Both the position numbers and the translations under genes were made by a program. Shown piece by piece: positions 1 through 64,000 of a stretch of DNA of 64,000 nt (the stretch's first letter is position 1; the number at the start of each line of letters is the position of its first letter). The notes under the pieces were generated by a model that was given only the letters and a program-made list of their open reading frames with translations, was not told the DNA's origin and did not search any database. This DNA is from Shewanella dokdonensis (GTDB taxonomy: Bacteria > Pseudomonadota > Gammaproteobacteria > Enterobacterales > Shewanellaceae): positions 1,240,001 to 1,304,000 of the forward strand of contig NZ_CP074572.1 in assembly GCF_018394335.1 (NCBI RefSeq), given 5' to 3'.

Positions 1-1
1 T

Positions 2-30
2 AGCTGAAATGTGCAGCTCGAAAGTATAAT
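2..30 (+). promoter_or_regulatory. Candidate promoter and operator of the R-M regulator gene
   Basis: A perfect TATAAT lies at 25-30, about 20 bases before the ATG of the ribbon-helix-helix gene. Just upstream is a small inverted repeat, AGCTG at 2-6 and CAGCT at 14-18, where a -35 box would sit, and no good -35 hexamer is visible. Autoregulation by the RHH protein through this repeat is an inference. The window edge cuts off anything further upstream. Confidence 0.3.
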
Positions 31-49
31 TTCAAATATGGAATAACGC

Positions 50-214
50 ATGAAAAGAAAGTGTGACTCAAGAATATCTATATCCTTATCCCTAGAGCAA
101 CATAAGGAATTAGTACAACTTTCTGAAAAGAATGATGTGTCGATTGCTTGGTTAGTAAGACAAGCAATCACGTTTTATTTATTTAAGAATAGTAATAAGC
201 AAGATGAAAATTAA
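50..214 (+). CDS. Small ribbon-helix-helix (CopG/Arc-like) protein, probable R-M regulator
   Basis: This 54-residue protein has an N-terminal strand (RISISLS, residues 8-14) followed by two helices with the hydrophobic spacing and the SIAWLVRQAI segment typical of the second RHH helix. RHH proteins bind operator DNA as dimers through the strand. The gene overlaps the start of the first cytosine methyltransferase by 11 bases, so the two are very likely co-transcribed and translationally coupled. That placement suggests it controls the timing of the restriction-modification locus, as controller proteins do, but this role is inferred from context. It is too short for most automatic gene lists. 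Confidence 0.75.
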   Translation: MKRKCDSRISISLSLEQHKELVQLSEKNDVSIAWLVRQAITFYLFKNSNKQDEN

Positions 215-1157
215 AAAACCTAAAGTAATATCACTATTTTCAGGCGCTGGAGGACTAGACCTCGGATTTAAAAATGCGGGGTTTGATATTGTCTGGGCAA
301 ATGACTTTGATAAAGATGCTTGCAATACGTATACACACAATATCGGTTCACATATTGTTTGTGGTTCTATTGAGGATATAGATTCAAATGAAATCCCTGA
401 AGCCGATATAATTATTGGTGGTTTTCCTTGCCAAGGATTTTCTCAGGCAAATCTTCTTCGATTTGCTGACGACGAAAGGAATAAACTGTACCTTGAATTT
501 CTTCGTGTTGTAAAAGATAAAAAGCCAAAATTATTTTTCGCTGAAAATGTCAGTGGAATATTGAGTTTAGCAAAAGGAGAAGCAATTAAAAAAATAGAAA
601 ATGATTTTTCACTAGCAGGATACTCGGTCAAGAAAAAACTGTTTAATGTAGCAGATTATGGGGTCCCACAGTCAAGAAAAAGGGTAATTATTGTAGGTGT
701 AAGAAAAGATCTAAATATAGATTATGACTTTCCTATAGCGACTCACACATCCCCAAGTAAAGCAAAAAAAGAACAGTTGCTTCCTTGGGTATCAATAAGT
801 AAAGCCTTAGAAGACATACCAGATGCTGACGATGCCGATCATGGGTTACTAAATCATGATTACTCGAAGTATAAAATTACAAACAGAAACTTCACAGGCC
901 ACAGAAAAACAGATCCAGAAAAGCCTTCACCGACAATACTAGCTAGAGGTAACGGAAAAGGAGGAGTATGCGCCATTCAACATCCCAAAAATCATCGAAG
1001 AATGTCAGTGAGAGAATCAGCTACAATTCAGACATTTCCAAAGAGTTTCGAATTTTTTGGAAGCCTAACATCATGTTATCGTCAAGTTGGAAATGCTGTA
1101 CCCGTGAAATTTGCTGAACAACTGGCCTTAGCTTTAAAAAATAAAATTGGTGAATAA
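204..1157 (+). CDS. DNA (cytosine-5)-methyltransferase, first of a tandem pair
   Basis: This 317-residue enzyme would transfer methyl groups from SAM to cytosine C5 in a specific site. Visible motifs are I (FSGAGGLDLGF, residues 12-22), IV with the catalytic PCQ (Cys76), VI (ENV, 114-116), VIII (QSRKRVIIVG, about 156-165) and X (QVGNAVP near the C terminus). The target recognition region lies between VIII and X. Length is normal for a restriction-associated m5C enzyme. It starts inside the RHH gene and its end overlaps the second methyltransferase, forming a tight operon. The region is clearly more AT-rich than the chromosomal core, which fits horizontal acquisition. Confidence 0.93.
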   Translation: MKIKKPKVISLFSGAGGLDLGFKNAGFDIVWANDFDKDACNTYTHNIGSHIVCGSIEDIDSNEIPEADIIIGGFPCQGFSQANLLRFADDERNKLYLEFLRVVKDKKPKLFFAENVSGILSLAKGEAIKKIENDFSLAGYSVKKKLFNVADYGVPQSRKRVIIVGVRKDLNIDYDFPIATHTSPSKAKKEQLLPWVSISKALEDIPDADDADHGLLNHDYSKYKITNRNFTGHRKTDPEKPSPTILARGNGKGGVCAIQHPKNHRRMSVRESATIQTFPKSFEFFGSLTSCYRQVGNAVPVKFAEQLALALKNKIGE

Positions 1158-2106
1158 ATTGAATATTGTATCATTATTTTCTGGAGCTGGTGGATTAGAT
1201 TTGGGACTAAAATTAGCTGGACACAATATAATTTGGGCAAATGATTTGTATGAAGATGCAGTTAAAACATACAAATTTAACATTGGAGAACATGTAGTTT
1301 TACGTGATATTTCTCTTATTCCATCTAATGAAATACCTAATTGCGATGTAGTTGTTGGAGGCTTCCCATGCCAAGGATTTTCTGTTGCAAATATGACGAG
1401 AAAAACAAATGATCCTAGAAATAAACTATATTTAGAAATGGTTAGAGTTATAAGAGATAAAAAACCAAAATATTTTATTGCAGAAAATGTAAAAGGAATA
1501 CTTTCTCTAGATAAAGGAGGAGTAATAAGAAAAGTTGTATCTGATTTTGAGGAACTAGGATACACAGTAGATTATAAGTTAGTAAATTGTGCAGATTACG
1601 GTGTACCACAAACCCGCATGAGGGTAATAATTTTTGGAGTCCGTAAAGATATTACAACTAACGTGATCTTTCCACCTCCTACAACTCACAGTAAAGATGG
1701 TGATAAACTTCCTCATTGGATAACTGTTGGACAAGCACTAGCACATTACCCAGAACCTAGTGAAGAACTTAATGTGATGAATCATGTCTGTTCAAGTTAC
1801 AAGCTGAGATTTAACGGTCATTTAGGACATAGAGTAATTGACCCTAATAAACCAGCTCCCACCGTAACAGGTAGAGGAGATGAAAAAGGAGGTGTTGTCG
1901 TCTTACATCACCCAAATAACACTAGAAGAATGACTGTAAGAGAAACAGCTGCAGTACAATCCTTTCCCGATGATTTTTTCTTTGTAGGTTCGAAAACCTC
2001 AGGCTATCGGCAGATAGCGAATGCTGTGCCTCCAAAACTTGGCTTTGCTTTGGGTGTAATGCTAAACCAAGCTGAAAAAATACAGCCTCTCCCAACTAAG
2101 AAGTAA
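1150..2106 (+). CDS. DNA (cytosine-5)-methyltransferase, second of a tandem pair
   Basis: About 318 residues with the same layout as its upstream neighbour: motif I FSGAGGLDLGL, motif IV PCQGFS with the catalytic Cys near residue 74, ENV, QTRMRVIIFG and a C-terminal QIANAVP block. The first halves of the two enzymes are strikingly similar, so they probably arose by duplication. The start is either GTG at 1150 or TTG at 1147; both lie inside the end of the first gene. Two m5C enzymes beside one nuclease is the arrangement known from systems with asymmetric recognition sites, where each enzyme modifies one strand; this is inference here. Confidence 0.92.
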   Translation: MNKLNIVSLFSGAGGLDLGLKLAGHNIIWANDLYEDAVKTYKFNIGEHVVLRDISLIPSNEIPNCDVVVGGFPCQGFSVANMTRKTNDPRNKLYLEMVRVIRDKKPKYFIAENVKGILSLDKGGVIRKVVSDFEELGYTVDYKLVNCADYGVPQTRMRVIIFGVRKDITTNVIFPPPTTHSKDGDKLPHWITVGQALAHYPEPSEELNVMNHVCSSYKLRFNGHLGHRVIDPNKPAPTVTGRGDEKGGVVVLHHPNNTRRMTVRETAAVQSFPDDFFFVGSKTSGYRQIANAVPPKLGFALGVMLNQAEKIQPLPTKK

Positions 2107-2120
2107 ACTCTTACCAACCA

Positions 2121-2133
2121 CATCTTGAAGATG
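2121..2133. promoter_or_regulatory. Short palindrome between methyltransferase and nuclease genes
   Basis: CATCTTgAAGATG is a perfect 6-1-6 palindrome located 14 bases after the second methyltransferase stop and just before the larger hairpin. Its size fits a dimeric repressor site, and the RHH protein of this operon would be the obvious candidate to bind it. No second copy was seen upstream of the operon. Confidence 0.35.
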
Positions 2134-2135
2134 GT

Positions 2136-2173
2136 ATTATTCCAACTGTTCTTTTGCTAACAGTTGGAATAAT
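2136..2173 (+). promoter_or_regulatory. Perfect 15-bp hairpin covering the ribosome site of the nuclease gene
   Basis: ATTATTCCAACTGTT at 2136-2150 and its exact reverse complement at 2159-2173 enclose an 8-base loop. The ATG of the nuclease gene is at 2175, and the only purine-rich ribosome-binding candidate (GGA, 2166-2168) is inside the right arm. No U-tract follows, so a simple terminator is less likely. In an RNA read through from the methyltransferases this hairpin would hide the ribosome site and lower nuclease translation; it could instead be an operator. Confidence 0.6.
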
Positions 2174-2174
2174 A

Positions 2175-3465
2175 ATGGATTATACAAATATACAAAAGCC
2201 ATTTGAAACATATAAATGGAGATGGGGCGCTTTAACCCCTACTGAAAACATCAATATTCCAGAAGTATATTATGGATGTTTGAAGGTATTGTATGAAAAC
2301 CAAGGAAAATCTCCTAGTGATCCGGAAATTCACGAAGGACTAATGAAAATTCAAAATGAATTGTCACACGTTAGAATCCCCAATTTAGTTAGAACCAAAA
2401 AACGTAATATATTTAGAAATTCTGGTCAATACTGGAAAATAACAGGTCTACTTAAATCAACAAAAGGAGGAATCAAGCTTTCAGAATTCGGGAACGCTTA
2501 TGCATCTGGTAAAATTACACGAGATGAGTTTTCATCGTATGTAATAAAAAGTGTAGAATTCCCTAACAAAGATATTGACAAACAGTCTGTCTATAGTGAT
2601 TGGGAAAAACATACTCTAAAAATAAAACCTCTTGAAATAATATTAGAAACAATATACTTACTTTATTGTAATAAAAAAGAACACGGTTATATAACGACAG
2701 AGGAATTAGTTAATGTTTTGATTCCAATGTCTGGAAACAAATTCGTTCCAGAAGATATTTCTACAGGAATCATAACCTACAGAAAGCATCCAGAAAAATT
2801 TAGTAAATCATGGAAAGCATTAGATAAAGATAATGATCATAGAATTGCGAGAGAATTTTTACTTTTCCTTCATAATTATGGTTATCTCGGAGTAAGAGAT
2901 TCAACTGATGATAGGAAGAAAAAGAAAATTTTACACAAGAGTTTTATCTTTATGAGGAACAAGCAGATAGTATTCATTCATTATTAAAAATCGCACTTCC
3001 TGAATATCATTCAAACACGTTATCGATTCAAGATCAAGATAGTCTAATTGATGATATTATTTCCATAGAGAATTCTTCCAAAGTTATAGATGCATCTAGA
3101 GAAAAAAGGCAAGTTGAAATATTATCTAGAGTGGGTCAGTCAAAATTCAGAAAAGACGTCATATTCGAAGGGGTGGTGTTTGTTTGTTATCCGGAGTAAA
3201 AACTCCTGAATCATTACAAGCATGCCACATCATCCCAGTTAAGAATAATGGCACTGATCACTTTTCTAATGGCATAATATTGAGAGCAGATCTTCATATT
3301 TTATATGACAAAGGTCACATTAGAATTTATGAAAATGGAAATATCACACTTTCAAAGTATCTTAGTAATGACCCATACTACTCAAAGAATATCCCGTCTA
3401 AAATTGAAATCCCTAAATACGTTAACTTAGAAGCACTTAGATTAAGAAATAAATACATGATGTGA
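2175..3465 (+). pseudogene. HNH restriction endonuclease, interrupted by two frameshifts
   Basis: The reading frame from ATG 2175 runs to 2987. A second frame takes over around 2915-2930 in an A-rich run and continues to about 3170, and a third frame ends at 3465. Joined, they give about 430 residues. The last part carries an HNH_2-like nuclease core: a GQSKFR segment, CLLSG, then ACHIIP, an NG pair and LHILYDKG. The N-terminal 250 residues are not recognised and probably hold site recognition. Position after two m5C methyltransferases supports a cognate restriction enzyme. Each break is explained by one missing base in a homopolymer (A run; GGGG near 3170), so sequencing error is as likely as real inactivation. 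Confidence 0.7.
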
Positions 3466-3481
3466 GCTAATTATACATAGG

Positions 3482-3517
3482 GTTATAATTGGTCGGGTAT
3501 TTCTGACCAATTATAAC
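3482..3517. terminator. Hairpin downstream of the R-M locus
   Basis: TTATAATTGGTC at 3483-3494 pairs exactly with GACCAATTATAA at 3505-3516 around a 10-base loop, with one more G-C pair outside. It follows the nuclease stop by 17 bases. There is no clear T-tract on either strand, so termination would be weak or the hairpin may have another role. Confidence 0.45.
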
Positions 3518-3625
3518 TTAAAAAGCATATCCAACAGCGGGTTCCTAGCTCTGAATCACCATTATCTCAACCAATGCTTTAACCAGATCTAAGCGACATA
3601 ACAACTGAGTTTTGAACAAGTAACT

Positions 3626-3855
3626 ATTTCTGCATTTTAATATGTATTAACATGCAGAAATCGCGTGTTTACGCGCATATTTGAGCTGTTTCAGCAGTAA
3701 TCGACTGCAAACAGCTGTTCAGATGCTGTTATGCACATAAAACTGCATAACTAGTCAGATTTGAGTTCTAGATCAAGCGTAATACGCATTTAAGTCAGAA
3801 CGACAACACTTCAACGATCATTCATTGAAATGCTATGTCTGCTCGATAGAGCAGA
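3626..3855. other. Cluster of stem-loops in a gene-free stretch
   Basis: The 638 bases between the nuclease and the ATPase gene (3466-4103) have no convincing ORF but hold closely packed inverted repeats of unrelated sequence. They include ATTTCTGCAT/ATGCAGAAAT (3626-3661, with an inner TTAATA/TATTAA), CGCGT/ACGCG (3662-3675), AGCTGTTT/AAACAGCT (3684-3716, with inner GCAGT/ACTGC), GTTATGCA/TGCATAAC (3728-3751) and TCTGCTC/GAGCAGA (3838-3855). This could be a structured RNA, a single-strand origin or recombination site, or debris of inserted elements. No known RNA family was recognised. Confidence 0.5.
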
Positions 3856-4038
3856 TTGCATCACTGATCTCAGCATAATATCGTCCTGCGATCGTCAGAG
3901 TCATCTAGGCGCGCGATAGTCACTGAGTTGGGGAAACCAGTAGCCTGAACGACTTTGGCGTTGACGGAACTACTTTTACCGATAGACAGTTAGTTTACAT
4001 TGCATTTGAAGTTGAATTATATGCCTCTGATAGATCAA

Positions 4039-4071
4039 GCCTACTTAAGAGTTAAGTGCTCTCAGGTAGGC
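4039..4071 (-). terminator. Hairpin after the OLD-like ATPase gene
   Basis: GCCTAC at 4039-4044 and GTAGGC at 4066-4071 enclose further partly paired bases (AAGAG with CTCT). It lies 32 bases beyond the stop of the leftward ATPase gene and may end its transcript; no strong T-run follows. Confidence 0.35.
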
Positions 4072-4103
4072 CGACATTATGGGAATTGATATTTTTAGTA
4101 TTA

Positions 4104-5570
4104 TCAAATGTTTATAAGATTGACCATCTGATCGATGGAGAGCTTCAGCTCAGCCTCTGTATACTTATTAGCTTGCATTGTTATATTTTCAGGGTGGTGT
4201 ATGTGGTTCCGAATGAATGACTGTAACGTTACGGGCGTTGGCTGATGTGGATTCCCATTCCGTTCCTGCGTCCAAAGCTTGTTGGATAACATACCCTGAG
4301 CATTTAGCCACTGGTCCATATCCTGAATGCGGTTCAAGCTATTTCTCTCTTGTAAATAACCATAGAGTTCATTATGTAAATCAACTGTGGGTAAATCATA
4401 TGCTCTATAGCTAATCTCTCCCCAAGACGGACTCCATGGAAACATTGGTTCTGTAGTAGCTTGAGATATAGTATTTCGATTATCTACTTTCTTAAAAATG
4501 AAAAGCCCCGTATTTCTTAGTTTAGGAGTAGAAAGCATAAAAGGTGAGTGTGTAGTAATAAATACTTGCTTGGTTTTTGAAATAACCATCAGTGCATCCA
4601 ATAGTTTTTTCTGACCAGTAGGGTGCAAACATATTTCTGGTTCATCTATAAATAAATAAAATGGCTTTGAAACTATTGCATTTGCAGCTGTAGATGTAAT
4701 ATCAGCATAAACTTGAAGCAATGATAATGCTACAGCTCGTTGCATTCCATGTCCTTTTTCACTCATAGGAACAGAAACACCATCATCAATAATAATGCTT
4801 GCCGTTTTGAAAAAGTTCTCTATTTGCAGTTCATCAAATGAAAACGAGATATTTGCTACACCAAACTGTTCTGAAAATACATCTTGAACTGATCTCTCTA
4901 TTTCCGATATTTTGATTCTCAGTTCAGATTCTGGATTATTAAAAAGTCCATGATAACTATTTTGAAACGCTTGGTATTCTGGAGTATCAGTATGACTAGA
5001 AGCTATTTCTTTTAAAAGTGAGCCGCAGATTGTTGATGCACCGAATTTTGATTCATCATTTGGATTAGTGTCAGCCCAAATAAAATTGTTGTCATAAAAT
5101 TTTTTGAATGGTGCATCTATTCCTGATGGATTATAGTAATTTTGTTCTTCATTGTTAAAAAAGTAGATTTTCTTAATATTATCTGGAGTATCTCTTTGCC
5201 AGCTCCGTTTGACTTTTAAATAATTATTGCCGTTGTTCACATATATAGAACCCAAAAATGATTGAATTTTATTTTGTTGAACATGAGAATTAACAGAATC
5301 CTCAATATTTCCAGTATAAGTAACCTCTACAGAAAAATCATCAATTATTGCTGTTAAATCTGATTTGTTAATTAATGATTCCGGGTCTTTCTTGGTGCTA
5401 TCTTTTATGAAATCGAGCGCTTCAAATACTGTGGACTTCCCCGCATTATTTTGACCAACAAATATATTAAGTCCGCTACCTTCAGTAATTCCGTCTGGAG
5501 TATTGAACTCTATGTTATTTTCGCCAAAAAATCCTTTAAAATTCTTAATATCTATAGATTTTACAAACAT
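4104..5570 (-). CDS. OLD/AAA_21-like ATPase with a C-terminal HEPN-like motif
   Basis: A 488-residue SMC/ABC-type ATPase. Visible are the Walker A motif GQNNAGKST (39-47), a signature-like SEKGHGMQRAV (270-280), Walker B YLFIDEPE (305-312) and the H-loop THSPF (340-344). This fold is shared with OLD, RecF and many phage-defence ATPases. There is no TOPRIM domain. The last ~90 residues instead contain RNHIHH (454-459), which fits the R-x4-H pattern of HEPN ribonucleases, followed by a PEN and a YTEAEL segment. The gene stands alone on the minus strand beside the R-M locus. A single-gene abortive-infection role is plausible but inferred. The start is an ATG directly before FVKSIDIKNFKGF, the usual first strand of this family. 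Confidence 0.75.
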   Translation of the reverse strand: MFVKSIDIKNFKGFFGENNIEFNTPDGITEGSGLNIFVGQNNAGKSTVFEALDFIKDSTKKDPESLINKSDLTAIIDDFSVEVTYTGNIEDSVNSHVQQNKIQSFLGSIYVNNGNNYLKVKRSWQRDTPDNIKKIYFFNNEEQNYYNPSGIDAPFKKFYDNNFIWADTNPNDESKFGASTICGSLLKEIASSHTDTPEYQAFQNSYHGLFNNPESELRIKISEIERSVQDVFSEQFGVANISFSFDELQIENFFKTASIIIDDGVSVPMSEKGHGMQRAVALSLLQVYADITSTAANAIVSKPFYLFIDEPEICLHPTGQKKLLDALMVISKTKQVFITTHSPFMLSTPKLRNTGLFIFKKVDNRNTISQATTEPMFPWSPSWGEISYRAYDLPTVDLHNELYGYLQERNSLNRIQDMDQWLNAQGMLSNKLWTQERNGNPHQPTPVTLQSFIRNHIHHPENITMQANKYTEAELKLSIDQMVNLINI

Positions 5571-5676
5571 GAAAATTCCTTATTTCATTTAAGTTAGAAT
5601 CGATTATTTAGTACAACACTGATAACCAATATATCTCAACAACGTTTTCTGCACCTGATTAACACCATTTGGCCTC

Positions 5677-5970
5677 CTATGCCTTAAATATCCACCCTTC
5701 CAGCTCATGCTCAGCAAAGAATTCGGCATCTAATACATAAGGCCCTTTACTTTGTTCTCCCACAATGCCGAAGTATCCAATGCCCTTATCTTTCGCCGCC
5801 CTACAAAAGAAGTCGCCACACAGCTCATCGATATCCATAGGCATACTATGCAAGGTGCAAACACCCGCATATTCAATGTTCAGATCTAGATCTTCTTTGT
5901 CAACAAGGCAACAGAAGTGGGTACAGTGGTCACAGCAAGAATAGCAGTTAGGATCGCAGTAAATTGCCAT
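5677..5970 (-). CDS. Small cysteine-rich hypothetical protein
   Basis: A 97-residue protein whose first 21 residues contain seven cysteines (spacing C-x3-C-x2-CC-x2-C-x3-CC), with three more at about 38, 50 and 55; this suggests bound zinc or another metal. The rest is acidic and has no recognised domain. It lies 14 bases downstream of the small membrane protein and belongs to the same leftward transcript as the helicase. Function unknown. Confidence 0.6.
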   Translation of the reverse strand: MAIYCDPNCYSCCDHCTHFCCLVDKEDLDLNIEYAGVCTLHSMPMDIDELCGDFFCRAAKDKGIGYFGIVGEQSKGPYVLDAEFFAEHELEGWIFKA

Positions 5971-5984
5971 GTATCTCCGTCCTC

Positions 5985-6350
5985 CTAATCCAAGTGCCGA
6001 CCAACTAGCCTAGCCAAAAGCGCCACAATACCTCTGTGCCTACGATCCATCGTTCCCATGAGGAAGTAGTTCCTCACACTGAAAAACAACCCCACAGCGC
6101 CGGTAGCGATTCCAAGATAGTGAAATAGACGGATACCTCGCCCATACATTACTTCCAGCCCCGGATAGCTAACAGCGCCTTGTGCTGCGTTAAGCCTTGA
6201 TTCAAGCCAGTAGGGAAATGCGTAGTAGAAAATGAGGAAGGAGATTAGGCCAAACAAGAAAGCACCGTACCAAGGCAATCGGCTGCCGATAGTGACTGAG
6301 TCAGCTATTATCTGGCTGGAGTGGCTTCTGCGTCTGTATCGTCTTCCCAT
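5985..6350 (-). CDS. Small two-segment membrane protein, basic termini
   Basis: A 121-residue protein with an Arg/Ser-rich N terminus and two hydrophobic segments: about 24-45 (WYGAFLFGLISFLIFYYAF) and about 76-98 (LFHYLGIATGAVGLFFSV). The basic tail after the second segment would stay in the cytoplasm. The layout recalls the N-terminal membrane part of some Mrr-like restriction proteins, but the nuclease domain is absent, so that likeness is weak. It is 22 bases downstream of the helicase gene and 14 bases upstream of the Cys-rich gene, which makes one operon likely. Confidence 0.6.
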   Translation of the reverse strand: MGRRYRRRSHSSQIIADSVTIGSRLPWYGAFLFGLISFLIFYYAFPYWLESRLNAAQGAVSYPGLEVMYGRGIRLFHYLGIATGAVGLFFSVRNYFLMGTMDRRHRGIVALLARLVGRHLD

Positions 6351-6372
6351 GACAATTATTCCCTAATCGTTA

Positions 6373-9144
6373 CTAGTCTATGTACTCTAACTTATCCTCT
6401 GGCAGGTCGAGGAATATGCTGCGGCCAGAGCGCTTAACAGTCTCATCATCCTTTCCATACACGGATGAACCACTGGTACAGGCCAGAATGGTCAAGGTTT
6501 TCTCAGCCCTAGTGAGTGCCACGTAAGCATTGCACAGCTCTTCTTTGTAGCTCGATAACTTGCTTTTGCTAAACTGCGGATCAAGCACGTAGCAATGTTC
6601 GGCTTCTAACCCTTTACACTTATGGTAAGTAAGTACCTGAATTGATTCACCGTCACCGTACTCAATATCAGCCTTTTTGAGCGCTTTTTCAACACTCAAG
6701 ACTTGCTTGTTATAACGGCATAAGATGAACTGGGTACCACTTGATTGCCTAGCCTTGATGTCTCGCACCAACCATTGAGCAGCTTCCTTCAGTCTATCGC
6801 AGTTTTTCAGGCGAGGAATATCAGCCTCTTCCGATTTATTGACTGAAACTGAAATACTGTACTTAGAATTGATCTTACGCCGAATTTCGTTAGCCAAGCT
6901 GACCAATGGAGCTGATGACCGATAGTTCTTAGTTAACTGAAAACGTTTACGATTGTTGAACGTCTTAGTGAATTGGTCGAGGTACTCATGCTTAGCGCCC
7001 CTGAAGCCATACATGGATTGGGCCGGATCGCCCACACAGAAGAATTGAATACCATGATGATATAGCATCTCTATGATATCCCATTGAATCTCATTGGTAT
7101 CTTGGATTTCATCGATGATCAGGTGCTTAGTCTGTTCTGCCACCCTCAGGCAGAAATCATCATCTCGTAGACGTTGCCGTAGTTGCACCAGAAGATCATT
7201 AAAGTCCCTGAATTTTCCCTCTTTGTAATCTTTATAGCGCTCCAGAAGCTCAGAAATATCCTCTGCGTACTCGACTAGTTCCGGTGCCACCTTCTTGATG
7301 CTGCGCTCTAGAATAGGCTCATCAAAGTTAGCTTGGTGGTTGAAGATAAGCTGGCATCGGCGAGCAACTTCCCCACTATCAAGCCTTTTAACGATCTTGC
7401 TTTTAGACCGTACCAAGTCTTCGATGATCTTTAACGCTGCTTCAGCACTGAGAACCTTTTGATCTTTTTCAAAATTAAGCAGCTTATTGCACCAACTACT
7501 AAAGGTGCCAATGAACATGCTGTTGTTATCAGGGAGCTTCTCATCTAAGCGTTCCGCAAACTCCTTAGCGGCAGCATTAGTGAAAGCCAGCACACTGATT
7601 TCACTTGCATCAATACCCTCCGCTAACAGATGCTCAACACGCTTTACAACTAACGATGTTTTACCTGAGCCGGGACATCCTTCTACGTATATAGCCCTTT
7701 CCTCAGCGTCAATAATGGCTGAAATCTTATGGCTCTTACTCGCAATCTTATTAATACGTGACTGAAGGAGTTCACTCACCTTACATTTGGCTGCGCTGTA
7801 GTTTCCGGTAACATCAGTCAACTCTTTAACTGGGGTTCGAATTGCCTCTAGTAGCATTTCAGAGCGGCGACTAACGGATGCTGCAATCTTCCGTTTACCC
7901 AACAAGAATCGAGAAGAACGCCCCCTTTTCCCTTGTTCACGGCGCTCTTGGTTCTTTAGTCTCAAGGTCTCTAACGTGTTTCTGCAATTCCTCACTGTTT
8001 TATCAATGACCAACGCCTCAAGCTCAGAATCATCAAGGTCGAATAGCCGTTTAGGCCGTATTAGGCGGACATCTTCTAATAACGAGCGAACAAGACTGAT
8101 ATCAGCCAATTTGAAGGGGTCTTTTTCGAATCTGCGGCGAGATTCAAGGCGGAGACTACAAACCTGATTAGGGAACCAATCTTCAATGCCGTCTAATCTC
8201 TTAGCGATAAGATCCCAACCTAATACAGCTGCCTCGATAAATTTCTTATTTTCCTTAAGGACTTTGTCATAACCAATTAGGTGATCACTAGCACGGCTAC
8301 CAACATAGGTCGTTTCAGCAGCCATGTCCCCTTCTTTTGGGAAAACTTCGCCGACCTTAACCTTGTTATTCTTGGTTAGCAGGAAGCCGAAGAGCTGGGA
8401 TACACCATACATGATGTACCCCGTATGCAACTCTAATAGTAGAGCATTATCGATGAGTTGCTTATAACGGCGGATTTCTAATACAGATTGAAGCTGGTAT
8501 AGCATAAAAGATGCTAATTCGCGGGAAACACGGGTAGGGATATATTCTATTTCACAGTTATATTTTAAATCTCTGCCTTTATTTCTCTCGAATTCTGGAT
8601 CAGCAATATAAATATCAAGATATCGATATTCGTCGAGATCGGCGAACATCTGGAATCTATGAGTAAAATAAGGTCTTTTATCACTTTTCTTATACCCAAC
8701 ATTCTTATTACCAATATTCATATTTTTAACTATTAGGCGGTCTTGCCTATTCTGGGTTCTCACCCGAATTAGGCCATTTTCGCCATCAAGTAGTTTATAT
8801 ATATCTGTAGAGGAAAGATTCAACCCTATACGTATAAAATCTATATCAACTGTATCTTCGCTGATGTTATGGATTGCTGCTTCCATGAGAGTTTGTTGGT
8901 ACTCAACAATTTCTCTATCTCGCAGCACACTCATAATTTTTGCGATGTTAGTTGTGTAGTTTAATGTTTTAGGATTAGTAAGCTTAGCAATTTTACGGTT
9001 GAGTTCTGGCTGAACTAATGGGTATTTATTATTTCTTGTTATATCAAAAATCTTACTCGGAACGAATTCTTCGAAAATGTTGGTTTCATCTAAACCACTA
9101 GTAGAACTATTGGAATGATTATTAGATAGCTTAGAATCACTCAT
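6373..9144 (-). CDS. UvrD/Rep-like superfamily 1 helicase with large N-terminal extension
   Basis: A 923-residue protein. Residues ~470-920 are a UvrD-type helicase: Walker A GCPGSGKT (489-496), motif Ia TNAAAKEF, Walker B IDEIQDTN, motif III GDPAQSMYGFRGA, motif IV NYRSSAPL, motif V TYHKCKGLEAEH and motif VI YVALTRAEKT. The motif set is complete, so it should translocate on single-stranded DNA. The first ~470 residues match no family I recognise and are far larger than in housekeeping UvrD or Rep. It heads a three-gene leftward operon in accessory DNA. A role in defence or element maintenance is inference; a repair helicase with a new targeting domain is the alternative. Confidence 0.85.
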   Translation of the reverse strand: MSDSKLSNNHSNSSTSGLDETNIFEEFVPSKIFDITRNNKYPLVQPELNRKIAKLTNPKTLNYTTNIAKIMSVLRDREIVEYQQTLMEAAIHNISEDTVDIDFIRIGLNLSSTDIYKLLDGENGLIRVRTQNRQDRLIVKNMNIGNKNVGYKKSDKRPYFTHRFQMFADLDEYRYLDIYIADPEFERNKGRDLKYNCEIEYIPTRVSRELASFMLYQLQSVLEIRRYKQLIDNALLLELHTGYIMYGVSQLFGFLLTKNNKVKVGEVFPKEGDMAAETTYVGSRASDHLIGYDKVLKENKKFIEAAVLGWDLIAKRLDGIEDWFPNQVCSLRLESRRRFEKDPFKLADISLVRSLLEDVRLIRPKRLFDLDDSELEALVIDKTVRNCRNTLETLRLKNQERREQGKRGRSSRFLLGKRKIAASVSRRSEMLLEAIRTPVKELTDVTGNYSAAKCKVSELLQSRINKIASKSHKISAIIDAEERAIYVEGCPGSGKTSLVVKRVEHLLAEGIDASEISVLAFTNAAAKEFAERLDEKLPDNNSMFIGTFSSWCNKLLNFEKDQKVLSAEAALKIIEDLVRSKSKIVKRLDSGEVARRCQLIFNHQANFDEPILERSIKKVAPELVEYAEDISELLERYKDYKEGKFRDFNDLLVQLRQRLRDDDFCLRVAEQTKHLIIDEIQDTNEIQWDIIEMLYHHGIQFFCVGDPAQSMYGFRGAKHEYLDQFTKTFNNRKRFQLTKNYRSSAPLVSLANEIRRKINSKYSISVSVNKSEEADIPRLKNCDRLKEAAQWLVRDIKARQSSGTQFILCRYNKQVLSVEKALKKADIEYGDGESIQVLTYHKCKGLEAEHCYVLDPQFSKSKLSSYKEELCNAYVALTRAEKTLTILACTSGSSVYGKDDETVKRSGRSIFLDLPEDKLEYID

Positions 9145-9480
9145 CCTTGAATACCTATAAAATTGAATATTGATCTGACATTTAAGCTCATTTCCTTGTC
9201 TTGATATTACTTCTCTGCGACTACTAATACCACAGATTTTGCATCTGTCGGCGCATCACAATGATACTGCGATTTAGCAAATCGTACATCTTCTACTCGA
9301 TCACGTTAGCTCTGCTCGCAGTGCTAAAAGCATAAAGTCGATTGCAGGTAACACAAAACAATTTCTGCGTTGAGGATTGATAAATCCTAGGCAAAAGCGC
9401 ATCTTTGACTATGTACCACTGAAAATCCATCACGCCTTAGTTAGATGTAGAGAATTTTCAATATGTTACTGATTTTTTCG
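9145..9480. other. Gene-free spacer upstream of the helicase operon and iteron array
   Basis: No ORF is supported here. It should contain the promoter of the leftward helicase operon. Small inverted repeats are present (GATTT/AAATC at 9271-9283, AGGATT/AATCCT at 9373-9388) but no sharp promoter could be assigned. Confidence 0.4.
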
Positions 9481-9680
9481 GCGTGTACATGCCATTTATA
9501 TAGCGTGGACATGTCATTTAAACAGCGTGAACCTAATCATATTTTAATCATGGACATACAGAATATTGGTGATGGACATATCAAATAAATGGCATGAACA
9601 TCTAATTAAAAAAGCATGGACATTGAGTGTTTTTTAGCATGGACAGTTAGTATTTTTGACGTGGACATATGGTAATTTAT
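9481..9680 (+). repeat. Nine iteron-like direct repeats on a 22/23-bp period
   Basis: Nine copies of a 10-bp core with consensus GCRTGGACAT begin at 9481, 9503, 9525, 9548, 9570, 9592, 9614, 9637 and 9659. The steps are 22, 22, 23, 22, 22, 22, 23 and 22 bases, about two turns of DNA, so all cores face the same side of the helix. The 12-13 base spacers are AT-rich and differ, apart from a partial ATTTA theme. This is the classic architecture of plasmid replication iterons or of a cooperative operator array. The array ends 66 bases before the first of two small genes, so the product of that gene is a candidate binder. Confidence 0.85.
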
Positions 9681-9734
9681 CGGATTAAAGACAAATAGTT
9701 CAGCCGACGAAATAATGCATAAGGAAATCATAAT

Positions 9735-10250
9735 ATGGGAAAACACCGTAAAGATAGAACCGCCGAAGAGTGGACAATATATGGAAATGACTTATTAACA
9801 ATGATGGGGAAAAAACATAAATTATACAAAGAAATAGATGGGCTATTAATAAAACTAAAAGATCATAAAAATAGTATTAGCAAACCAACAGTCTTACACG
9901 CACTTAATAGTCACAAGAATGAGCTAAAAGACATTTGGCGCAAATGGACGCAAAAGATAAAACAGACTCCAAAAGATGCGGAAAGAACAAAATTCTATAT
10001 TAAAGACTCAACATTTGAAAATATACTTAAACTCATTGGCATCACACCAGAGGAAAAGAAAACAAAGGAAATAAGTGATAACGAAGTATTCAAAATATTA
10101 ATTGAAAACATTAATTCATACGGCATAAATAATACTAAAGAAATGTACGATCTAATGGATGAATTAAAAAGGTATGATACAGCCACTAGTGAACGATATT
10201 CAAAAGACAACTTAACAGATGAAAAAAGGCTATCAAGGCGAAACAAATAA
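9735..10250 (+). CDS. Lysine-rich hypothetical protein downstream of the iterons
   Basis: A 171-residue, strongly basic and mostly helical protein with no recognised domain. A good ribosome site (AAGGAA, 9721-9726) supports the ATG at 9735. Residues ~46-75 (ISKPTVLHALNS onward, then a Trp-rich helix) could form a helix-turn-helix as in KfrA-like plasmid proteins, but this is weak. The gene starts 66 bases after the nine-repeat array and overlaps the next gene by 32 bases. The likely role is binding the array, either as initiator or regulator; this is inference from position. Very AT-rich. Confidence 0.65.
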   Translation: MGKHRKDRTAEEWTIYGNDLLTMMGKKHKLYKEIDGLLIKLKDHKNSISKPTVLHALNSHKNELKDIWRKWTQKIKQTPKDAERTKFYIKDSTFENILKLIGITPEEKKTKEISDNEVFKILIENINSYGINNTKEMYDLMDELKRYDTATSERYSKDNLTDEKRLSRRNK

Positions 10251-10440
10251 AATAATTCACGCCATACTGGAAGAGCTAAAGAGAAATAAAATTAACAACT
10301 TCGAAAAACTAAAAAATATTCGCAGTACGGTAAACAAAGAATTAAAAGAAGTAAACGAGTTCCTCACCAGTGAGAATGACAAACTGAAATCCAAAATCCG
10401 CAAACTTGAAATGAAACACAAATCAACATTGGATATTTAG
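10219..10440 (+). CDS. Small coiled-coil hypothetical protein
   Basis: A 73-residue protein. From about residue 25 to the end it is rich in Lys/Glu/Leu with heptad-like spacing (NKELKEVNEFLTSENDKLKS region), suggesting a coiled coil. It overlaps the preceding gene by 32 bases in another frame and is probably translated from the same mRNA. No family recognised. It may partner the upstream basic protein. Confidence 0.5.
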   Translation: MKKGYQGETNKIIHAILEELKRNKINNFEKLKNIRSTVNKELKEVNEFLTSENDKLKSKIRKLEMKHKSTLDI

Positions 10441-10520
10441 TGAGTTTGATACTGCGCAAATACTTTAATTTCCTTCGACCTTAAAACCGTGTCAAAATCA
10501 TTGGCTGAAACTCCATCAAA

Positions 10521-10557
10521 ATAGTGATACCATGGCTATATAGCGTGGTATCGCTAT
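10521..10557. promoter_or_regulatory. Long palindrome upstream of the integrase, sharing the iteron core
   Basis: GATACCA (10526-10532) and TGGTATC (10546-10552) flank a central GCTATATAGC, and the pairing continues outward to ATAG and CTAT. The total is about 18 pairs with one bulge. TATATAGCGTGG at 10537-10548 is identical to 9497-9508, which covers the start of iteron 2. The palindrome sits 60 bases before the recombinase ATG, so it could be its operator, its attachment core, or an outlying binding site for the iteron protein. Confidence 0.5.
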
Positions 10558-10617
10558 TCCCTTCTATTTCAATCATCTAGCAACAAATTTACTCATCTTC
10601 TTACTGGAGTTATTTAC

Positions 10618-11551
10618 ATGACTACAGCGACCCCTTATGCGCTGTATTTGAGCCGCCTTGCGCCCAACAGCAAGCGGTCTATCGAGTCGCAGATGCGCAG
10701 CATTGGCCGACTGATGGACTGGCCTGACGCTGTGATTGGTATGCGCCTAAGCAGCGTGGACTATCAACAAGCGATGCAGATACGGGCATTACTCATTCAT
10801 GAGCAATGGTCGGCACGTTCGATTAATCGCGCCATGACCGCCATTAAGAGCATTGTCAAAGTCGCGGCATTGATGGGTAAAGCCGATATGCAGCAGGTTG
10901 CCCATATCGCCAGCATTACGCACATGAAGCATGGAGAGCATCAAGGTAATCCACTGAGTGCTGCACAGGTGACACAGTTGTTTGAGCTATTGGGTAAGCG
11001 CAGAGGTCTCTATGGTCTGCGAACGCTGGCTATCTTTGCGCTGTTCTTAGGCACTGGGCTTAGACGCAGTGAGTTAGCAGCACTGACCATGGCTGACTAT
11101 GACAGTAGCACCTCAACCATCACAGTCGTGGCCGGGAAAGGTAACAAGAGCCGGGTGCTGTTTTTACCTGCCTTGGGTTGAGCAGCATGTGCTTACATGG
11201 CTCAAGCTGCGTGGCCGCCAAGCCGGGTATCTCATTTGTAAGTGTACTGTCACCGGGCAATTCGCAGTGGATGAGCCTGTCAGCAGTGATACCTTGTATC
11301 GGTTAGTCAAAGACAAGCTATCAGCGATTGGTGTGTTAGGCGCTTCCCCTCATGACCTGCGCCGCACCTTTATTACCCGACTACTGGAGCAGAACGTTGA
11401 TATCAATACCGTGCGCCAGATGGCAGGGCATGCCGACATCAGTACCACCACCATCTATGACAAGCGCAGTGATGCATTCATGCGGGAAGCGGCGACGACG
11501 CTGGATTATGTTCCTGAGCCTAAACGTCGTGGCGGGAGGTCGTCATGCTGA
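10618..11551 (+). CDS. Tyrosine recombinase/integrase (one frameshift)
   Basis: Joined across one frame change the product is about 310 residues. The N-terminal half is a SAM-like core-binding domain (residues ~5-95). The catalytic domain shows the first Arg in GTGLRRSEL, the Lys in GKGNKSR, HDLRR with the second Arg, GHADISTTTIY with the His and the Tyr nucleophile. Removing one G from the GGG at 11177-11179 restores FLPAL-VEQH, so the break is a single-base insertion, probably an error. It heads a tight operon whose next start overlaps its stop by 7 bases. Base composition is close to the chromosome, unlike the AT-rich DNA on its left. Confidence 0.88.
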
Positions 11552-13593
11552 AACGCAGCAAATCGCGTTTATGGCGTGCACAATACTGCCACTATCTAGC
11601 CTCTCGTTATGGTGAAGCACTGATATGTGCTGCCTTTACCAGAGAAGGAAAATTCTCTTCTTCAATGGTGGAATCCATGACCGGGGAGAAGGTTGAGCGT
11701 CACAAGCAATACTCACTGGATGACGTATTAGCCCTTATTCCTAACGAAGACCGAGCACCGACTGCGAGCAACACCGTGACCCACAATGCCAAGTTCCTGT
11801 GTCAGTTGTTTGGACTGCCGATAAAGATGCAACCCGTGGTGGCATTCGTGATTGTGATGAACGCTAACCTCGGACTGAAAGGCATTGCTGATGTCCTACT
11901 GGATGATGACGAGGGCGTACTGGAGCGGGTATTGGTTGCCAAGAGTGGTCTTGATAGCGAGGACATCATTAAGCAACTGGATAAGCTTGCCAACTGTCAG
12001 TTAATAGAGGAAGTGTCATTTGTCACCCCTTATCTGATGAAGTTACCCGTACCGCTGATACCTATACTGGTGAAACAGCCGCTTACCAGTGCTGAGCAGT
12101 TGATGGCTCCGCTCATTTGTCAGAGCCGGGAAGCCCAATTTAGCCTGTCGCAATTTGGGCATGTGAACACTGACTTACTGGCTAACTACCTATCTGCCAT
12201 TACCAAACAGCCAACTGTCGGTATCAATATCCTGCTCTATGGCAAAGCGGGAACCGGGAAAACCGAGTTAGCCCGAACCTTGGCAAATTCAGTTCAGCGT
12301 AGCTTGCTGGAAGTGCAAAGTCTGCGCTTGGAAGAAGGCAAACTGGTAGGAGCATTTCATTCTCGTAACCCGGCCTCACAACGTCTGGTGTATCTGAACT
12401 TGCTGCAAGGGTTACTCTCGGGTAGCAGTGGCAGTCTGCTACTGGTGGATGAATGTGAGAGCCTGTTTGTACAGGCCGATGAACACTACACCAAGGAAGG
12501 ATTGATGCGGGTGTTGGAGCAAAACCCAGTACCCGCTATTTGGATAACCAACCATGCGGAGTTGCTGGAGCCAAGCTTTATCCGCCGCTTTAAGCTGGTC
12601 ATGGAAGTGCCAGTACCGGAAGAGTCTTTTGCCTATGCCATGAGTCAGCAATTGCTGACATCGCTCAAGGTATCGGATGAGTATCGATTATTGCTGGCCG
12701 AGAAACCCAATGTCACTCCGGCCATGGTAGGCAATGCCGTGCATGTGGCAACGACACTGAAGCTTAAAGGCACCAAGGCCGAGGCCATACTGGATGAAGT
12801 GATTGAGGCAACCTTAGAAGCTTGCGGGGAAGACGCACCATTACCCAAGTACCAGGGCGAGTTAGTGTTTGATGACAGTCTGGTGAACTTCAAAATAGTA
12901 AAAGAGCAAGCAACCAGTAACGAACAAACCGCCGAGATACTGGCCTCGATTAACCATGCCGTGGAACAGGCGATGCCCATTCGGGTCATGCTCAGTGGTC
13001 CCCCCGGTACAGGTAAGACGGCATGGGTACATCACTTAGCGGAAACGCACGGTTATGAACTGATGCACATCAAATGCTCTGATGTACTCAGCAAGTATGT
13101 CGGAGACAGCGAGCAGAACGTCGCTAGACTGTTCAGAGAAGCAGATAAGCAGCAGAAGCTGATGCTCATCGATGAAGTCGACAGTCTGCTCAGCAAGCGC
13201 GAGAGCGCTCATGCGCAGTATGAAGTGCAGCTTGTGAACGAGCTACTGTCTCAGCTTGAGTGCAATACCATGCCCGTGTTTGCTGCCACCAATGCCCTTG
13301 CCAGTATTGATAGTGCAGTGATGCGCCGTTTCGATTTCAAGTTGGAGTGTGACTATCTCACTAGTGAGCAACGCCAAGCACTATATAAGCAGGTCTTTGG
13401 CATTAAGCGTCTGACCCATATTGAGATTTCCACCCTAAACACCCTAAACCAATTAACCCCCGGTGACTTCGCCATCTTGGCAAGACGCCAACGCTTTGAA
13501 CCTAAGCGCGACCACCGCGCTACAGCCCTCGCTTTACTCGGTGCTGAGAACAGTCGTAAGCAAGGGAAACCCCGTATCGGATTTATCCGTTAA
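11545..13593 (+). CDS. Tandem AAA+ ATPase linked to an integrase
   Basis: A 682-residue protein with two AAA+ modules. Module 1 has Walker A GKAGTGKT (233-240) and Walker B LLLVDECE (298-305), then WITN and FIRRF as sensor and arginine finger. Module 2 has GPPGTGKT (485-492), LMLIDEVD (539-546), AATN and MRRFDF. The ~220-residue N-terminal part is not recognised. Overall it resembles p97/Cdc48-type double-ring ATPases rather than transposition regulators. Translation is coupled to the integrase by a 7-base overlap, and a DUF6641-type gene follows 23 bases later. The substrate it remodels is unknown; control of recombination or element stability is an inference. Confidence 0.85.
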   Translation: MLKRSKSRLWRAQYCHYLASRYGEALICAAFTREGKFSSSMVESMTGEKVERHKQYSLDDVLALIPNEDRAPTASNTVTHNAKFLCQLFGLPIKMQPVVAFVIVMNANLGLKGIADVLLDDDEGVLERVLVAKSGLDSEDIIKQLDKLANCQLIEEVSFVTPYLMKLPVPLIPILVKQPLTSAEQLMAPLICQSREAQFSLSQFGHVNTDLLANYLSAITKQPTVGINILLYGKAGTGKTELARTLANSVQRSLLEVQSLRLEEGKLVGAFHSRNPASQRLVYLNLLQGLLSGSSGSLLLVDECESLFVQADEHYTKEGLMRVLEQNPVPAIWITNHAELLEPSFIRRFKLVMEVPVPEESFAYAMSQQLLTSLKVSDEYRLLLAEKPNVTPAMVGNAVHVATTLKLKGTKAEAILDEVIEATLEACGEDAPLPKYQGELVFDDSLVNFKIVKEQATSNEQTAEILASINHAVEQAMPIRVMLSGPPGTGKTAWVHHLAETHGYELMHIKCSDVLSKYVGDSEQNVARLFREADKQQKLMLIDEVDSLLSKRESAHAQYEVQLVNELLSQLECNTMPVFAATNALASIDSAVMRRFDFKLECDYLTSEQRQALYKQVFGIKRLTHIEISTLNTLNQLTPGDFAILARRQRFEPKRDHRATALALLGAENSRKQGKPRIGFIR

Positions 13594-13616
13594 CACCCAA
13601 CCATAGGAAACACACC

Positions 13617-14132
13617 ATGACTACTGTATTGAGTTCGCTCAAGGTTATCGCTCGCCCTGAAATTGCCCCTAAGCCACCCGTATTAGGTAAACGTATGAAG
13701 TTACTCGACAAGCTGGAGCAGCAACTATCACTGGCCGAGTGCATGATTGAAGGGCGGGAGTTTGAAGCCTACAAGGAGCGTTCAGTAAAGGATGCCGAGA
13801 CGGGTGAACGCAAGAAAATCCGTCGCCGTTATATCGTCCGTCCATGGTTCTATGACAGCGACAATCACTACTACTTTGAGGTGCGGATTAGCAACAAACC
13901 TGTCGAGCTGCAAAAGGGCTGTCCGGCTATTGATGTCGGTGACAAGGCCAAGCTACCGGAAGTCATCAAGGTAGTGATTGATGCGGTGGAGAAAGGCGAA
14001 CTGGACGAGCAGTTACTCGCCCCAGCCCCCAAGATTGGCAAAAAGGCTAGCGCTGACACAACGGCTGCTAACGAGAAATCTAGTACAGATAAAACCACCA
14101 CCGAGAAACAGACTGCCAAGCCCGGTAAGTAA
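13617..14132 (+). CDS. DUF6641-like protein
   Basis: A 171-residue protein that looks like the DUF6641 family: it opens with SSLKVIARPE, has a central RRRYIVRPWFYD followed by YYFEVRISNKPVEL, and ends in a low-complexity Lys/Thr/Ala tail (about 137-171). Such proteins travel with integrases on mobile elements, but no biochemical role is known to me. It is the third gene of the integrase-AAA+ operon. Family assignment is from memory of sequence features. Confidence 0.6.
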   Translation: MTTVLSSLKVIARPEIAPKPPVLGKRMKLLDKLEQQLSLAECMIEGREFEAYKERSVKDAETGERKKIRRRYIVRPWFYDSDNHYYFEVRISNKPVELQKGCPAIDVGDKAKLPEVIKVVIDAVEKGELDEQLLAPAPKIGKKASADTTAANEKSSTDKTTTEKQTAKPGK

Positions 14133-14215
14133 CAACTCACATCGCTACACCAAGACCATGACCATAGAGAGGGGGAACCATTGCGTTCCCCTTACCTTTT
14201 ATGAAGGACAAGAAG

Positions 14216-14616
14216 ATGCTCACCATTAATACCGACCTCCCTTTACCCGTATCCGATACCTTTGCCACCAAGTTAGCGGAACTTGTGAAAGATATTGATA
14301 GCTACAGCGTCACCATCAACTTCCGTGATGAGGATTACAGTGCCGAAAACGGGGATTTCATCCGGTGGAGATCCGTTTGGAGCACCACCGAGATCATTGG
14401 CGACTCTGTTACATCACGGAGTTTTGTTACGTGGGAACCGGGTACTTTGCCGAGCTGACCAAAGCCATTGATTTTGACTTCAGTTACTCCGCTTTTCAGA
14501 CCTTGTATGGGTACTTCCCTATCAGGGCAGGACGTGACATGTATGAGATGTGGGAACCCAACTTTTTGAGCTACTGGGAGATGGGCGTTTTCACTATTAA
14601 AGTGACACCCAATTAG
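14216..14616 (+). CDS. DUF2787-like protein (one frameshift)
   Basis: Two frames join near 14354, where one missing T in a TTT run restores GDFHPVEIRLEHH. The product is about 133 residues. Family-like features are HPVEIRLE, YITEFCYVG, FAELTKAIDFDF, MWEPNF and YWEMGVF, which match my memory of DUF2787. The ATG at 14216 has AAGGA seven bases before it and is preferred over 14201. It is the last gene of the integrase operon. Function unknown. Confidence 0.6.
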
Positions 14617-14766
14617 ACAAGCAAAACACTCAAAAGCACGTCATAGCAGATTCTTAATTCCCTTGCAAAGTTTGGAGCCGACCAGCACATCGGAAGATGA
14701 ATGCTGCGTACAGTTGTACCCAGAATATTGTGGAACAAGGAAAGGATAAGTGCTGGAAACAGAGAC

Positions 14767-14788
14767 AAAAAAACCGACTTATCGTCGG
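14767..14788 (-). terminator. Rho-independent terminator of the tRNA-Leu gene
   Basis: On the minus strand CCGAC-GATAA-GTCGG is followed by seven T (the A run 14767-14773 on the plus strand). It lies 20 bases past the tRNA 3' end, so native chromosomal sequence extends at least this far left. Confidence 0.8.
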
Positions 14789-14808
14789 CCTATTATCTCG
14801 CTAGGAGA

Positions 14809-14895
14809 TGGTACCAGAGGACGGACTCGAACCGTCACGCTTTTAAGGGCGGGGGATTTTGAATCCCCTGTGTCTACCGATTTCACCACTCTGGC
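14809..14895 (-). tRNA. tRNA-Leu (anticodon CAA)
   Basis: An 87-base tRNA on the minus strand, with acceptor arms GCCAGAG and CTCTGGT, encoded CCA, the long variable arm of class II tRNAs, a GGTTCGAGTCC T-arm and the D-arm GAAATCGGTAGAC. The anticodon stem GGGGA/TCCCC encloses TTCAAAA, giving CAA. It closely resembles the E. coli CAA leucine tRNA. tRNA-Leu genes are common integration targets, and the accessory region lies on its 3' side. Confidence 0.95.
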
Positions 14896-14953
14896 ACAAC
14901 TTTGTCGCTATCGATGCTACCCACGAACACAGGTAAGCAGCGGTACGGACGGC

Positions 14954-14981
14954 ATTATACCTGTGCTTTATACAATCGCAA
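14954..14981 (-). promoter_or_regulatory. Sigma-70 promoter for tRNA-Leu
   Basis: On the minus strand TTGCGA (14976-14981) and TATAAT (14954-14959) are separated by 16 bases, giving a start about 50 bases before the tRNA. The surrounding 14896-15242 gap otherwise shows no gene. Confidence 0.6.
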
Positions 14982-15242
14982 GAGCTTTCATGCCTCTTAC
15001 TATAAAATGCCGTCTGAGTGCTTATTTTTACAACGCTAAGCATTTTTATTGCTGACGATTAGCGTAAAAACCGACATTCAAGGAGCATTACCGCTATCGT
15101 CAAAAATATGATCCAACTCTGATACTGCGCATGCCTGTCCAGCTAACAACCACATTTTCGGTGATTTATTGATCACGATCAGTTTGCTGTTGACACAGAT
15201 TGGCTATTTTTTAGCTGACTTTACGATAAGAGGAGCAAGTGG

Positions 15243-15377
15243 GTGACTCTATTACTTGATATAGATGTAATGTTCACAACTCCCCTAGGTTTACTGTCCA
15301 CACTAGTGCTGCTCGGCACAGTTGGACTGCTCAGTTACCTGTCTTGGGTACTGATAGTAAAGTCTGCCAAGACTTAG
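15243..15377 (+). CDS. 44-residue single-pass membrane protein
   Basis: A short ORF with a GTG start and AGGAG at 15231-15235, seven bases upstream. The first ~10 residues (VTLLLDIDVM) precede one hydrophobic helix (LLSTLVLLGTVGLL onward) and a basic end (IVKSAKT), which suggests a small inner-membrane protein. An ATG at 15270 is an alternative start. It is followed 38 bases later by a strong terminator, which supports a real transcript. Function unknown. Confidence 0.5.
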   Translation: MTLLLDIDVMFTTPLGLLSTLVLLGTVGLLSYLSWVLIVKSAKT

Positions 15378-15414
15378 TTTATTTCTTCTAATGTGACACA
15401 CAAAGAAGTGATTT

Positions 15415-15438
15415 GGGCAGCATTGAGCTGCCCTTTTT
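15415..15438 (+). terminator. Rho-independent terminator
   Basis: GGGCAGC-ATTGA-GCTGCCC followed by TTTTT. It ends the transcript of the small membrane protein gene. Confidence 0.85.
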
Positions 15439-15456
15439 ATATTTAGCGGAGATAAC

Positions 15457-16029
15457 TTAAGCTGCGTGTTTGCGGACTTGGGCCAAATTATTGATGAACT
15501 GTGGCCGGGTTTTAATCAAGTGCTGCATATCTTCTTTGCTTAGCTCCCCGGCCGGTAATCTGAGTATTTTGCGATTGAGATATTTGCGAGCTTTCATTGA
15601 GATTTTAAAGTCAGCAGTCGGCCCTTGGATCGCGTAATGACGTTCATTACCCATACATGCAAGGATGTGCGCTTGTAACAAACTCTGTACCACTAAATCA
15701 TCCTTAGGCATGGTTAACACTGAACTGCCTTGCAGAAAAAATTCTCGCAATAAGGCCCGTTCGGCCGGGTCGAGTAGCTGGACTTTCTCTTCAATCGCAT
15801 CGTCCACCCGTTTGCCTTGCAGATATTTGATAGCTTCATCTAACAGAAAATTGACGACCAGCGCCCCGATATAGGCCAACGAACATAACAGTCCTAGACC
15901 GACGTAATGCCGATTATTAATCGCCCATTGATCGAGATTCATCAACTGCAATAAGGGTGATGGCATAAACAGTAGCAAGGTGCTCAACACCATTCCCCAC
16001 AGCGCTAGCCTCAGCAGTAGGCTACCCAT
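15457..16029 (-). CDS. SieB-like superinfection-exclusion family protein
   Basis: A 190-residue protein with two N-terminal hydrophobic segments (about 4-30 and 42-66) and a cytoplasmic, mostly helical C-terminal domain starting near EEKVQLLDPAERALLREFF. This layout resembles the SieB family (PF14163). SieB of phage P22 blocks superinfecting phage, but chromosomal relatives are usually of unknown role. It lies in a single-gene unit, convergent with the small gene on its left. Family call from general sequence character. Confidence 0.55.
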   Translation of the reverse strand: MGSLLLRLALWGMVLSTLLLFMPSPLLQLMNLDQWAINNRHYVGLGLLCSLAYIGALVVNFLLDEAIKYLQGKRVDDAIEEKVQLLDPAERALLREFFLQGSSVLTMPKDDLVVQSLLQAHILACMGNERHYAIQGPTADFKISMKARKYLNRKILRLPAGELSKEDMQHLIKTRPQFINNLAQVRKHAA

Positions 16030-16144
16030 ACTGATTTTTTCGGCAATGCCAGTCTAAATCGCTTCATGAAGATACCCAGTGTCAAAAACATAACAGTGGC
16101 GATGGATAAGCAAATCCAATGCCATTGTTAGATTTTTAGGGTAG

Positions 16145-16170
16145 AAAAAGCCGACATCACATCGGCTTTT
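16145..16170 (-). terminator. Terminator after pepT (bidirectional)
   Basis: AAAAGCCGA (16146-16154) and TCGGCTTTT (16162-16170) form a hairpin with T-rich tails on both strands, 27 bases beyond the pepT stop. Confidence 0.8.
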
Positions 16171-16196
16171 GCAAAAGACTCGCTGGTGGGTTGTGG

Positions 16197-17423
16197 CTAA
16201 TCGTATCGCTGAGTGGTGAGCTTGGCGATATTGATGATGACCTCTACCGCCTTCACCATTGACTCTAAGCAGACAAATTCATGTTTACCGTGAAAATTAT
16301 GTCCGCCAGCAAATAAATTGGGGCACGGCAACCCGCGATAGGACAACTGCGCACCATCCGTACCACCACGTATAGGTTTGATATCCGGCGTAACCCCGGC
16401 CATTTCCATGGCACGACAAGCAATATCGGTAATATGCGGTGTGGGCATTACTGCTTCTTTCATGTTGAAGTAGCTGTCAGTGATTGCAATTTCCAAGCTA
16501 CCACTGGTTAACTCATCATTGTATTTTTCAACCAAATCTTGCAGCCATTGCTTACGCTGCTCAAACTGCTGTTTGTCGAAATCACGGATCAGGTAAACCA
16601 ATTTGGCGCGTTCCGTAGTACCTTCCATCGATACCAAATGGAAAAAGCCTTCGTAACCACAGCTATGTTCCGGGGTGTCGTTCAACGGCATCTTGGCATG
16701 GAAGCGACAGGCCATAGTCATAGCATTGACCATCACCCCAAAAGCACTGCCTGGGTGGCAAGTGTTGCCGTGGGCGGTTATGACGGCAGTCGCTGCATTG
16801 AAGTTCTCAAATTGTAATTCGCCAACCGCCCCACCATCTACAGTGTAAGCCCACTGTGCAGCAAAGCGTGCCACGTCAAAGCCCCGCACGCCACGACCAA
16901 TCTCTTCATCTGGCGTAAAGCACAAAGCTATTTCCCCGTGAGGAATTTCTGGGTGTTCTAATAAATAATGCAGCGCGGTGACAATTTCCGCGATCCCCGC
17001 TTTATCATCGGCACCAAGTAATGTTGAGCCATCAGCGGTGATCAGCGTCTTACCAAGATAATGTAGCAAGTCAGGGAATTGTTCTGGAGATAACTGCTCA
17101 GTGGCACCTAATGGAATAATCTGTCCTTGGTAATCACTGACAATCTGCGGCTTAACCTCGGTGCCACTAAAATCTGGCGATGTATCAAGGTGCGCCAGAA
17201 AACCGATTACCGGGGTATCGGCTACTGTTGCCGGGATACGAGCATAAAGACAACAGCTATCACTGAGAAAAACATCACTAAAGCCAAGTTCCGTCAATTC
17301 CTGTTTTAATGCGCTGGCAAATCTTTGCTGACCAACAGAACTGGGAATAGTGGAATTGTTAGGATCGGATTGAGTATCCGACTGCACATAACGTAAAAAC
17401 CGGGAGAGCAGAGCTTCTTGCAT
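16197..17423 (-). CDS. pepT: Peptidase T (tripeptide aminopeptidase)
   Basis: A 408-residue M20 family metallopeptidase that removes the N-terminal residue of tripeptides in the cytoplasm. Metal-ligand motifs visible are AHLDTSPDF (His and the catalytic Asp), GADDKAG (bridging Asp), TPDEEIGRG (catalytic Glu pair), VDGG and the C-terminal GGHNFHGKHEF. Length and N terminus (MQEALLSRFLRYV) match the family. It stands as a single transcription unit ending at the adjacent hairpin. Confidence 0.95.
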   Translation of the reverse strand: MQEALLSRFLRYVQSDTQSDPNNSTIPSSVGQQRFASALKQELTELGFSDVFLSDSCCLYARIPATVADTPVIGFLAHLDTSPDFSGTEVKPQIVSDYQGQIIPLGATEQLSPEQFPDLLHYLGKTLITADGSTLLGADDKAGIAEIVTALHYLLEHPEIPHGEIALCFTPDEEIGRGVRGFDVARFAAQWAYTVDGGAVGELQFENFNAATAVITAHGNTCHPGSAFGVMVNAMTMACRFHAKMPLNDTPEHSCGYEGFFHLVSMEGTTERAKLVYLIRDFDKQQFEQRKQWLQDLVEKYNDELTSGSLEIAITDSYFNMKEAVMPTPHITDIACRAMEMAGVTPDIKPIRGGTDGAQLSYRGLPCPNLFAGGHNFHGKHEFVCLESMVKAVEVIINIAKLTTQRYD

Positions 17424-17516
17424 AGTTTTGTAACCCTAGTGCAATAAAGTGGCTGCATTCTAGCACAACCAATCTGATTACATTAGATTTGGATCATATT
17501 TTTAGATTTAGCCGGG

Positions 17517-18310
17517 TTAGGCCTTTTGCGCCAACTTCAGCAATACCCGACTGGCCGCAACAAAACCAAAAGTTCCGGTCACAGATGTCACCGCACCAAA
17601 ACCCGCCGAACAGTCCATCCGCATACTGCCACTGACCCCTTCTTTAGTGTTACAAACACTGCCATCTGGCTGAGGATATTTTAGCTGTTCACTGGAGAAC
17701 ACCGCCTCGACACCAAAGCGTCGTTGCGGATTTTTACTGAAGTTATATTCGCGCCGCAGTAGATTTCGTACCTTTGCGAGTAACGGATCCTGAATCGTTT
17801 TGGCCAGATCAGTCACCGAGACGAGTGTCGGATCGAGTTGTCCGCCAGCGCCACCAACGGTCACTAACGCGATCTTGTTGCGCTTACACCAAGCAATCAA
17901 GGCGGCTTTAGGTTTTACCGCATCAATACAATCCACCACAAAATCCACCGTGCCGGCGGCGGCAGATATTCAGCCAGATTATCTGCACCGATAAAATCTT
18001 CGATTTCGGTGACCTGACACAAGGGATTAATTTCCTTAATACGTGCCGCCATCACTTTAATTTTTGACTGTCCAACCGTCGAGGTCAGCGCATGGATCTG
18101 CCTATTGCTGTTGGTCACACAGACATCATCCAGATCCATCAAACTGATATTACCTATGCCACTACGCGCCAGAGCCTCTGCCACCCAAGTACCAACCCCA
18201 CCAATACCAATTATCATCACATGGGCTTCAGAAAATAGCCGTAATGCCTTAACGCCATATAATCTGGCTATGCCACCAAACCGTAATTGGTAAGCATCTG
18301 ATTCGATCAT
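17517..18310 (-). CDS. tcdA: tRNA threonylcarbamoyladenosine dehydratase (frameshift)
   Basis: An E1-like ATP-dependent enzyme that cyclises t6A37 to ct6A in tRNA. The N-terminal part shows the nucleotide-binding GIGGVGTWVAEALARSG and DLDDVCVTNSNRQIHA; the second part holds CIDAVKPKAALI, VGGAGGQLDP and RMDCSAGFGA. The two parts are in different frames, joined near 17950, where one missing G restores the LPPAGTVDFVV segment. I start it at ATG 18310 (MIESDAYQLRFGG), the conserved beginning of the family. An upstream extension to 18370 is possible. The frameshift is probably an error. Confidence 0.9.
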
Positions 18311-18693
18311 TGCTGCTGACAAGATGAAATTCCTGGACTCAGAGACTGCAGTTTGCAATTGAGAAAGCAAAACTGCGTTTTAAATAGATTAACTCACTTA
18401 AGTTTTGCAATTGTTCCATAAATTTGTAGCCTTTGTCTCGCCTGTATCACAAGCTTGTTGTTAACACTCAGATTTTATTCATTAAAAAAATTTACTTTTT
18501 CAAACATCGGCTATTACTAATTCATCCTTTAGTTGAACGGTAAAAACAGATACAGGCTGATATACTGACAGGCCGATACGTTTTTGCCTGCATCACAGGA
18601 GGTTACGCTAAAAAGAACCACTGCTGTTTTTTAAGCACTAACAGTTGTTTTTTTCACTTTTTTGAAAAAGTTCCATGGTGCCAGGGCATAAAG

Positions 18694-18709
18694 TGTGATC
18701 AACACCACA
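18694..18709. promoter_or_regulatory. CRP-like site upstream of the porin gene
   Basis: TGTGA-TCAACA-CCACA differs from the CRP consensus by one base in the second half-site and lies about 130 bases before the porin ATG. The whole 18311-18840 gap is the divergent promoter region of tcdA and the porin; no other gene is visible in it. Confidence 0.35.
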
Positions 18710-18840
18710 ATATTAACAAATTAAAACTGTAAAAATCTGCGCAGCTTTATCTTGAGCAGGAAGCCCGAGATTGGCCCAGGAACACGAAAAGCAAAACCAT
18801 AATTAAATGGAATAGAACTTAGGTTCTAGGGAGCACATAC

Positions 18841-19929
18841 ATGAAGAAAAGTTTTATCTCTGCGTCAGTAGCTACTGTTCTGGCAGCCGCCTCTTTCGGT
18901 GCACTGGCTGATGGTCCATCTTTCTACGGTCGTTTCGACCTGATGTTAACTAGCTCTGAAAACAGCTCAACTTTGCAAAGCGATACCAGCGGAGTTCACT
19001 ATGGTGAAAGCGGTACTTATCTGGAAAATAACTTCTCTTGGTTAGGGGTTAAAGGTTCAGAAAAAATCGCTGATGGCATAGAAATTGTGTACAACGCTGA
19101 ATGGGGCTTTGAAAACACTTCTAACAAAGGTACTTCTAGTTCCTCAGTATTCAATTCTCGTAACACTTTCTTTGGGGTGAAAACAGTTGGCGGTACATTG
19201 GTATTTGGCCGTAAAGATACCGTGTTCAAAAACTCTGAAGGTGGCATCGACCTGTTTGGTAACACCAACGCGGATATGGACCGTATGCTGCAAGCCCAGA
19301 GCCGTGTAGCAGACGGTGTGTTCTACTATTCTCCAAAAATTGCTGATCTGTTGACCATCAATGCTAACTATCAGTTTGATGACAACAACGAAACCACCAC
19401 TAGTGGTGATGGTAGCAGCCAGTATGCCGTAAGCGCTACTTTGGGTGATAAAGGCTTTAAAGCACAAAATTATTATGCTGCTGCAGCGTATAATAAAGGT
19501 ATCAACGGTATTGATGCCTACCGTATAGTTGGTCAGGTCAAACTGGATCAATTCAAGGTTGGTGCTTTGTATCAACAGTCTGAGAATGTACTCAACAGCG
19601 ATATCGATGGTAACACTTACCTGGTTAACGTTTCTTACAACCTGAATGGTGTTAACCTGAAAGCAGAATACATCTATGATGATGGCGGTTTCGGTACTTA
19701 CTTCAAAAACATCTCTGGTGTTAACATGAAGGCAGATACTGAAGCCACCCGCGCAGTAAGTGATGTAAGCATTTCTAACATCATCGTGGGTGCTGATTAT
19801 AAAGTGGCTAAAACCACACTGCTGTATGGTCACTATGCTCACTATGAAGGTGATTATAAACAAGCCGGTGCCAAGATTGACCTAGACGACGACAACGTAT
19901 TCTCTGTAGGTGTACGTTACGACTTCTAA
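18841..19929 (+). CDS. General outer-membrane porin (OmpC/OmpF-like superfamily)
   Basis: A 362-residue precursor with a signal peptide (MKKSFISASVATVLAAASFG, cleavage near ALA-DG at 22-24), then alternating amphipathic strands starting with SFYGRFDLML. There are periplasmic-turn motifs such as WLGVKG and FFGVKT, and the C terminus VGVRYDF has the terminal Phe required for BAM assembly. It would form a trimeric beta-barrel pore. A long leader with a CRP-like site precedes it and a strong terminator follows directly, so it is monocistronic and probably highly expressed. Confidence 0.92.
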   Translation: MKKSFISASVATVLAAASFGALADGPSFYGRFDLMLTSSENSSTLQSDTSGVHYGESGTYLENNFSWLGVKGSEKIADGIEIVYNAEWGFENTSNKGTSSSSVFNSRNTFFGVKTVGGTLVFGRKDTVFKNSEGGIDLFGNTNADMDRMLQAQSRVADGVFYYSPKIADLLTINANYQFDDNNETTTSGDGSSQYAVSATLGDKGFKAQNYYAAAAYNKGINGIDAYRIVGQVKLDQFKVGALYQQSENVLNSDIDGNTYLVNVSYNLNGVNLKAEYIYDDGGFGTYFKNISGVNMKADTEATRAVSDVSISNIIVGADYKVAKTTLLYGHYAHYEGDYKQAGAKIDLDDDNVFSVGVRYDF

Positions 19930-19945
19930 TCCTGGTTAAGGATGC

Positions 19946-19973
19946 AAAAAGGCGACCATCAGGTCGCCTTTTT
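19946..19973 (+). terminator. Strong terminator of the porin gene
   Basis: AAAAAGGCGACC and GGTCGCCTTTTT around a 4-base loop, 17 bases after the porin stop. Confidence 0.92.
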
Positions 19974-20066
19974 ATTAGCTGTTTGTCCCATCCTGGAATA
20001 CGTTGACATAAAGAGGACTTCTTTATGGCAATCCCCACTAATTCAACCCTGTGGCAACAGAATGCC

Positions 20067-20411
20067 TCAAAACTTAGCCAGGGTTTCTTCCACCTTACGC
20101 AACCAAGTGCAATTATCACATTCACACTTACGTCGTGACAGATGATGTGGTGTCAGAGTGGCGTCCACAAAGTCTACCGCCACCAGCAACTGTTGCTTCA
20201 GCTCCTCCACTGACTTTGCTTCCAATGACACTAGACTGTCGTTACGGTTCATCCAGATACACTCCATCCCCTGATGGCAGAAGATACACTGTTCATCAAC
20301 GGCATTATAAAAACCGGAATGAGGACAGTGACGCAGTTCCATCGACTGGATCACTCTAGGTCTGGCGTATTCAAAAAGCGCAATCAATTCACGCTTGTCA
20401 GGCTCGGGCAT
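20067..20411 (-). CDS. Conserved-looking hypothetical protein with Cys pairs
   Basis: A 114-residue cytoplasmic protein with two cysteine clusters: C-x2-C (CIFC) near residue 42 and CECDNC near residue 95, plus a lone Cys in HCPHSGF. These could bind a metal. The middle (residues 59-82) is helical. No family recognised. It lies convergent with the porin and divergent from the kinase gene. Confidence 0.6.
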   Translation of the reverse strand: MPEPDKRELIALFEYARPRVIQSMELRHCPHSGFYNAVDEQCIFCHQGMECIWMNRNDSLVSLEAKSVEELKQQLLVAVDFVDATLTPHHLSRRKCECDNCTWLRKVEETLAKF

Positions 20412-20617
20412 AATGCCTCCGCAAAGAGATGTCTATAGGACAAAGGTTACCCCCTGCTGTTTCCGTTATAGTTGATATATGTCAAAGTGTCAGATAATCA
20501 GATGCGTTAGGAACACACAAATCTGATATAGATCTCGCTTATATAGGCTTGTTCGACGGTTTGACTGTTGCTTTAATGGGCGGATAATCCCAGTTTTACC
20601 GCTGCGGGAGATGGCCG

Positions 20618-22425
20618 TTGCAAGCACCAGAATTACAGCACTTCTATATTTCAGAAGAGCAATCGGTTTACCTGCTGAGGGCAGATGACGCCCGCAAACA
20701 CCGTGCTTGGATCCGCCTGTGTCGCCAGCAATTAATAAAACTCGGCTATGAAGAACCTGAACTCATAGGTAAAGGCGCCTATGGTTTTGTTTTTGCGGGA
20801 CGCAATCGTTTCGGTGAAGAACATGTGTTCAAATTTTCCCGCATCACCTTGCCACAGCACATACAGGATCGTCTGGAAGAAGAAGCCTTTGTTTTGTCGC
20901 AGGTGCATCATCCCAATGTTCCCGCACTGATCAAATTTGAGCGGGTTGGACGCCAAGGCATCATGGTGATGGCTCGTGCCGCGGGTCAGGATCTTGATCA
21001 ACGTTGTCGCCAAATAGGGGCACTGCCAGTACACGAAATTATCAGCATTGCCCGGCAACTGGCCGATCTGCTGCTATATCTGCGACGTGGTCGACCTTTG
21101 GTTCATGGTGATATAAAGCCCTCAAACCTGGTATACGATGCACAGCAGGACAAGTTGTCGCTGATTGATTGGGGCTCGGCAGTCTTTGCGCAGCAAGAAG
21201 CTGATGGACAACCGGCAAGTGCCAATGTGATGGAACTGATGTCCTGCGATCAGCAGCATACCAACGCCAGAATGGGTGATGTGTATTTCATCGGTGAAGA
21301 ACAACTGAACGGCGCGCTATCTAATCCACGCTTTGATGAGCAAGGGGTCGCCGCCACCCTGTATGCATTAGCCTCCGGTCAAGCCAGCCGTTTTGGTTCT
21401 AAGGTTATTCCACCGACCAGTCTGGGATTACCCAAAGAACTTGCGCGGACACTGGAGGGCATGCTCAGTGAAGATCCCCAATTACGTCAGCGAGCGGGGA
21501 TTATTTCCTGCGCAGTATGCGCTACAGCCATTATCTACTGCTACCACCGGTAGCTGCGGCTGAACCTTTGGCAGAAATCCCGGTGTGGGTACAGTCTCAT
21601 CCGCGCGATGTTGAAACGGTCAGCTATAGTTCGCGCAAATCGTTTTTACGCAGTCATCAAGGCGATATTGGTTCTGCCGAACCCTTTCCCAGTGATGTGC
21701 AGTTAGAAAAATACTACCGCAATTTTCTGGCAGGAATGGGTGACACCGAAAAAGGATTTATTGCCGCCGTGGGGCGCTTGGGGCAATATCCAATTGTCGG
21801 CGGCTTAGCCATTCACTGGCGCGCACAAGGCGTATATATCGACTCTAATCTGGCGCTGTATGATGCTTCGCTTAAACCGGCACTGCTACAAGCAGTGAAC
21901 AATATGGTGACGCTGGCACGAGGGATCAGCAAAATCGGCATCTTTAAAGCCTGCTTTTTCAATGCGAAAGACACTTTACATCTGGAACGCAGCTCCGCGG
22001 CCACGCCGTTTTACTGCACCGATGCGCAGCAGTTACCCTTTGAAATTGGTGATGTTCCCATCCTAGAAGATAAGTCGCGCCTGCATTCTTATTTCGAGGA
22101 CGGGAAAGATCCAGATGAAAACCTTGAGTTGCCAGCGGAAATTATGGCAGAGCTGGAGCGGCTGAACTTAATCCATCACACCGGCTGTATTATTTTCGAA
22201 GCGCTGCCTACTCACTTAAAAATCCATAGTTATCTGCGGCTACTCAATCCACGTAAGCAAGCACAGTTTCGTGCTTGCCTTGACCGTATTCTGTTACATG
22301 TGGACAAAATTCAAGGGCAAGGCGTCTCGGGTTTTATGAAACTCCCTTACAAGAACACCCGCGAATTCTCGCACCTGCAACGGCGCCCGGAACGCTTTTA
22401 TCCACGCAATCCCAGGCGCAGTTAA
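20618..22425 (+). CDS. Serine/threonine protein kinase-like protein with extra C-terminal domain (frameshift)
   Basis: Two frames join at GGGG 21496-21499; one more G gives RAG-DYFLRSMRYSHY and a product of about 602 residues. Residues 45-290 are a Hanks-type kinase: GKGAYGFV (51-58), a Lys in VFKFS (72), HGDIKPSN as catalytic loop (163-170) and DWGS in place of DFG (184). The Arg of HRD is replaced by Gly, so it belongs to the non-RD class. The last ~300 residues form a second unrecognised domain. TTG at 20618 is chosen because GGGAG lies seven bases upstream and no ATG is in frame nearby. The substrate is unknown. Confidence 0.8.
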
Positions 22426-22426
22426 T

Positions 22427-24826
22427 TTAAATGGGCGAACCTGGTGGCATGGTTATCGGCGTTAAGATCATGCGCGTGCCGGGATGTTGCTGCTGTAGCT
22501 CAAGCACCCGCAGTAACTGCTGATAGTGCGCGGCCACGAGGGCTGTCACCCGTTTTTCCTTACGACTGAACTGTTGCTGCCAAAAGCCGAGTTTGGCCCG
22601 TAGTTGCGCTCTCACCTCTGGGTTGGTGGCTGGATTTTCCAAGGCATCCAGCACTGCGTCCAGCACCACCGCATTCACCCGCATGGCCACCGCTTCTTTA
22701 TCACCGGAAGGCAAATCTGCCAGCAGCGTTTTAGCCGCTAACTGATCGAGTAACTTGCTGAGCGACAACTGTTCATTGTCGCGGCTGGCCTGTTGTGCAA
22801 TTCGGTTAAGCCGTTCGCTCTGCAACAGCAAGCCGACAACATGGCGGCTGAGTGCTTCAACCATTGCTTGGGGATCGTTGGCAACCCCGAGCGATGAAAC
22901 AAAACTTTCGCGGCTACGTTGATAATCCTCGGCTTTGGGGACTAGTCTGGCGTACAGACTGGTTGGCAGATATAACGCGTCACTATCCAGCGCCGCCAAC
23001 AGTGCTTGCAATGCTCTTAGCTGCATCTCTGGTGCCATAAAATGCCAGCTACCACCGTGCATATCAGCCTGATAATTGTAATCAATGCCACCAATAAACT
23101 TGGCAGCGGCCTGAACTGATAACGGTTTAGCAGATATACGGGAACCAAGGCATCGGCCAGTTCTCCTAGCGGTTGTCCATTGAGTAATGCCGCCGCTGAA
23201 AATTGTTGCAACGCCAATTTACGCACCTGTTGCAACCGTTCCAGCTCTGCCACCGGGTCGTCGCCGCGATCCCATAAACTGGCCCAAGCATTAGCCGCTG
23301 AAGGCTGACGCGAATCCGCTTCAGAGATATAGCGTAATCCCTGTTGTTGTGCTTGTTGCAGTAATCCTGCTAACGCCGTTCTGGTTGCAGCTTGATCGCC
23401 AAAATCACCGTAGCCATAAGCGATGGCAAACTTATCCCACTCACCAATGCCTTCCCGATAAGGCTCGCTGATATCTATCTGTCCATCCTGCAAGCGAATA
23501 TAGGGATGCGGATAATCCATCACCGAGGCATTATCGTTGGTAGACGCCGCAAAATTATGGCTAAGACCGAGCGTATGACCAATCTCATGCGCCGCCAATT
23601 GACGGATGCGCGCTAATGCCAATGCCATTGACGCCTTATCTGCCGCAGTTCGGTCACGCCAACCCGCCGTTACCCCACGGGCAATCAGTAAATCCTGCCG
23701 CACCCGCAAACTGCCTAAGGTCACCTGTCCTTTGATGATTTCACCGCTGCGCGGATCAGTCACCACCGCGCCATATGACCAGCCACGAGTAGCACGGTGT
23801 ACCCACTGCACCACGTTGTAACGGATATCCTGTGGATCGGCATCATCTGGCAGCATTTCCATCTTGAAAGCATTAAGAAATCCCGCTGCGGCAAAGGCCT
23901 GACGCCACCAGCGCCCGCCTTCTAATAAGGCACTACGTATCGGTTCCGGCACACCAGGATCCAGATAATACACAATCGGTTTGACCACTTCGCTTGGCGC
24001 TGGGCCAGGATGCACTTTTTGCAGACGATGGCGCAGCAATAGTCGTTTAGTCATCACCTGATCAATAGGCGTGGCATAATCACGATATTCGTCAGCAAGA
24101 TAACCACTCATTGGCGTATAGGCTCGTGGTTGGTATCCAGGCTCAGGTAAGGCAATAAAAGAGAAACGCACCAGCAACGACAAGAATTGGCCGTCTGGCG
24201 TCACATCGGCCACTTGCGCGCCTGGCTTTATCGGCGCTAAATGTCAGCTGTACGTCCACATCGCTGTTGCGCTCAAACGATTTAACGGAGGTAGGCAGGA
24301 TCACCGAACGGCTTTGATCCAGATGGTAATGCCCCTGCCCAGTGGCGCTTAGCTGTTGGCTAATGCCATGCAGATCTGTCAGCAACAGCTCGTTGAGTGG
24401 TACCAGCAGGCGCTTTCCTGGCAAGAGTTTTCCTTGCCATAATACCGAATCAGCAAAGGCATCGGCGACGGCACGCTGCTCAAAAGGGTTGTGACTGTCG
24501 GCGCGATAACGGGTATTGAGCTGTTTCAGCAGCACATAAGGCCCTTGCCGCTCCAGTTGTACCATCCGGGTATTGCCCAATTGCCCGCGGTCAAGCCCAA
24601 TATCATTAGAACCAGCACCTTGTGGCAAACTGGTCAGCAACAACATGGGACGATTGAGATGATTGGCTTCTAGATACAGCTGGCCGCTGTCATTGTCGAA
24701 ATAGAAGTTGATAAAACCTTCGGCTTTATGGCTGTTGCGCAGCACACTGGCGCTATCCTCTGCGGCCGATAAGGTCAACGGCACCAGAAATAACAGACAC
24801 CCCAGCCATCTCGAAAATAACCTCAT
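22427..24826 (-). CDS. Secreted zinc metalloprotease, DUF5117/DUF4953 type (two frameshifts)
   Basis: Three frames join near 23060 and 24225 into a product of about 800 residues. It begins with a signal peptide (MRLFSRWLGCLLFLVPLTLS, ending near SAA). The zinc site HEIGHTLGLSHNF is encoded around 23565-23605 and fits the metzincin-like HExGHxxGxxH pattern; YDYATPIDQ and the MDYPHPY segment after it act as family landmarks. ATG 24826 is preferred over 24868 because it starts directly at the signal peptide. The protein should be periplasmic or secreted. Its stop abuts the convergent kinase gene. Breaks are probably base-call errors. Confidence 0.82.
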
Positions 24827-24891
24827 GCCACCTATCCCCCATTGTTGTTTAGCTTCCAAGCTATCCAAGTTAAGGGATTGATCTGCTTATC

Positions 24892-27800
24892 TCAAGCTTT
24901 GTGTATCCAGTGGCTGAGTGTCTCGAACAGTTCATTGAGCATAATCGGCTTAGTAATATGGGCGTTCATGCCTGCGTCCAGACTCTTGTCTTTATCGCCA
25001 GACATAGCGTGAGCCGTCATGGCAATAATGGGCAGTTGCGCCATAGAATACTGTTTACGCAGTTCCCGAGTAGCGGTTAAACCGTCCATGACCGGCATCT
25101 GAATATCCATCAGCACCGCGTCATAGTGCTTTTCAGCAACCATTGCCAGCGCAACCTTGCCGTTTTCTGCCACATCCACATCGTAACCACCACTGCGTAG
25201 CAGTTCACAGGCAACCTGCTGGTTGATAAGGTTATCCTCCACCAGCAACACCAATCCGCGTTGTTCACCATTTTCAGTTGCCGACAGCTCTTGCACGGCA
25301 TTGTGTTCGGGTGCTTCGCAAAATGCCGCCACGATTTCGTTGAACAGCGCCGATGACTTAAACGGTTTTTGCAGCAAGGCAAACACCTTGGTACTACCGA
25401 GTTCCTGAGCCATTGGCTCGGCCGCATAAGCGGTCATCATGATCACCACTGGCCGTTTGTGGAGTTTGCCACTGCTGACCATTTCATCCATAGCCACCAG
25501 CACCTCTCGGCCATCCATGTCAGGCATTTTCCAGTCGATCAGCAACAGGTCAAAAGGTTGCTGCGCTAACTTAAACAACGCTTCAGGGCCACTGGCGGCA
25601 GTTTCCACATCGAAGTGAAAATCACGTAACTGCGAGGCGTAAATCTGTAGTGCAGAAGGATTGTCATCCACCACTAAGGTACGCAGATTATTGAGGCGTT
25701 CTGGTACAGTTAACGGTTCAACTGGCGCTTCCTCGGCAATTTCAAAACTGACGGTGAAGGTAAAAATACTGCCGACACCCGGTTCACTTTGCACTTGTAG
25801 ATCGCCGCCCATCATGGAGACCAAATGTTTACTGATAGACAACCCAAGACCGGTACCGCCATATTTACGGGTAGTGGAACCATCCGCCTGCGCAAAAGCA
25901 TCAAACAGTTGTTCCTGCTTAGTCTTTTCAATGCCAATACCGGTATCCCGCACCCAGAATTTCAACGTCATCCGATGTTCACGCTCGCCCACATCTTCGC
26001 AGCCAAGTTCTATCTCGCCATCGGTCGTAAACTTCACTGCATTCGATAACAGATTGACCAGTACCTGGCCAAGACGCAACGGATCGCCCTTGAGGATCAT
26101 CCCGGCGGTCACAGGGGCATACAGCAGCAGCTCGATGCCCTTTTCTTGAGCCTTCAACGCATTGAGATCCAAGGCATGCTCCAATACCTTGTCCAGCGGG
26201 AAGGATACTTTTTCCAGCTCCAGCTTACCGGCCTCAATTTTTGAGAAATCGAGAATATCATTGATGATCCGCAGCAATGACTGCGCCGAGAAACCGGCTT
26301 TCTCTAAATAATCCTGTTGCTGCGGCGTCAAATTGGTACGTTGTGCCAGCTGTAACATACCGATAATGGCATTCATGGGCGTGCGGATCTCGTGGCTCAT
26401 ATTGGCCAGGAACTCACTCTTATACAGGTTAGCCAGCTCCGCATCCTTTTTGGCTTCCAGCAGTGCCAGCTCGGTATTCTTATGGCGGGTAATGTCCTTG
26501 TTGGTTCCCAACATACGTTTAGGCTCACCCTTGCTGGTGAATTCCACCACCTGACCGCGAGACTGTACCCAATGATAATTGCCGCCCTTACCCAGCATGC
26601 GGAATTCCACATCATAGGTTCCAACGGGTTGCCGCAAATACTGTGCGCGGGTTTCTTGGACTCGCAGCCGATCATCGGGATGTGCCAGTTCATCAATGGT
26701 GGATACCAATGCCGGGAACTCGTTGGCCTTGTAGCCCAACATCGTATAGAAAGATGGGTTGCAGATAATCTGTTCTGAATCCAGATACCAGTCCCACAAA
26801 CCATCTTCTACCGCGTCCATTGCCAAATGGTAACGTTCTTCAGATAAGCGTAACTGCTCAGCAGATTCATATTCACGGGTGACATCACGCCAAACCACAA
26901 TCAGCCCTTGCAACTCACCACGGCGGTTGTAAAAAGGTAACTTCAAGGTGTCGAGCAGTATCGGCCGCCCAGCCAGTTCTACTTTTTCCTGATAACGTAA
27001 CGGCGTCCGTTCCCGCAAGACCTTGGCATCTTCATGGCGGATACGTTGTGATAACTCTGGTGGTGTCAGGTCACGATCGGACAAACCGATCATTTCACTC
27101 TCGGTATATCCCAGCACCCGCTCTGCGGCTTTGTTGCAACCCAGATATTTACCTTCTTTATCTTTAAAGACAATGGCTTCTGGAATTGAGTCCAACAAAG
27201 AACGCAATAAGGCAAACTCCTGTTCACGGCGTTCTGTCGCTTCCCGCAAACGCTCAGTACGCCGCGCAACCAATTTATCTAGGCGTTTGTTCTGCTCGGC
27301 CAAGTGCTTGGTGTACTGCTGGTTTTCATCAAAAATTCGGCTCACTAACTGAAACCAAGGCAACCAGTCATGGTTGATCTTGCTAGGTGGTTCCTGTGGC
27401 GTTTGCGAGCAGGCTTCTAGGTGGTTGAGTAAACGCGAGGCCGGACTGACGAACGAGCGGCGAGTCTGCCAGTGCACTATGGTGACTAGAATCGACAATG
27501 CCAGCACCACTAAGAAGAAAGTGGCTTTCAGCTTTTCAAAAGAATCTGAGAACATGTCGTCCACATTCTGCAGATATAACAAACGCCACGGCGCATTATG
27601 CAGTGCTACCGAGTAGATGTAATAGCCATTGCGGATCATCCCTTCATGGGCATCAAACAGCTCAGATTCCGGTAACGAATGCAGCTCGGCCGGAATACGT
27701 TGGCTAATGTGATACACGCGATTGATGCTGGAAGTATCAAAATCGCTGTGAGACAAGATATTGTTGCCCTGATCCAGCAGGATCACCGTTCCCGGCATTT

Positions 27801-28584
27801 TAAAATACAGACGAATTTGCCGTGCTAAGGATGCCAACGTCATATCGAGGTTAATCGAGCCGATAAAATCGTCATCGAGATAAATCGGTACCCCGAGCGT
27901 GGTCAATAAACCATTGCCCGCAGAATCGACATAAGCTTCGCTCCAGAACACGCTACGCTGCGGATTCATCTCTGGAGTGGCCAGTTGGAACTGTTTGCGG
28001 TGCAGCAATTCATCGCGAAAACGCACATCATCTGCGGGCCAAGGGTAATAAGACATCATCCGCCGTTTAGAGATGTAATAGATGGCCGATGCCTTAGGAG
28101 CGGCTTCTTTCGCTACCGGAAATGACAGCGATAGCTCGAACAGCATTTCCAGTTCTTGATAGAACTTATCGCTGCGGCCATCTAAAGCGCCAATGCCGGT
28201 AATGCGCCCCATATTGGTGAAGGGTTCACCACTCTTGGCATAGGTGGGTTCTAAGGTGAAATATTGACTATTTTCGTTAAATTTTTCGTACTGCGGTAAA
28301 CGTTCTTTACGCACCTGTTCCGCCAGCCGCAGATGATCTACCGCAATATCCCGCAAACTCTTCACGGCGCGAATACTTGACTCCAGCAGCAGGTCAATCT
28401 GCATCACATGGCGGTCAACCTGCTCTTCGCGCAGTTGCATCTGCTCATTTTTCTGCCGCTCATAAAACCCCCAGGCAGTCAGCAGCGCCAATACAATTAC
28501 CCCGATATAGGTGTAAAACACGGCACGGTTATAATTTTTCTGAATAGGCGATTTTAGCTGGAGTTCAGGCTCTGTCGGTTTCAT
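24892..28584 (-). CDS. Hybrid sensor histidine kinase (Cache, two PAS, HisKA, HATPase, two REC)
   Basis: About 1230 residues. Two membrane segments (about 24-41 and 355-372) bracket a ~310-residue periplasmic Cache-like sensor. Two PAS domains follow (~460-580 and ~585-705), then the HisKA H-box SHEIRTPMNAIIG with His near 731, an HATPase domain with NLLSNAVKF and the GTGLGLSI G2 box, and two receiver domains (LLIDWKMPDMDG and VLMDIQMPVMDG with their phospho-acceptor Asp). No Hpt domain is present, so a separate Hpt protein should complete the relay. ATG 28584 follows AGGG and is preferred over GTG 28623. The ligand is unknown. Confidence 0.92.
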   Translation of the reverse strand: MKPTEPELQLKSPIQKNYNRAVFYTYIGVIVLALLTAWGFYERQKNEQMQLREEQVDRHVMQIDLLLESSIRAVKSLRDIAVDHLRLAEQVRKERLPQYEKFNENSQYFTLEPTYAKSGEPFTNMGRITGIGALDGRSDKFYQELEMLFELSLSFPVAKEAAPKASAIYYISKRRMMSYYPWPADDVRFRDELLHRKQFQLATPEMNPQRSVFWSEAYVDSAGNGLLTTLGVPIYLDDDFIGSINLDMTLASLARQIRLYFKMPGTVILLDQGNNILSHSDFDTSSINRVYHISQRIPAELHSLPESELFDAHEGMIRNGYYIYSVALHNAPWRLLYLQNVDDMFSDSFEKLKATFFLVVLALSILVTIVHWQTRRSFVSPASRLLNHLEACSQTPQEPPSKINHDWLPWFQLVSRIFDENQQYTKHLAEQNKRLDKLVARRTERLREATERREQEFALLRSLLDSIPEAIVFKDKEGKYLGCNKAAERVLGYTESEMIGLSDRDLTPPELSQRIRHEDAKVLRERTPLRYQEKVELAGRPILLDTLKLPFYNRRGELQGLIVVWRDVTREYESAEQLRLSEERYHLAMDAVEDGLWDWYLDSEQIICNPSFYTMLGYKANEFPALVSTIDELAHPDDRLRVQETRAQYLRQPVGTYDVEFRMLGKGGNYHWVQSRGQVVEFTSKGEPKRMLGTNKDITRHKNTELALLEAKKDAELANLYKSEFLANMSHEIRTPMNAIIGMLQLAQRTNLTPQQQDYLEKAGFSAQSLLRIINDILDFSKIEAGKLELEKVSFPLDKVLEHALDLNALKAQEKGIELLLYAPVTAGMILKGDPLRLGQVLVNLLSNAVKFTTDGEIELGCEDVGEREHRMTLKFWVRDTGIGIEKTKQEQLFDAFAQADGSTTRKYGGTGLGLSISKHLVSMMGGDLQVQSEPGVGSIFTFTVSFEIAEEAPVEPLTVPERLNNLRTLVVDDNPSALQIYASQLRDFHFDVETAASGPEALFKLAQQPFDLLLIDWKMPDMDGREVLVAMDEMVSSGKLHKRPVVIMMTAYAAEPMAQELGSTKVFALLQKPFKSSALFNEIVAAFCEAPEHNAVQELSATENGEQRGLVLLVEDNLINQQVACELLRSGGYDVDVAENGKVALAMVAEKHYDAVLMDIQMPVMDGLTATRELRKQYSMAQLPIIAMTAHAMSGDKDKSLDAGMNAHITKPIMLNELFETLSHWIHKA

Positions 28585-28663
28585 CCTAACCCTTGCACAA
28601 CGGCTGTATACAGGGAACAGCACGGAAAACTGTCACTATGATAGCAGCTTACCAAGGAAAACA

Positions 28664-28683
28664 AAGGCCTCCGCAGAGGCCTT
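28664..28683 (-). terminator. Terminator after the PhoH-family gene
   Basis: AAGGCCTC-CGCA-GAGGCCTT; on the minus strand it is followed by TTTGTTTT. It separates the PhoH gene from the histidine kinase. Confidence 0.8.
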
Positions 28684-28701
28684 ACACTGGATTACAAAGG
28701 C

Positions 28702-30096
28702 TTACAACTGTTCTTCAGCAAATTCAGCAAGCCGTGAGCGCACCACGCCATTGAGGTAAATATTGGCGCTGCCTTCAAATTGCTTGAAGCGTTCCACTAT
28801 GTAAGTCAAACCGGAAGTCACTGCGGTGAGATAGTTAGAGTCAATCTGCGCTAAGTTGCCGCAGCAGATAAGTTTGGTGCCTTCGCCCATACGGGTGATC
28901 ATGGTTTTGATTTGAGATGCGGTCAGGTTTTGACATTCATCCAGCAATACCACGGAATTTTGAATAGAGCGACCACGCATAAAGTTGATGGATTTAAATT
29001 GGATATTCGCTTTGTCCATAATGTAATTGAGCGACCCAGCCGGGTTAACATCATGTTTATGCAGCACTTCCAGGGTATCGGTAATCGCTGCCAACCAGGG
29101 TGCCATTTTTTCCTCTTCGGTGCCGGGCAAGAAGCCAATTGATTCGGCAATTTCTGGGGTATTACGGGTCACAATCACTTTATCGTACTGATTGCGTTCC
29201 ACCACCAGTTCTAATGCTGCCGCCATTGCCAGCAGTGTTTTACCACAACCCGCCGGGCCAGTAAGGATCACCAAGTCAATACTCGGGTCCAGCAACGCCT
29301 GCAATGCCATGCCCTGATAAATATTTTTTGGACGAACGCCCCAGGCTTCCATACTCAGCAAGCGTTCGCGACCAAGGTCCAACACACTCAAGGAAGACTC
29401 AGTACGGCCAACCACGCGGCCACAAAAGTTGGAGTCCTGATCCAACAGATATTGATTCATATAGAAAATATCATCACCCAGATCTTTCAGCGGCACATCG
29501 TGCACTGTCTGCCGCCCATGGCGTTCTGTCGCCACTCGGTCCAGATGTTCCCAAAAGTTGCCGTCAAACTCGTGGAAGCCCTTTGATAGAAAACGGATAT
29601 CGTCAATCAACTGGTCGGTACGATAATCCTCCACCATCAACATCCCGGCACCTTTGGCCTTGAGACGCATATTGATGTCTTTGGTTACCAGCACAACGGG
29701 CCGAGGATGATGCAGTTTTTGCAGGTACAGCGCGGTATTGATGATGCGGTTATCGTTGTTATCGCCCGGCAGTGCGCCGATAGTGAACTCAATCTGATGG
29801 TCGGGGAAGATGGCGAGAGTGCCAGTCGCATCGCCGTGGCCTTCACGTGCAGGTAGCGGCACGCCGCTAATAATTTGTTCCGGGGTAATGTCACCGCCCA
29901 AGGTGTCTTCCAAGGCTCTGATAGCCACTCTGGCATCGCGGCTAACATCGCGTTTGCGGTCTTTTATCTGGTCCAGTTCTTCAAGCACTGTCATAGGAAC
30001 TATCACGTCGTGCTCTTTAAACGAGTAAATCGCCAAGGGTTCATGCAATAAAACATTGGTATCAAGTACAAACAATTTTCTGTCGTCTTGTTCCAT
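28702..30096 (-). CDS. PIN-PhoH protein (PhoH2-like ATPase/ribonuclease)
   Basis: A 464-residue protein with an N-terminal PIN ribonuclease domain (KLFVLDTNVLLHEP at 7-20 with the first acidic residue; further Asp residues in VTKDINMRLKA) and a C-terminal PhoH ATPase (Walker A GPAGCGKT, Walker B VVLLDECQN). This matches the PhoH2 class, which couples RNA unwinding to cleavage. It is a single transcription unit, divergent from rapA across a 305-base gap. Confidence 0.92.
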   Translation of the reverse strand: MEQDDRKLFVLDTNVLLHEPLAIYSFKEHDVIVPMTVLEELDQIKDRKRDVSRDARVAIRALEDTLGGDITPEQIISGVPLPAREGHGDATGTLAIFPDHQIEFTIGALPGDNNDNRIINTALYLQKLHHPRPVVLVTKDINMRLKAKGAGMLMVEDYRTDQLIDDIRFLSKGFHEFDGNFWEHLDRVATERHGRQTVHDVPLKDLGDDIFYMNQYLLDQDSNFCGRVVGRTESSLSVLDLGRERLLSMEAWGVRPKNIYQGMALQALLDPSIDLVILTGPAGCGKTLLAMAAALELVVERNQYDKVIVTRNTPEIAESIGFLPGTEEEKMAPWLAAITDTLEVLHKHDVNPAGSLNYIMDKANIQFKSINFMRGRSIQNSVVLLDECQNLTASQIKTMITRMGEGTKLICCGNLAQIDSNYLTAVTSGLTYIVERFKQFEGSANIYLNGVVRSRLAEFAEEQL

Positions 30097-30401
30097 AGCG
30101 CCTCCATAGCGTCATTGCATTATGACTTTGTGGTTTTGTCTGGCGGGTAACGCCTTGTATCAGATAAGAGGCTCCTGTGATTGGGTGAATGAAAAGCGTC
30201 CCCGGTGACGGGTTCAGTTTTTATACTGTCACCATTACTGCGGGATGACAATCGCTGTGCCATAAGATTTTTAACAGTAATTTTACATTGATGAAAAAAC
30301 AGCCATTTATCGATTAGCACCGCCTCCGGCAGGATTGGTATTATAATCGCTTTGGTATAACATACGCGCCCTTTACTAGGCACCGAGGAAAAGAGTTAAA
30401 A
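30097..30401. other. Divergent promoter region between the PhoH gene and rapA
   Basis: No gene is supported. A TATAAT at 30342-30347, 55 bases before the rapA ATG, is the best -10 candidate for rapA, but its -35 box is poor. Confidence 0.4.
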
Positions 30402-33306
30402 ATGCCATTTGCTTTAGGTCAACGCTGGATCAGTGATACGGAATCGGAGCTAGGATTAGGCACAGTGGTACAGTTGGAAGGCAGGATGGTCACCCTACTG
30501 TTTCCGGCAACCGGAGAAAACCGCATATTTTCCCGCCATGATGCGCCGTTAACCCGCGTGATCTACAACCCTGGTGATAAAGTCAAAAGCCATGAAGGCT
30601 GGACGCTAGAGATCCAGACCGTTGAAGAACATGATGGCTTGATCCTCTACCACGGTACCAATGCCGACAGCGGCGACACCGTATCGCTACGGGAAACCCT
30701 GCTGGATCATAATATTCGCTTCAACAAACCCCAGGATCGGTTGTTTGCCGGCCAGTTGGATCGCCTTGATCGCTTTGGGGTACGTTATCAGGCACAGCGT
30801 TTGCGCCATCATCTGGCGACCTCTGAATTGCTCGGACTACAAGGCCCTAGAGTCGGGCTGATCCCACACCAGTTATGGATTGCCGCAGAAGTTGGCCGCC
30901 GCCATGCACCTCGGGTTTTGCTGGCAGACGAAGTGGGCCTTGGGAAAACCATTGAAGCCGGCCTGATTATCCACCAGCAGTTGATGACAGGTCGCGCTGA
31001 ACGCGTATTAATACTGGTGCCAGACACATTGCGACATCAATGGTTAGTCGAGATGTTGCGGCGCTTTAACCTGCGCTTTGCCGTGTTTGATGAAGAACGC
31101 TGTGTCGAAGCCTTTGCCGATCACGATAATCCGTTTTATAGCGAACAATTGGTGATCTGTTCGCTGGATTTGCTAAAGCAAAAACGCCGTTTGGATCAAG
31201 CGCTGGAAGCTGATTGGGATCTGCTGGTGGTGGATGAAGCCCACCATCTGGAGTGGACCGCCGATAAACCCAGCCGCGCCTATCAGATTGTAGAAGCCTT
31301 GGCACAGGTGATTCCGGGCGTCATGTTGCTGACGGCGACCCCGGATCAACTGGGACATGAAAGCCATTTCGCCAGATTAAGATTGTTGGATCCTAACCGT
31401 TTTTACGACTACCAGGCATTTATCAAGGAAGAACAGGATTATCGGCAAGTGGCTCAAGCCGCCGATGCCATCGCCAGTGGTCATAAGCTGCCGGATGATG
31501 TGATTGCGCTGCTGACCGAACTGCTAGCCGAAAAAGATATCATTCCGGCCATCAAATTAATCCAAGCCGATAACATTGCCCCAGAGCAACAGCAACAAGC
31601 TAGGGATGAACTGTTGCAACAGTTGCTAGATCGTCACGGTACTGGCCGAGTGTTGTTCCGCAACAGCCGCGCCTCGGTTAAAGGCTTTCCACAGCGTATT
31701 TTCCAGGCCTACCCACAACCGATGCCAGAGCAGTATCAGACCGCCATGCGGGTAGCGCTGATGATGAATCGCAATCTGCCGGATGAAACTCAGGCACGAC
31801 TGGCGTTAACACCCGAAAAACTGTATCAGCAGTTTGATGAGCAATCCGCGGCCTGGTGGAAATTTGATCCTCGCGTTGACTGGCTCATCGATTTTCTAAA
31901 AACCATCGCAGTAAGAAAGTGCTGATCATTACCGCCCAAGCCGCCACCGCCTTGAGTCTGGAAGAAGCGCTGCGAACCCGCGAGGGTATTCTCACCACCG
32001 TCTTCCACGAAGGCATGTCCATCATTGAACGGGACAAGGCTGGGGCATTTTTTGCCCAAGAAGAGGGGGCGCGCAGGCATTGATCTGCTCAGAAATTGGC
32101 TCAGAAGGCCGTAACTTCCAGTTTGCGAGTCACTTGGTGTTGTTTGATCTGCCACTTAACCCCGATCTGTTAGAGCAGCGTATCGGCCGTCTCGATCGTA
32201 TTGGTCAGCAACACGATGTGAATATTCATCTGCCCTATATTGACGACTGTGCCCAGTCGCGGTTGCTGAATTGGTATCACCAAGGGCTGAATGCCTTTGA
32301 GCAAACCTGTCCGGTGGGTCACATACTGTTCAAGGAGTTTGCCGCAGAACTGCTGCCGTTGCTGGTTCATGAAGACGATGAAGCCATGACCAACTTGTTG
32401 AATCACACCCGCAGCCGTTACAAAGAGTTGAAACTGGCGATGGAGCAAGGGCGCGATAAACTGCTGGAACTGAACTCCAACGGTGGCGATCGCGCTAAGG
32501 CGCTGGCCTGGCAACTGGCAGAAATGGACAGTGATACTCAGTTAATCGGTGCCGTTATCCGCTTATGGGATGTCATTGGTATCGACCAAGAAGATAAAGG
32601 TGAGCACACCATTGTCTTGCGTCCTAGTGAACACATGATGTTTCCCACCTACCCTGGCTTACCAGAAGATGGTGTGACCGTGACATTCGAGCGCAATACC
32701 GCGTTATCCCGAGATGATATTGCGTTGATCACTCAGGAACATCCGTTAGTACAGACAGGGCTGGATCTGATCACCGGTTCAGACACTGGCACCACCTGTG
32801 TCGCGTTGTTGAAAAACAAGGCGTTACCTGCCGGCACACTGTTTCTGGAACTGATTTACATCGCCGATGCTTCTGCCCCGAAAGCCAGCCAGCTGTTCCG
32901 CTATCTGCCCGCGACCCCGATCCGGGTGCTGCTAGACAAAGACGGCAACGACTTGGCAGCGAAAGTGGCGTATGAGCAGTGGGATCGGCAGTTAAGTCCA
33001 GTGAACCGCCATATCGGTAGCAAGCTGGTGAATGCCTCACAACCGCTACTGCATCCGCTGTTGGCAAAAGGTGAACAACACGCCCAAGCCGCCATGGCAA
33101 CGCTACTGCAACAAGCCAGACAACAGATGGAAGCCAGTCTGCATGCCGAACTGGAACGTTTGGAAGCGCTGCAAACTGTCAATCCTAATATCCGCGACGA
33201 GGAACTGCTATTCTTACGGCAGCAAATCGCCGAACTGAACGGCTATCTGGACAACTGCCAGCTGCGATTGGACGCTATCCGCTTGGTATTGGTCAGTCAT
33301 GTCTGA
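30402..33306 (+). CDS. rapA: RNA polymerase-associated ATPase RapA (two frameshifts)
   Basis: A SWI2/SNF2 ATPase that recycles RNA polymerase. Reconstructed length is about 968 residues, normal for RapA. Visible are the N-terminal [20 protein letters not shown], Walker [29 protein letters not shown] and, after the breaks, [20 protein letters not shown] and [11 protein letters not shown]. Frame changes fall in the A run 31898-31902 (one A missing) and at GGGGG 32065-32069. The region between them reads correctly in a third frame ([14 protein letters not shown]). Two errors in homopolymers are the simplest explanation. Confidence 0.93.
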
Positions 33307-33314
33307 TAACACAG

Positions 33315-33338
33315 GCCCGCAAATGCGGGCTTGTTTTT
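33315..33338 (+). terminator. Terminator of rapA
   Basis: GCCCGC-AAAT-GCGGGC followed by TTGTTTTT, 8 bases after the rapA stop. Confidence 0.88.
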
Positions 33339-33403
33339 AAGCACCACCGCACTGTGTTTCGGCCACAATGCACTTATAATGAGTTTTTTACTGGCGGGAT
33401 ATT

Positions 33404-34288
33404 GTGTTGCTGAAGTTTATCCGAGTACTGCTGCCATCGATGTTTGCTTGTGGCTTGTTCACCACCACTACCGTGCTGGCAACACCAACCTCTGACGCTG
33501 AACAACAGACGAGTCAGATACAAATTGAGGGTAAGCCAGTCACTGTGCTGACCCGCGAATGGCAGTATCGCATACACCGTGGCAGTGCCATCTTCATTCC
33601 AGCACCAGGTGAGAATGCCATGTCACCAGGGTTGCTGGAGTATCTACGACAACAACTGAATCTGCTGGGCTGGACCACGATTAGCTTCACGCCACCACCA
33701 CAACCTGCGGAACCCAATTTCACCACTGAGGCCAGCGAAATCAGCAAAGCCGGCGATGGCAAGGTGCAAGATAGTGGCAATAACGGCACCCGCAAGCGCA
33801 GCGATGACGCTTGGCAGCAACTGCAACAAACTCAGCAGGCTTATCTGCAGCAGGCGTTAACCCAGCTGCAAACATCAGCCCAAGCCTTTGCCGGTAAAAA
33901 ACTGCTGATTGCCGCCGGTTCGTCGGCAGCATTGGTGCTTAACTTACTAAAAAACAACAATATAATGGCTCCTGACCTACTGGTATTGATCAACCCGTAT
34001 GCCGAGGAAGTTGCCGCAAACGCGCAACTGCCAAAACTGTTGGCAGATTTGCCATTAGCAGTGCTAGATTTGCAGTCGCCCGATGCTAACAGTGCCTCAT
34101 TAGCAACCCAGTCTCAGCGCCAGCAAGTGTATGACAGCCACCCGGGCTATCATTCCCGGCAACGGCTGCTAGCATTAAATTCGACCCAATCTACGGCCTA
34201 TGATGTATGTTTACATCTGATAAATCAGATGGGCAGTGGCGTTGTCGCCACTACTGACGAAAATGCCACGAAAGCAGTGTCTCCTTAA
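33404..34288 (+). CDS. DUF3530-like secreted or periplasmic protein
   Basis: A 294-residue protein starting at GTG 33404 with a signal peptide (LLPSMFACGLFTTTTVLA, cleavage near residue 27). The body has an alpha/beta-hydrolase-like plan: IFIPAPGENA, a central Gln/Thr-rich helical linker (~115-165), KKLLIAAGSSAALVLNLL as the nucleophile-elbow region (GSSA rather than GxSxG), and LVLINPYAEE. This matches what I recall of DUF3530. It follows rapA but has its own unit. Enzymatic activity unproven. Confidence 0.65.
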   Translation: MLLKFIRVLLPSMFACGLFTTTTVLATPTSDAEQQTSQIQIEGKPVTVLTREWQYRIHRGSAIFIPAPGENAMSPGLLEYLRQQLNLLGWTTISFTPPPQPAEPNFTTEASEISKAGDGKVQDSGNNGTRKRSDDAWQQLQQTQQAYLQQALTQLQTSAQAFAGKKLLIAAGSSAALVLNLLKNNNIMAPDLLVLINPYAEEVAANAQLPKLLADLPLAVLDLQSPDANSASLATQSQRQQVYDSHPGYHSRQRLLALNSTQSTAYDVCLHLINQMGSGVVATTDENATKAVSP

Positions 34289-34366
34289 CCGGAGCCTACT
34301 GAGATGCCTTTGGCAGTCTATAATTAAGCCGCTGTTTTTCCCGGACACAACACGGAGAGCCGCTGA

Positions 34367-35368
34367 ATGACCATTCCCGTACTGATATGTGATGACTCTG
34401 CGCTAGCACGCAAGCAAATGGCGCGTACCCTGCCCAAGGAGTGGGACGTCGAAATCACTTATGCCACCAACGGTGTAGAAGGACTAGAAGCTATTCGAGC
34501 GGGCAAGGGCGAAATTGTCTTTCTCGACTTGAACATGCCCGTAATGGACGGTTACGAAGTTCTGCATACAGTACAGCAGCAAGATTTACCGGCAATGATT
34601 ATCGTGGTGTCTGGCGATATTCAATTGCAAGCACATCAGCGGGTGAAAGCCTTGGGGGCGCTGGATTTCATCCAGAAACCCGTCAGTGCAGATGCCATCA
34701 CCAATATTTTGGAAGAGTATGGCATTCTGACACTGGCAATGGCTGATACGCCAACCGTTGACGATAGCCCACTGCTTGAAGTCGATCTGCGCGACGCCTG
34801 TCAGGAAGTCGCCAACGTTGCCATGGGACGGGCGGCAGATCTGTTGGCCAAATTACTGGACGTGTTTGTGCTGCTGCCAATTCCTAACGTCAATGTGTTA
34901 GAGGTCAGCGAACTGACAATGGCCCTGAAAGCCACAGAAAGCAGCGCTAAAGTTTCTGCATTGTGTCAGGGCTTTATTGGTGCGGGTATCGCCGGTGAAG
35001 CGCTGTTGATTTTTCATGACTCTAGTTTCGCCGATATGGCACAACTGATGGGCATGGCAAACCCTGACAGTACCAACACCGAAATTGAAGTATTGATTGA
35101 TACCGGTAATGTCTTGATAGGGGCATTTCTGAATGGCATCTCCGAACAGTTAGACATGAACTTCAGCCAATCGCATCCGGTAGTTCTTGGCCGCCATTGC
35201 ACGGTCAACGACCTGATCCACGATAATTCTGGACGTTGGAAGCGGACGCTGGCAATGGAGATCAACTACCGTATCGAAGGCCATAATGTGCAGTGCGATC
35301 TGTTACTGCTGTTTACCGAAGACTCGTTACCAACGATGAACTTCAAACTCGGTTACCTGATGAACTGA
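34367..35368 (+). CDS. Response regulator with C-terminal CheC/CheX-like domain
   Basis: A 333-residue protein. Residues 1-122 are a receiver domain (LICDDSALARKQM acidic pocket, FLDLNMPVMDGYE phospho-acceptor Asp, VSGD, and the Lys in FIQKPVS). Residues ~140-333 resemble a CheC/CheX-type phosphatase or docking domain (ELTMALKATESSAKVSALCQGF, and EVLIDTGNVLIGAFLNGISEQL, which recalls the E-x2-N helix). It sits 13 bases upstream of a PAS-GGDEF-like gene and likely works with it in one pathway. The absence of an HTH argues against direct transcription control. Confidence 0.82.
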   Translation: MTIPVLICDDSALARKQMARTLPKEWDVEITYATNGVEGLEAIRAGKGEIVFLDLNMPVMDGYEVLHTVQQQDLPAMIIVVSGDIQLQAHQRVKALGALDFIQKPVSADAITNILEEYGILTLAMADTPTVDDSPLLEVDLRDACQEVANVAMGRAADLLAKLLDVFVLLPIPNVNVLEVSELTMALKATESSAKVSALCQGFIGAGIAGEALLIFHDSSFADMAQLMGMANPDSTNTEIEVLIDTGNVLIGAFLNGISEQLDMNFSQSHPVVLGRHCTVNDLIHDNSGRWKRTLAMEINYRIEGHNVQCDLLLLFTEDSLPTMNFKLGYLMN

Positions 35369-35381
35369 AACGGATACTGCG

Positions 35382-36337
35382 ATGACTCACGATGCTGACC
35401 CGATGAATGAACTGCACTGGCTGATTGATATGGTTCAGACCATAGAAGTAGGCCTAGTAGTGCTCGACCGCAATTTCAATATTCAGTTGTGGAATGGCTT
35501 TATGGAGAACCACAGTGGTATCTCTCCTAATGAGCTGAAAGGTAATAACCTGTTTCAACGTTTTCCAGAACTTCCTGCCGATTGGCTGCGGCAAAAAATG
35601 GAGCAGGTTTTTTATTAAAAAATAACGTCTTCATCAGTTGGGAACAACGGCCTTATATCTTTAAATTCAATAACTACCGTCCCATTACTGGTCGCGCTGA
35701 GTTCATGTATCAGAACATCACACTGCTGCCATTGAGTTCACTCAGCGGCACCAGCCACATCAGCATGATCATCTATGATGTTACCGATATCGCCATCAAT
35801 AAACTGCAACTTGTCGCTGCCAACGAGCAATTGCAACAGTTGAACCAGCGCGATGAACTGACACAGCTATTTAATCGGCGCCATTGGCAAGAGCTAGTGC
35901 AACAGGAGTTTGCCCGCTTCAGCCGTTATCAGGAACCCACCTCACTGTTACTGGTCGATATCGATCACTTGAAAGCGATTAATGACCAACATGGACACAT
36001 TGCGGGTGACAGAGCCATTCAACATCTGGCACATCTTATTAGCCGTAACCTGCGTAATACCGATATGGCTTGCCGCTATGGGGCTAATGCTTTTGCGCTG
36101 TTATTGCACCACAGCGATGCCATGCAGGCATCACAATTGGTGGCACGGTTACAGTTCAGCCTGGCGCAGACACCATTGCTATTTAATGGAGAACAACTGA
36201 CATTTAGCATCAGTGCGGGGATCTGCCCGTTGGATGGGGAGTGTAACGGTTATGACCGCTGGCTAGACAAAGCCGATGAAGCACTGGCGAAAGCCAAAAT
36301 GGCCGGGAGAAATCAGATAATACTGGCCGATAGTTAA
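35382..36337 (+). CDS. PAS-GGDEF protein with degenerate GGDEF motif (frameshift)
   Basis: One missing T in the run 35608-35613 splits the gene; joined, the product is about 318 residues. Residues 1-130 are a PAS domain (VQTIEVGLVVLDRNFNIQLWN). The rest is a GGDEF domain with DELTQLFNRRHWQEL, LLVDIDHLKAINDQHGH and AGDRAIQHLA intact, but the active-site loop reads RYGANAFALLL instead of RYGGEEF. Diguanylate cyclase activity is therefore doubtful; it may be a GTP sensor or c-di-GMP receptor. It is co-transcribed with the response regulator upstream. Confidence 0.83.
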
Positions 36338-36342
36338 GTGAC

Positions 36343-36372
36343 AAGGAACACCGCTACTTAACGGTGTTCCTT
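36343..36372. terminator. Bidirectional terminator between the GGDEF gene and murA
   Basis: AAGGAACACCG (36343-36353) and CGGTGTTCCTT (36362-36372) form an 11-bp stem between two convergent genes. Confidence 0.8.
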
Positions 36373-36382
36373 AAATGAGCGC

Positions 36383-37651
<1,269 letters not shown>

Positions 37652-37909
37652 CTACACTGGCATATTGAAGATCTTTTCACGCTGCCACTGTGCAGGGGTA
37701 AAAGTCTTGATACTGAGGGCATGCAGTTCACCGCTGGTAATCCGATCCATCAGTGGTGCATAAATAGCTTGCTGTTGCTTAATTTTACTCATCCCGTCAA
37801 AGCAATCGCCAACGGCAACAATTTTGAAGTGAGTCCCTTCCACCGTGACATAAACTTCGGCAAGGGCGAGTGCGTTGCGTAAAACAGTTTCGATCTCTTG
37901 TGTATCCAT
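37652..37909 (-). CDS. ibaG: BolA/IbaG family protein
   Basis: An 85-residue BolA-type protein with the VTVEGTHFKIVAVGDCF core and the PLMDRITSGELHALSIKTFTP tail with the conserved His. The class usually pairs with monothiol glutaredoxins in Fe-S handling and with acid stress. It lies 9 bases upstream of murA, the conserved location of ibaG (yrbA). Confidence 0.93.
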   Translation of the reverse strand: MDTQEIETVLRNALALAEVYVTVEGTHFKIVAVGDCFDGMSKIKQQQAIYAPLMDRITSGELHALSIKTFTPAQWQREKIFNMPV

Positions 37910-37936
37910 CAGCGAATATACCTTGTCAGGCGTTGC

Positions 37937-38212
37937 TTATTCTGTAAAAAATCCCTGCAAATCATACAGGTCTATCAAACGTTTAACTTGGGTTGACGGT
38001 GCGCTCAAGTGCAATTCTGCTGGATGCTGACTCAGCAACTCCATCAGAAAAGCGATACCGGCACTGTCACTGTATTCCAGCCCATGCAGATCCAAGGTTC
38101 GAGTGCCAGCCGCAACCAGTTGAGTGCGTTGCCCCCATAACTGTTTGACATCATCCTGGCTCAGCCGCCCCACCAACTGGCAGCGGTCACCCAGTTGCTT
38201 GAATTCTATCAC
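37937..38212 (-). CDS. mlaB: STAS-domain protein MlaB
   Basis: A 91-residue single STAS domain (RTLDLHGLEYSDSAGIAFLMELL holds the conserved D-S-A-G loop). MlaB is the cytoplasmic subunit that stabilises the MlaFE ABC transporter of the outer-membrane lipid asymmetry system. Its start overlaps the mlaC stop by 4 bases. Confidence 0.93.
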   Translation of the reverse strand: MIEFKQLGDRCQLVGRLSQDDVKQLWGQRTQLVAAGTRTLDLHGLEYSDSAGIAFLMELLSQHPAELHLSAPSTQVKRLIDLYDLQGFFTE

Positions 38213-38868
38213 AGAGCATCCTTACCTTTAGGGGCATTGAAGTCGATATGGGTATTGCCCTTGTCTTGCAACATCGCAATCACGGCATCAATCCCTTTCT
38301 GACGCACCATAGCGGTCACTTCAGACTGTTTAGAACTCAGCAGACTTACGCCTTCAGCCACCATATCGAATGCTTTCCAGGTATCATCTTTAAGACGGCG
38401 CACCTTGAAGTCCAATTTGATGGGAGGACGGTCATTATCAATGATCTGTACGCCGACATCGACGATGCTGTCACTGGAAAAATCGCTCGCTGGATCAAAT
38501 TGCAGTTTCTGGTTGGTGTATGCGGTAAAAGCCTGAGCATAGGTTGCCACCAGATAACCGGTAAAAGCACTGACAAAATCATCACGTTGCTCTTTTGTAG
38601 TTTCCTGCAAATAAGGGCCAAGCACCTTATAAGCAGCGTAACGGGTGTCAACATAAGGCATCAGTTCTTCAGTGACGATGGTTTTCAAATAGTCAGGCTG
38701 CGCATTAATCTTGTCCTGATCCTGTTTGAAACGAGCAAATGTTTGATCCGCCACATCTTTAATCATGACATAAGGGTCTTTGTAATCTTTTGTCGTAGTC
38801 GTAGCCTGTGACATTCCTGGCAGCAGCAAACAGATGCTAGCCACCACACTCAGTAATTTTTTCAACAT
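38209..38868 (-). CDS. mlaC: Periplasmic phospholipid-binding protein MlaC
   Basis: A 219-residue precursor with a signal peptide (MLKKLLSVVASICLLLPGMS) and the MlaC body (DPYVMIKDVADQTFARF, YKVLGPYLQETTKEQRDDFVSAF, QKGIDAVIAMLQDKG). It ferries phospholipids between the MlaA outer-membrane complex and MlaD. ATG 38868, with GGAG upstream, is chosen; the longer frame to 38973 would destroy the signal peptide. Confidence 0.95.
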   Translation of the reverse strand: MLKKLLSVVASICLLLPGMSQATTTTKDYKDPYVMIKDVADQTFARFKQDQDKINAQPDYLKTIVTEELMPYVDTRYAAYKVLGPYLQETTKEQRDDFVSAFTGYLVATYAQAFTAYTNQKLQFDPASDFSSDSIVDVGVQIIDNDRPPIKLDFKVRRLKDDTWKAFDMVAEGVSLLSSKQSEVTAMVRQKGIDAVIAMLQDKGNTHIDFNAPKGKDAL

Positions 38869-38878
38869 AAGGGACTCC

Positions 38879-39355
38879 TTACTTTTTATCCTTTGAACCC
38901 GCGCTATACAGGAACTGGCCGATAAGATCTTCCAGTACCAGAGCAGAATGAGTATCGTAAATCCGATCACCATCTTTCAAAATTGCCACGTCATCATCGA
39001 CAAACCCTGGCGTTAATCCCAAGAACTGCTCACCCAGCAGACCAGAGGTCAATACTGACAAACTGCTGGTTTCCGGGAATTTGTCGTAATTTTTGTCCAT
39101 TGTCAGCGTAACGACTGGCTCCATTTTCTTCGGATCCAATGCAATACCACTGACCCGGCCCACCACCACGCCACCGACTTTCACCGGAGAACGTACTTTA
39201 AGGCCGCCAATGTTGCTGAATTCAGCAGTCAGCGTGTAGGTATCACTGGATGAACGTACCTCGACATTGGCAACTTTGTAGACCAGCACCAGAAATGCAG
39301 CCAGTCCAGCCACCAGAAACATACCCACCAAGAATTCAATTTTTCTTGTCAACAT
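38879..39355 (-). CDS. mlaD: MCE-domain protein MlaD
   Basis: A 158-residue protein with one N-terminal membrane anchor (FLVGMFLVAGLAAFLVLVY) and an MCE domain (YTLTAEFSNIGGLKVRSPVKVGGVVVGRVSGI, SVLTSGLLGEQFLGL). The hexameric ring lies on the periplasmic face of the MlaFEDB transporter. It lies 10 bases before mlaC. Confidence 0.95.
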   Translation of the reverse strand: MLTRKIEFLVGMFLVAGLAAFLVLVYKVANVEVRSSSDTYTLTAEFSNIGGLKVRSPVKVGGVVVGRVSGIALDPKKMEPVVTLTMDKNYDKFPETSSLSVLTSGLLGEQFLGLTPGFVDDDVAILKDGDRIYDTHSALVLEDLIGQFLYSAGSKDKK

Positions 39356-39388
39356 AATCAGTTACCAAAGTTAAACAGTCATTATCCA

Positions 39389-40173
39389 TTAGTTGCCGAA
39401 CATCAAGGCTGTCAGCAAAAAGTCCAGTGCCAGAACCGCCAGGCTTGATTGCACTACGGTCTGAGTTGTTGCCCGGCTGATACCTTCTGGATTGGGCACC
39501 AGATGATAGCCACGATACAACGCAATCCAAGTTACCACCCAGGAGAAGACAAAACTCTTGATCAGGCAATTTACAATATCTTGGCGCCATTCCACTGCTG
39601 CTTGCAGGATTGACCAGAACGCCCCGTTATCAATGCCCTTCCACTCTACGCCGACCAGATATCCACCATAGATACCGACAGCGGTAAACATCAGCGCCAG
39701 CAAGGGCATGCTGATAAAGCCTGCCAAAAACGTGGCGCAATGACCTGCCGCAACGGATCGACGGCCATCATCTCTAAGCTCGATAGCTGTTCGGTACTCT
39801 TCATCAACCCCAGTTCCGCAGTAAGTGCGGAACCAGCGCGGCCCGCAAATAACAACGCGGTCACAACGGGCCCGAGTTCGCGAAGCAGACTTAATGCGAC
39901 CAAAGGCCCAAGACTCTGCTCAGTACCAAAATCGACTAAGATGGTGTATCCCTGCAATGCCAGCACCATGCCGATAAACAGGCCGGAAACCAGAATGATC
40001 ACCATTGACTGTACACCCACCACATAGATCTGCTTCACCAACAGTGGCGTACCTTTACGGAACCTTGGCAACTGCACCAAAGCGCCCCATAACATTAAAC
40101 CGGCTTTTCCCAAGCCAGCAACCAACCCCAGCGCATCACGCCCGAGATCAGCAATAGAATCAGTCAGACGCAC
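39389..40173 (-). CDS. mlaE: Mla ABC transporter permease MlaE (frameshift)
   Basis: About 261 residues across two frames. One missing T at the A run 39726-39730 (plus strand) restores [16 protein letters not shown]. Features are [40 protein letters not shown] and several hydrophobic segments, as expected for the inner-membrane permease. The start is GTG 40173 after AAGGAG, overlapping the mlaF end by 14 bases. An intact mla operon around it makes a real loss of mlaE unlikely. Confidence 0.93.
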
Positions 40174-40972
40174 CCAATAACTCCTTCTGATAATCCATGG
40201 CCGGATAATGGAACGGTACCGGGCCATCTGGCGCACCGTCTAGGAACTGCCGCAGTTGTGGATTGTCGGCATTTCGTAGCTGATCTGGTGTGCCCTCGGC
40301 AATAATGCGTTTGTCAGCAATGATATAGACGTAATGAGCGATGCTTAACACTTCACTGACATCATGCGAAACCACAATGGATGTCAACGATAAGGCATCT
40401 GACAATTCACGGATCAGCTTCACCAACACGCCCATGGAGATAGGATCTTGGCCAGTAAAGGGTTCATCATACATCACCATTTCTGGCTCAAGGGCAATAG
40501 CTCGCGCTAATGCCGCTCGCCGCTGCATCCCGCCAGAAAGTTCGCTTGGCATCAAAGACGCAGCACCCCGTAAGCCAACAGCTTCCAGTTTCATCAACAC
40601 AATTCGGCGGATAATTGCTTCCGGTAAACCTGAGTGTTCACGCAGAGCAAACGCTGTGTTATCAAACACATTCATATCGGTAAACAATGCGCCGCTCTGG
40701 AATAACATGCTCATGCGTTTACGCACTTCAAACAGCTCATTACGTTTGAGCTGATGGATATTCTTTCCCTCAAACAGCACTTCGCCGCTATCGGGGACTA
40801 ATTGTCCACCGATTAATTTCAGCAGGGTCGTTTTCCCAATCCCACTCGGCCCCATAATGGCAGTGACCTTACCTTTGGGAATGCTCAGGCTGATCTTGTC
40901 ATAGAGTACCCGTGAGCCTCTGCTGAAACTGAGATTCTTCACTTCGACCAATCCGGTCTGGGTTTGGCTCAT
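40160..40972 (-). CDS. mlaF: Mla ABC transporter ATPase MlaF
   Basis: A 270-residue ABC ATPase with Walker [10 protein letters not shown], signature [14 protein letters not shown], Walker [14 protein letters not shown] and the H-loop SHDVSE. It powers retrograde phospholipid transport with MlaE, B and D. First gene of the leftward operon, divergent from the yrbG operon. Confidence 0.95.
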
Positions 40973-41317
40973 GTTTGATTCCAGTTCTCATATTCCTATT
41001 AAAGATAAATGGGATTCATCACCGATCCCATCGCAAGCGTAACCCTAAGTTAGCGGGGAGATGCAGATTGCTAGCAACTACGCCTGGCTAACCATTTCGC
41101 CCCTGAAACATCGTAGCTGTACATCATGTTAGTTACGCCAATCTGAACCGTTACTGAACAGCTGCCGGTGAACGGCAGACCGTGAACAATAAGCGATAAA
41201 TTGTACGCAATCGGGTTATCCGGCACAACAGGCATCCCGAGTTGGGCGCTATACCCTTTCAATTTGCGGTAAATACAGCGACAATGCTCGGCAGAATCCG
41301 GGAAAACCGATTGTGCA
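40973..41317. other. Divergent region between mlaF and yrbG
   Basis: 345 bases that must hold both operon promoters; no clear -35/-10 pair was assigned. On the minus strand 41071-41317 stays open and has coding-like codons, but that frame runs on into the yrbG coding region and has no good start, so it is not called as a gene. Confidence 0.4.
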
Positions 41318-42286
41318 ATGTTATTTAATATATTTTTGCTTTTGGCCGGTTTGCTGTTTCTGGTCTGGAGTGCTGACAAATTTATATATGGATCAAGCGC
41401 TTTAGCCAGAAATCTGGGGCTTCCACCATTGTTGATTGGTTTGACGATTGTCGCAATGGGGAGTTCCGCACCTGAGATGTTTGTGGCGGCTACCGCCTCG
41501 TTGTCTGGCCACCCAGATACGGCAATAGGTAATGTTCTGGGTTCCAATGTTGCAAATATTTCGCTAATTCTCGGCATTACTGCATTGTTTGGCGCAATCC
41601 GTGTCAGTTCCCAAACCCTGTTCCGGGAAATTCCACTGATGCTGGTTGCCACGCTAGTAGCTGGCTATTGTTTGCACGATCAGCAGTTCAATCGGGCCGA
41701 AGCCATTGGCCTGTTAGTGCTGTTTATTGGATTCATGGGATACCTCATCGGGCACGCCATCGCTAACCGTTCCAAGGATCGTCTTGCTGATGAAACCGAG
41801 CATGATATTCCGCACGATGTGGCTACCTGGCAAGCATTGTTCTGGATTATCGTAGGTATCACGCTGCTGCCGTTATCGGCTAACTGGATGGTGGCGGGTG
41901 CTGTGGGTATCGCGCAGTATTTCGGGCTGTCAGACCTAGTGATCGGCCTAACAATTATTGCTGTGGGTACCAGTTTACCCGAGTTAGCTGCCTGTATTAT
42001 GGGGATACTGCGGCGAGAAGACGATTTAGCAATAGGGAATATTGTTGGCTCTAACCTGTTCAATATCTTAGCAGTATTGGCAATCCCAGGATTGATTGCC
42101 CCGGGCGCGGTAGATGCTGCCGCTGCCAGCCGAGATTTTTACATGGTACTAGCAACCAGCACGGCATTGGCAGTATTAGTTCTGCTCAGTGGCAGAAAAC
42201 ATAAATCACTTAAACGGTGGCACGGCGTCGCCTTATTGCTCGCCTTTATATGCTACCAGGTTAGCCTGTTTGAGCCGCAGTTGTAA
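41318..42286 (+). CDS. yrbG: Calcium/sodium antiporter of the CaCA family
   Basis: A 322-residue membrane protein of about ten segments with two inverted alpha-repeats: GSSAPEMFVAATAS followed by GNVLGSNVANI, and GTSLPELAACIMG followed by GNIVGSNLFNIL. The acidic residues in these repeats bind cation in the family. It is the first gene of the yrbG-kdsD-kdsC-lptCAB operon, the usual place. Confidence 0.94.
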   Translation: MLFNIFLLLAGLLFLVWSADKFIYGSSALARNLGLPPLLIGLTIVAMGSSAPEMFVAATASLSGHPDTAIGNVLGSNVANISLILGITALFGAIRVSSQTLFREIPLMLVATLVAGYCLHDQQFNRAEAIGLLVLFIGFMGYLIGHAIANRSKDRLADETEHDIPHDVATWQALFWIIVGITLLPLSANWMVAGAVGIAQYFGLSDLVIGLTIIAVGTSLPELAACIMGILRREDDLAIGNIVGSNLFNILAVLAIPGLIAPGAVDAAAASRDFYMVLATSTALAVLVLLSGRKHKSLKRWHGVALLLAFICYQVSLFEPQL

Positions 42287-42314
42287 GCGTCAAACAGATG
42301 GAAGAGAGAAAGAC

Positions 42315-43291
42315 ATGACAGATGCAAAGCAGATGCGCAATTGGGGACGCAAAGTCATTGATATCGAAATGCAAGCTTTGGACAATTTATACCAGTATGT
42401 AGATTCTCCCGAGTTTGCCGAAGCTTGCGAAATGATTTACCGCTGTAGTGGTAAAATCATCGTAATGGGCATGGGCAAGTCAGGCCACATCGGCAATAAG
42501 ATCTCCGCAACACTGGCCAGTACCGGCACCCCGGCTTTCTTTGTACATCCCGGCGAAGCCAGCCACGGAGACCTTGGCGTAATCAGTCATAATGATATTG
42601 TGCTGGCAATCTCCAACTCCGGCGAATCTCACGAAATTTTGACATTAATGCCCGTGATTAAACGCCAAGGGATCCCGGTGATCAGCATGACGGGCAATCC
42701 TGAATCCACTATGGCAAAACTGGCACAGTTACACCTGTGCATCAAAGTCCCAGAAGAAGCCTGTCCACTGGGATTAGCACCAACATCCAGCACTACCGCA
42801 ACTTTGGTGATGGGTGACGCCATTGCAATTGCGCTGCTGCAAGCCAAAGGCTTTACCAAAGACGATTTTGCCCTGTCTCATCCAGGTGGCGCACTGGGCC
42901 GTAAACTGTTGCTCAAAGTCGATAATCTAATGCACAAAGATCAGGATATTCCGCTGGTACATCATGATATCTGCATTACCGATGCCCTGTATGAAATCTC
43001 CAAAAAGGCCTTGGCATGACCGCAGTGGTGGACGCCAGTAACAAGCTGGTAGGGATTTTCACTGATGGCGATTTGCGACGGGTTATCGATGCCGATGTCA
43101 ATCTGCGAACCACCCGTATTGCCGAGGTAATGACACGTAACTGCATTACGGTTAAAGCCAATATTCTTGCGGCAGAAGCGCTGAAAGTCATGGATGATCG
43201 CAGCATCAATGGGCTGATAGTCGTCGATGCTGAAAATCATCCGGTAGGCGCCCTCAATATGCTGGATATGGTCAATGCAGGAGTCATGTAA
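42315..43291 (+). CDS. kdsD: Arabinose-5-phosphate isomerase KdsD (frameshift)
   Basis: About 325 residues: an SIS domain (GMGKSGHIGNKISATLASTG, NSGESHEIL, SSTTATLVMGDA) followed by two CBS domains (VGIFTDGDLRR, MDDRSINGLIVVD). It makes the precursor of Kdo. One A missing from the run 43003-43007 shifts frame; restoring it gives ISKKGLGMTAVVD. ATG 42315 follows GGAAGAG. Confidence 0.95.
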
Positions 43292-43842
43292 TGAGTCGTG
43301 ACGGTTTCTATGGACCAGTGGCAGACCCAGTATGGCAAGCGGCCAGCCAGATCCAGTTACTGATCTGCGACGTAGATGGTGTATTTTCCGATGGCCGCAT
43401 CTATCTGGGAAACCATGGTGAAGAGCTCAAAGCATTCCATACCCGCGATGGTTATGGCATAAAAGCCTTGCTAAGCGCCAATATCCAGGTTGCGGTTATT
43501 ACTGGGCGCAAATCGCAGATTGTGGAAACGCGTATGACGGCATTGGGAATACCCCATATATTTCAGGGAATTGACAACAAATTAGCCCCTTTTGAGTGGT
43601 TGTTGCAACACTATCAGTTACAGCCACGACAGGTAGCCTATATTGGGGATGATATGGTGGATCTTCCCGTGATGCAGCGTGTGGGACTCAGCGTCTGTGT
43701 TGCGGACGGACACCCTAGAGTGAGGCAACTGGCACATCTGGTAACTTACCTTGGTGGTGGTCACGGCGCACTGCGGGAACTGGCTGATCTACTACTATTG
43801 AGCCAAGATAAAATCGATTCCGCACACGGCATGAGTATATGA
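43291..43842 (+). CDS. kdsC: Kdo-8-phosphate phosphatase KdsC
   Basis: A 183-residue HAD phosphatase with the nucleophile motif CDVDGVFSDG (two Asp), AVITGRKS (Thr) and GDDMVDLPVM. It releases Kdo from Kdo-8-phosphate. Start overlaps the kdsD stop by one base. Confidence 0.95.
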   Translation: MSRDGFYGPVADPVWQAASQIQLLICDVDGVFSDGRIYLGNHGEELKAFHTRDGYGIKALLSANIQVAVITGRKSQIVETRMTALGIPHIFQGIDNKLAPFEWLLQHYQLQPRQVAYIGDDMVDLPVMQRVGLSVCVADGHPRVRQLAHLVTYLGGGHGALRELADLLLLSQDKIDSAHGMSI

Positions 43843-44399
43843 ACAGAGTTACGCTGGCAATCATTGCATTTTTTACCGCCGCCCTGATCTTGTACTGGCA
43901 AGTTCAGAATAAACGTAACGCCGATGCCGACCAACGACTGCCAGGTGTGGTGCAGCCCGATTATATTGCTGATGATTTGCACAGCGTCAGTTACGACGAA
44001 AACGGCATGATTTCCAGCAAGGTGTCTGCCAAACACATGGAACATTACGAACAGGATGATCGTACTGTTTTTAGCGACCCGGTGTACTGGATTTTTCCCG
44101 ATAAAGGCCAGACAGAATGGCGCATGACGGCACAACAAGGGCTGCTAGACAAACACAGCAACAAAGTGGTTCTGCAAAATAATGTTATTATTGACGCCAT
44201 CAGCCCGACAGAACCCATACAATCCATCAGCACCAGTTATCTAGAACTGGATCTGAACAAGATGATTATGACCTCTGACAAAAATATACTGGTCAAGGGG
44301 CAGGATTTTGATATTACAGGTCTTGGACTATACGCCGACCTCAATGCTCAGCAGGTAAAGTTGCTTAGTCAGGTAAAAGGAACCTATGAAACCAAATAA
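43839..44399 (+). CDS. lptC: LPS export protein LptC
   Basis: A 186-residue protein with one N-terminal membrane helix (VTLAIIAFFTAALILYW) and a periplasmic beta-jellyroll (SYDENGMISSKVSAKHMEHY, ITGLGLYADLNAQQVKLLSQVKG). It links the LptBFG transporter to LptA. Its ATGA start overlaps the kdsC stop. Confidence 0.93.
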   Translation: MNRVTLAIIAFFTAALILYWQVQNKRNADADQRLPGVVQPDYIADDLHSVSYDENGMISSKVSAKHMEHYEQDDRTVFSDPVYWIFPDKGQTEWRMTAQQGLLDKHSNKVVLQNNVIIDAISPTEPIQSISTSYLELDLNKMIMTSDKNILVKGQDFDITGLGLYADLNAQQVKLLSQVKGTYETK

Positions 44400-44918
44400 G
44401 CTTTTTTCGGTGCACTCTTGTGTCTCGCCAGTCTGTCTGCGGCCGCAGTAGATAAAGACCTATTGCAGCAGGTCAAGATCTCTGCTGACTCTCAAGATGC
44501 CGACATCAAAAACAAGCAGGTAGTGTATAGCGGACACGTGATTGTCACACAGGGTTCGATGAAACTTACCGCCCAGGAACTTAACGCATCCGGTACCGAT
44601 AAAGACGGTGAACGCGTGTTGATAGCCAAAGGTTCACCAGCAACCTTTCGCCAGAAATTAGAAGATGGCCGCATTGCCAATGCCAGCGCTAACGAGATCC
44701 ACTACAACATCAACAAGCGCATTCTGACACTTATCGGTAAAGCCAGAGTAGAGCAAGATGGCAGCCTCTCAACCGCAGAAAAAATCATTTATGATCTGGA
44801 AAACCAGCAACTGCAAGCGACCAGCAGTGGTCAGGGAGAAGATCGGGTTACCACGGTAATTCAGCCGGAAAATTACCAGCAAGAGACCAAAAAGGAACCC
44901 AAGCAGGAGCAACAATGA
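44385..44918 (+). CDS. lptA: Periplasmic LPS bridge protein LptA (frameshift in signal peptide)
   Basis: About 178 residues. The ATG at 44385 starts MKPNKLF inside lptC; one T missing from the run 44402-44407 restores a signal peptide continuing [16 protein letters not shown]. The mature part shows [25 protein letters not shown] and the OstA-like repeats of LptA. It polymerises into the bridge carrying LPS across the periplasm. Without the correction the gene would wrongly seem to start near 44418. Confidence 0.92.
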
Positions 44919-45642
44919 GCAATACCCTGACCGCCCAGAATCTCGCTAAAAGCTATAAAAAAAGAATGGTCGTGAAAGACGTCAGTCTGTCGGTGAAGAC
45001 CGGACAGATTGTCGGTTTGCTCGGCCCCAACGGCGCGGCAAAACCACCACTTTCTACATGGTGGTTGGGCTCATTCAAAGCGATAAAGGTCGGATCTTCA
45101 TCGATAATGATGAGTTGACTCTGGATCCCATGCACTTACGTGCCCGCAAAGGGATAGGTTATTTACCTCAGGAAGCCAGTATTTTCCGCAAACTCACGGT
45201 GCGAGACAACATCATGGCGGTGTTACAGATCCGCAAAGATCTGGATCGTGATGGCCGCGAAGAACAGCTAGAACAATTACTTGAAGAGTTCCATATCACT
45301 CACATCCGCGACAGTTTTGGGATGTCACTATCGGGCGGCGAAAGACGCCGAGTGGAAATTGCCAGAGCATTAGCCGCCGATCCAAAGTTTATTTTGCTGG
45401 ATGAACCCTTCGCCGGGGTTGATCCAATATCGGTTATCGATATCAAAAAAATCATTGAACAATTGCGCTCTCGAGGGCTAGGTGTACTTATCACTGACCA
45501 TAACGTGCGTGAAACGCTTGATGTGTGTGAGCGCGCCTACATCGTGAGTCACGGTCAATTGATTGCAGAAGGAACTCCTGCTGAAATCCTTGATAATCAA
45601 CAGGTCCGCGCAGTGTACTTGGGTGAGCAATTCAAGCTATAG
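44915..45642 (+). CDS. lptB: LPS export ABC ATPase LptB (frameshift in Walker A)
   Basis: About 242 residues with [15 protein letters not shown] signature, [12 protein letters not shown]alker B and TDHNVRET H-loop. The Walker A region reads NGAAKPP because one G is missing at 45037-45038; restoring it gives [16 protein letters not shown]. Since LptB is essential this is certainly a base-call error or the strain carries another copy. Overlaps the lptA stop by 4 bases. Confidence 0.94.
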
Positions 45643-45734
45643 TAACCACTTTGGGGCATACAATTTCAATTATTATTAGCTGTAATTACTGAGCTTTTTA
45701 TTACACGATAGGATGTATAGGGGTAAGCGGTAAC

Positions 45735-47199
45735 ATGAAAACGTCACTCCAGTTAAAGCTGGGTCAACAGCTGACCATGACACCACAACTGCAGCAGGCC
45801 ATACGCTTGCTACAGTTGTCGTCGCTGGAGTTACAACAAGAGATCCAACAGGCACTGGAAGCCAATCCTCTCTTGGAAGTCAATGAAGACAACCAGCTAA
45901 CCGACGAAGACAATGACGTGGATGACGCGCTTGAAATGCCGACACCCAGCGCTCAGCAAGAAGACAGCTCAACCGTTGAAACCTCTGAGGCGTTAACCAG
46001 TCAAGCGCTGCCGGAAGAACTGCCAATGGATACCACCTGGGACGAAGTTTTTACTGCCGCCCCAGCCAGTTCAGCGGGGCCCATTCGCGATGACGACACA
46101 CCTTTCCAAGGAGAAACCTCGGAAGGATTGCACGAACATCTGGAATGGCAAAAAACCTCACCCCTTTTCAGAAACCGATGCAGCCATTGCCACCGCCATT
46201 ATTGAAGCGATTGACGATCAAGGCTATCTGACCCAAACCACAGAAGAGATTCTGGAAGCGATGGGGAATCAGGAAATCGAGCTGGACGAAGTAGAAGCCG
46301 TCCTGAAACGCATCCAGCACTTTGACCCAGTAGGAGTGGCGGCCAGAGATCTGCGCGAATGCTTGCTGATCCAGTTATCCCAGTTCAGTGATGACACCCC
46401 GCATCTGGGTAATGCCATTATGTTGCTGGAGCACCACCTTGATCTGATTGCGGCAAAAGATTACCGCACCTTGATGCGCAAAACCCGCCTTAAAGAAGAA
46501 GAACTCAGGGACGCCATTGCCCTGATCCAGACACTCAATCCTCGCCCCGGGCTGCTCGTACAGCCACAGGACGAAGAGTATGTGATCCCAGATGTCAGCG
46601 TCTGGAAAAAGAATGGCCGCTGGGTTGTAGAACTCAACCCAGACTGTATGCCCAAGCTAAGTATTAATCAGCAATATGCCGCCATGGCGCGCAGTGTTCG
46701 CAGTCAGTCTGACAGCCAGTTTATCCGCGGACATTTGCAGGAAGCCAAATGGTTTATCAAGAGCCTGGAAAGCCGCAATGATACCCTGTTGAAAGTAGCT
46801 AACTGCATCGTGCAGTTTCAACAAGGCTTCTTTGAATATGGTGAAGAAGCCATGAAACCCATGGTACTCAACGACATCGCTGAAGCAGTAGATATGCATG
46901 AGTCCACCATTTCCCGAGTGACTACGCAAAAATATATGCATACCCCACGCGGCATTTTTGAACTGAAATACTTCTTTTCCAGCCATGTGGGCACCGATGA
47001 CGGCGGTGAGTGTTCTTCTACCGCAATCCGAGCATTTATCAAGAAGTTAGTAGCAGCAGAAAATCAGAAAAAACCGCTCAGCGACAGCAAAATGGCACAG
47101 TTGCTGGCGGAACAGGGGATCAACGTAGCAAGGCGCACTATCGCAAAATATCGCGAGGCCATGATGATCCCACCGTCAAATCAGCGTAAGAGTTTGTAA
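45735..47199 (+). CDS. rpoN: RNA polymerase sigma-54 factor (frameshift)
   Basis: About 487 residues. Region I is at the N terminus ([31 protein letters not shown]), followed by the acidic region II, core-binding region, the HTH ([22 protein letters not shown]) and the C-terminal RpoN box [10 protein letters not shown]. One extra C at 46161-46164 shifts frame; removing it gives [15 protein letters not shown]. Position after lptB and before hpf is the conserved one. It recognises -24/-12 promoters such as the candidate at 51350. Confidence 0.95.
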
Positions 47200-47229
47200 T
47201 TCCACAGTACCCCTATGGAGGACACCCCT

Positions 47230-47520
47230 ATGCAAATCAACCTGGCAGGCCATCACATTGAGATCACCGACTCGTTGCGTAGCTACGTGGAGAGTAAATT
47301 TGCAAAACTTGAACGCCATTTCGAACAGATCAATAATGTGCATGTCGTACTTAATGTTGAAAAAGCCATACAAAGAGTTGAAGCCAAGTTACATCTGAAC
47401 GGTGGTGAAGTGCACGGCACAGCAGAACACACCGACATGTACGCAGCCATTGACGCACTGATTGATAAATTGGATCGTCAGGTCATTAAATACAAAGAAA
47501 AGCTGACAAAATACTCATGA
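47230..47520 (+). CDS. hpf: Ribosome hibernation promoting factor
   Basis: A 96-residue HPF/RaiA-type protein (MQINLAGHHIEITDSLRSYV, then DMYAAIDALIDKLDRQVIKYKEK). It binds stationary-phase 30S subunits and favours 100S dimers. GGAGG at 47217-47221 supports ATG 47230 over 47215. Confidence 0.95.
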   Translation: MQINLAGHHIEITDSLRSYVESKFAKLERHFEQINNVHVVLNVEKAIQRVEAKLHLNGGEVHGTAEHTDMYAAIDALIDKLDRQVIKYKEKLTKYS

Positions 47521-47962
47521 TGGAACTTAGTACCGTCCTGCGGCCGGAGTGTACCGTCTGCGCCACACCCGGCAGCAAGAAAAAGGTATTGGAGCTCATC
47601 AGCGAACTCGCCGCGGCCCAGTATCACAATCTGTCGTCCCAAGCCATTTTTGAGAGCCTATTGGCCAGAGAAAAATGGGAAGTACCGGTATTGGCAACGG
47701 TATAGCCATTCCGCATGGCCGCATGCCGGATATCACCGAGCCGATAGCGGTGCTAGTGAAATGCGATGAGCCAATTGCCTTCGATGCAATCGATAACCAA
47801 CCGGTGGATATTCTATTCGCCCTGATAGTACCAGCGGATCAATGCCAGCAACATCTGAGCACCTTGTCTGCTATGGCTGAAAAACTCAGTGATAAACAGA
47901 TCCTTAAACAACTGCGCAAAGCGACTACCAAAGAAGAACTGTATCAGGTGATCACCGGATGA
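47517..47962 (+). CDS. ptsN: PTS IIA-like nitrogen regulatory protein PtsN (frameshift)
   Basis: About 149 residues across two frames; one A missing at 47671-47675 restores [19 protein letters not shown]. The phospho-acceptor His lies in IPHGRMP. EIIA-Ntr receives phosphate from NPr (encoded downstream) and regulates potassium and nitrogen responses. Overlaps hpf and rapZ by 4 bases each. Confidence 0.94.
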
Positions 47963-48812
47963 AACTGGCCATAGTCTCCGGCCGCTCTGGCTCAGGAAAA
48001 TCTGTAGCATTACGAGTACTGGAAGACATGGGCTATTACTGTGTCGACAACCTGCCCTTGCCAATGATTGGCAACTTACTGGAAAATCTTCGGGGCAGTA
48101 ATGAGCTGGTGGCCATCAGTGTTGATGTGCGCAACATGCCCAACCAGGAAAAAGTGCTCGAAGGCCAGCTAGGTAGGCTACCGCAGGGCACAGAAGTCAT
48201 TAGTTTTTTCTGAATGCCTCAGACAAGGTACTATTAAAACGTTACAGTGAGACCCGCCGTTTACACCCGCTATCCAAAAGTAAAATTTCGCTGAAAGACG
48301 CGATTGAGCAGGAAGGTGAACTGCTGGCACCTTTGTCACAACTGATGGATCACTACATAGATACTTCCACCATGAATATCTATGAACTGAGTGACACCGT
48401 CAGAGAAATTCTGCTGGGTAGCGCGACCAAAGAGCTGGTGATTAACTTTGAGTCCTTTGGATTCAAGCATGGGTTACCTGCCGAGGCCGATTTTGTATTT
48501 GACGCGCGCTTCTTACCAAATCCTCACTGGGAACCGCAACTAAGGCCGCTTACCGGGCTAGATGAGCCGGTGCGAGAGTTTCTCAATCGACAGCCTCTAG
48601 TCAACAAATTTATCTGGCAAATAGAAAACCTGCTGGATACCTGGCTACCACATCTAGAGCGTAACAATCGCAGTTATCTTACGGTGGCCATTGGCTGTAC
48701 TGGCGGCCAGCATCGTTCAGTTTATGTGGCGGAACAACTTGCTAAACGCTTCAGTAACAGTAAACATAAAGTTCAAGCACGCCATCGGGAGCTTGAACAT
48801 GGCAAAAATTGA
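47959..48812 (+). CDS. rapZ: RNase adapter protein RapZ (frameshift)
   Basis: About 284 residues. Walker A GRSGSGKS, then, after a missing T in the run 48204-48209, [18 protein letters not shown] and a C-terminal [16 protein letters not shown]. RapZ binds GlmZ/GlmY small RNAs and directs RNase E, tuning glucosamine-6-phosphate synthesis. Conserved location between ptsN and npr. Confidence 0.95.
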
Positions 48813-49073
48813 GCGGGAAATTACCATTCTCAACAAGCTGGGATTACATGCCAGAGCTGCCACCAAACTGGCGGTGCTTGCTAACGCGTTTGATGCCAAT
48901 ATCATCCTGATCCAAGGTCAAAAACAGGCTTCTGCCGCGAGTGTTCTAGGGTTACTGATGTTAGAAACGGGGATGGGCAAAAAATCCGTCTGGTCGCCGA
49001 TGGCCCAGATGCAGAACCCGCCATGGAAGCCATCTGTAATCTGATCAATGCTCGCTTCGACGAAGCCAGTTAA
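48799..49073 (+). CDS. npr: Phosphocarrier protein NPr (frameshift)
   Basis: An HPr-like protein of about 91 residues with the active His in [12 protein letters not shown] missing A in the run 48979-48984 breaks the end; restored it reads [20 protein letters not shown] and stops at 49073. It passes phosphate to PtsN. Overlaps the rapZ end by 14 bases. Confidence 0.92.
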
Positions 49074-49427
49074 TCCTTCCGTCCCTTAGCAAGTTAGCAA
49101 GCTAATCCCTTCGCCGATGCGACAATCGCTAATTGAACCAATCGTTAGCACAAGTCACCTTACAAAACTCGCTCAACAGACCTCAATAACCACTTTATCA
49201 AACACTCGGTAGCGCTTACCGATAACAATAGAGCCATGATTATTCATACTGAAGCAACAAAAGTTAACCCTAAAACAGCCTAGTCAGTGAATTGGGGTAA
49301 GCATCAGCGTTCGCAATCAATATACTGCACCGTGTAAACAAACCTTTGAGTACTAAAGAAAAGTGGTATGCCCTTATGTCTCACTATTGCTGAGACGCTA
49401 AAAAGTCAGCGTCCCAGAACCTGAACG
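49074..49427. other. Gene-free region between npr and the modA-like gene
   Basis: 354 bases between convergent genes. No ORF is supported. A GACGCT/AGCGTC hairpin near 49393-49413 might end one of the transcripts, though no T-tract is clear. Confidence 0.4.
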
Positions 49428-50219
49428 TTACAATGCCAATGGCGCCTCAAAGCCATAAGTAGCCAGAATCGCCTGGGCTTGTGGCGATAAAATAAATAAC
49501 ACTAATTGCCAAGCCTCTACCTGCTGCTTATCCAATACCAACATGCCGTAATTGGCGCCTACCGCCAATTCTGCTGGCAGATTGATAATCTGCAACCTTG
49601 GTACCTGCTTTTTAGCCAACACCGCATTGGTACAATAGGTTAAAAAGATATCCGCTTGTTGCTGACTCATCACCCAGGCATAGGGATTTTGTCCTTGCGG
49701 TGCCTTAGCACTTTGTGGCCCACCCGTTAACTGTAACGCTTTAGACGATAGCAAAGCCTGACTGCCAGGACGTAGAACCTCTGCACGCTCAAAGACTTTA
49801 AAAGCGTAATCACCTGCCGGATCAGCTTTCGGAGTCGAGGTGCCTAGGCGGACGTCCGGCCTTAGCATCATGTCCAACAGGTTGCTGGAGGTTAACTTAA
49901 CATCAGGCTGAGCCAGCGCACACAACTGATTGCGAGCAAACATTACCACTGGGCCGCCTTTACCTGCCTGAGATAACACTTCTGGATGTTTCATATTGGC
50001 CGAAGCAAATACAGCAACCTGCTCACCATTTTCGATACGTTGTCGCAACAACCCAGATGGCGCAAATTGCGCCTGTACCTTTACACCGTTTATCGTTTGA
50101 TATTGTTCGATAATATCTGTCATTGCCGCTTTCAGGCTCCCCGCCGCCCGAAACTGCACCTCTGCGGCGTGAGACATTAAAGGCAATAACAGCACCGCCA
50201 TGCAAATCCTCTTTAACAT
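49428..50219 (-). CDS. modA: ModA-like periplasmic molybdate-binding protein
   Basis: A 263-residue precursor with a signal peptide (ICMAVLLLPLMSHA) and the ModA pattern: FRAAGSLKAAMTDII, FAPSGLLRQRIENGE, FASANMKHPE, FARNQLCALAQP, STPKADPAGDYA and TYCTNA. It would deliver oxyanions to an ABC importer, yet no modB or modC lies nearby, so it may be an orphan or a paralogue for another anion. ATG 50219, after GGAG, is used. Confidence 0.82.
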   Translation of the reverse strand: MLKRICMAVLLLPLMSHAAEVQFRAAGSLKAAMTDIIEQYQTINGVKVQAQFAPSGLLRQRIENGEQVAVFASANMKHPEVLSQAGKGGPVVMFARNQLCALAQPDVKLTSSNLLDMMLRPDVRLGTSTPKADPAGDYAFKVFERAEVLRPGSQALLSSKALQLTGGPQSAKAPQGQNPYAWVMSQQQADIFLTYCTNAVLAKKQVPRLQIINLPAELAVGANYGMLVLDKQQVEAWQLVLFILSPQAQAILATYGFEAPLAL

Positions 50220-50354
50220 GTTGTTTCTCCGGTTTTCATAGACCGCCGTCACTTCAGCAGAACTCGACGCAACACCGGATAGGACCAAAGTCGTTACGTG
50301 GTACTACTCACAGAAGTAAACCAAGAAAGTTATCAATGGTGACATTTTGACCAT

Positions 50355-50376
50355 AAAAAAGGCCGCAAATGCGGCC
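50355..50376 (-). terminator. Terminator of the YiaD-like lipoprotein gene
   Basis: GGCCGC-AAAT-GCGGCC preceded by six A, giving a T-run on the minus strand, 20 bases past the stop. Confidence 0.85.
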
Positions 50377-50395
50377 TGAGCAGAATAACTACTGA

Positions 50396-51064
50396 TTATT
50401 GGGCTAATGGGCTTAACACAATTTCCACCCGGCGGTTTTGTGCTCTTCCGGCGGCACTGCTGTTACTGGCGATAGGATTGCTTTCACCCGCACCCTGAGT
50501 AACCACGCGCTGACCCGCAACCCCTTTCTGGATCAAATAACTACCGACCGAAGAAGCCCGAACCTGAGACAAACGCAAATTATAAGATTCAGACCCGGTA
50601 CTGTCGGTATAACCAATAATATTCAGTTGTGTCTTAGGATATTCTTTGGCAACCAGTGCCACACTGTCCAACACCTGCATAGCACCACCGCTCAAGTCTG
50701 TTTTATCGACTTGGAAGGTAATCTCATTTGGCATGTTCAGGATAATACTGTCCCCAGAACGGGTCACACTAACGCCTGATGCAGATAACTGCTGACGCAG
50801 CTTAGCTTCCTGCACATCCATGTAGTAACCAACTCCGCCGCCAACTGCGGCACCAGACGCTGCACCAATCAACGCGCCTTTGCCTCGGTCATGCTTGCTG
50901 GAAGTCGCAACACCAACCAGTGCCCCTGCCGCCGCGCCAATAAGAGCGCCACTCGTAGCCTTAGATGTCTGTTGTTCGTTGGTATAAGGATTAACAGTTG
51001 TACAACCAGCCGCCAGAAACATCATCAGTGCAGCAGAAGTGATTGGCATCATAACCTTGTTCAT
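50396..51064 (-). CDS. OmpA-family lipoprotein (YiaD-like)
   Basis: A 222-residue lipoprotein with lipobox LAAGC (Cys ~21), a glycine-zipper stretch (GALIGAAAGALVGVA and GALIGAASGAAVGGGVGYY, about 39-81) and a C-terminal OmpA domain binding peptidoglycan (NIIGYTDSTGSESYNLRLSQVRA, GRAQNRRVEI). It probably anchors outer membrane to the cell wall. Single-gene unit. Confidence 0.9.
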   Translation of the reverse strand: MNKVMMPITSAALMMFLAAGCTTVNPYTNEQQTSKATSGALIGAAAGALVGVATSSKHDRGKGALIGAASGAAVGGGVGYYMDVQEAKLRQQLSASGVSVTRSGDSIILNMPNEITFQVDKTDLSGGAMQVLDSVALVAKEYPKTQLNIIGYTDSTGSESYNLRLSQVRASSVGSYLIQKGVAGQRVVTQGAGESNPIASNSSAAGRAQNRRVEIVLSPLAQ

Positions 51065-51279
51065 GGTGGGTTCTCCTTTGTCTCACCGTGAAAATAATGA
51101 CATCAGTATATAACCATATATCGGCAAGACAACGACTCAGAGAATGCTGGACTGTATAATTCACGGCTTATTCAGGCTCGATTCAGTTAGTCATCGCGCA
51201 TGTTTCTGTCATTTTCAGACCGACCACTGCTGGGATATCACGCACCAAATAGGTGCATCACGCACATTCATGGTACTAG

Positions 51280-51365
51280 TGCAAATTTTCATTTTTTTGC
51301 ATAAATTTAATATCTACATGATTTTAAAATAGAAAAAAATTAAAAAAATTGGCACAGTTCTTACA
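51280..51365 (+). promoter_or_regulatory. Sigma-54-like promoter with upstream inverted repeat
   Basis: TGGCAC-AGTTC-TTACA at 51350-51365 matches the -24/-12 consensus with AC instead of GC at -12. About 50 bases upstream, TGCAAA/TTTGCA (51280-51301) could bind an enhancer protein. The promoter points at the short gene starting at 51405, which has a perfect AGGAGGT ribosome site. The rest of 51065-51404 shows no gene. Confidence 0.45.
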
Positions 51366-51404
51366 TATATAGAAAGTAGTATTCCGACACAGCAGGAGGT
51401 AACG

Positions 51405-51746
51405 ATGAAAATCATTTATCACTTTGTCCAAAGCTGTCGGGCACACTGGCAAAGCTATAAACATCTTGGCGTTAGCCAGTGGGATATAGAATAGCGGTTT
51501 CAGCAGTATAACGAGGTAATTCTGGAGGTGAAGATGGAAATGACAGATACCATTCGGCATCAGGCAATCATCGAAGTCACCCATCATGGGCGGTTGCTAT
51601 TTGATGTTGCCCGTCAATATGGACTCCCGACAAAAACCTTGTATATGTGGGTGCGTCAAAGTGAGCAACGGACCCAACCCTCGACCTCATGGATTTATGG
51701 TTTATCGTCCATGATGTCGCAGCTGAAAGCCAAATATTTTAACTAA
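51405..51746 (+). pseudogene. Short HTH gene split by an in-frame TAG
   Basis: ATG 51405, with AGGAGGT five bases upstream, opens 29 codons that end at TAG 51492-51494. The same frame stays open to 51744, so without the TAG the product would be 113 residues. The second half (ATG 51534, GGAGG at 51524) has a helix-turn-helix like IS3-type transposase orfA: IIEVTHHGRLLFDVARQYGLPTKTLYMWVRQ. Either the TAG is a mutation or base-call error, or two small proteins are made from two ribosome sites. A sigma-54-like promoter precedes it, unusual for a transposase, so a regulator is also possible. Confidence 0.5.
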
Positions 51747-51779
51747 CGGTTTCGACAAGTTTGAACTGAACTAGTAACA

Positions 51780-52235
51780 GTTATCGCCCCCAACGATAGA
51801 AAAAGTGTGCTCCCCAAATTTTGCGCTTTTCTAGGTTCATTCTTGTCATTTTTATTCGATACCAGTTACAGGATTTAACTGGTGGCACTGCAAGGACGCA
51901 GTCTGCCAAGGTTTCGACCTGAGTGGGCTGAACAAAAAATATTTGTTATCGCCCCCAACGATAGAAATGTGCAAATAACAAAAATAATGCGCGAATTCTA
52001 GGTTCACTCTTGTCGTTTTTTATTCACACAGGGTCAACCTGTGTCACTTATCGGGCAACGCCATGATAAGTCAGGTTTAGGCAGAGTTAAGAAGTGAGAG
52101 TTACGATATCGCCCCCAACGATGACTAACTCATTAATAAAAATAAGAATTATAGATTTTACCGATTATCTCTGCCGTTTTTATTCAACCCAACTCAACGA
52201 TGAGCTTGTGGTAAACCGTCATGACAGGAGCGGAT
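51780..52235. repeat. Threefold ~160-bp degenerate tandem repeat with ATCGCCCCCAACGAT core
   Basis: The 15-base core ATCGCCCCCAACGAT occurs at about 51783, 51948 and 52108 (steps 165 and 160). It is itself a hairpin (ATCG/CGAT, 7-base C-rich loop). In copies 1 and 2 a second block TTCTAGGTTCAYTCTTGTC then TTTTTATTC follows 30-40 bases later; copy 3 keeps only TCTGCCGTTTTTATTC. After this each unit has its own short inverted repeats (CCAGTT/AACTGG; ACACAGG/CCTGTGT and ACTTATC/GATAAGT). Neither strand has one consistent ORF through all units. It may be a structured RNA array, an intergenic repeat family or a mobile-element remnant. Confidence 0.65.
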
Positions 52236-52324
52236 CGGAAGTTTTATCCGTATATACCGCACCAAAAACAATAAAATATGCAACCACATTCTGAGGGTTC
52301 GCTCCTGTCACCTCCCCCAAATAA

Positions 52325-53026
52325 CTAACAACGCCACGCCCGCGTCATCTCGCGTTTGCCCAGCGCGCCAGGATAAGCTTTTACCGTAAAGCCAACGGCT
52401 TTTAGATCGCGCTTAAACTGGCCATTGGCACAGTAGGACACCAGCAATCCTTGAGCTTGTAACAGTTGGTAGCATTTCGCCAAATTCTCCTGACGCCAAA
52501 CATCCGGCTGTTTATTCGGAGCAAAGGCATCAAAATAGATCAGATTGAATTGCTGGGGAGATAAAGCAATTTGCTCCAACCGCGTGTGACATTTAGTCAG
52601 CCAGAATCCAGGCAACAACTCACTGGCCTGTTCCCAAGGCGCAGCATGCAGCATGTCAAACAACGGGGCATAAGATGGTGCAAGCAACTGCTTATAGTTA
52701 AGGTGATGGAGCAAGTCCTGCGCTAATGGATAGGGTTCAACACTGACATAACGCACGGTTAACAACGGTTTATTGTCAGCCTGCCGTTGCTGATTAAGTT
52801 GCTGAAAATGCCCTAATGTCAGCAAGGCATTTAAACCCGTACCAAAACCTACTTCAAAAATAGACACTTCGCTAAACGTCTCTATTGCCGCATCAAACCC
52901 GGCGGCAATAAAGACATAACGAGACTCAGCAATCGCACCTCTGTGTGAATGGTAGGTTTCGTTTAACTCGGAATTAAATAATGTGTGGGAACCATCGTCG
53001 GTCACTTGTAAGGATATCTGTGCCAT
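52325..53026 (-). CDS. mnmD: Stand-alone tRNA mnm5s2U34 methyltransferase (MnmD)
   Basis: A 233-residue SAM-dependent enzyme equal to the MnmC N-terminal domain: EVGFGTGLNALLTL binds SAM, VSVEPYPLA holds the acidic ribose contact, and IYFDAFAPNKQPDVW and SYCANGQFKRDL are family signatures. It would finish the mnm5 group at the wobble uridine. The FAD oxidase half found in E. coli MnmC is absent: the ORF ends cleanly and the repeat array follows. Confidence 0.85.
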   Translation of the reverse strand: MAQISLQVTDDGSHTLFNSELNETYHSHRGAIAESRYVFIAAGFDAAIETFSEVSIFEVGFGTGLNALLTLGHFQQLNQQRQADNKPLLTVRYVSVEPYPLAQDLLHHLNYKQLLAPSYAPLFDMLHAAPWEQASELLPGFWLTKCHTRLEQIALSPQQFNLIYFDAFAPNKQPDVWRQENLAKCYQLLQAQGLLVSYCANGQFKRDLKAVGFTVKAYPGALGKREMTRAWRC

Positions 53027-53248
53027 AAAACTACCAGAATGGGCTCATGTTTAATGGGACAAATTATCCGGCCGGGCAGCCGTGTCCTGCAAGCATTCGT
53101 ATGGATAATCCGGCAGTAACTGGATTTCAAACAACATTGACGCCATGTCTCTTCTCACTTGCCATGCCCGATATTGTGGCGGAAAACTATGTTATGCGTT
53201 ACATAGTCCGCTGAGCTGCTGACGCCACACTGGTTGCCCTGACCTTCC

Positions 53249-54769
53249 TCAGGATTTGCGCTCAATAATGATCGGCGCTCGCTTTTTGGGTTTCTTCAAT
53301 AACACCATCATTAACAGCATCAACACACACAGCAACATCATGATGCGAAAATCTTGCAAGTAGCCAAGCACCGAAGCCTGAAACGTCACATCACTGTTGA
53401 GCTTAACCAAACCGCTGGTGGTCGTGATATTGACAGCACCGGCATGCACTGCTTCCTGCAACGCTTTGTTAAATGGCGTAATGTAATCAGCAAAGGCCGC
53501 ATGATTGATCTGCACCCGTTGTGACAAATAAGTGGTAACCGCTGAAATACCGATGCTGCTGCCAATATTACGTATCAGACTGTATAAGGCTGTTCCTTCG
53601 TTACGGTACTGCGGAGCCAGCGTTGAAAAACTGATGGTCGACAAAGGCACAAAGACCAGCCCCATACCAAAACCCTGAATGACGCCAGAGTAAATAATCT
53701 CCCAACGGCTCACCTCTACAGAAAAACAGGTCATTTGCCATAGTGACAAGATCATTAACAACAAGCCGACCACAATCAGGTAGCGCAGATCTACTTTATT
53801 CGCCAGTTTCCCAACCAACATCATCCCCGCCATGGTGCCAAAACCTCGCGGAGTCAGTAGCAACCCCACATCAATTACCGGGTATCCCATCAGATTTTGT
53901 AAATAGGGCGGCAATAATGCCATGGTGGCTAACAAGACTATCCCAATAATAAAGATAAACAGTAACCCGATGACAAAGTTACGATCGCGGAACATCTGCG
54001 GTTCGAGAAACGGATGTTTAGCAGTAAACATGTGCACTAAAAACATATACATGGTTAGCGCAGCCAACGCGGCTTCTACCACAATCTCCATGCTGGCAAA
54101 CCAGTTTTGTGATTCACCGCGATCAAGAAACAGTTGCAGGCTACCAATTGCTACGGCCAATAACGTAAAACCAAACAGGTCAAACTTACGTTTGGGATCT
54201 AATGGCGTTTCTTTCACAAAGGCAGCGATGCCTAACCAAGCGAGTACACCAAATGGGATATTGATATAAAACACCCAGCGCCAGTTATAGTATTCCGTGA
54301 GCCAGCCACCTAAAGACGGCCCAAGAATCGGCCCCACCATAACGCCCACGCCCCACATTGCCATAGCAGAGCCATGCTGTTCGGTGGGATAGGTATCCAA
54401 TAAAACCGCTTGTGATAGCGGCACCAGACTGGCACCAAATATTCCCTGTAACAAACGGAAAATCACTATCTGATCTAGCGTTTGTGCCGCACCACATAAA
54501 GCTGAAGTGATAGTAAATCCGACCACAGACCACAAAAACAGATTTTTGCGGCCGATGCGGGCAGAGATAAAGCCCGTCATGGGCATGGCGATTGCTGCCG
54601 CCACGATATAGGAAGTTAGCACCCAGGAAACCTGATCCTGGGTTGCGCCCATCGCGCCTTGCATATGCGGCAGCGCCACATTGGCGATAGTGGTATCAAG
54701 CGCCTGCATAATGGTGGCAAGCATTACGGATAAGGTCACTAGACCGCGATTTACGCCCGGGTTTTCCAT
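53249..54769 (-). CDS. emrB: DHA2-family multidrug efflux MFS transporter (EmrB-like)
   Basis: About 506 residues and 14 hydrophobic segments. Family motifs are LDTTIANVALPHMQG in helix 1, SARIGRKNLFLW (motif A), FRLLQGIFGASLVPLSQA (motif B) and GVMVGPILGPSLGGWL (motif C). It expels drugs with proton antiport through an EmrA/TolC channel. Directly downstream of emrA; ATG 54769 is preferred to an upstream TTG at 54784. Confidence 0.92.
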   Translation of the reverse strand: MENPGVNRGLVTLSVMLATIMQALDTTIANVALPHMQGAMGATQDQVSWVLTSYIVAAAIAMPMTGFISARIGRKNLFLWSVVGFTITSALCGAAQTLDQIVIFRLLQGIFGASLVPLSQAVLLDTYPTEQHGSAMAMWGVGVMVGPILGPSLGGWLTEYYNWRWVFYINIPFGVLAWLGIAAFVKETPLDPKRKFDLFGFTLLAVAIGSLQLFLDRGESQNWFASMEIVVEAALAALTMYMFLVHMFTAKHPFLEPQMFRDRNFVIGLLFIFIIGIVLLATMALLPPYLQNLMGYPVIDVGLLLTPRGFGTMAGMMLVGKLANKVDLRYLIVVGLLLMILSLWQMTCFSVEVSRWEIIYSGVIQGFGMGLVFVPLSTISFSTLAPQYRNEGTALYSLIRNIGSSIGISAVTTYLSQRVQINHAAFADYITPFNKALQEAVHAGAVNITTTSGLVKLNSDVTFQASVLGYLQDFRIMMLLCVLMLLMMVLLKKPKKRAPIIIERKS

Positions 54770-54792
54770 CAGTATTGCACCCAATGCTTGGA

Positions 54793-55848
54793 TCAGAAGG
54801 CCAAATGGCGCTGATGTTGCGTATCAATAGTAACGACAGCGCTGAGACCGGCTCTTAATTTAGGTGCACCGGGCAGCGGTTCAATATGAATACGGATAGG
54901 CAAACGTTGACTAATTTTCACCCAGTTACCGGTAGCATTCTGCGCCGGGATCACTGAAAACTCGGAGCCAGTCGCCGGGCTGAGACTGCTTACAGTGCCA
55001 TGCCAAGTGTAATCGGGTTGATAGTCCACATTAATTTCAACATTCTGGCCAATGCGAACATAGGTCAGTTCCTTTTCTGTGTAGTTCGCTTCTACCCACA
55101 AATTATCATCGGCGACCAGCATCATGGCGCTGCTGCCAGGATTCACATATTCCCCTTTTTCCAATACGTTAGTCACAATACCGCTAGACGGCGCATAAAC
55201 ATCTATGTGTTGTAGATCATTGCGCGCTTTGTCCAAGGACGCTTGCGCTTTCTTATACTTGGCATTCTGCTCTATTGGCGCATTCACATCGCCACCCAGT
55301 CCTTCTGCCGCGAGTTTTAACTCCGTATACAGCGATTCAATCTGTAGTTTTTCCTGCTCGGTATCCTGTCTAGCAGCATCATAGTCAGAATCCGAGATGT
55401 AATGCTGCTTCAACAAATTCTGTTGGCGTTGCTGCTCTCGCAGCAGGTACTGATATTGGTTTTTGGCTAATGCAATACTTGCCAGTTTGGTTTGCACATT
55501 GGCTTTAAGCACTTTCAGTAAATTAACGGTATCACTAAGGTTAGCCTCCGCTTCCGCTAGCGCAATCTGATACGGTTTAGGGTCAAGTTGAAACAGTAAC
55601 TGACCGGCCTTCACCTGTTGATTGTCGCGTACCAAAACCTTAATCACTTTTCCTGCTATTTCACTGCTTATCAATGTTTTATCCGCTTTTACATAAGCAT
55701 TATCTGTTTCCACATAACGCCCGCCATGCAAGTACATGGCTAAGGCGCTGATGATTAACAATGCGGGAACCACAAATAGCAATACAATGCGTTTGAGCTT
55801 ACGACCAGAACGAGGATTTTCTTGGAGAGTAGAGTCTGCCGCGGACAT
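54793..55848 (-). CDS. emrA: EmrA-like membrane fusion protein
   Basis: A 351-residue HlyD-family adaptor: one N-terminal membrane helix (IVLLFVVPALLIISALAMYL), a lipoyl half (GRYVETDNAYVKADKTLISSEIAGKV), a long coiled-coil hairpin (~95-215) and a beta-barrel (VYAPSSGIVTNVLEKGEYV, LWVEANYTEKEL). It bridges EmrB to an outer-membrane channel across the periplasm. Confidence 0.92.
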   Translation of the reverse strand: MSAADSTLQENPRSGRKLKRIVLLFVVPALLIISALAMYLHGGRYVETDNAYVKADKTLISSEIAGKVIKVLVRDNQQVKAGQLLFQLDPKPYQIALAEAEANLSDTVNLLKVLKANVQTKLASIALAKNQYQYLLREQQRQQNLLKQHYISDSDYDAARQDTEQEKLQIESLYTELKLAAEGLGGDVNAPIEQNAKYKKAQASLDKARNDLQHIDVYAPSSGIVTNVLEKGEYVNPGSSAMMLVADDNLWVEANYTEKELTYVRIGQNVEINVDYQPDYTWHGTVSSLSPATGSEFSVIPAQNATGNWVKISQRLPIRIHIEPLPGAPKLRAGLSAVVTIDTQHQRHLAF

Positions 55849-55860
55849 AAATATACCTAA

Positions 55861-56283
55861 TTATTCTTTTGATAAATTATTGTGGACGGATTGCAAAACC
55901 AGCATGAAATTGTCTATTTGCGCTTCCGATAAGCCCGTCAGAGCACGCTCCCACACCTCCTGAGAGGCTTGCATTACCTTGTCTTGTACAGGTTTAGCCT
56001 CTGGCGTGGTATGGATTAAATGTGCCCGGCGATCGGCAGGATCACGTTGTCGGGTCAAAAAACCTGCGGCAACTAACTGATCGATAACCCTCACCAGTGT
56101 CATTGGCTTGATTTCCAAGATCTCAGCCAATTCAACTTGGCGGATCCCCTCATTCATAGAGACACACTTTAGGGCACGTGCCTGCGCTAGAGTCAAACAA
56201 CTTAACTCTGAACGTTGCTGAAACTCCCGGCGTAGCAAACGCATGATATCTACCATTAGATAGCCAATACTTTGTTGCGGCAT
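55861..56283 (-). CDS. MarR-family transcriptional regulator
   Basis: A 140-residue winged-helix protein (LTLAQARALKCVSMNEGIRQVELAEILEIKPMTLVRVIDQLVAAGFLTR with the wing RDPADRRAHLI). First gene of the marR-emrA-emrB operon, so it probably represses the pump and releases DNA on binding a drug. Confidence 0.9.
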   Translation of the reverse strand: MPQQSIGYLMVDIMRLLRREFQQRSELSCLTLAQARALKCVSMNEGIRQVELAEILEIKPMTLVRVIDQLVAAGFLTRQRDPADRRAHLIHTTPEAKPVQDKVMQASQEVWERALTGLSEAQIDNFMLVLQSVHNNLSKE

Positions 56284-56331
56284 GATGCGAGTCCCAGAGA
56301 TGATTACATTGATAAAACTAGGGATAAGATG

Positions 56332-56346
56332 ATAAGTAATACTTAT
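56332..56346. promoter_or_regulatory. Candidate MarR operator
   Basis: ATAAGT-AAT-ACTTAT lies 49 bases upstream of the marR start, within the likely promoter. Its length fits a MarR dimer site. The remaining bases to 56588 show no gene. Confidence 0.45.
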
Positions 56347-56588
56347 TATATGTCAAGTTAACTAATGACCATCAGCAACTATTAATAACCACTTACCAAT
56401 CTGCGCGCTCTAAGGACCCACCTGAAATTGGCCGCCTCGAATTTCAATAACCCCACAAGCAGCGCCTGTAGCGAATAACCAACAGACACCATCTCTGAAC
56501 GATTTACTCATGCAAACATGAAGATGAATACATCAACTGCATCGGAATGGCCCCCTGATAGACCTGAGGCCAAGATTAAGCTGCTTGA

Positions 56589-57233
56589 TTAGCTATCTGA
56601 GTCACTAGAGACAGCACTGAGTGCATATTTGACAGGGGATTCGCCAAGTAGACTAGAAGCGCCCATTTCCACCAAAGAACCAATAGCGCCTAATGTACCG
56701 CCATAGATGGTGCTGCCAACGAGCTGAGGCACAAAGCCTATTTCATCACCGGTCAGGTCGCGGTAATAGTAGTTAATGAGCGGAATATGTTGCAGTGGAT
56801 TCACGACATCTACAATGTCGCTGAAACTGAGCTGCTGACCATCGGCAAATGGCTTTAATACGCCATCATCATTGGTGTCGCTGGTTTTTACGGTGCCGAC
56901 CGTAACACCTGCGTTTGCGGGAGTCGCTGTAGTGTTTGCCGCAACCGCCTGCTCCGGTGCTGGTGTCAGGCTGTTACTGATTTTTGATTGGTAGAACGAT
57001 GTCAGTAAACCATCAGCCAGCCCCGCCCCCAGCAAACTCATACTGTCACTGCTAGCGGTTACTGCTGTGGTATTCCCTTCTCCTGAGACTTTTTCCAATG
57101 CGTTTTCAATCACCTGGCCGAACATTGAGTCCAGTCCAGAAGACAGATCAACACTGTCAGTCGATACTGTCGTGGTCGCCGCAGATGAAGAAGTACTGTT
57201 GAACCAAGAAGGGATAAAACTACTGATATTCAT
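56589..57233 (-). CDS. Hypothetical protein encoded after flgT
   Basis: A 214-residue protein rich in Ser/Thr/Ala. No signal peptide or membrane anchor is clear. It starts MNISSFIPSWFN and has a Gly-rich hydrophobic segment near 165-195 (STIYGGTLGAIGSLVEMGA). It starts 6 bases after the flgT stop, so it belongs to the flagellar group and may be a flagellar accessory or secreted protein. Not recognised. Confidence 0.6.
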   Translation of the reverse strand: MNISSFIPSWFNSTSSSAATTTVSTDSVDLSSGLDSMFGQVIENALEKVSGEGNTTAVTASSDSMSLLGAGLADGLLTSFYQSKISNSLTPAPEQAVAANTTATPANAGVTVGTVKTSDTNDDGVLKPFADGQQLSFSDIVDVVNPLQHIPLINYYYRDLTGDEIGFVPQLVGSTIYGGTLGAIGSLVEMGASSLLGESPVKYALSAVSSDSDS

Positions 57234-57239
57234 AGTTTT

Positions 57240-58396
57240 TCAGTTCCAGAAATTATCTAGTTGTACAACATCACGAATTTGGATACCGAATGGCATATCG
57301 TTATTGAGCGGCACCAACTGGCTGTGATCGGGATAAACTTTTACCACTTCAAACTCTACCCGTTCATCACTGAAATTAGCGTACTTAACGCCTTGCTCAT
57401 CAATGTAGTTGTACTGATATTGCAGCTTGAACAGATCCCCTATTTTCACCCCTGGCGGCCGCCCATGGCGACTTCTAATGTGTTGCTGCCGACACGCAAA
57501 ATCCTGGCCTTAGGATGAGCACATTTGAGTAACTCACTCATGTCTTCAACCGTGGTTTTCAGCAATCGGGTAACTTCTAATCCGTAATCTGACTGCCATA
57601 GCTGTTCGCTGGCGGGCAAGACCTTTTGGTGATGGGGAAAGGCCAGTAAGTGCGGGTGTGGTAGTCTTTTTTCATGATGGTCAGCCCAGAAATACCGTCA
57701 ATCAAATACATGCTGATACCAAATTCGCGCACCAGTTTGTCATGACTGAGTCCCCCCATCTACTTTGCCTACAGCAAGGTCAGTAATCCGCCCCATAACA
57801 ACATACTGAGCCCGCGATTGCTCAGACAGATACTGCAGTTGTTGCTGATCTTGGGCTGACATGCGATCTGGATTGATAGCTAAGGGGTGTTGTAACAGAC
57901 TTTTCGCTAGGAAATCGGCTTTGGCTTGATCAAACTCAGCAAACAACCGTTGGGACACTTCCTGCGGCAAGTCACTAAGCCCGCCATACCCGGCATAATT
58001 ACGATCCGTGAGGATCAGCGGCGCCATAATGATTGACTTGCTGGTGAGATGTTGGTTTTCACATAACGCGTTGTCATTCCAGATATCGGCACGTAAAGTT
58101 ACCGTAACGCGATCATCCTTGCTGTATTCTTCCAACTTCTGTATCTGGGTAACATGACCATTGGCACGCACTTGAAAGGTATTGCCATTGAGACTGCCTT
58201 CATCCACTTCACTGAGCAGAGACACTGAAGCACCAGCCTGCAGAATGGCATCTCTCAGTGCGGCTCGGGCCGCCTGTTCTTTGGCATAATCAGCATTACC
58301 ATTGATAATCGGCGCAGAACCCTCACCTTTATACCAAGCAGCAGTGACCGGCCAAGGCAACAGCAGTAGCAGGATTAACGTTCTCAGTACCACCAT
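57240..58396 (-). CDS. flgT: Flagellar H-ring protein FlgT-like (three frameshifts)
   Basis: About 385 residues after joining four frames (changes near 57757, 57638 and 57455), close to Vibrio FlgT. A signal peptide (LRTLILLLLLPWPVTAA) is followed by WYKGEGSAPIINGNADYAKEQAARAALRDAI and QLQYLSEQSRAQYVVMGRITDLAVG, with the C-terminal IGDLFKLQYQYNYIDEQG. FlgT builds the outer basal-body ring in polar sheathed flagella. The start overlaps the flgP stop. Confidence 0.8.
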
Positions 58397-58828
58397 TTGT
58401 TTTCCGTCTCTACCGGTTTATTTTCGACTGAACCTAAATCTGCCAGCACCTTGGGATCGAGTGATAACTCTGTAGTGTAAAAAGCCCCTGCACGCTTTGG
58501 CTGACAACTTTTGCTCCCCGAACAACCCCTTGGACTTTGGCATCCAATGTTTTGCGATTGGTCGTTTCACCAGTCATGCGGGTATAGGCCCGCAATTGCT
58601 GCCCATAGAGTTGCTCGGCTAAGCGCCGATAGGCATCCAAACGCGAGGCTTCCATGGCCTGCATCAATTTTTCTTCGTAGCTCGGGCCAACTTGCGAGGC
58701 AATCGGCGCGTAGCCTGTCGCCTGTAATACTTGAGCATTATCGGGGCTACCAGCTCATAACGCACTAATTGCTCATGAGTACATGCCGTCAGCAGCCACA
58801 GGATGGTAATTAGCAATAACCAGCGCAT
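58384..58828 (-). CDS. flgP: Flagellar lipoprotein FlgP-like (two frameshifts)
   Basis: About 149 residues when joined (a C missing near 58744 and a T near 58484). Lipoprotein signal MRWLLLITILWLLTAC with lipid Cys16, then APIASQVGPSYEEKLMQAMEASRLDAYRRLAEQLYG, the LPP20-like repeat domain, ending ENKWWY. FlgP forms the outer-membrane basal disk in Vibrio and Campylobacter. Its ATG overlaps the flgH stop by one base. Confidence 0.8.
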
Positions 58829-59583
58829 CAGAATGGCCACACGGTTGGGTTGTTCAGCTTGTCTGTCAGCCAGCCTAAACGTTGACTGTTAGCCAATTCA
58901 CCATTGCCAGAATATTCAATCCTAGCATTAGCGATCTTGGTCGAAGATACGGTATTGTCTGGCAGAATATCTTTAGCGCGGATAATGCCCGTTAACCGGA
59001 TAAACTCTTTACCGTTGTTGATGAGTAGCCATTTATCGCCACGGATCAACAATGTGTTATTTTTCATCACTTTCATCACAGAAACGGTTATTTCCCCTTC
59101 AAAATCATTGGACTGACTTGAGTTACCATCACCTTTAAATTTCTGCTGTTGACTGAGATCAAGGTCAACCTCTTTCCCGGCAATTTTCAGATTGCCGCCA
59201 GGCACACCAATGGGATCGAGAGTAAAATCGGTACTTTTATTCATTTGCGTGCTACCGCTTTTACTGGCTTTGGTCGATTCAGCGAGCTTTACCGAAATAA
59301 TGTCACCGACCCGGAAGTGAGCTTGCTCCACATAAATACTTTGCGCTTGCTGGATATTGAAAATAGAGCCGGTAGGAATTGCCGACACCGCTTCATCGCC
59401 AGGTTCAATGAAGGCGTAATAAGGATCATCAGGATCTGCATCATCCATCTGTTGTACCGGTTCTCCTGCGGGTGGTAACACTTTAGAACCTGAACCATTC
59501 TTCCCGGCAGTGTTCATACTCCCAGAAGCACAAGCCGCCAGGAGCAGAGTCATCAGCAGTATTGTCATAGTCTTGATGAGCAT
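58828..59583 (-). CDS. flgH: Flagellar L-ring protein FlgH
   Basis: A 251-residue lipoprotein (signal ILLMTLLLAAC) with GSIFN, VGDIISVKLAESTKASKSGSTQMNKS, FEGEITVSVMKVMKNNTLLIRGDKWLLINNGKEFIRLTGIIRAKDI and the terminal LGWLTDKLNNPTVWPF. All are FlgH hallmarks. It forms the outer-membrane bushing of the flagellar rod. Unusually it leads a flgH-flgP-flgT group and is not inside a flgB-L operon. Confidence 0.9.
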   Translation of the reverse strand: MLIKTMTILLMTLLLAACASGSMNTAGKNGSGSKVLPPAGEPVQQMDDADPDDPYYAFIEPGDEAVSAIPTGSIFNIQQAQSIYVEQAHFRVGDIISVKLAESTKASKSGSTQMNKSTDFTLDPIGVPGGNLKIAGKEVDLDLSQQQKFKGDGNSSQSNDFEGEITVSVMKVMKNNTLLIRGDKWLLINNGKEFIRLTGIIRAKDILPDNTVSSTKIANARIEYSGNGELANSQRLGWLTDKLNNPTVWPF

Positions 59584-59765
59584 TGCGTTATATCCATACA
59601 GGTTTCTGTTAAGACAACTGCAAGCAATCTAGAAATAGACTTTGCAAACAAACGACAAATATTGTGCAAAAAATGTGGAACACTTAAAAAGTGTGATACA
59701 GCGCAAAAGCACCTTAGTAACAAATCGACGGGATAACGCAGCAGGGAATTATGGATGGCAACAAA

Positions 59766-59814
59766 AAGCCCCTAGGACGATGAGTTCTGTGCGACACCAT
59801 CACCCTAGGGGCTT
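59766..59814 (-). terminator. Terminator of alr
   Basis: AAGCCCCTAGG (59766-59776) and CCTAGGGGCTT (59804-59814) form an 11-bp stem with a 27-base loop; on the minus strand TTTTT follows. It ends 10 bases past the alr stop. Confidence 0.75.
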
Positions 59815-59823
59815 GCGGATCCA

Positions 59824-60900
59824 TCAGTCTAAACAGACGGCAACACGGGGAGTGAGCTTAGTGACGAGTTCATAGGCGAATGTACCAATCTTTTCCGCAA
59901 CTTCTTCTACTGGCAGTTGCGGCCCCCACAAAACAGCAGCGTCACCCACTTTATCGGTGGCATTCGGGCCCAAGTCAACGGTCAGCATATCCATGGAAAC
60001 CCGGCCAACAATCGGGACTCGTCGGCCATTAATCCATACAGGCGTACCTTGTAGTGCATTACGGGGGTAACCATCACCATAGCCAATAGCAACCACGCCT
60101 AGGCGTGTGTCGCGGCTAGCCTGCCAGTGACCACCGTAACCCACGGTATCACCAGCTTTATGTTCTCTTACCGCAATTAACTGCGACACCAAGGTCATTG
60201 CCGGTATCAACCCATGTTTAGCCCCACGATCACCATCCACCGGAGACACGCCATACAAGGCAATTCCCGGGCGGATCCAGTCAGCCTGGCTCTCTGGCCA
60301 AAACAAGGTTCCCGCCGAATTTGCGGTTGTGCGTTCGCCGGGTAAATTTTGTGTCAGCTCATTGAAAATAGCGAGCTGCTTGGCGGTATAGTCCTTTTGT
60401 AACTCATCGGCACAGGCAAAATGGGTCATAAAATTAATCGGTTTAGCAACCTGAGGGCAACGCAACAAACGCTGATAAACCTCATGGAATTGTGCAGGAG
60501 AAAAACCTAAACGATGCATTCCGGTATCGAGCTTCATCCACACAGTTACCGGTTTATCCAGATGCGCCTGCTCCAGCATCTGCAACTGAGATTCATGATG
60601 CACGGCGGTATCAATATTATGCTCAACCAACAGAGGTAAATCTTCGCTTCTGAAAAAACCCTCTAGCAGTAATAGCTTAGCTTTGACGCCACCCTTTCGC
60701 ATTTCCAATGCCTCTTCCAGTCGCGCCAAGCCAAAGCCATTAGCATCTGGAACACTATTCGCGACATTCAAAAGGCCATGGCCATAGCCATTAGCTTTAA
60801 CGACGGCAATCACTTTACTGTGAGGAGCGACTTCTCGAAGGCGTTCCAGATTATGTTTGAGCGCCTGACTGCTGATTTCAGCTCTGGGAAAGGGTTTCAA
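59824..60900 (-). CDS. alr: Alanine racemase
   Basis: A 358-residue PLP enzyme that makes D-alanine for the cell wall. The PLP lysine lies in [10 protein letters not shown] (~Lys34), and the catalytic Tyr region reads [11 protein letters not shown]. The C-terminal [10 protein letters not shown] and VVLWGPQ-type segments are present. It follows dnaB by 66 bases, a common Shewanella and enteric arrangement. Confidence 0.96.
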
Positions 60901-60966
60901 TTAATACCTTCATAAACTTATGAGTATGGAGTGACCAAAGTCACTCCGGAATGGCCGGACGGAGGT

Positions 60967-62376
60967 CTAATCCTCGTCGAATTGCGGTCCAGCATAGTTA
61001 TCAAAACGGGAAAATTGTCCTTGGAAAGTCAATCTGACCTTACCGATAGGACCGTTACGCTGTTTACCAATAATGATCTCAGCGACACCTTTATCCTGTG
61101 AGTCGTCATGATAAACCTCATCACGATAGATGAACATGATAAGGTCGGCATCCTGTTCAATAGAACCAGATTCACGCAAGTCTGAGTTAACCGGGCGCTT
61201 ATCTGAACGTTGCTCCAATGAACGGTTAAGCTGTGACAACGCAATAACTGGGATCTCCAGCTCTTTTGCCAGCGCCTTCAGAGACCGGGAAATCTCGGCA
61301 ATTTCCAAGGTGCGGTTATCGGCCAAGGCCGGTACCTGCATCAGTTGCAAGTAGTCCACCATAATCATTGACAGCCCACCGTGTTCACGGGCGACACGAC
61401 GAGCACGGCTGCGCACTTCCGTTGGCGTCAATCCCGAACTGTCATCAATGAACATTTTACCTTTTTCCAGCATCAGCCCCATGGTGGAAGAAACGCGCGC
61501 CCAATCATCGTCATCCAACTTACCGGTACGGATACGGGTTTGATCAACGCGGCCAAGCGAGGCCAGCATACGCATCATGATCTGTTCGGAAGGCATTTCC
61601 AGGCTGAAAATCAACACTGGTTTATCTTCATTAAGCGCGGCATATTCGCACAGATTCATCGCAAAAGTGGTTTTTCCCATGGAAGGACGCGCCGCAACAA
61701 TGATCAGATCACCCGCCTGGAAACCTGCGGTTTTATCATCAAGATCTGCAAAACCGGAAGATACACCCGTCACCCCGTTATGCGGGTTGTTATAAAGCTG
61801 CTCAATCTTATCAACGGTTTTTTCAAGAATGCTTTTGATGCCTTCTGGACCTTCATTGCTATTGGCACGCTGCTCAGCAATCTTAAAAACCTTGGTCTCG
61901 GCCAAGTCCAACAAGGCGCCAGAATCCCGCCCCTCAGGATTGTAGCCAGCGTCAGCGATTTCATGGGCAACGCGGATCATCTCACGCACCACTGCACGCT
62001 CACGCACAATCTCGGCATAAGACAAGATATTGCCAGCACTGGGCGTGTTTTTAGCTATCTCACCCAAATAGGCAAAACCGCCAGCATCTTCCAGTTCATC
62101 AGTCAGTTCCAGCTGTTCCGATACCGTGATTAAATCAAGTGGCTGGCCGCCATCCACCAGTTTTTGCATCGCACTGAAAATCAGCTTGTGGGCCCGGGAA
62201 TAGAAATCCTCTTTAACCAATGCTTCAGCAACTTTATCCCACGCTTCGGCTTCCAACATCAGCCCACCCAGCACCGACTGCTCCGCTTCAATGGAATGGG
62301 GTGGCAATTTCAACGCATCAACCTGCGCCTCTTTACGCTTGTCACCTCTGACTTTGAAAGCACTTTGCTGTGGCAT
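60967..62376 (-). CDS. dnaB: Replicative DNA helicase DnaB
   Basis: A 469-residue hexameric helicase: N-terminal DnaG-interacting domain (PPHSIEAEQSVLGGLMLE), linker, then RecA-like domain with Walker A ARPSMGKTTFAMN, Walker B IMVDYLQLM and SGSIEQDADLIMFIYR. ATG 62376 gives the usual MPQQSAFK start; the longer frame to 62469 is unlikely. Confidence 0.96.
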   Translation of the reverse strand: MPQQSAFKVRGDKRKEAQVDALKLPPHSIEAEQSVLGGLMLEAEAWDKVAEALVKEDFYSRAHKLIFSAMQKLVDGGQPLDLITVSEQLELTDELEDAGGFAYLGEIAKNTPSAGNILSYAEIVRERAVVREMIRVAHEIADAGYNPEGRDSGALLDLAETKVFKIAEQRANSNEGPEGIKSILEKTVDKIEQLYNNPHNGVTGVSSGFADLDDKTAGFQAGDLIIVAARPSMGKTTFAMNLCEYAALNEDKPVLIFSLEMPSEQIMMRMLASLGRVDQTRIRTGKLDDDDWARVSSTMGLMLEKGKMFIDDSSGLTPTEVRSRARRVAREHGGLSMIMVDYLQLMQVPALADNRTLEIAEISRSLKALAKELEIPVIALSQLNRSLEQRSDKRPVNSDLRESGSIEQDADLIMFIYRDEVYHDDSQDKGVAEIIIGKQRNGPIGKVRLTFQGQFSRFDNYAGPQFDED

Positions 62377-62673
62377 AACTCTGGAAATCTCCAATATTGG
62401 ATTAGAAGATGTAAAAACGTTAGTTCTCATGAATAGCGCCATCTTAAAGAAATGTGATGGACTAAGCACAGATCTTCAGCAAACGAGCGGCTCTGATTTG
62501 GTGGCAACCTGCTTATTCGACCGCCCATTGTAACGACTCTCAGCTTACTGCAAAAGTACTGTCTACACAGGGGCAAAGAACAAACCGACATAACAAAAGT
62601 CAAAATAAGCAGGTATGAATCTGACCTATAACTTTCATATGAAACAACCGTAAAAATATCTCAATAACACATA

Positions 62674-62703
62674 AAAAAACACCGCCTGATGGCGGTGTTT
62701 TTT
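62674..62703 (-). terminator. Terminator of the rpsF-priB-rpsR-rplI operon
   Basis: AAAAAACACCGCC-TGAT-GGCGGTGTTTTTT, 13 bases past the rplI stop, with T-runs on both strands. Confidence 0.92.
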
Positions 62704-62716
62704 CATTAAAGACTCA

Positions 62717-63169
62717 TTATGCTTCGGCGACGATAGTCACTTTAACAACAGCTTTAACTTCAGAATGTAACTGAACTTCAACTTCGAAGTCACCAGTAGA
62801 ACGCAGAGCGCCCAGTGGCAAACGCACTTCGGATTTAGCCAGTTCCACGCCGGCAGCAGTTACAGCATCTGCGATATCACGAGTACCAACAGAACCGAAC
62901 AGTTTGCCTTCATCACCGGCTTTAGAAGCGATAACCACAGCTTCCAGCGCTACAATCTTCTCAGCACGAGCATTGGCAGTTGCCAGTTCAGCAGCCACTT
63001 TAGCTTCCAGTTCAGCACGACGAGTTTCGAAAACTTTTACGTTTTCATCGTTTGCAACAACTGCTTTACCCTGAGGCAGCAAGTAGTTACGAGCATAACC
63101 AGCTTTTACAGAAACCTGATCGCCCAGATTGCCCAAATTGGCAATTTTATCAAGCAGAATAACGTTCAT
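62717..63169 (-). CDS. rplI: 50S ribosomal protein L9
   Basis: A 150-residue protein starting [37 protein letters not shown], the L9 signature, followed by the long connecting helix and the C-terminal rRNA-binding domain. ATG 63169 is preferred to TTG 63175, with GAGGA upstream. Confidence 0.97.
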
Positions 63170-63207
63170 TATCAATTCCTCTCAATTCGATTTGGATCAA
63201 TGCCAGC

Positions 63208-63447
<240 letters not shown>

Positions 63448-63753
63448 CTAAATTTTCAATTCGACATTTTCGGCGTGCAACACCAGTCGACTTTGGCCAT
63501 TGCGACTCTGTTGTAGAGTCAGAAAGCCGCTGACCTGGATATCCACACCCGCTTTCAGCTTATCTGTAACGCTATCAAAGCGTTCTCCACTCAATACCAC
63601 TTGCAACACGCAGTACACGTTCCTTGGCAGTTCAGCTTCAAAACGTTGCGACCTGTGTTCCAACTGAATTACCGTATGTTCAATGCCAGCCGGGCTTTTA
63701 AAGCGCCGACAACGCAGGATCTTTCCGGATAATTCCAGGTGGTTGGTGGTCAC
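63448..63753 (-). CDS. priB: Primosomal replication protein N (PriB)
   Basis: A 101-residue OB-fold protein (MTTNHLELSGKILRCRRFKSPAGIEHTVIQLEHRS, then YCVLQVVLSG). It stabilises PriA on DNA during replication restart. Placed between rpsF and rpsR as in other gammaproteobacteria. Confidence 0.95.
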   Translation of the reverse strand: MTTNHLELSGKILRCRRFKSPAGIEHTVIQLEHRSQRFEAELPRNVYCVLQVVLSGERFDSVTDKLKAGVDIQVSGFLTLQQSRNGQSRLVLHAENVELKI

Positions 63754-63761
63754 AGAAAAAC

Positions 63762-64000
63762 TTACTCAGCGCTCTCTTCAGCGTTTTCTTCTTCGATCTC
63801 AGCAGAATCTTCGTCAGCAGCTCTATCATCGCTGTTAGACGCGCGACGTGAGTCACGTTCATCTTTTGCTTTGGCCATTGGAGAAACTTCGGTGATGGCA
63901 GCTTTAGTGCGCATAACCAAGCTACGCAGAACAGCGTCGTTGAAACGGAAAGCAGTTTCCAGTTCTTCGATAGACTCAGCGGTAGTTTCTACGTTCAACA
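63762..64000 (-). CDS. rpsF: 30S ribosomal protein S6, C-terminal part (cut by window end)
   Basis: The last ~79 codons are present: [27 protein letters not shown] is the S6 C-terminal strand-helix, followed by an acidic Glu/Asp/Ala/Ser tail that is the substrate for RimK-type glutamylation in relatives. The N-terminal part lies beyond the window. Confidence 0.95.

Follow-up and report, generated by a model that had tools for sequence, protein, structure and literature searches.

A nine-copy repeat array paired with a coiled-coil protein gene in a fixed slot of a Shewanella integrative element: a candidate multi-site operator

Upstream of a gene for a basic coiled-coil protein in Shewanella dokdonensis lies an array of nine direct repeats of a 10-bp core, and the array and the gene together occupy a fixed slot of an integrative element, between the genes for a likely initiator-helicase and an integrase. 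In a stretch of 64,000 nucleotides (the window, G000:C1:1240001-1304000; Table 1) and its relatives in other genomes, we observe the array itself, its association with the gene, the constancy of its placement, and a change of core between lineages. Reasoning from these patterns, we favor, with a probability of roughly 0.55, a multi-site operator for the downstream protein that would serve autorepression and the tuning of the initiator, array and protein forming one exchangeable cassette. The pairing ties an array to a protein without a recognized curated family, offers four natural protein/core pairs as material for work on binding specificity, and places both in an integrative element with a fixed slot where different gene sets swap.

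Table 1. Features of the element and of related loci. Positions refer to the window unless a locus (L) is named.
Feature	Position	Strand	Remarks
Initiator-helicase gene	6373..9144	-	923 aa
Divergent intergenic region	9145..9734	.	between the initiator-helicase and coiled-coil genes
Nine-copy array	9481..9668	+	10-bp core GCRTGGACAT, step 22/23 bp
Coiled-coil protein gene	9735..10440	+	basic; presumed array-binding protein
XerC-like tyrosine integrase gene	10618..11551	+	interrupted (187 + 150 aa); 310 aa open in S. fodinae
Two-AAA-domain ATPase gene	11545..13593	+	682 aa; phrog_10401; recurring element part
DUF6641-like protein gene	13617..14132	+	below Pfam cut-off; phrog_31551; recurring element part
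DUF2787-like protein gene	14201..14616	+	two overlapping frames; 145 aa open in S. fodinae
tRNA-Leu(CAA)	14809..14895	-	integration site
Slot with other genes	L022 7655-9961; L023 6399-9409; L062 6761-9821		
Copies of the tRNA-Leu(CAA) 5' half	L005 8205-8246; L006 14327-14366; L022 3060-3100		
Weaker copy of the tRNA-Leu(CAA) 5' half (G121)	L024 16068-16107		

The nine-repeat array is confirmed as a real feature. Its cores start at 9481, 9503, 9525, 9548, 9570, 9592, 9614, 9637, and 9659, so that the steps of 22, 22, 23, 22, 22, 22, 23, and 22 bp in the original prediction were recovered exactly; of the span it gave, 9481..9680, the start stands and the end does not, the last core finishing 12 bp short. 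The copies are degenerate, two of the nine matching the consensus perfectly, five with one mismatch, and two with two mismatches. When the 590-bp intergenic region was subjected to dinucleotide shuffling, none of 2000 shuffles equaled nine copies with this consensus and 22/23-bp steps, the best reaching four, and the opposite strand holds a single match. A consensus-free chain test recovered eight of the nine cores (0/1000 shuffles as good), while Tandem Repeats Finder marks just the two ends of the array. In the 4.13-Mb genome, the exact two-core pattern TGGACAT...TGGACA at the array spacing occurs twice, both times within the array, and its reversed control once.

The spacing had been described as phased at two helical turns, a loose reading of a mean step of 22.25 bp. 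At 10.5 bp/turn, each core is rotated by ~43 degrees from the last, the nine cores wind about once around the helix, and their phase coherence is R = 0.07, reaching 0.99 only at 11.125 bp/turn. Because of this turn between successive cores, same-face phasing is unsupported for ordinary B-DNA, unless the DNA is underwound, and we rejected it at 10.5 bp/turn.

The array lies at one end of the intergenic region, 337 bp from the initiator-helicase start codon, and the ~70 bp adjoining that start codon, at the opposite end, are conserved in all three species aligned. The distance from the last core to the listed start of the coiled-coil gene is nearly constant, at 76, 77, 86, and 80 bp in the window, G036, G121, and G011, respectively. 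A promoter scan of 9100-10650 returned eight promoter-like sites against 7.5 expected, none of them convincing. Inverted repeats occur in the intergenic regions of the same four genomes, each different, and no shared origin hairpin was found among them. Separately, a perfect 32-bp palindrome sits at L023 9422-9453, just upstream of the initiator-helicase gene of G116, where the array cassette is absent.

Counting the window and S. fodinae as one lineage, repeats with a 22-23-bp step lie upstream of the coiled-coil gene in four of four Shewanella lineages, which bears out the suggested link between the array and the small basic protein that follows it. G036 carries three copies at steps of 23 and 23 bp (0/2000 shuffles with the window consensus); without a preset core, 2/1000 shuffles were as good, in another register. 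G121 has three copies of the core GCATGAGCAT, again at steps of 23 and 23 bp (0/2000 with the consensus, 13/1000 without), and scores on the other strand too because this core is near-palindromic. In G011, the window consensus finds nothing (1863/2000 shuffles as good), and the core-free test finds four copies of its own GTCAGGACAG-like core at steps of 22, 22, and 23 bp (1/1000 shuffles). Conversely, the elements of G005 and G116 have no coiled-coil gene and no comparable array, matching the pairing of the two: across the whole slot, the window consensus finds at most two copies, with 299/2000 shuffles as good or better. In the core-free test on seven stretches of gene-less elements (four intergenic from G005/G116, three from G178 and G328), between 25 and 500 of 500 shuffles did at least as well, the smallest count coming from an A+T-rich stretch of G005. 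Along the same lines, G116 has five short direct-repeat families at L023 7760-8290, none on a 22-23-bp step within the intergenic pieces. Cores that change with the protein and are absent without the gene form the chief argument for recognition of the array by the protein.

Outside these lineages, the closest case is a weak relative in G319, assigned to another family, whose profile match is confined to residues 43-94 (E 2.5e-5; by hhalign, 41 columns at E 2.5e-5) and whose neighbors, judged by eye, are an integrase, a two-AAA ATPase, and DUF6641-like and DUF2787-like proteins. Two copies of TCAGGAC, a word of the G011 core, lie 55 bp apart upstream of the gene there, at distances of 81 and 26 bp from the ATG (L069 1213); the count of 0/5000 shuffles for this pair is optimistic since the word was picked after seeing G011. 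The longest repeated word upstream is not unusual (243/2000 shuffles), and the core-free test finds no 22-23-bp array (115/500 as good). Thus, on the point raised at the outset of whether homologs of the downstream gene keep such repeats, the four Shewanella lineages do, and G319 has the two words and no 22-23-bp array; over the homologs covered, the idea withstood this attempt at refutation.

The protein itself was introduced as a 171-residue basic protein of unknown family; the basic character and the lack of a recognized family hold, and the length does not. In the window, the gene is interrupted, consisting of a 171-aa frame (9735-10250) and an overlapping 73-aa frame (10219-10440), and we rejected the view that the 171 residues make up a whole protein. 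The single open frame encodes 235 aa in S. fodinae, 239 aa in G036, 302 aa in G121, and 287 aa in G011; because it is interrupted in the window, the product there may be inactive. The four intact proteins have a pI of 9.4-9.9, rising to 9.9-10.3 for the first 90 residues. The predicted model (pLDDT 75.9, pTM 0.36) is almost all helical, with a 44-residue C-terminal helix at 190-233, and its domain packing is unreliable given the pTM. No fold match was found for this model, and the search for solved relatives returned coiled coils at best (E 0.15). Family searches used a 17-member set (A1: 14 of 19 database proteins and three locus proteins). Among the best 25 of 28 Pfam families at E <= 0.1, none matched more than five members, the commonest being a leucine-zipper model (at most 5/17, best E 0.0012), and no NCBIfam family matched more than three members among the matches listed.

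The protein is rare, with at least 23 clusters at E <= 0.001 in 5.8 billion proteins, and, among the matches listed, the clusters for which the source gives a species or genus are from Shewanella, S. xiamenensis, S. putrefaciens, and S. frigidimarina being examples. It occurs in 5/129 genomes of the genus, the S. dokdonensis genome included, and in 3/394 genomes of the order, namely the same genome and two weak matches, G319 and G184. The G184 relative (L072, G184:C68) is weak and covers residues 137-221 (E 4.4e-4). A search of 72,556 plasmid and 50,697 phage records gave no match, and none of 38 IMG/VR stretches carries the protein.

The slot that holds the array and gene is fixed, bounded by the initiator-helicase and integrase genes, and comparison of elements shows that its content is exchanged. 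The integrase-ATPase-DUF6641 block is common to the window and G005, with the array plus gene in the window only; near-identity between the two begins at 10480, between the coiled-coil gene and the integrase gene. GC content is 35.6% in the intergenic region, 31.0% in the coiled-coil gene, and 53.5% in the integrase gene, with a step at the gene/integrase junction, and this step together with the onset of identity at 10480 makes the cassette look inserted or exchanged at the slot. The G005 slot holds genes for 440 and 237 aa, and that of G116 holds genes for 387 and 221 aa plus a 158-aa gene. In general, the alternative content includes a 440-aa protein (with an HTH_22-like stretch below cut-off), a 387-aa protein, or a DUF3987 protein, each accompanied by a 210-237-aa gene; the three 210-237-aa proteins align at 28% identity and matched no Pfam family. 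The coiled-coil protein shows no homology (E 0.53) to these slot genes of G005, G116, and G328.

On the other side of the array, the 923-aa protein is likely an initiator, to judge from models: the model of residues ~92-437 has the fold of a rolling-circle initiator of Rep_trans type, matching the catalytic domain of that family, and a UvrD/PcrA-like helicase follows from residue ~476. RepDE is absent from the best 50 Foldseek matches listed and appears only in VIA re-alignment of candidates. By sequence, the Pfam model PF02486 scored above cut-off in 0/5 genomes, G000 included, and was not among the hmmscan matches listed for the proteins of the window, G011, G005, G178, and G328, although a RepD-like_N stretch scores weakly in G328 (E 0.079); a profile of seven N-terminal initiator domains retrieved no Rep chain from the PDB. 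The active-site residues of RepD, taken from the available portion of PMC4797284, were placed by motif and spacing rather than by residue-level superposition, on a set of seven locus proteins (A4) and a set of 31 sequences (A3: 26 of 30 proteins and five locus fragments). On this correspondence, T176, Y178, G180, Y191 (the nucleophile), K193, R212, and E214 have invariant counterparts in 7/7, and those of Y178, Y191, K193, R212, and E214 are kept in 31/31. Tyr292 of the 923-aa protein is the predicted nucleophile. R189, described there as important for catalysis in RepD, is Ile in 7/7; the metal ligand D142 is His in 4/7, D146 is not kept, and the R-x-D pair (R140/D142) reads E-x-H in 4/7 and R-x-D in 3/7.

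The initiator-helicase occurs in 7/129 genomes of the genus at E <= 1e-60, those of G005 and G116 being 56% and 51% identical to the window's, and a helicase-free relative was found in G328. None of 232 IMG/VR stretches carries the initiator, and no Rep_trans/UvrD fusion was evident in the literature searched, a collection short of everything in print. According to the available portion of PMC5703833, pT181 plasmids depend on the host helicase PcrA; the 923-aa protein would differ from RepD/RepC-type members of the pT181 (Rep_trans) family in having its helicase covalently joined, thereby uniting two activities that pT181-type plasmids combine through PcrA, as well as in its Ile at R189 and in escaping PF02486. 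The original prediction also proposed an unrecognized initiator: a likely one does adjoin the array, and the small downstream protein need not be the initiator because the likely one lies on the other side. Its remark that no classical RepA is present agrees with the absence of any Rep_3/RepA-type domain among the matches listed for ten ORFs around the array.

The simplest mechanism consistent with these observations would be KfrA-like. The coiled-coil protein probably docks on each core, and its coiled coil would link neighboring copies into a nucleoprotein patch, which in the nine-copy version could wrap or coat ~190 bp. Such a patch would repress the promoter of the coiled-coil gene and perhaps tune or repress the divergent initiator-helicase promoter ~300 bp away, while array and protein would move as one exchangeable cassette in the fixed slot of the integrative element. 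DNA binding, cooperativity, autorepression, control of the initiator, excision, and replication as a circle are all deduced here from sequence and models. In the available portion of PMC7783346, KfrA of the IncU plasmid RA3 is a DNA-binding protein with a long helical tail that helps to maintain a mobile replicon and exerts autorepression through five 9-bp repeats (O_K) overlapping its promoter, three pointing one way and two the opposite way about the -10 box. The likeness lies in a basic helical protein whose repeats are upstream of its own gene, as found in 4/4 Shewanella lineages. Unlike O_K, the repeats here are 10-bp cores on a 22-23-bp step, the element is integrated and has a rolling-circle type initiator, and the KfrA N-terminal domain is not among the best 25 of 28 Pfam families at E <= 0.1 for the 17/17 members scanned.

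A centromere is the alternative we take most seriously, tentative as it is: the protein would segregate the circle on its own, without an ATPase, and autoregulation would be a by-product. The available portion of PMC11500499 describes pSK1 Par as a single-protein partition system with a winged helix-turn-helix and a coiled coil, and the array likewise lies directly upstream of a single gene whose product combines a globular N-terminal part with a coiled coil. No ParA-type partner appears among the Pfam matches listed for the scanned neighbors (best 25 of 54 for the 682-aa ATPase), and slot content is swapped between elements as incompatibility determinants are. However, the 17 members show no Par family among the matches listed and no DUF536, a point of difference from pSK1 Par, among the best 25 of 28 families, and two lineages have just three copies. 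Rolling-circle replicons are often multicopy, in which case partition would be less needed. Centromere and operator functions would employ the same complex and would be indistinguishable by sequence. A broader and similarly doubtful idea is that the co-evolving array and protein act as an ATPase-free stability or incompatibility cassette, which would license the initiator-helicase and segregate the circle; an element that trades the cassette for an unrelated one at that slot would then change compatibility group.

The other explanations are less likely. Replication-origin iterons, whose cores the coiled-coil protein or the initiator would bind to open or nick the origin, are suggested by the short distance to the Rep_trans-fold initiator gene and by the inverted repeats, however different from one another, in the four intergenic regions; direct repeats at a step of about two turns beside replication genes also recall the iteron theta replicons of RepA/Rep_3 type. 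Such a role is unlikely because the close initiator relatives of G005 and G116 do without a comparable array, and the cores track the coiled-coil protein rather than the initiator. In addition, the double-strand origin of the pT181 family lies inside the rep gene, according to the available portion of PMC5703833. We rejected a classical iteron/RepA replicon, as no such domain is among the neighbor matches listed (for one ORF, the best 25 of 54) and the presence of the repeats is not tied to that of the initiator. Sites (arm or accessory) used by the integrase, whose gene directly follows the coiled-coil gene, are most improbable and were rejected: G005 has a matching integrase block (95.4% identical to the window's) and no repeats, and the array is more than 5 kb from the tRNA attachment site. 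Least credible of all is a chance or decaying, functionless satellite repeat; the copies are degenerate, yet no shuffle reaches nine, and spacing and position are kept in diverged lineages.

The ends of the island bear out the original view of an integrated region. A 100-bp segment made up of the tRNA-Leu(CAA) 3' half and 44 further bp (window 14765-14864) has a 99% identical copy at G000:C1:1236264-1236363. The island of ~18.5 kb between these direct repeats starts ~3.6 kb outside the left edge of the window and runs to about position 14864. Beside its left end lies an integrase-like gene split over two frames, the first of which matches PF13102 weakly, below cut-off. The integrase subtype of G000, G037, G036, G121, and G005 lies at tRNA-Leu(CAA) in 5/5 elements; with the other subtype, no tRNA was found in the G011 locus and no tRNA-Leu match longer than 12 bp in the G116 locus. 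An empty integration site was not found, the left-flank gene matching none of 30 right-flank loci (L026-L055). Element blocks are far more identical between genomes than the chromosome, which fits horizontal movement: positions 5986-14909 are 96.1% identical to S. fodinae KCTC 22506 (G037) against 83.3% for the adjoining chromosome, and, compared with G005, the integrase-ATPase-DUF6641 block stands out against a chromosome of 74.7% identity, with a further block at 1194-3761 (methylase and endonuclease-like genes) at 98.9%. The element presumably excises and replicates as a circle. No Shewanella elements of this kind were recognized in the literature searched, by titles and abstract openings.

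Apart from these repeats, the 5' half of tRNA-Leu(CAA) recurs in three species as a 40-42-bp copy on the chromosome side of the intact tRNA, at a distance of 0.1-0.2 kb (Table 1). This copy is absent from the window and is perhaps the scar of another integration. The S. fodinae copy, 158 bp from the tRNA, was considered as the far end of the element and rejected because of its position on the chromosome side.

To the left of the initiator-helicase gene, window 204-5570 encodes two C5 DNA methylases, an endonuclease-like protein, and an OLD/AriA-like ATPase, and is probable defense cargo. The endonuclease-like gene, an HNH type by eye only, is interrupted in the window and open at L022 17628-18941. 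In total, five genes of the island are split over two frames (9735-10440, 10618-11551, 14201-14616, 2154-3465, and L025 9482-10731), which may reflect real decay or sequencing error, and open copies were seen for all four that lie in the window.
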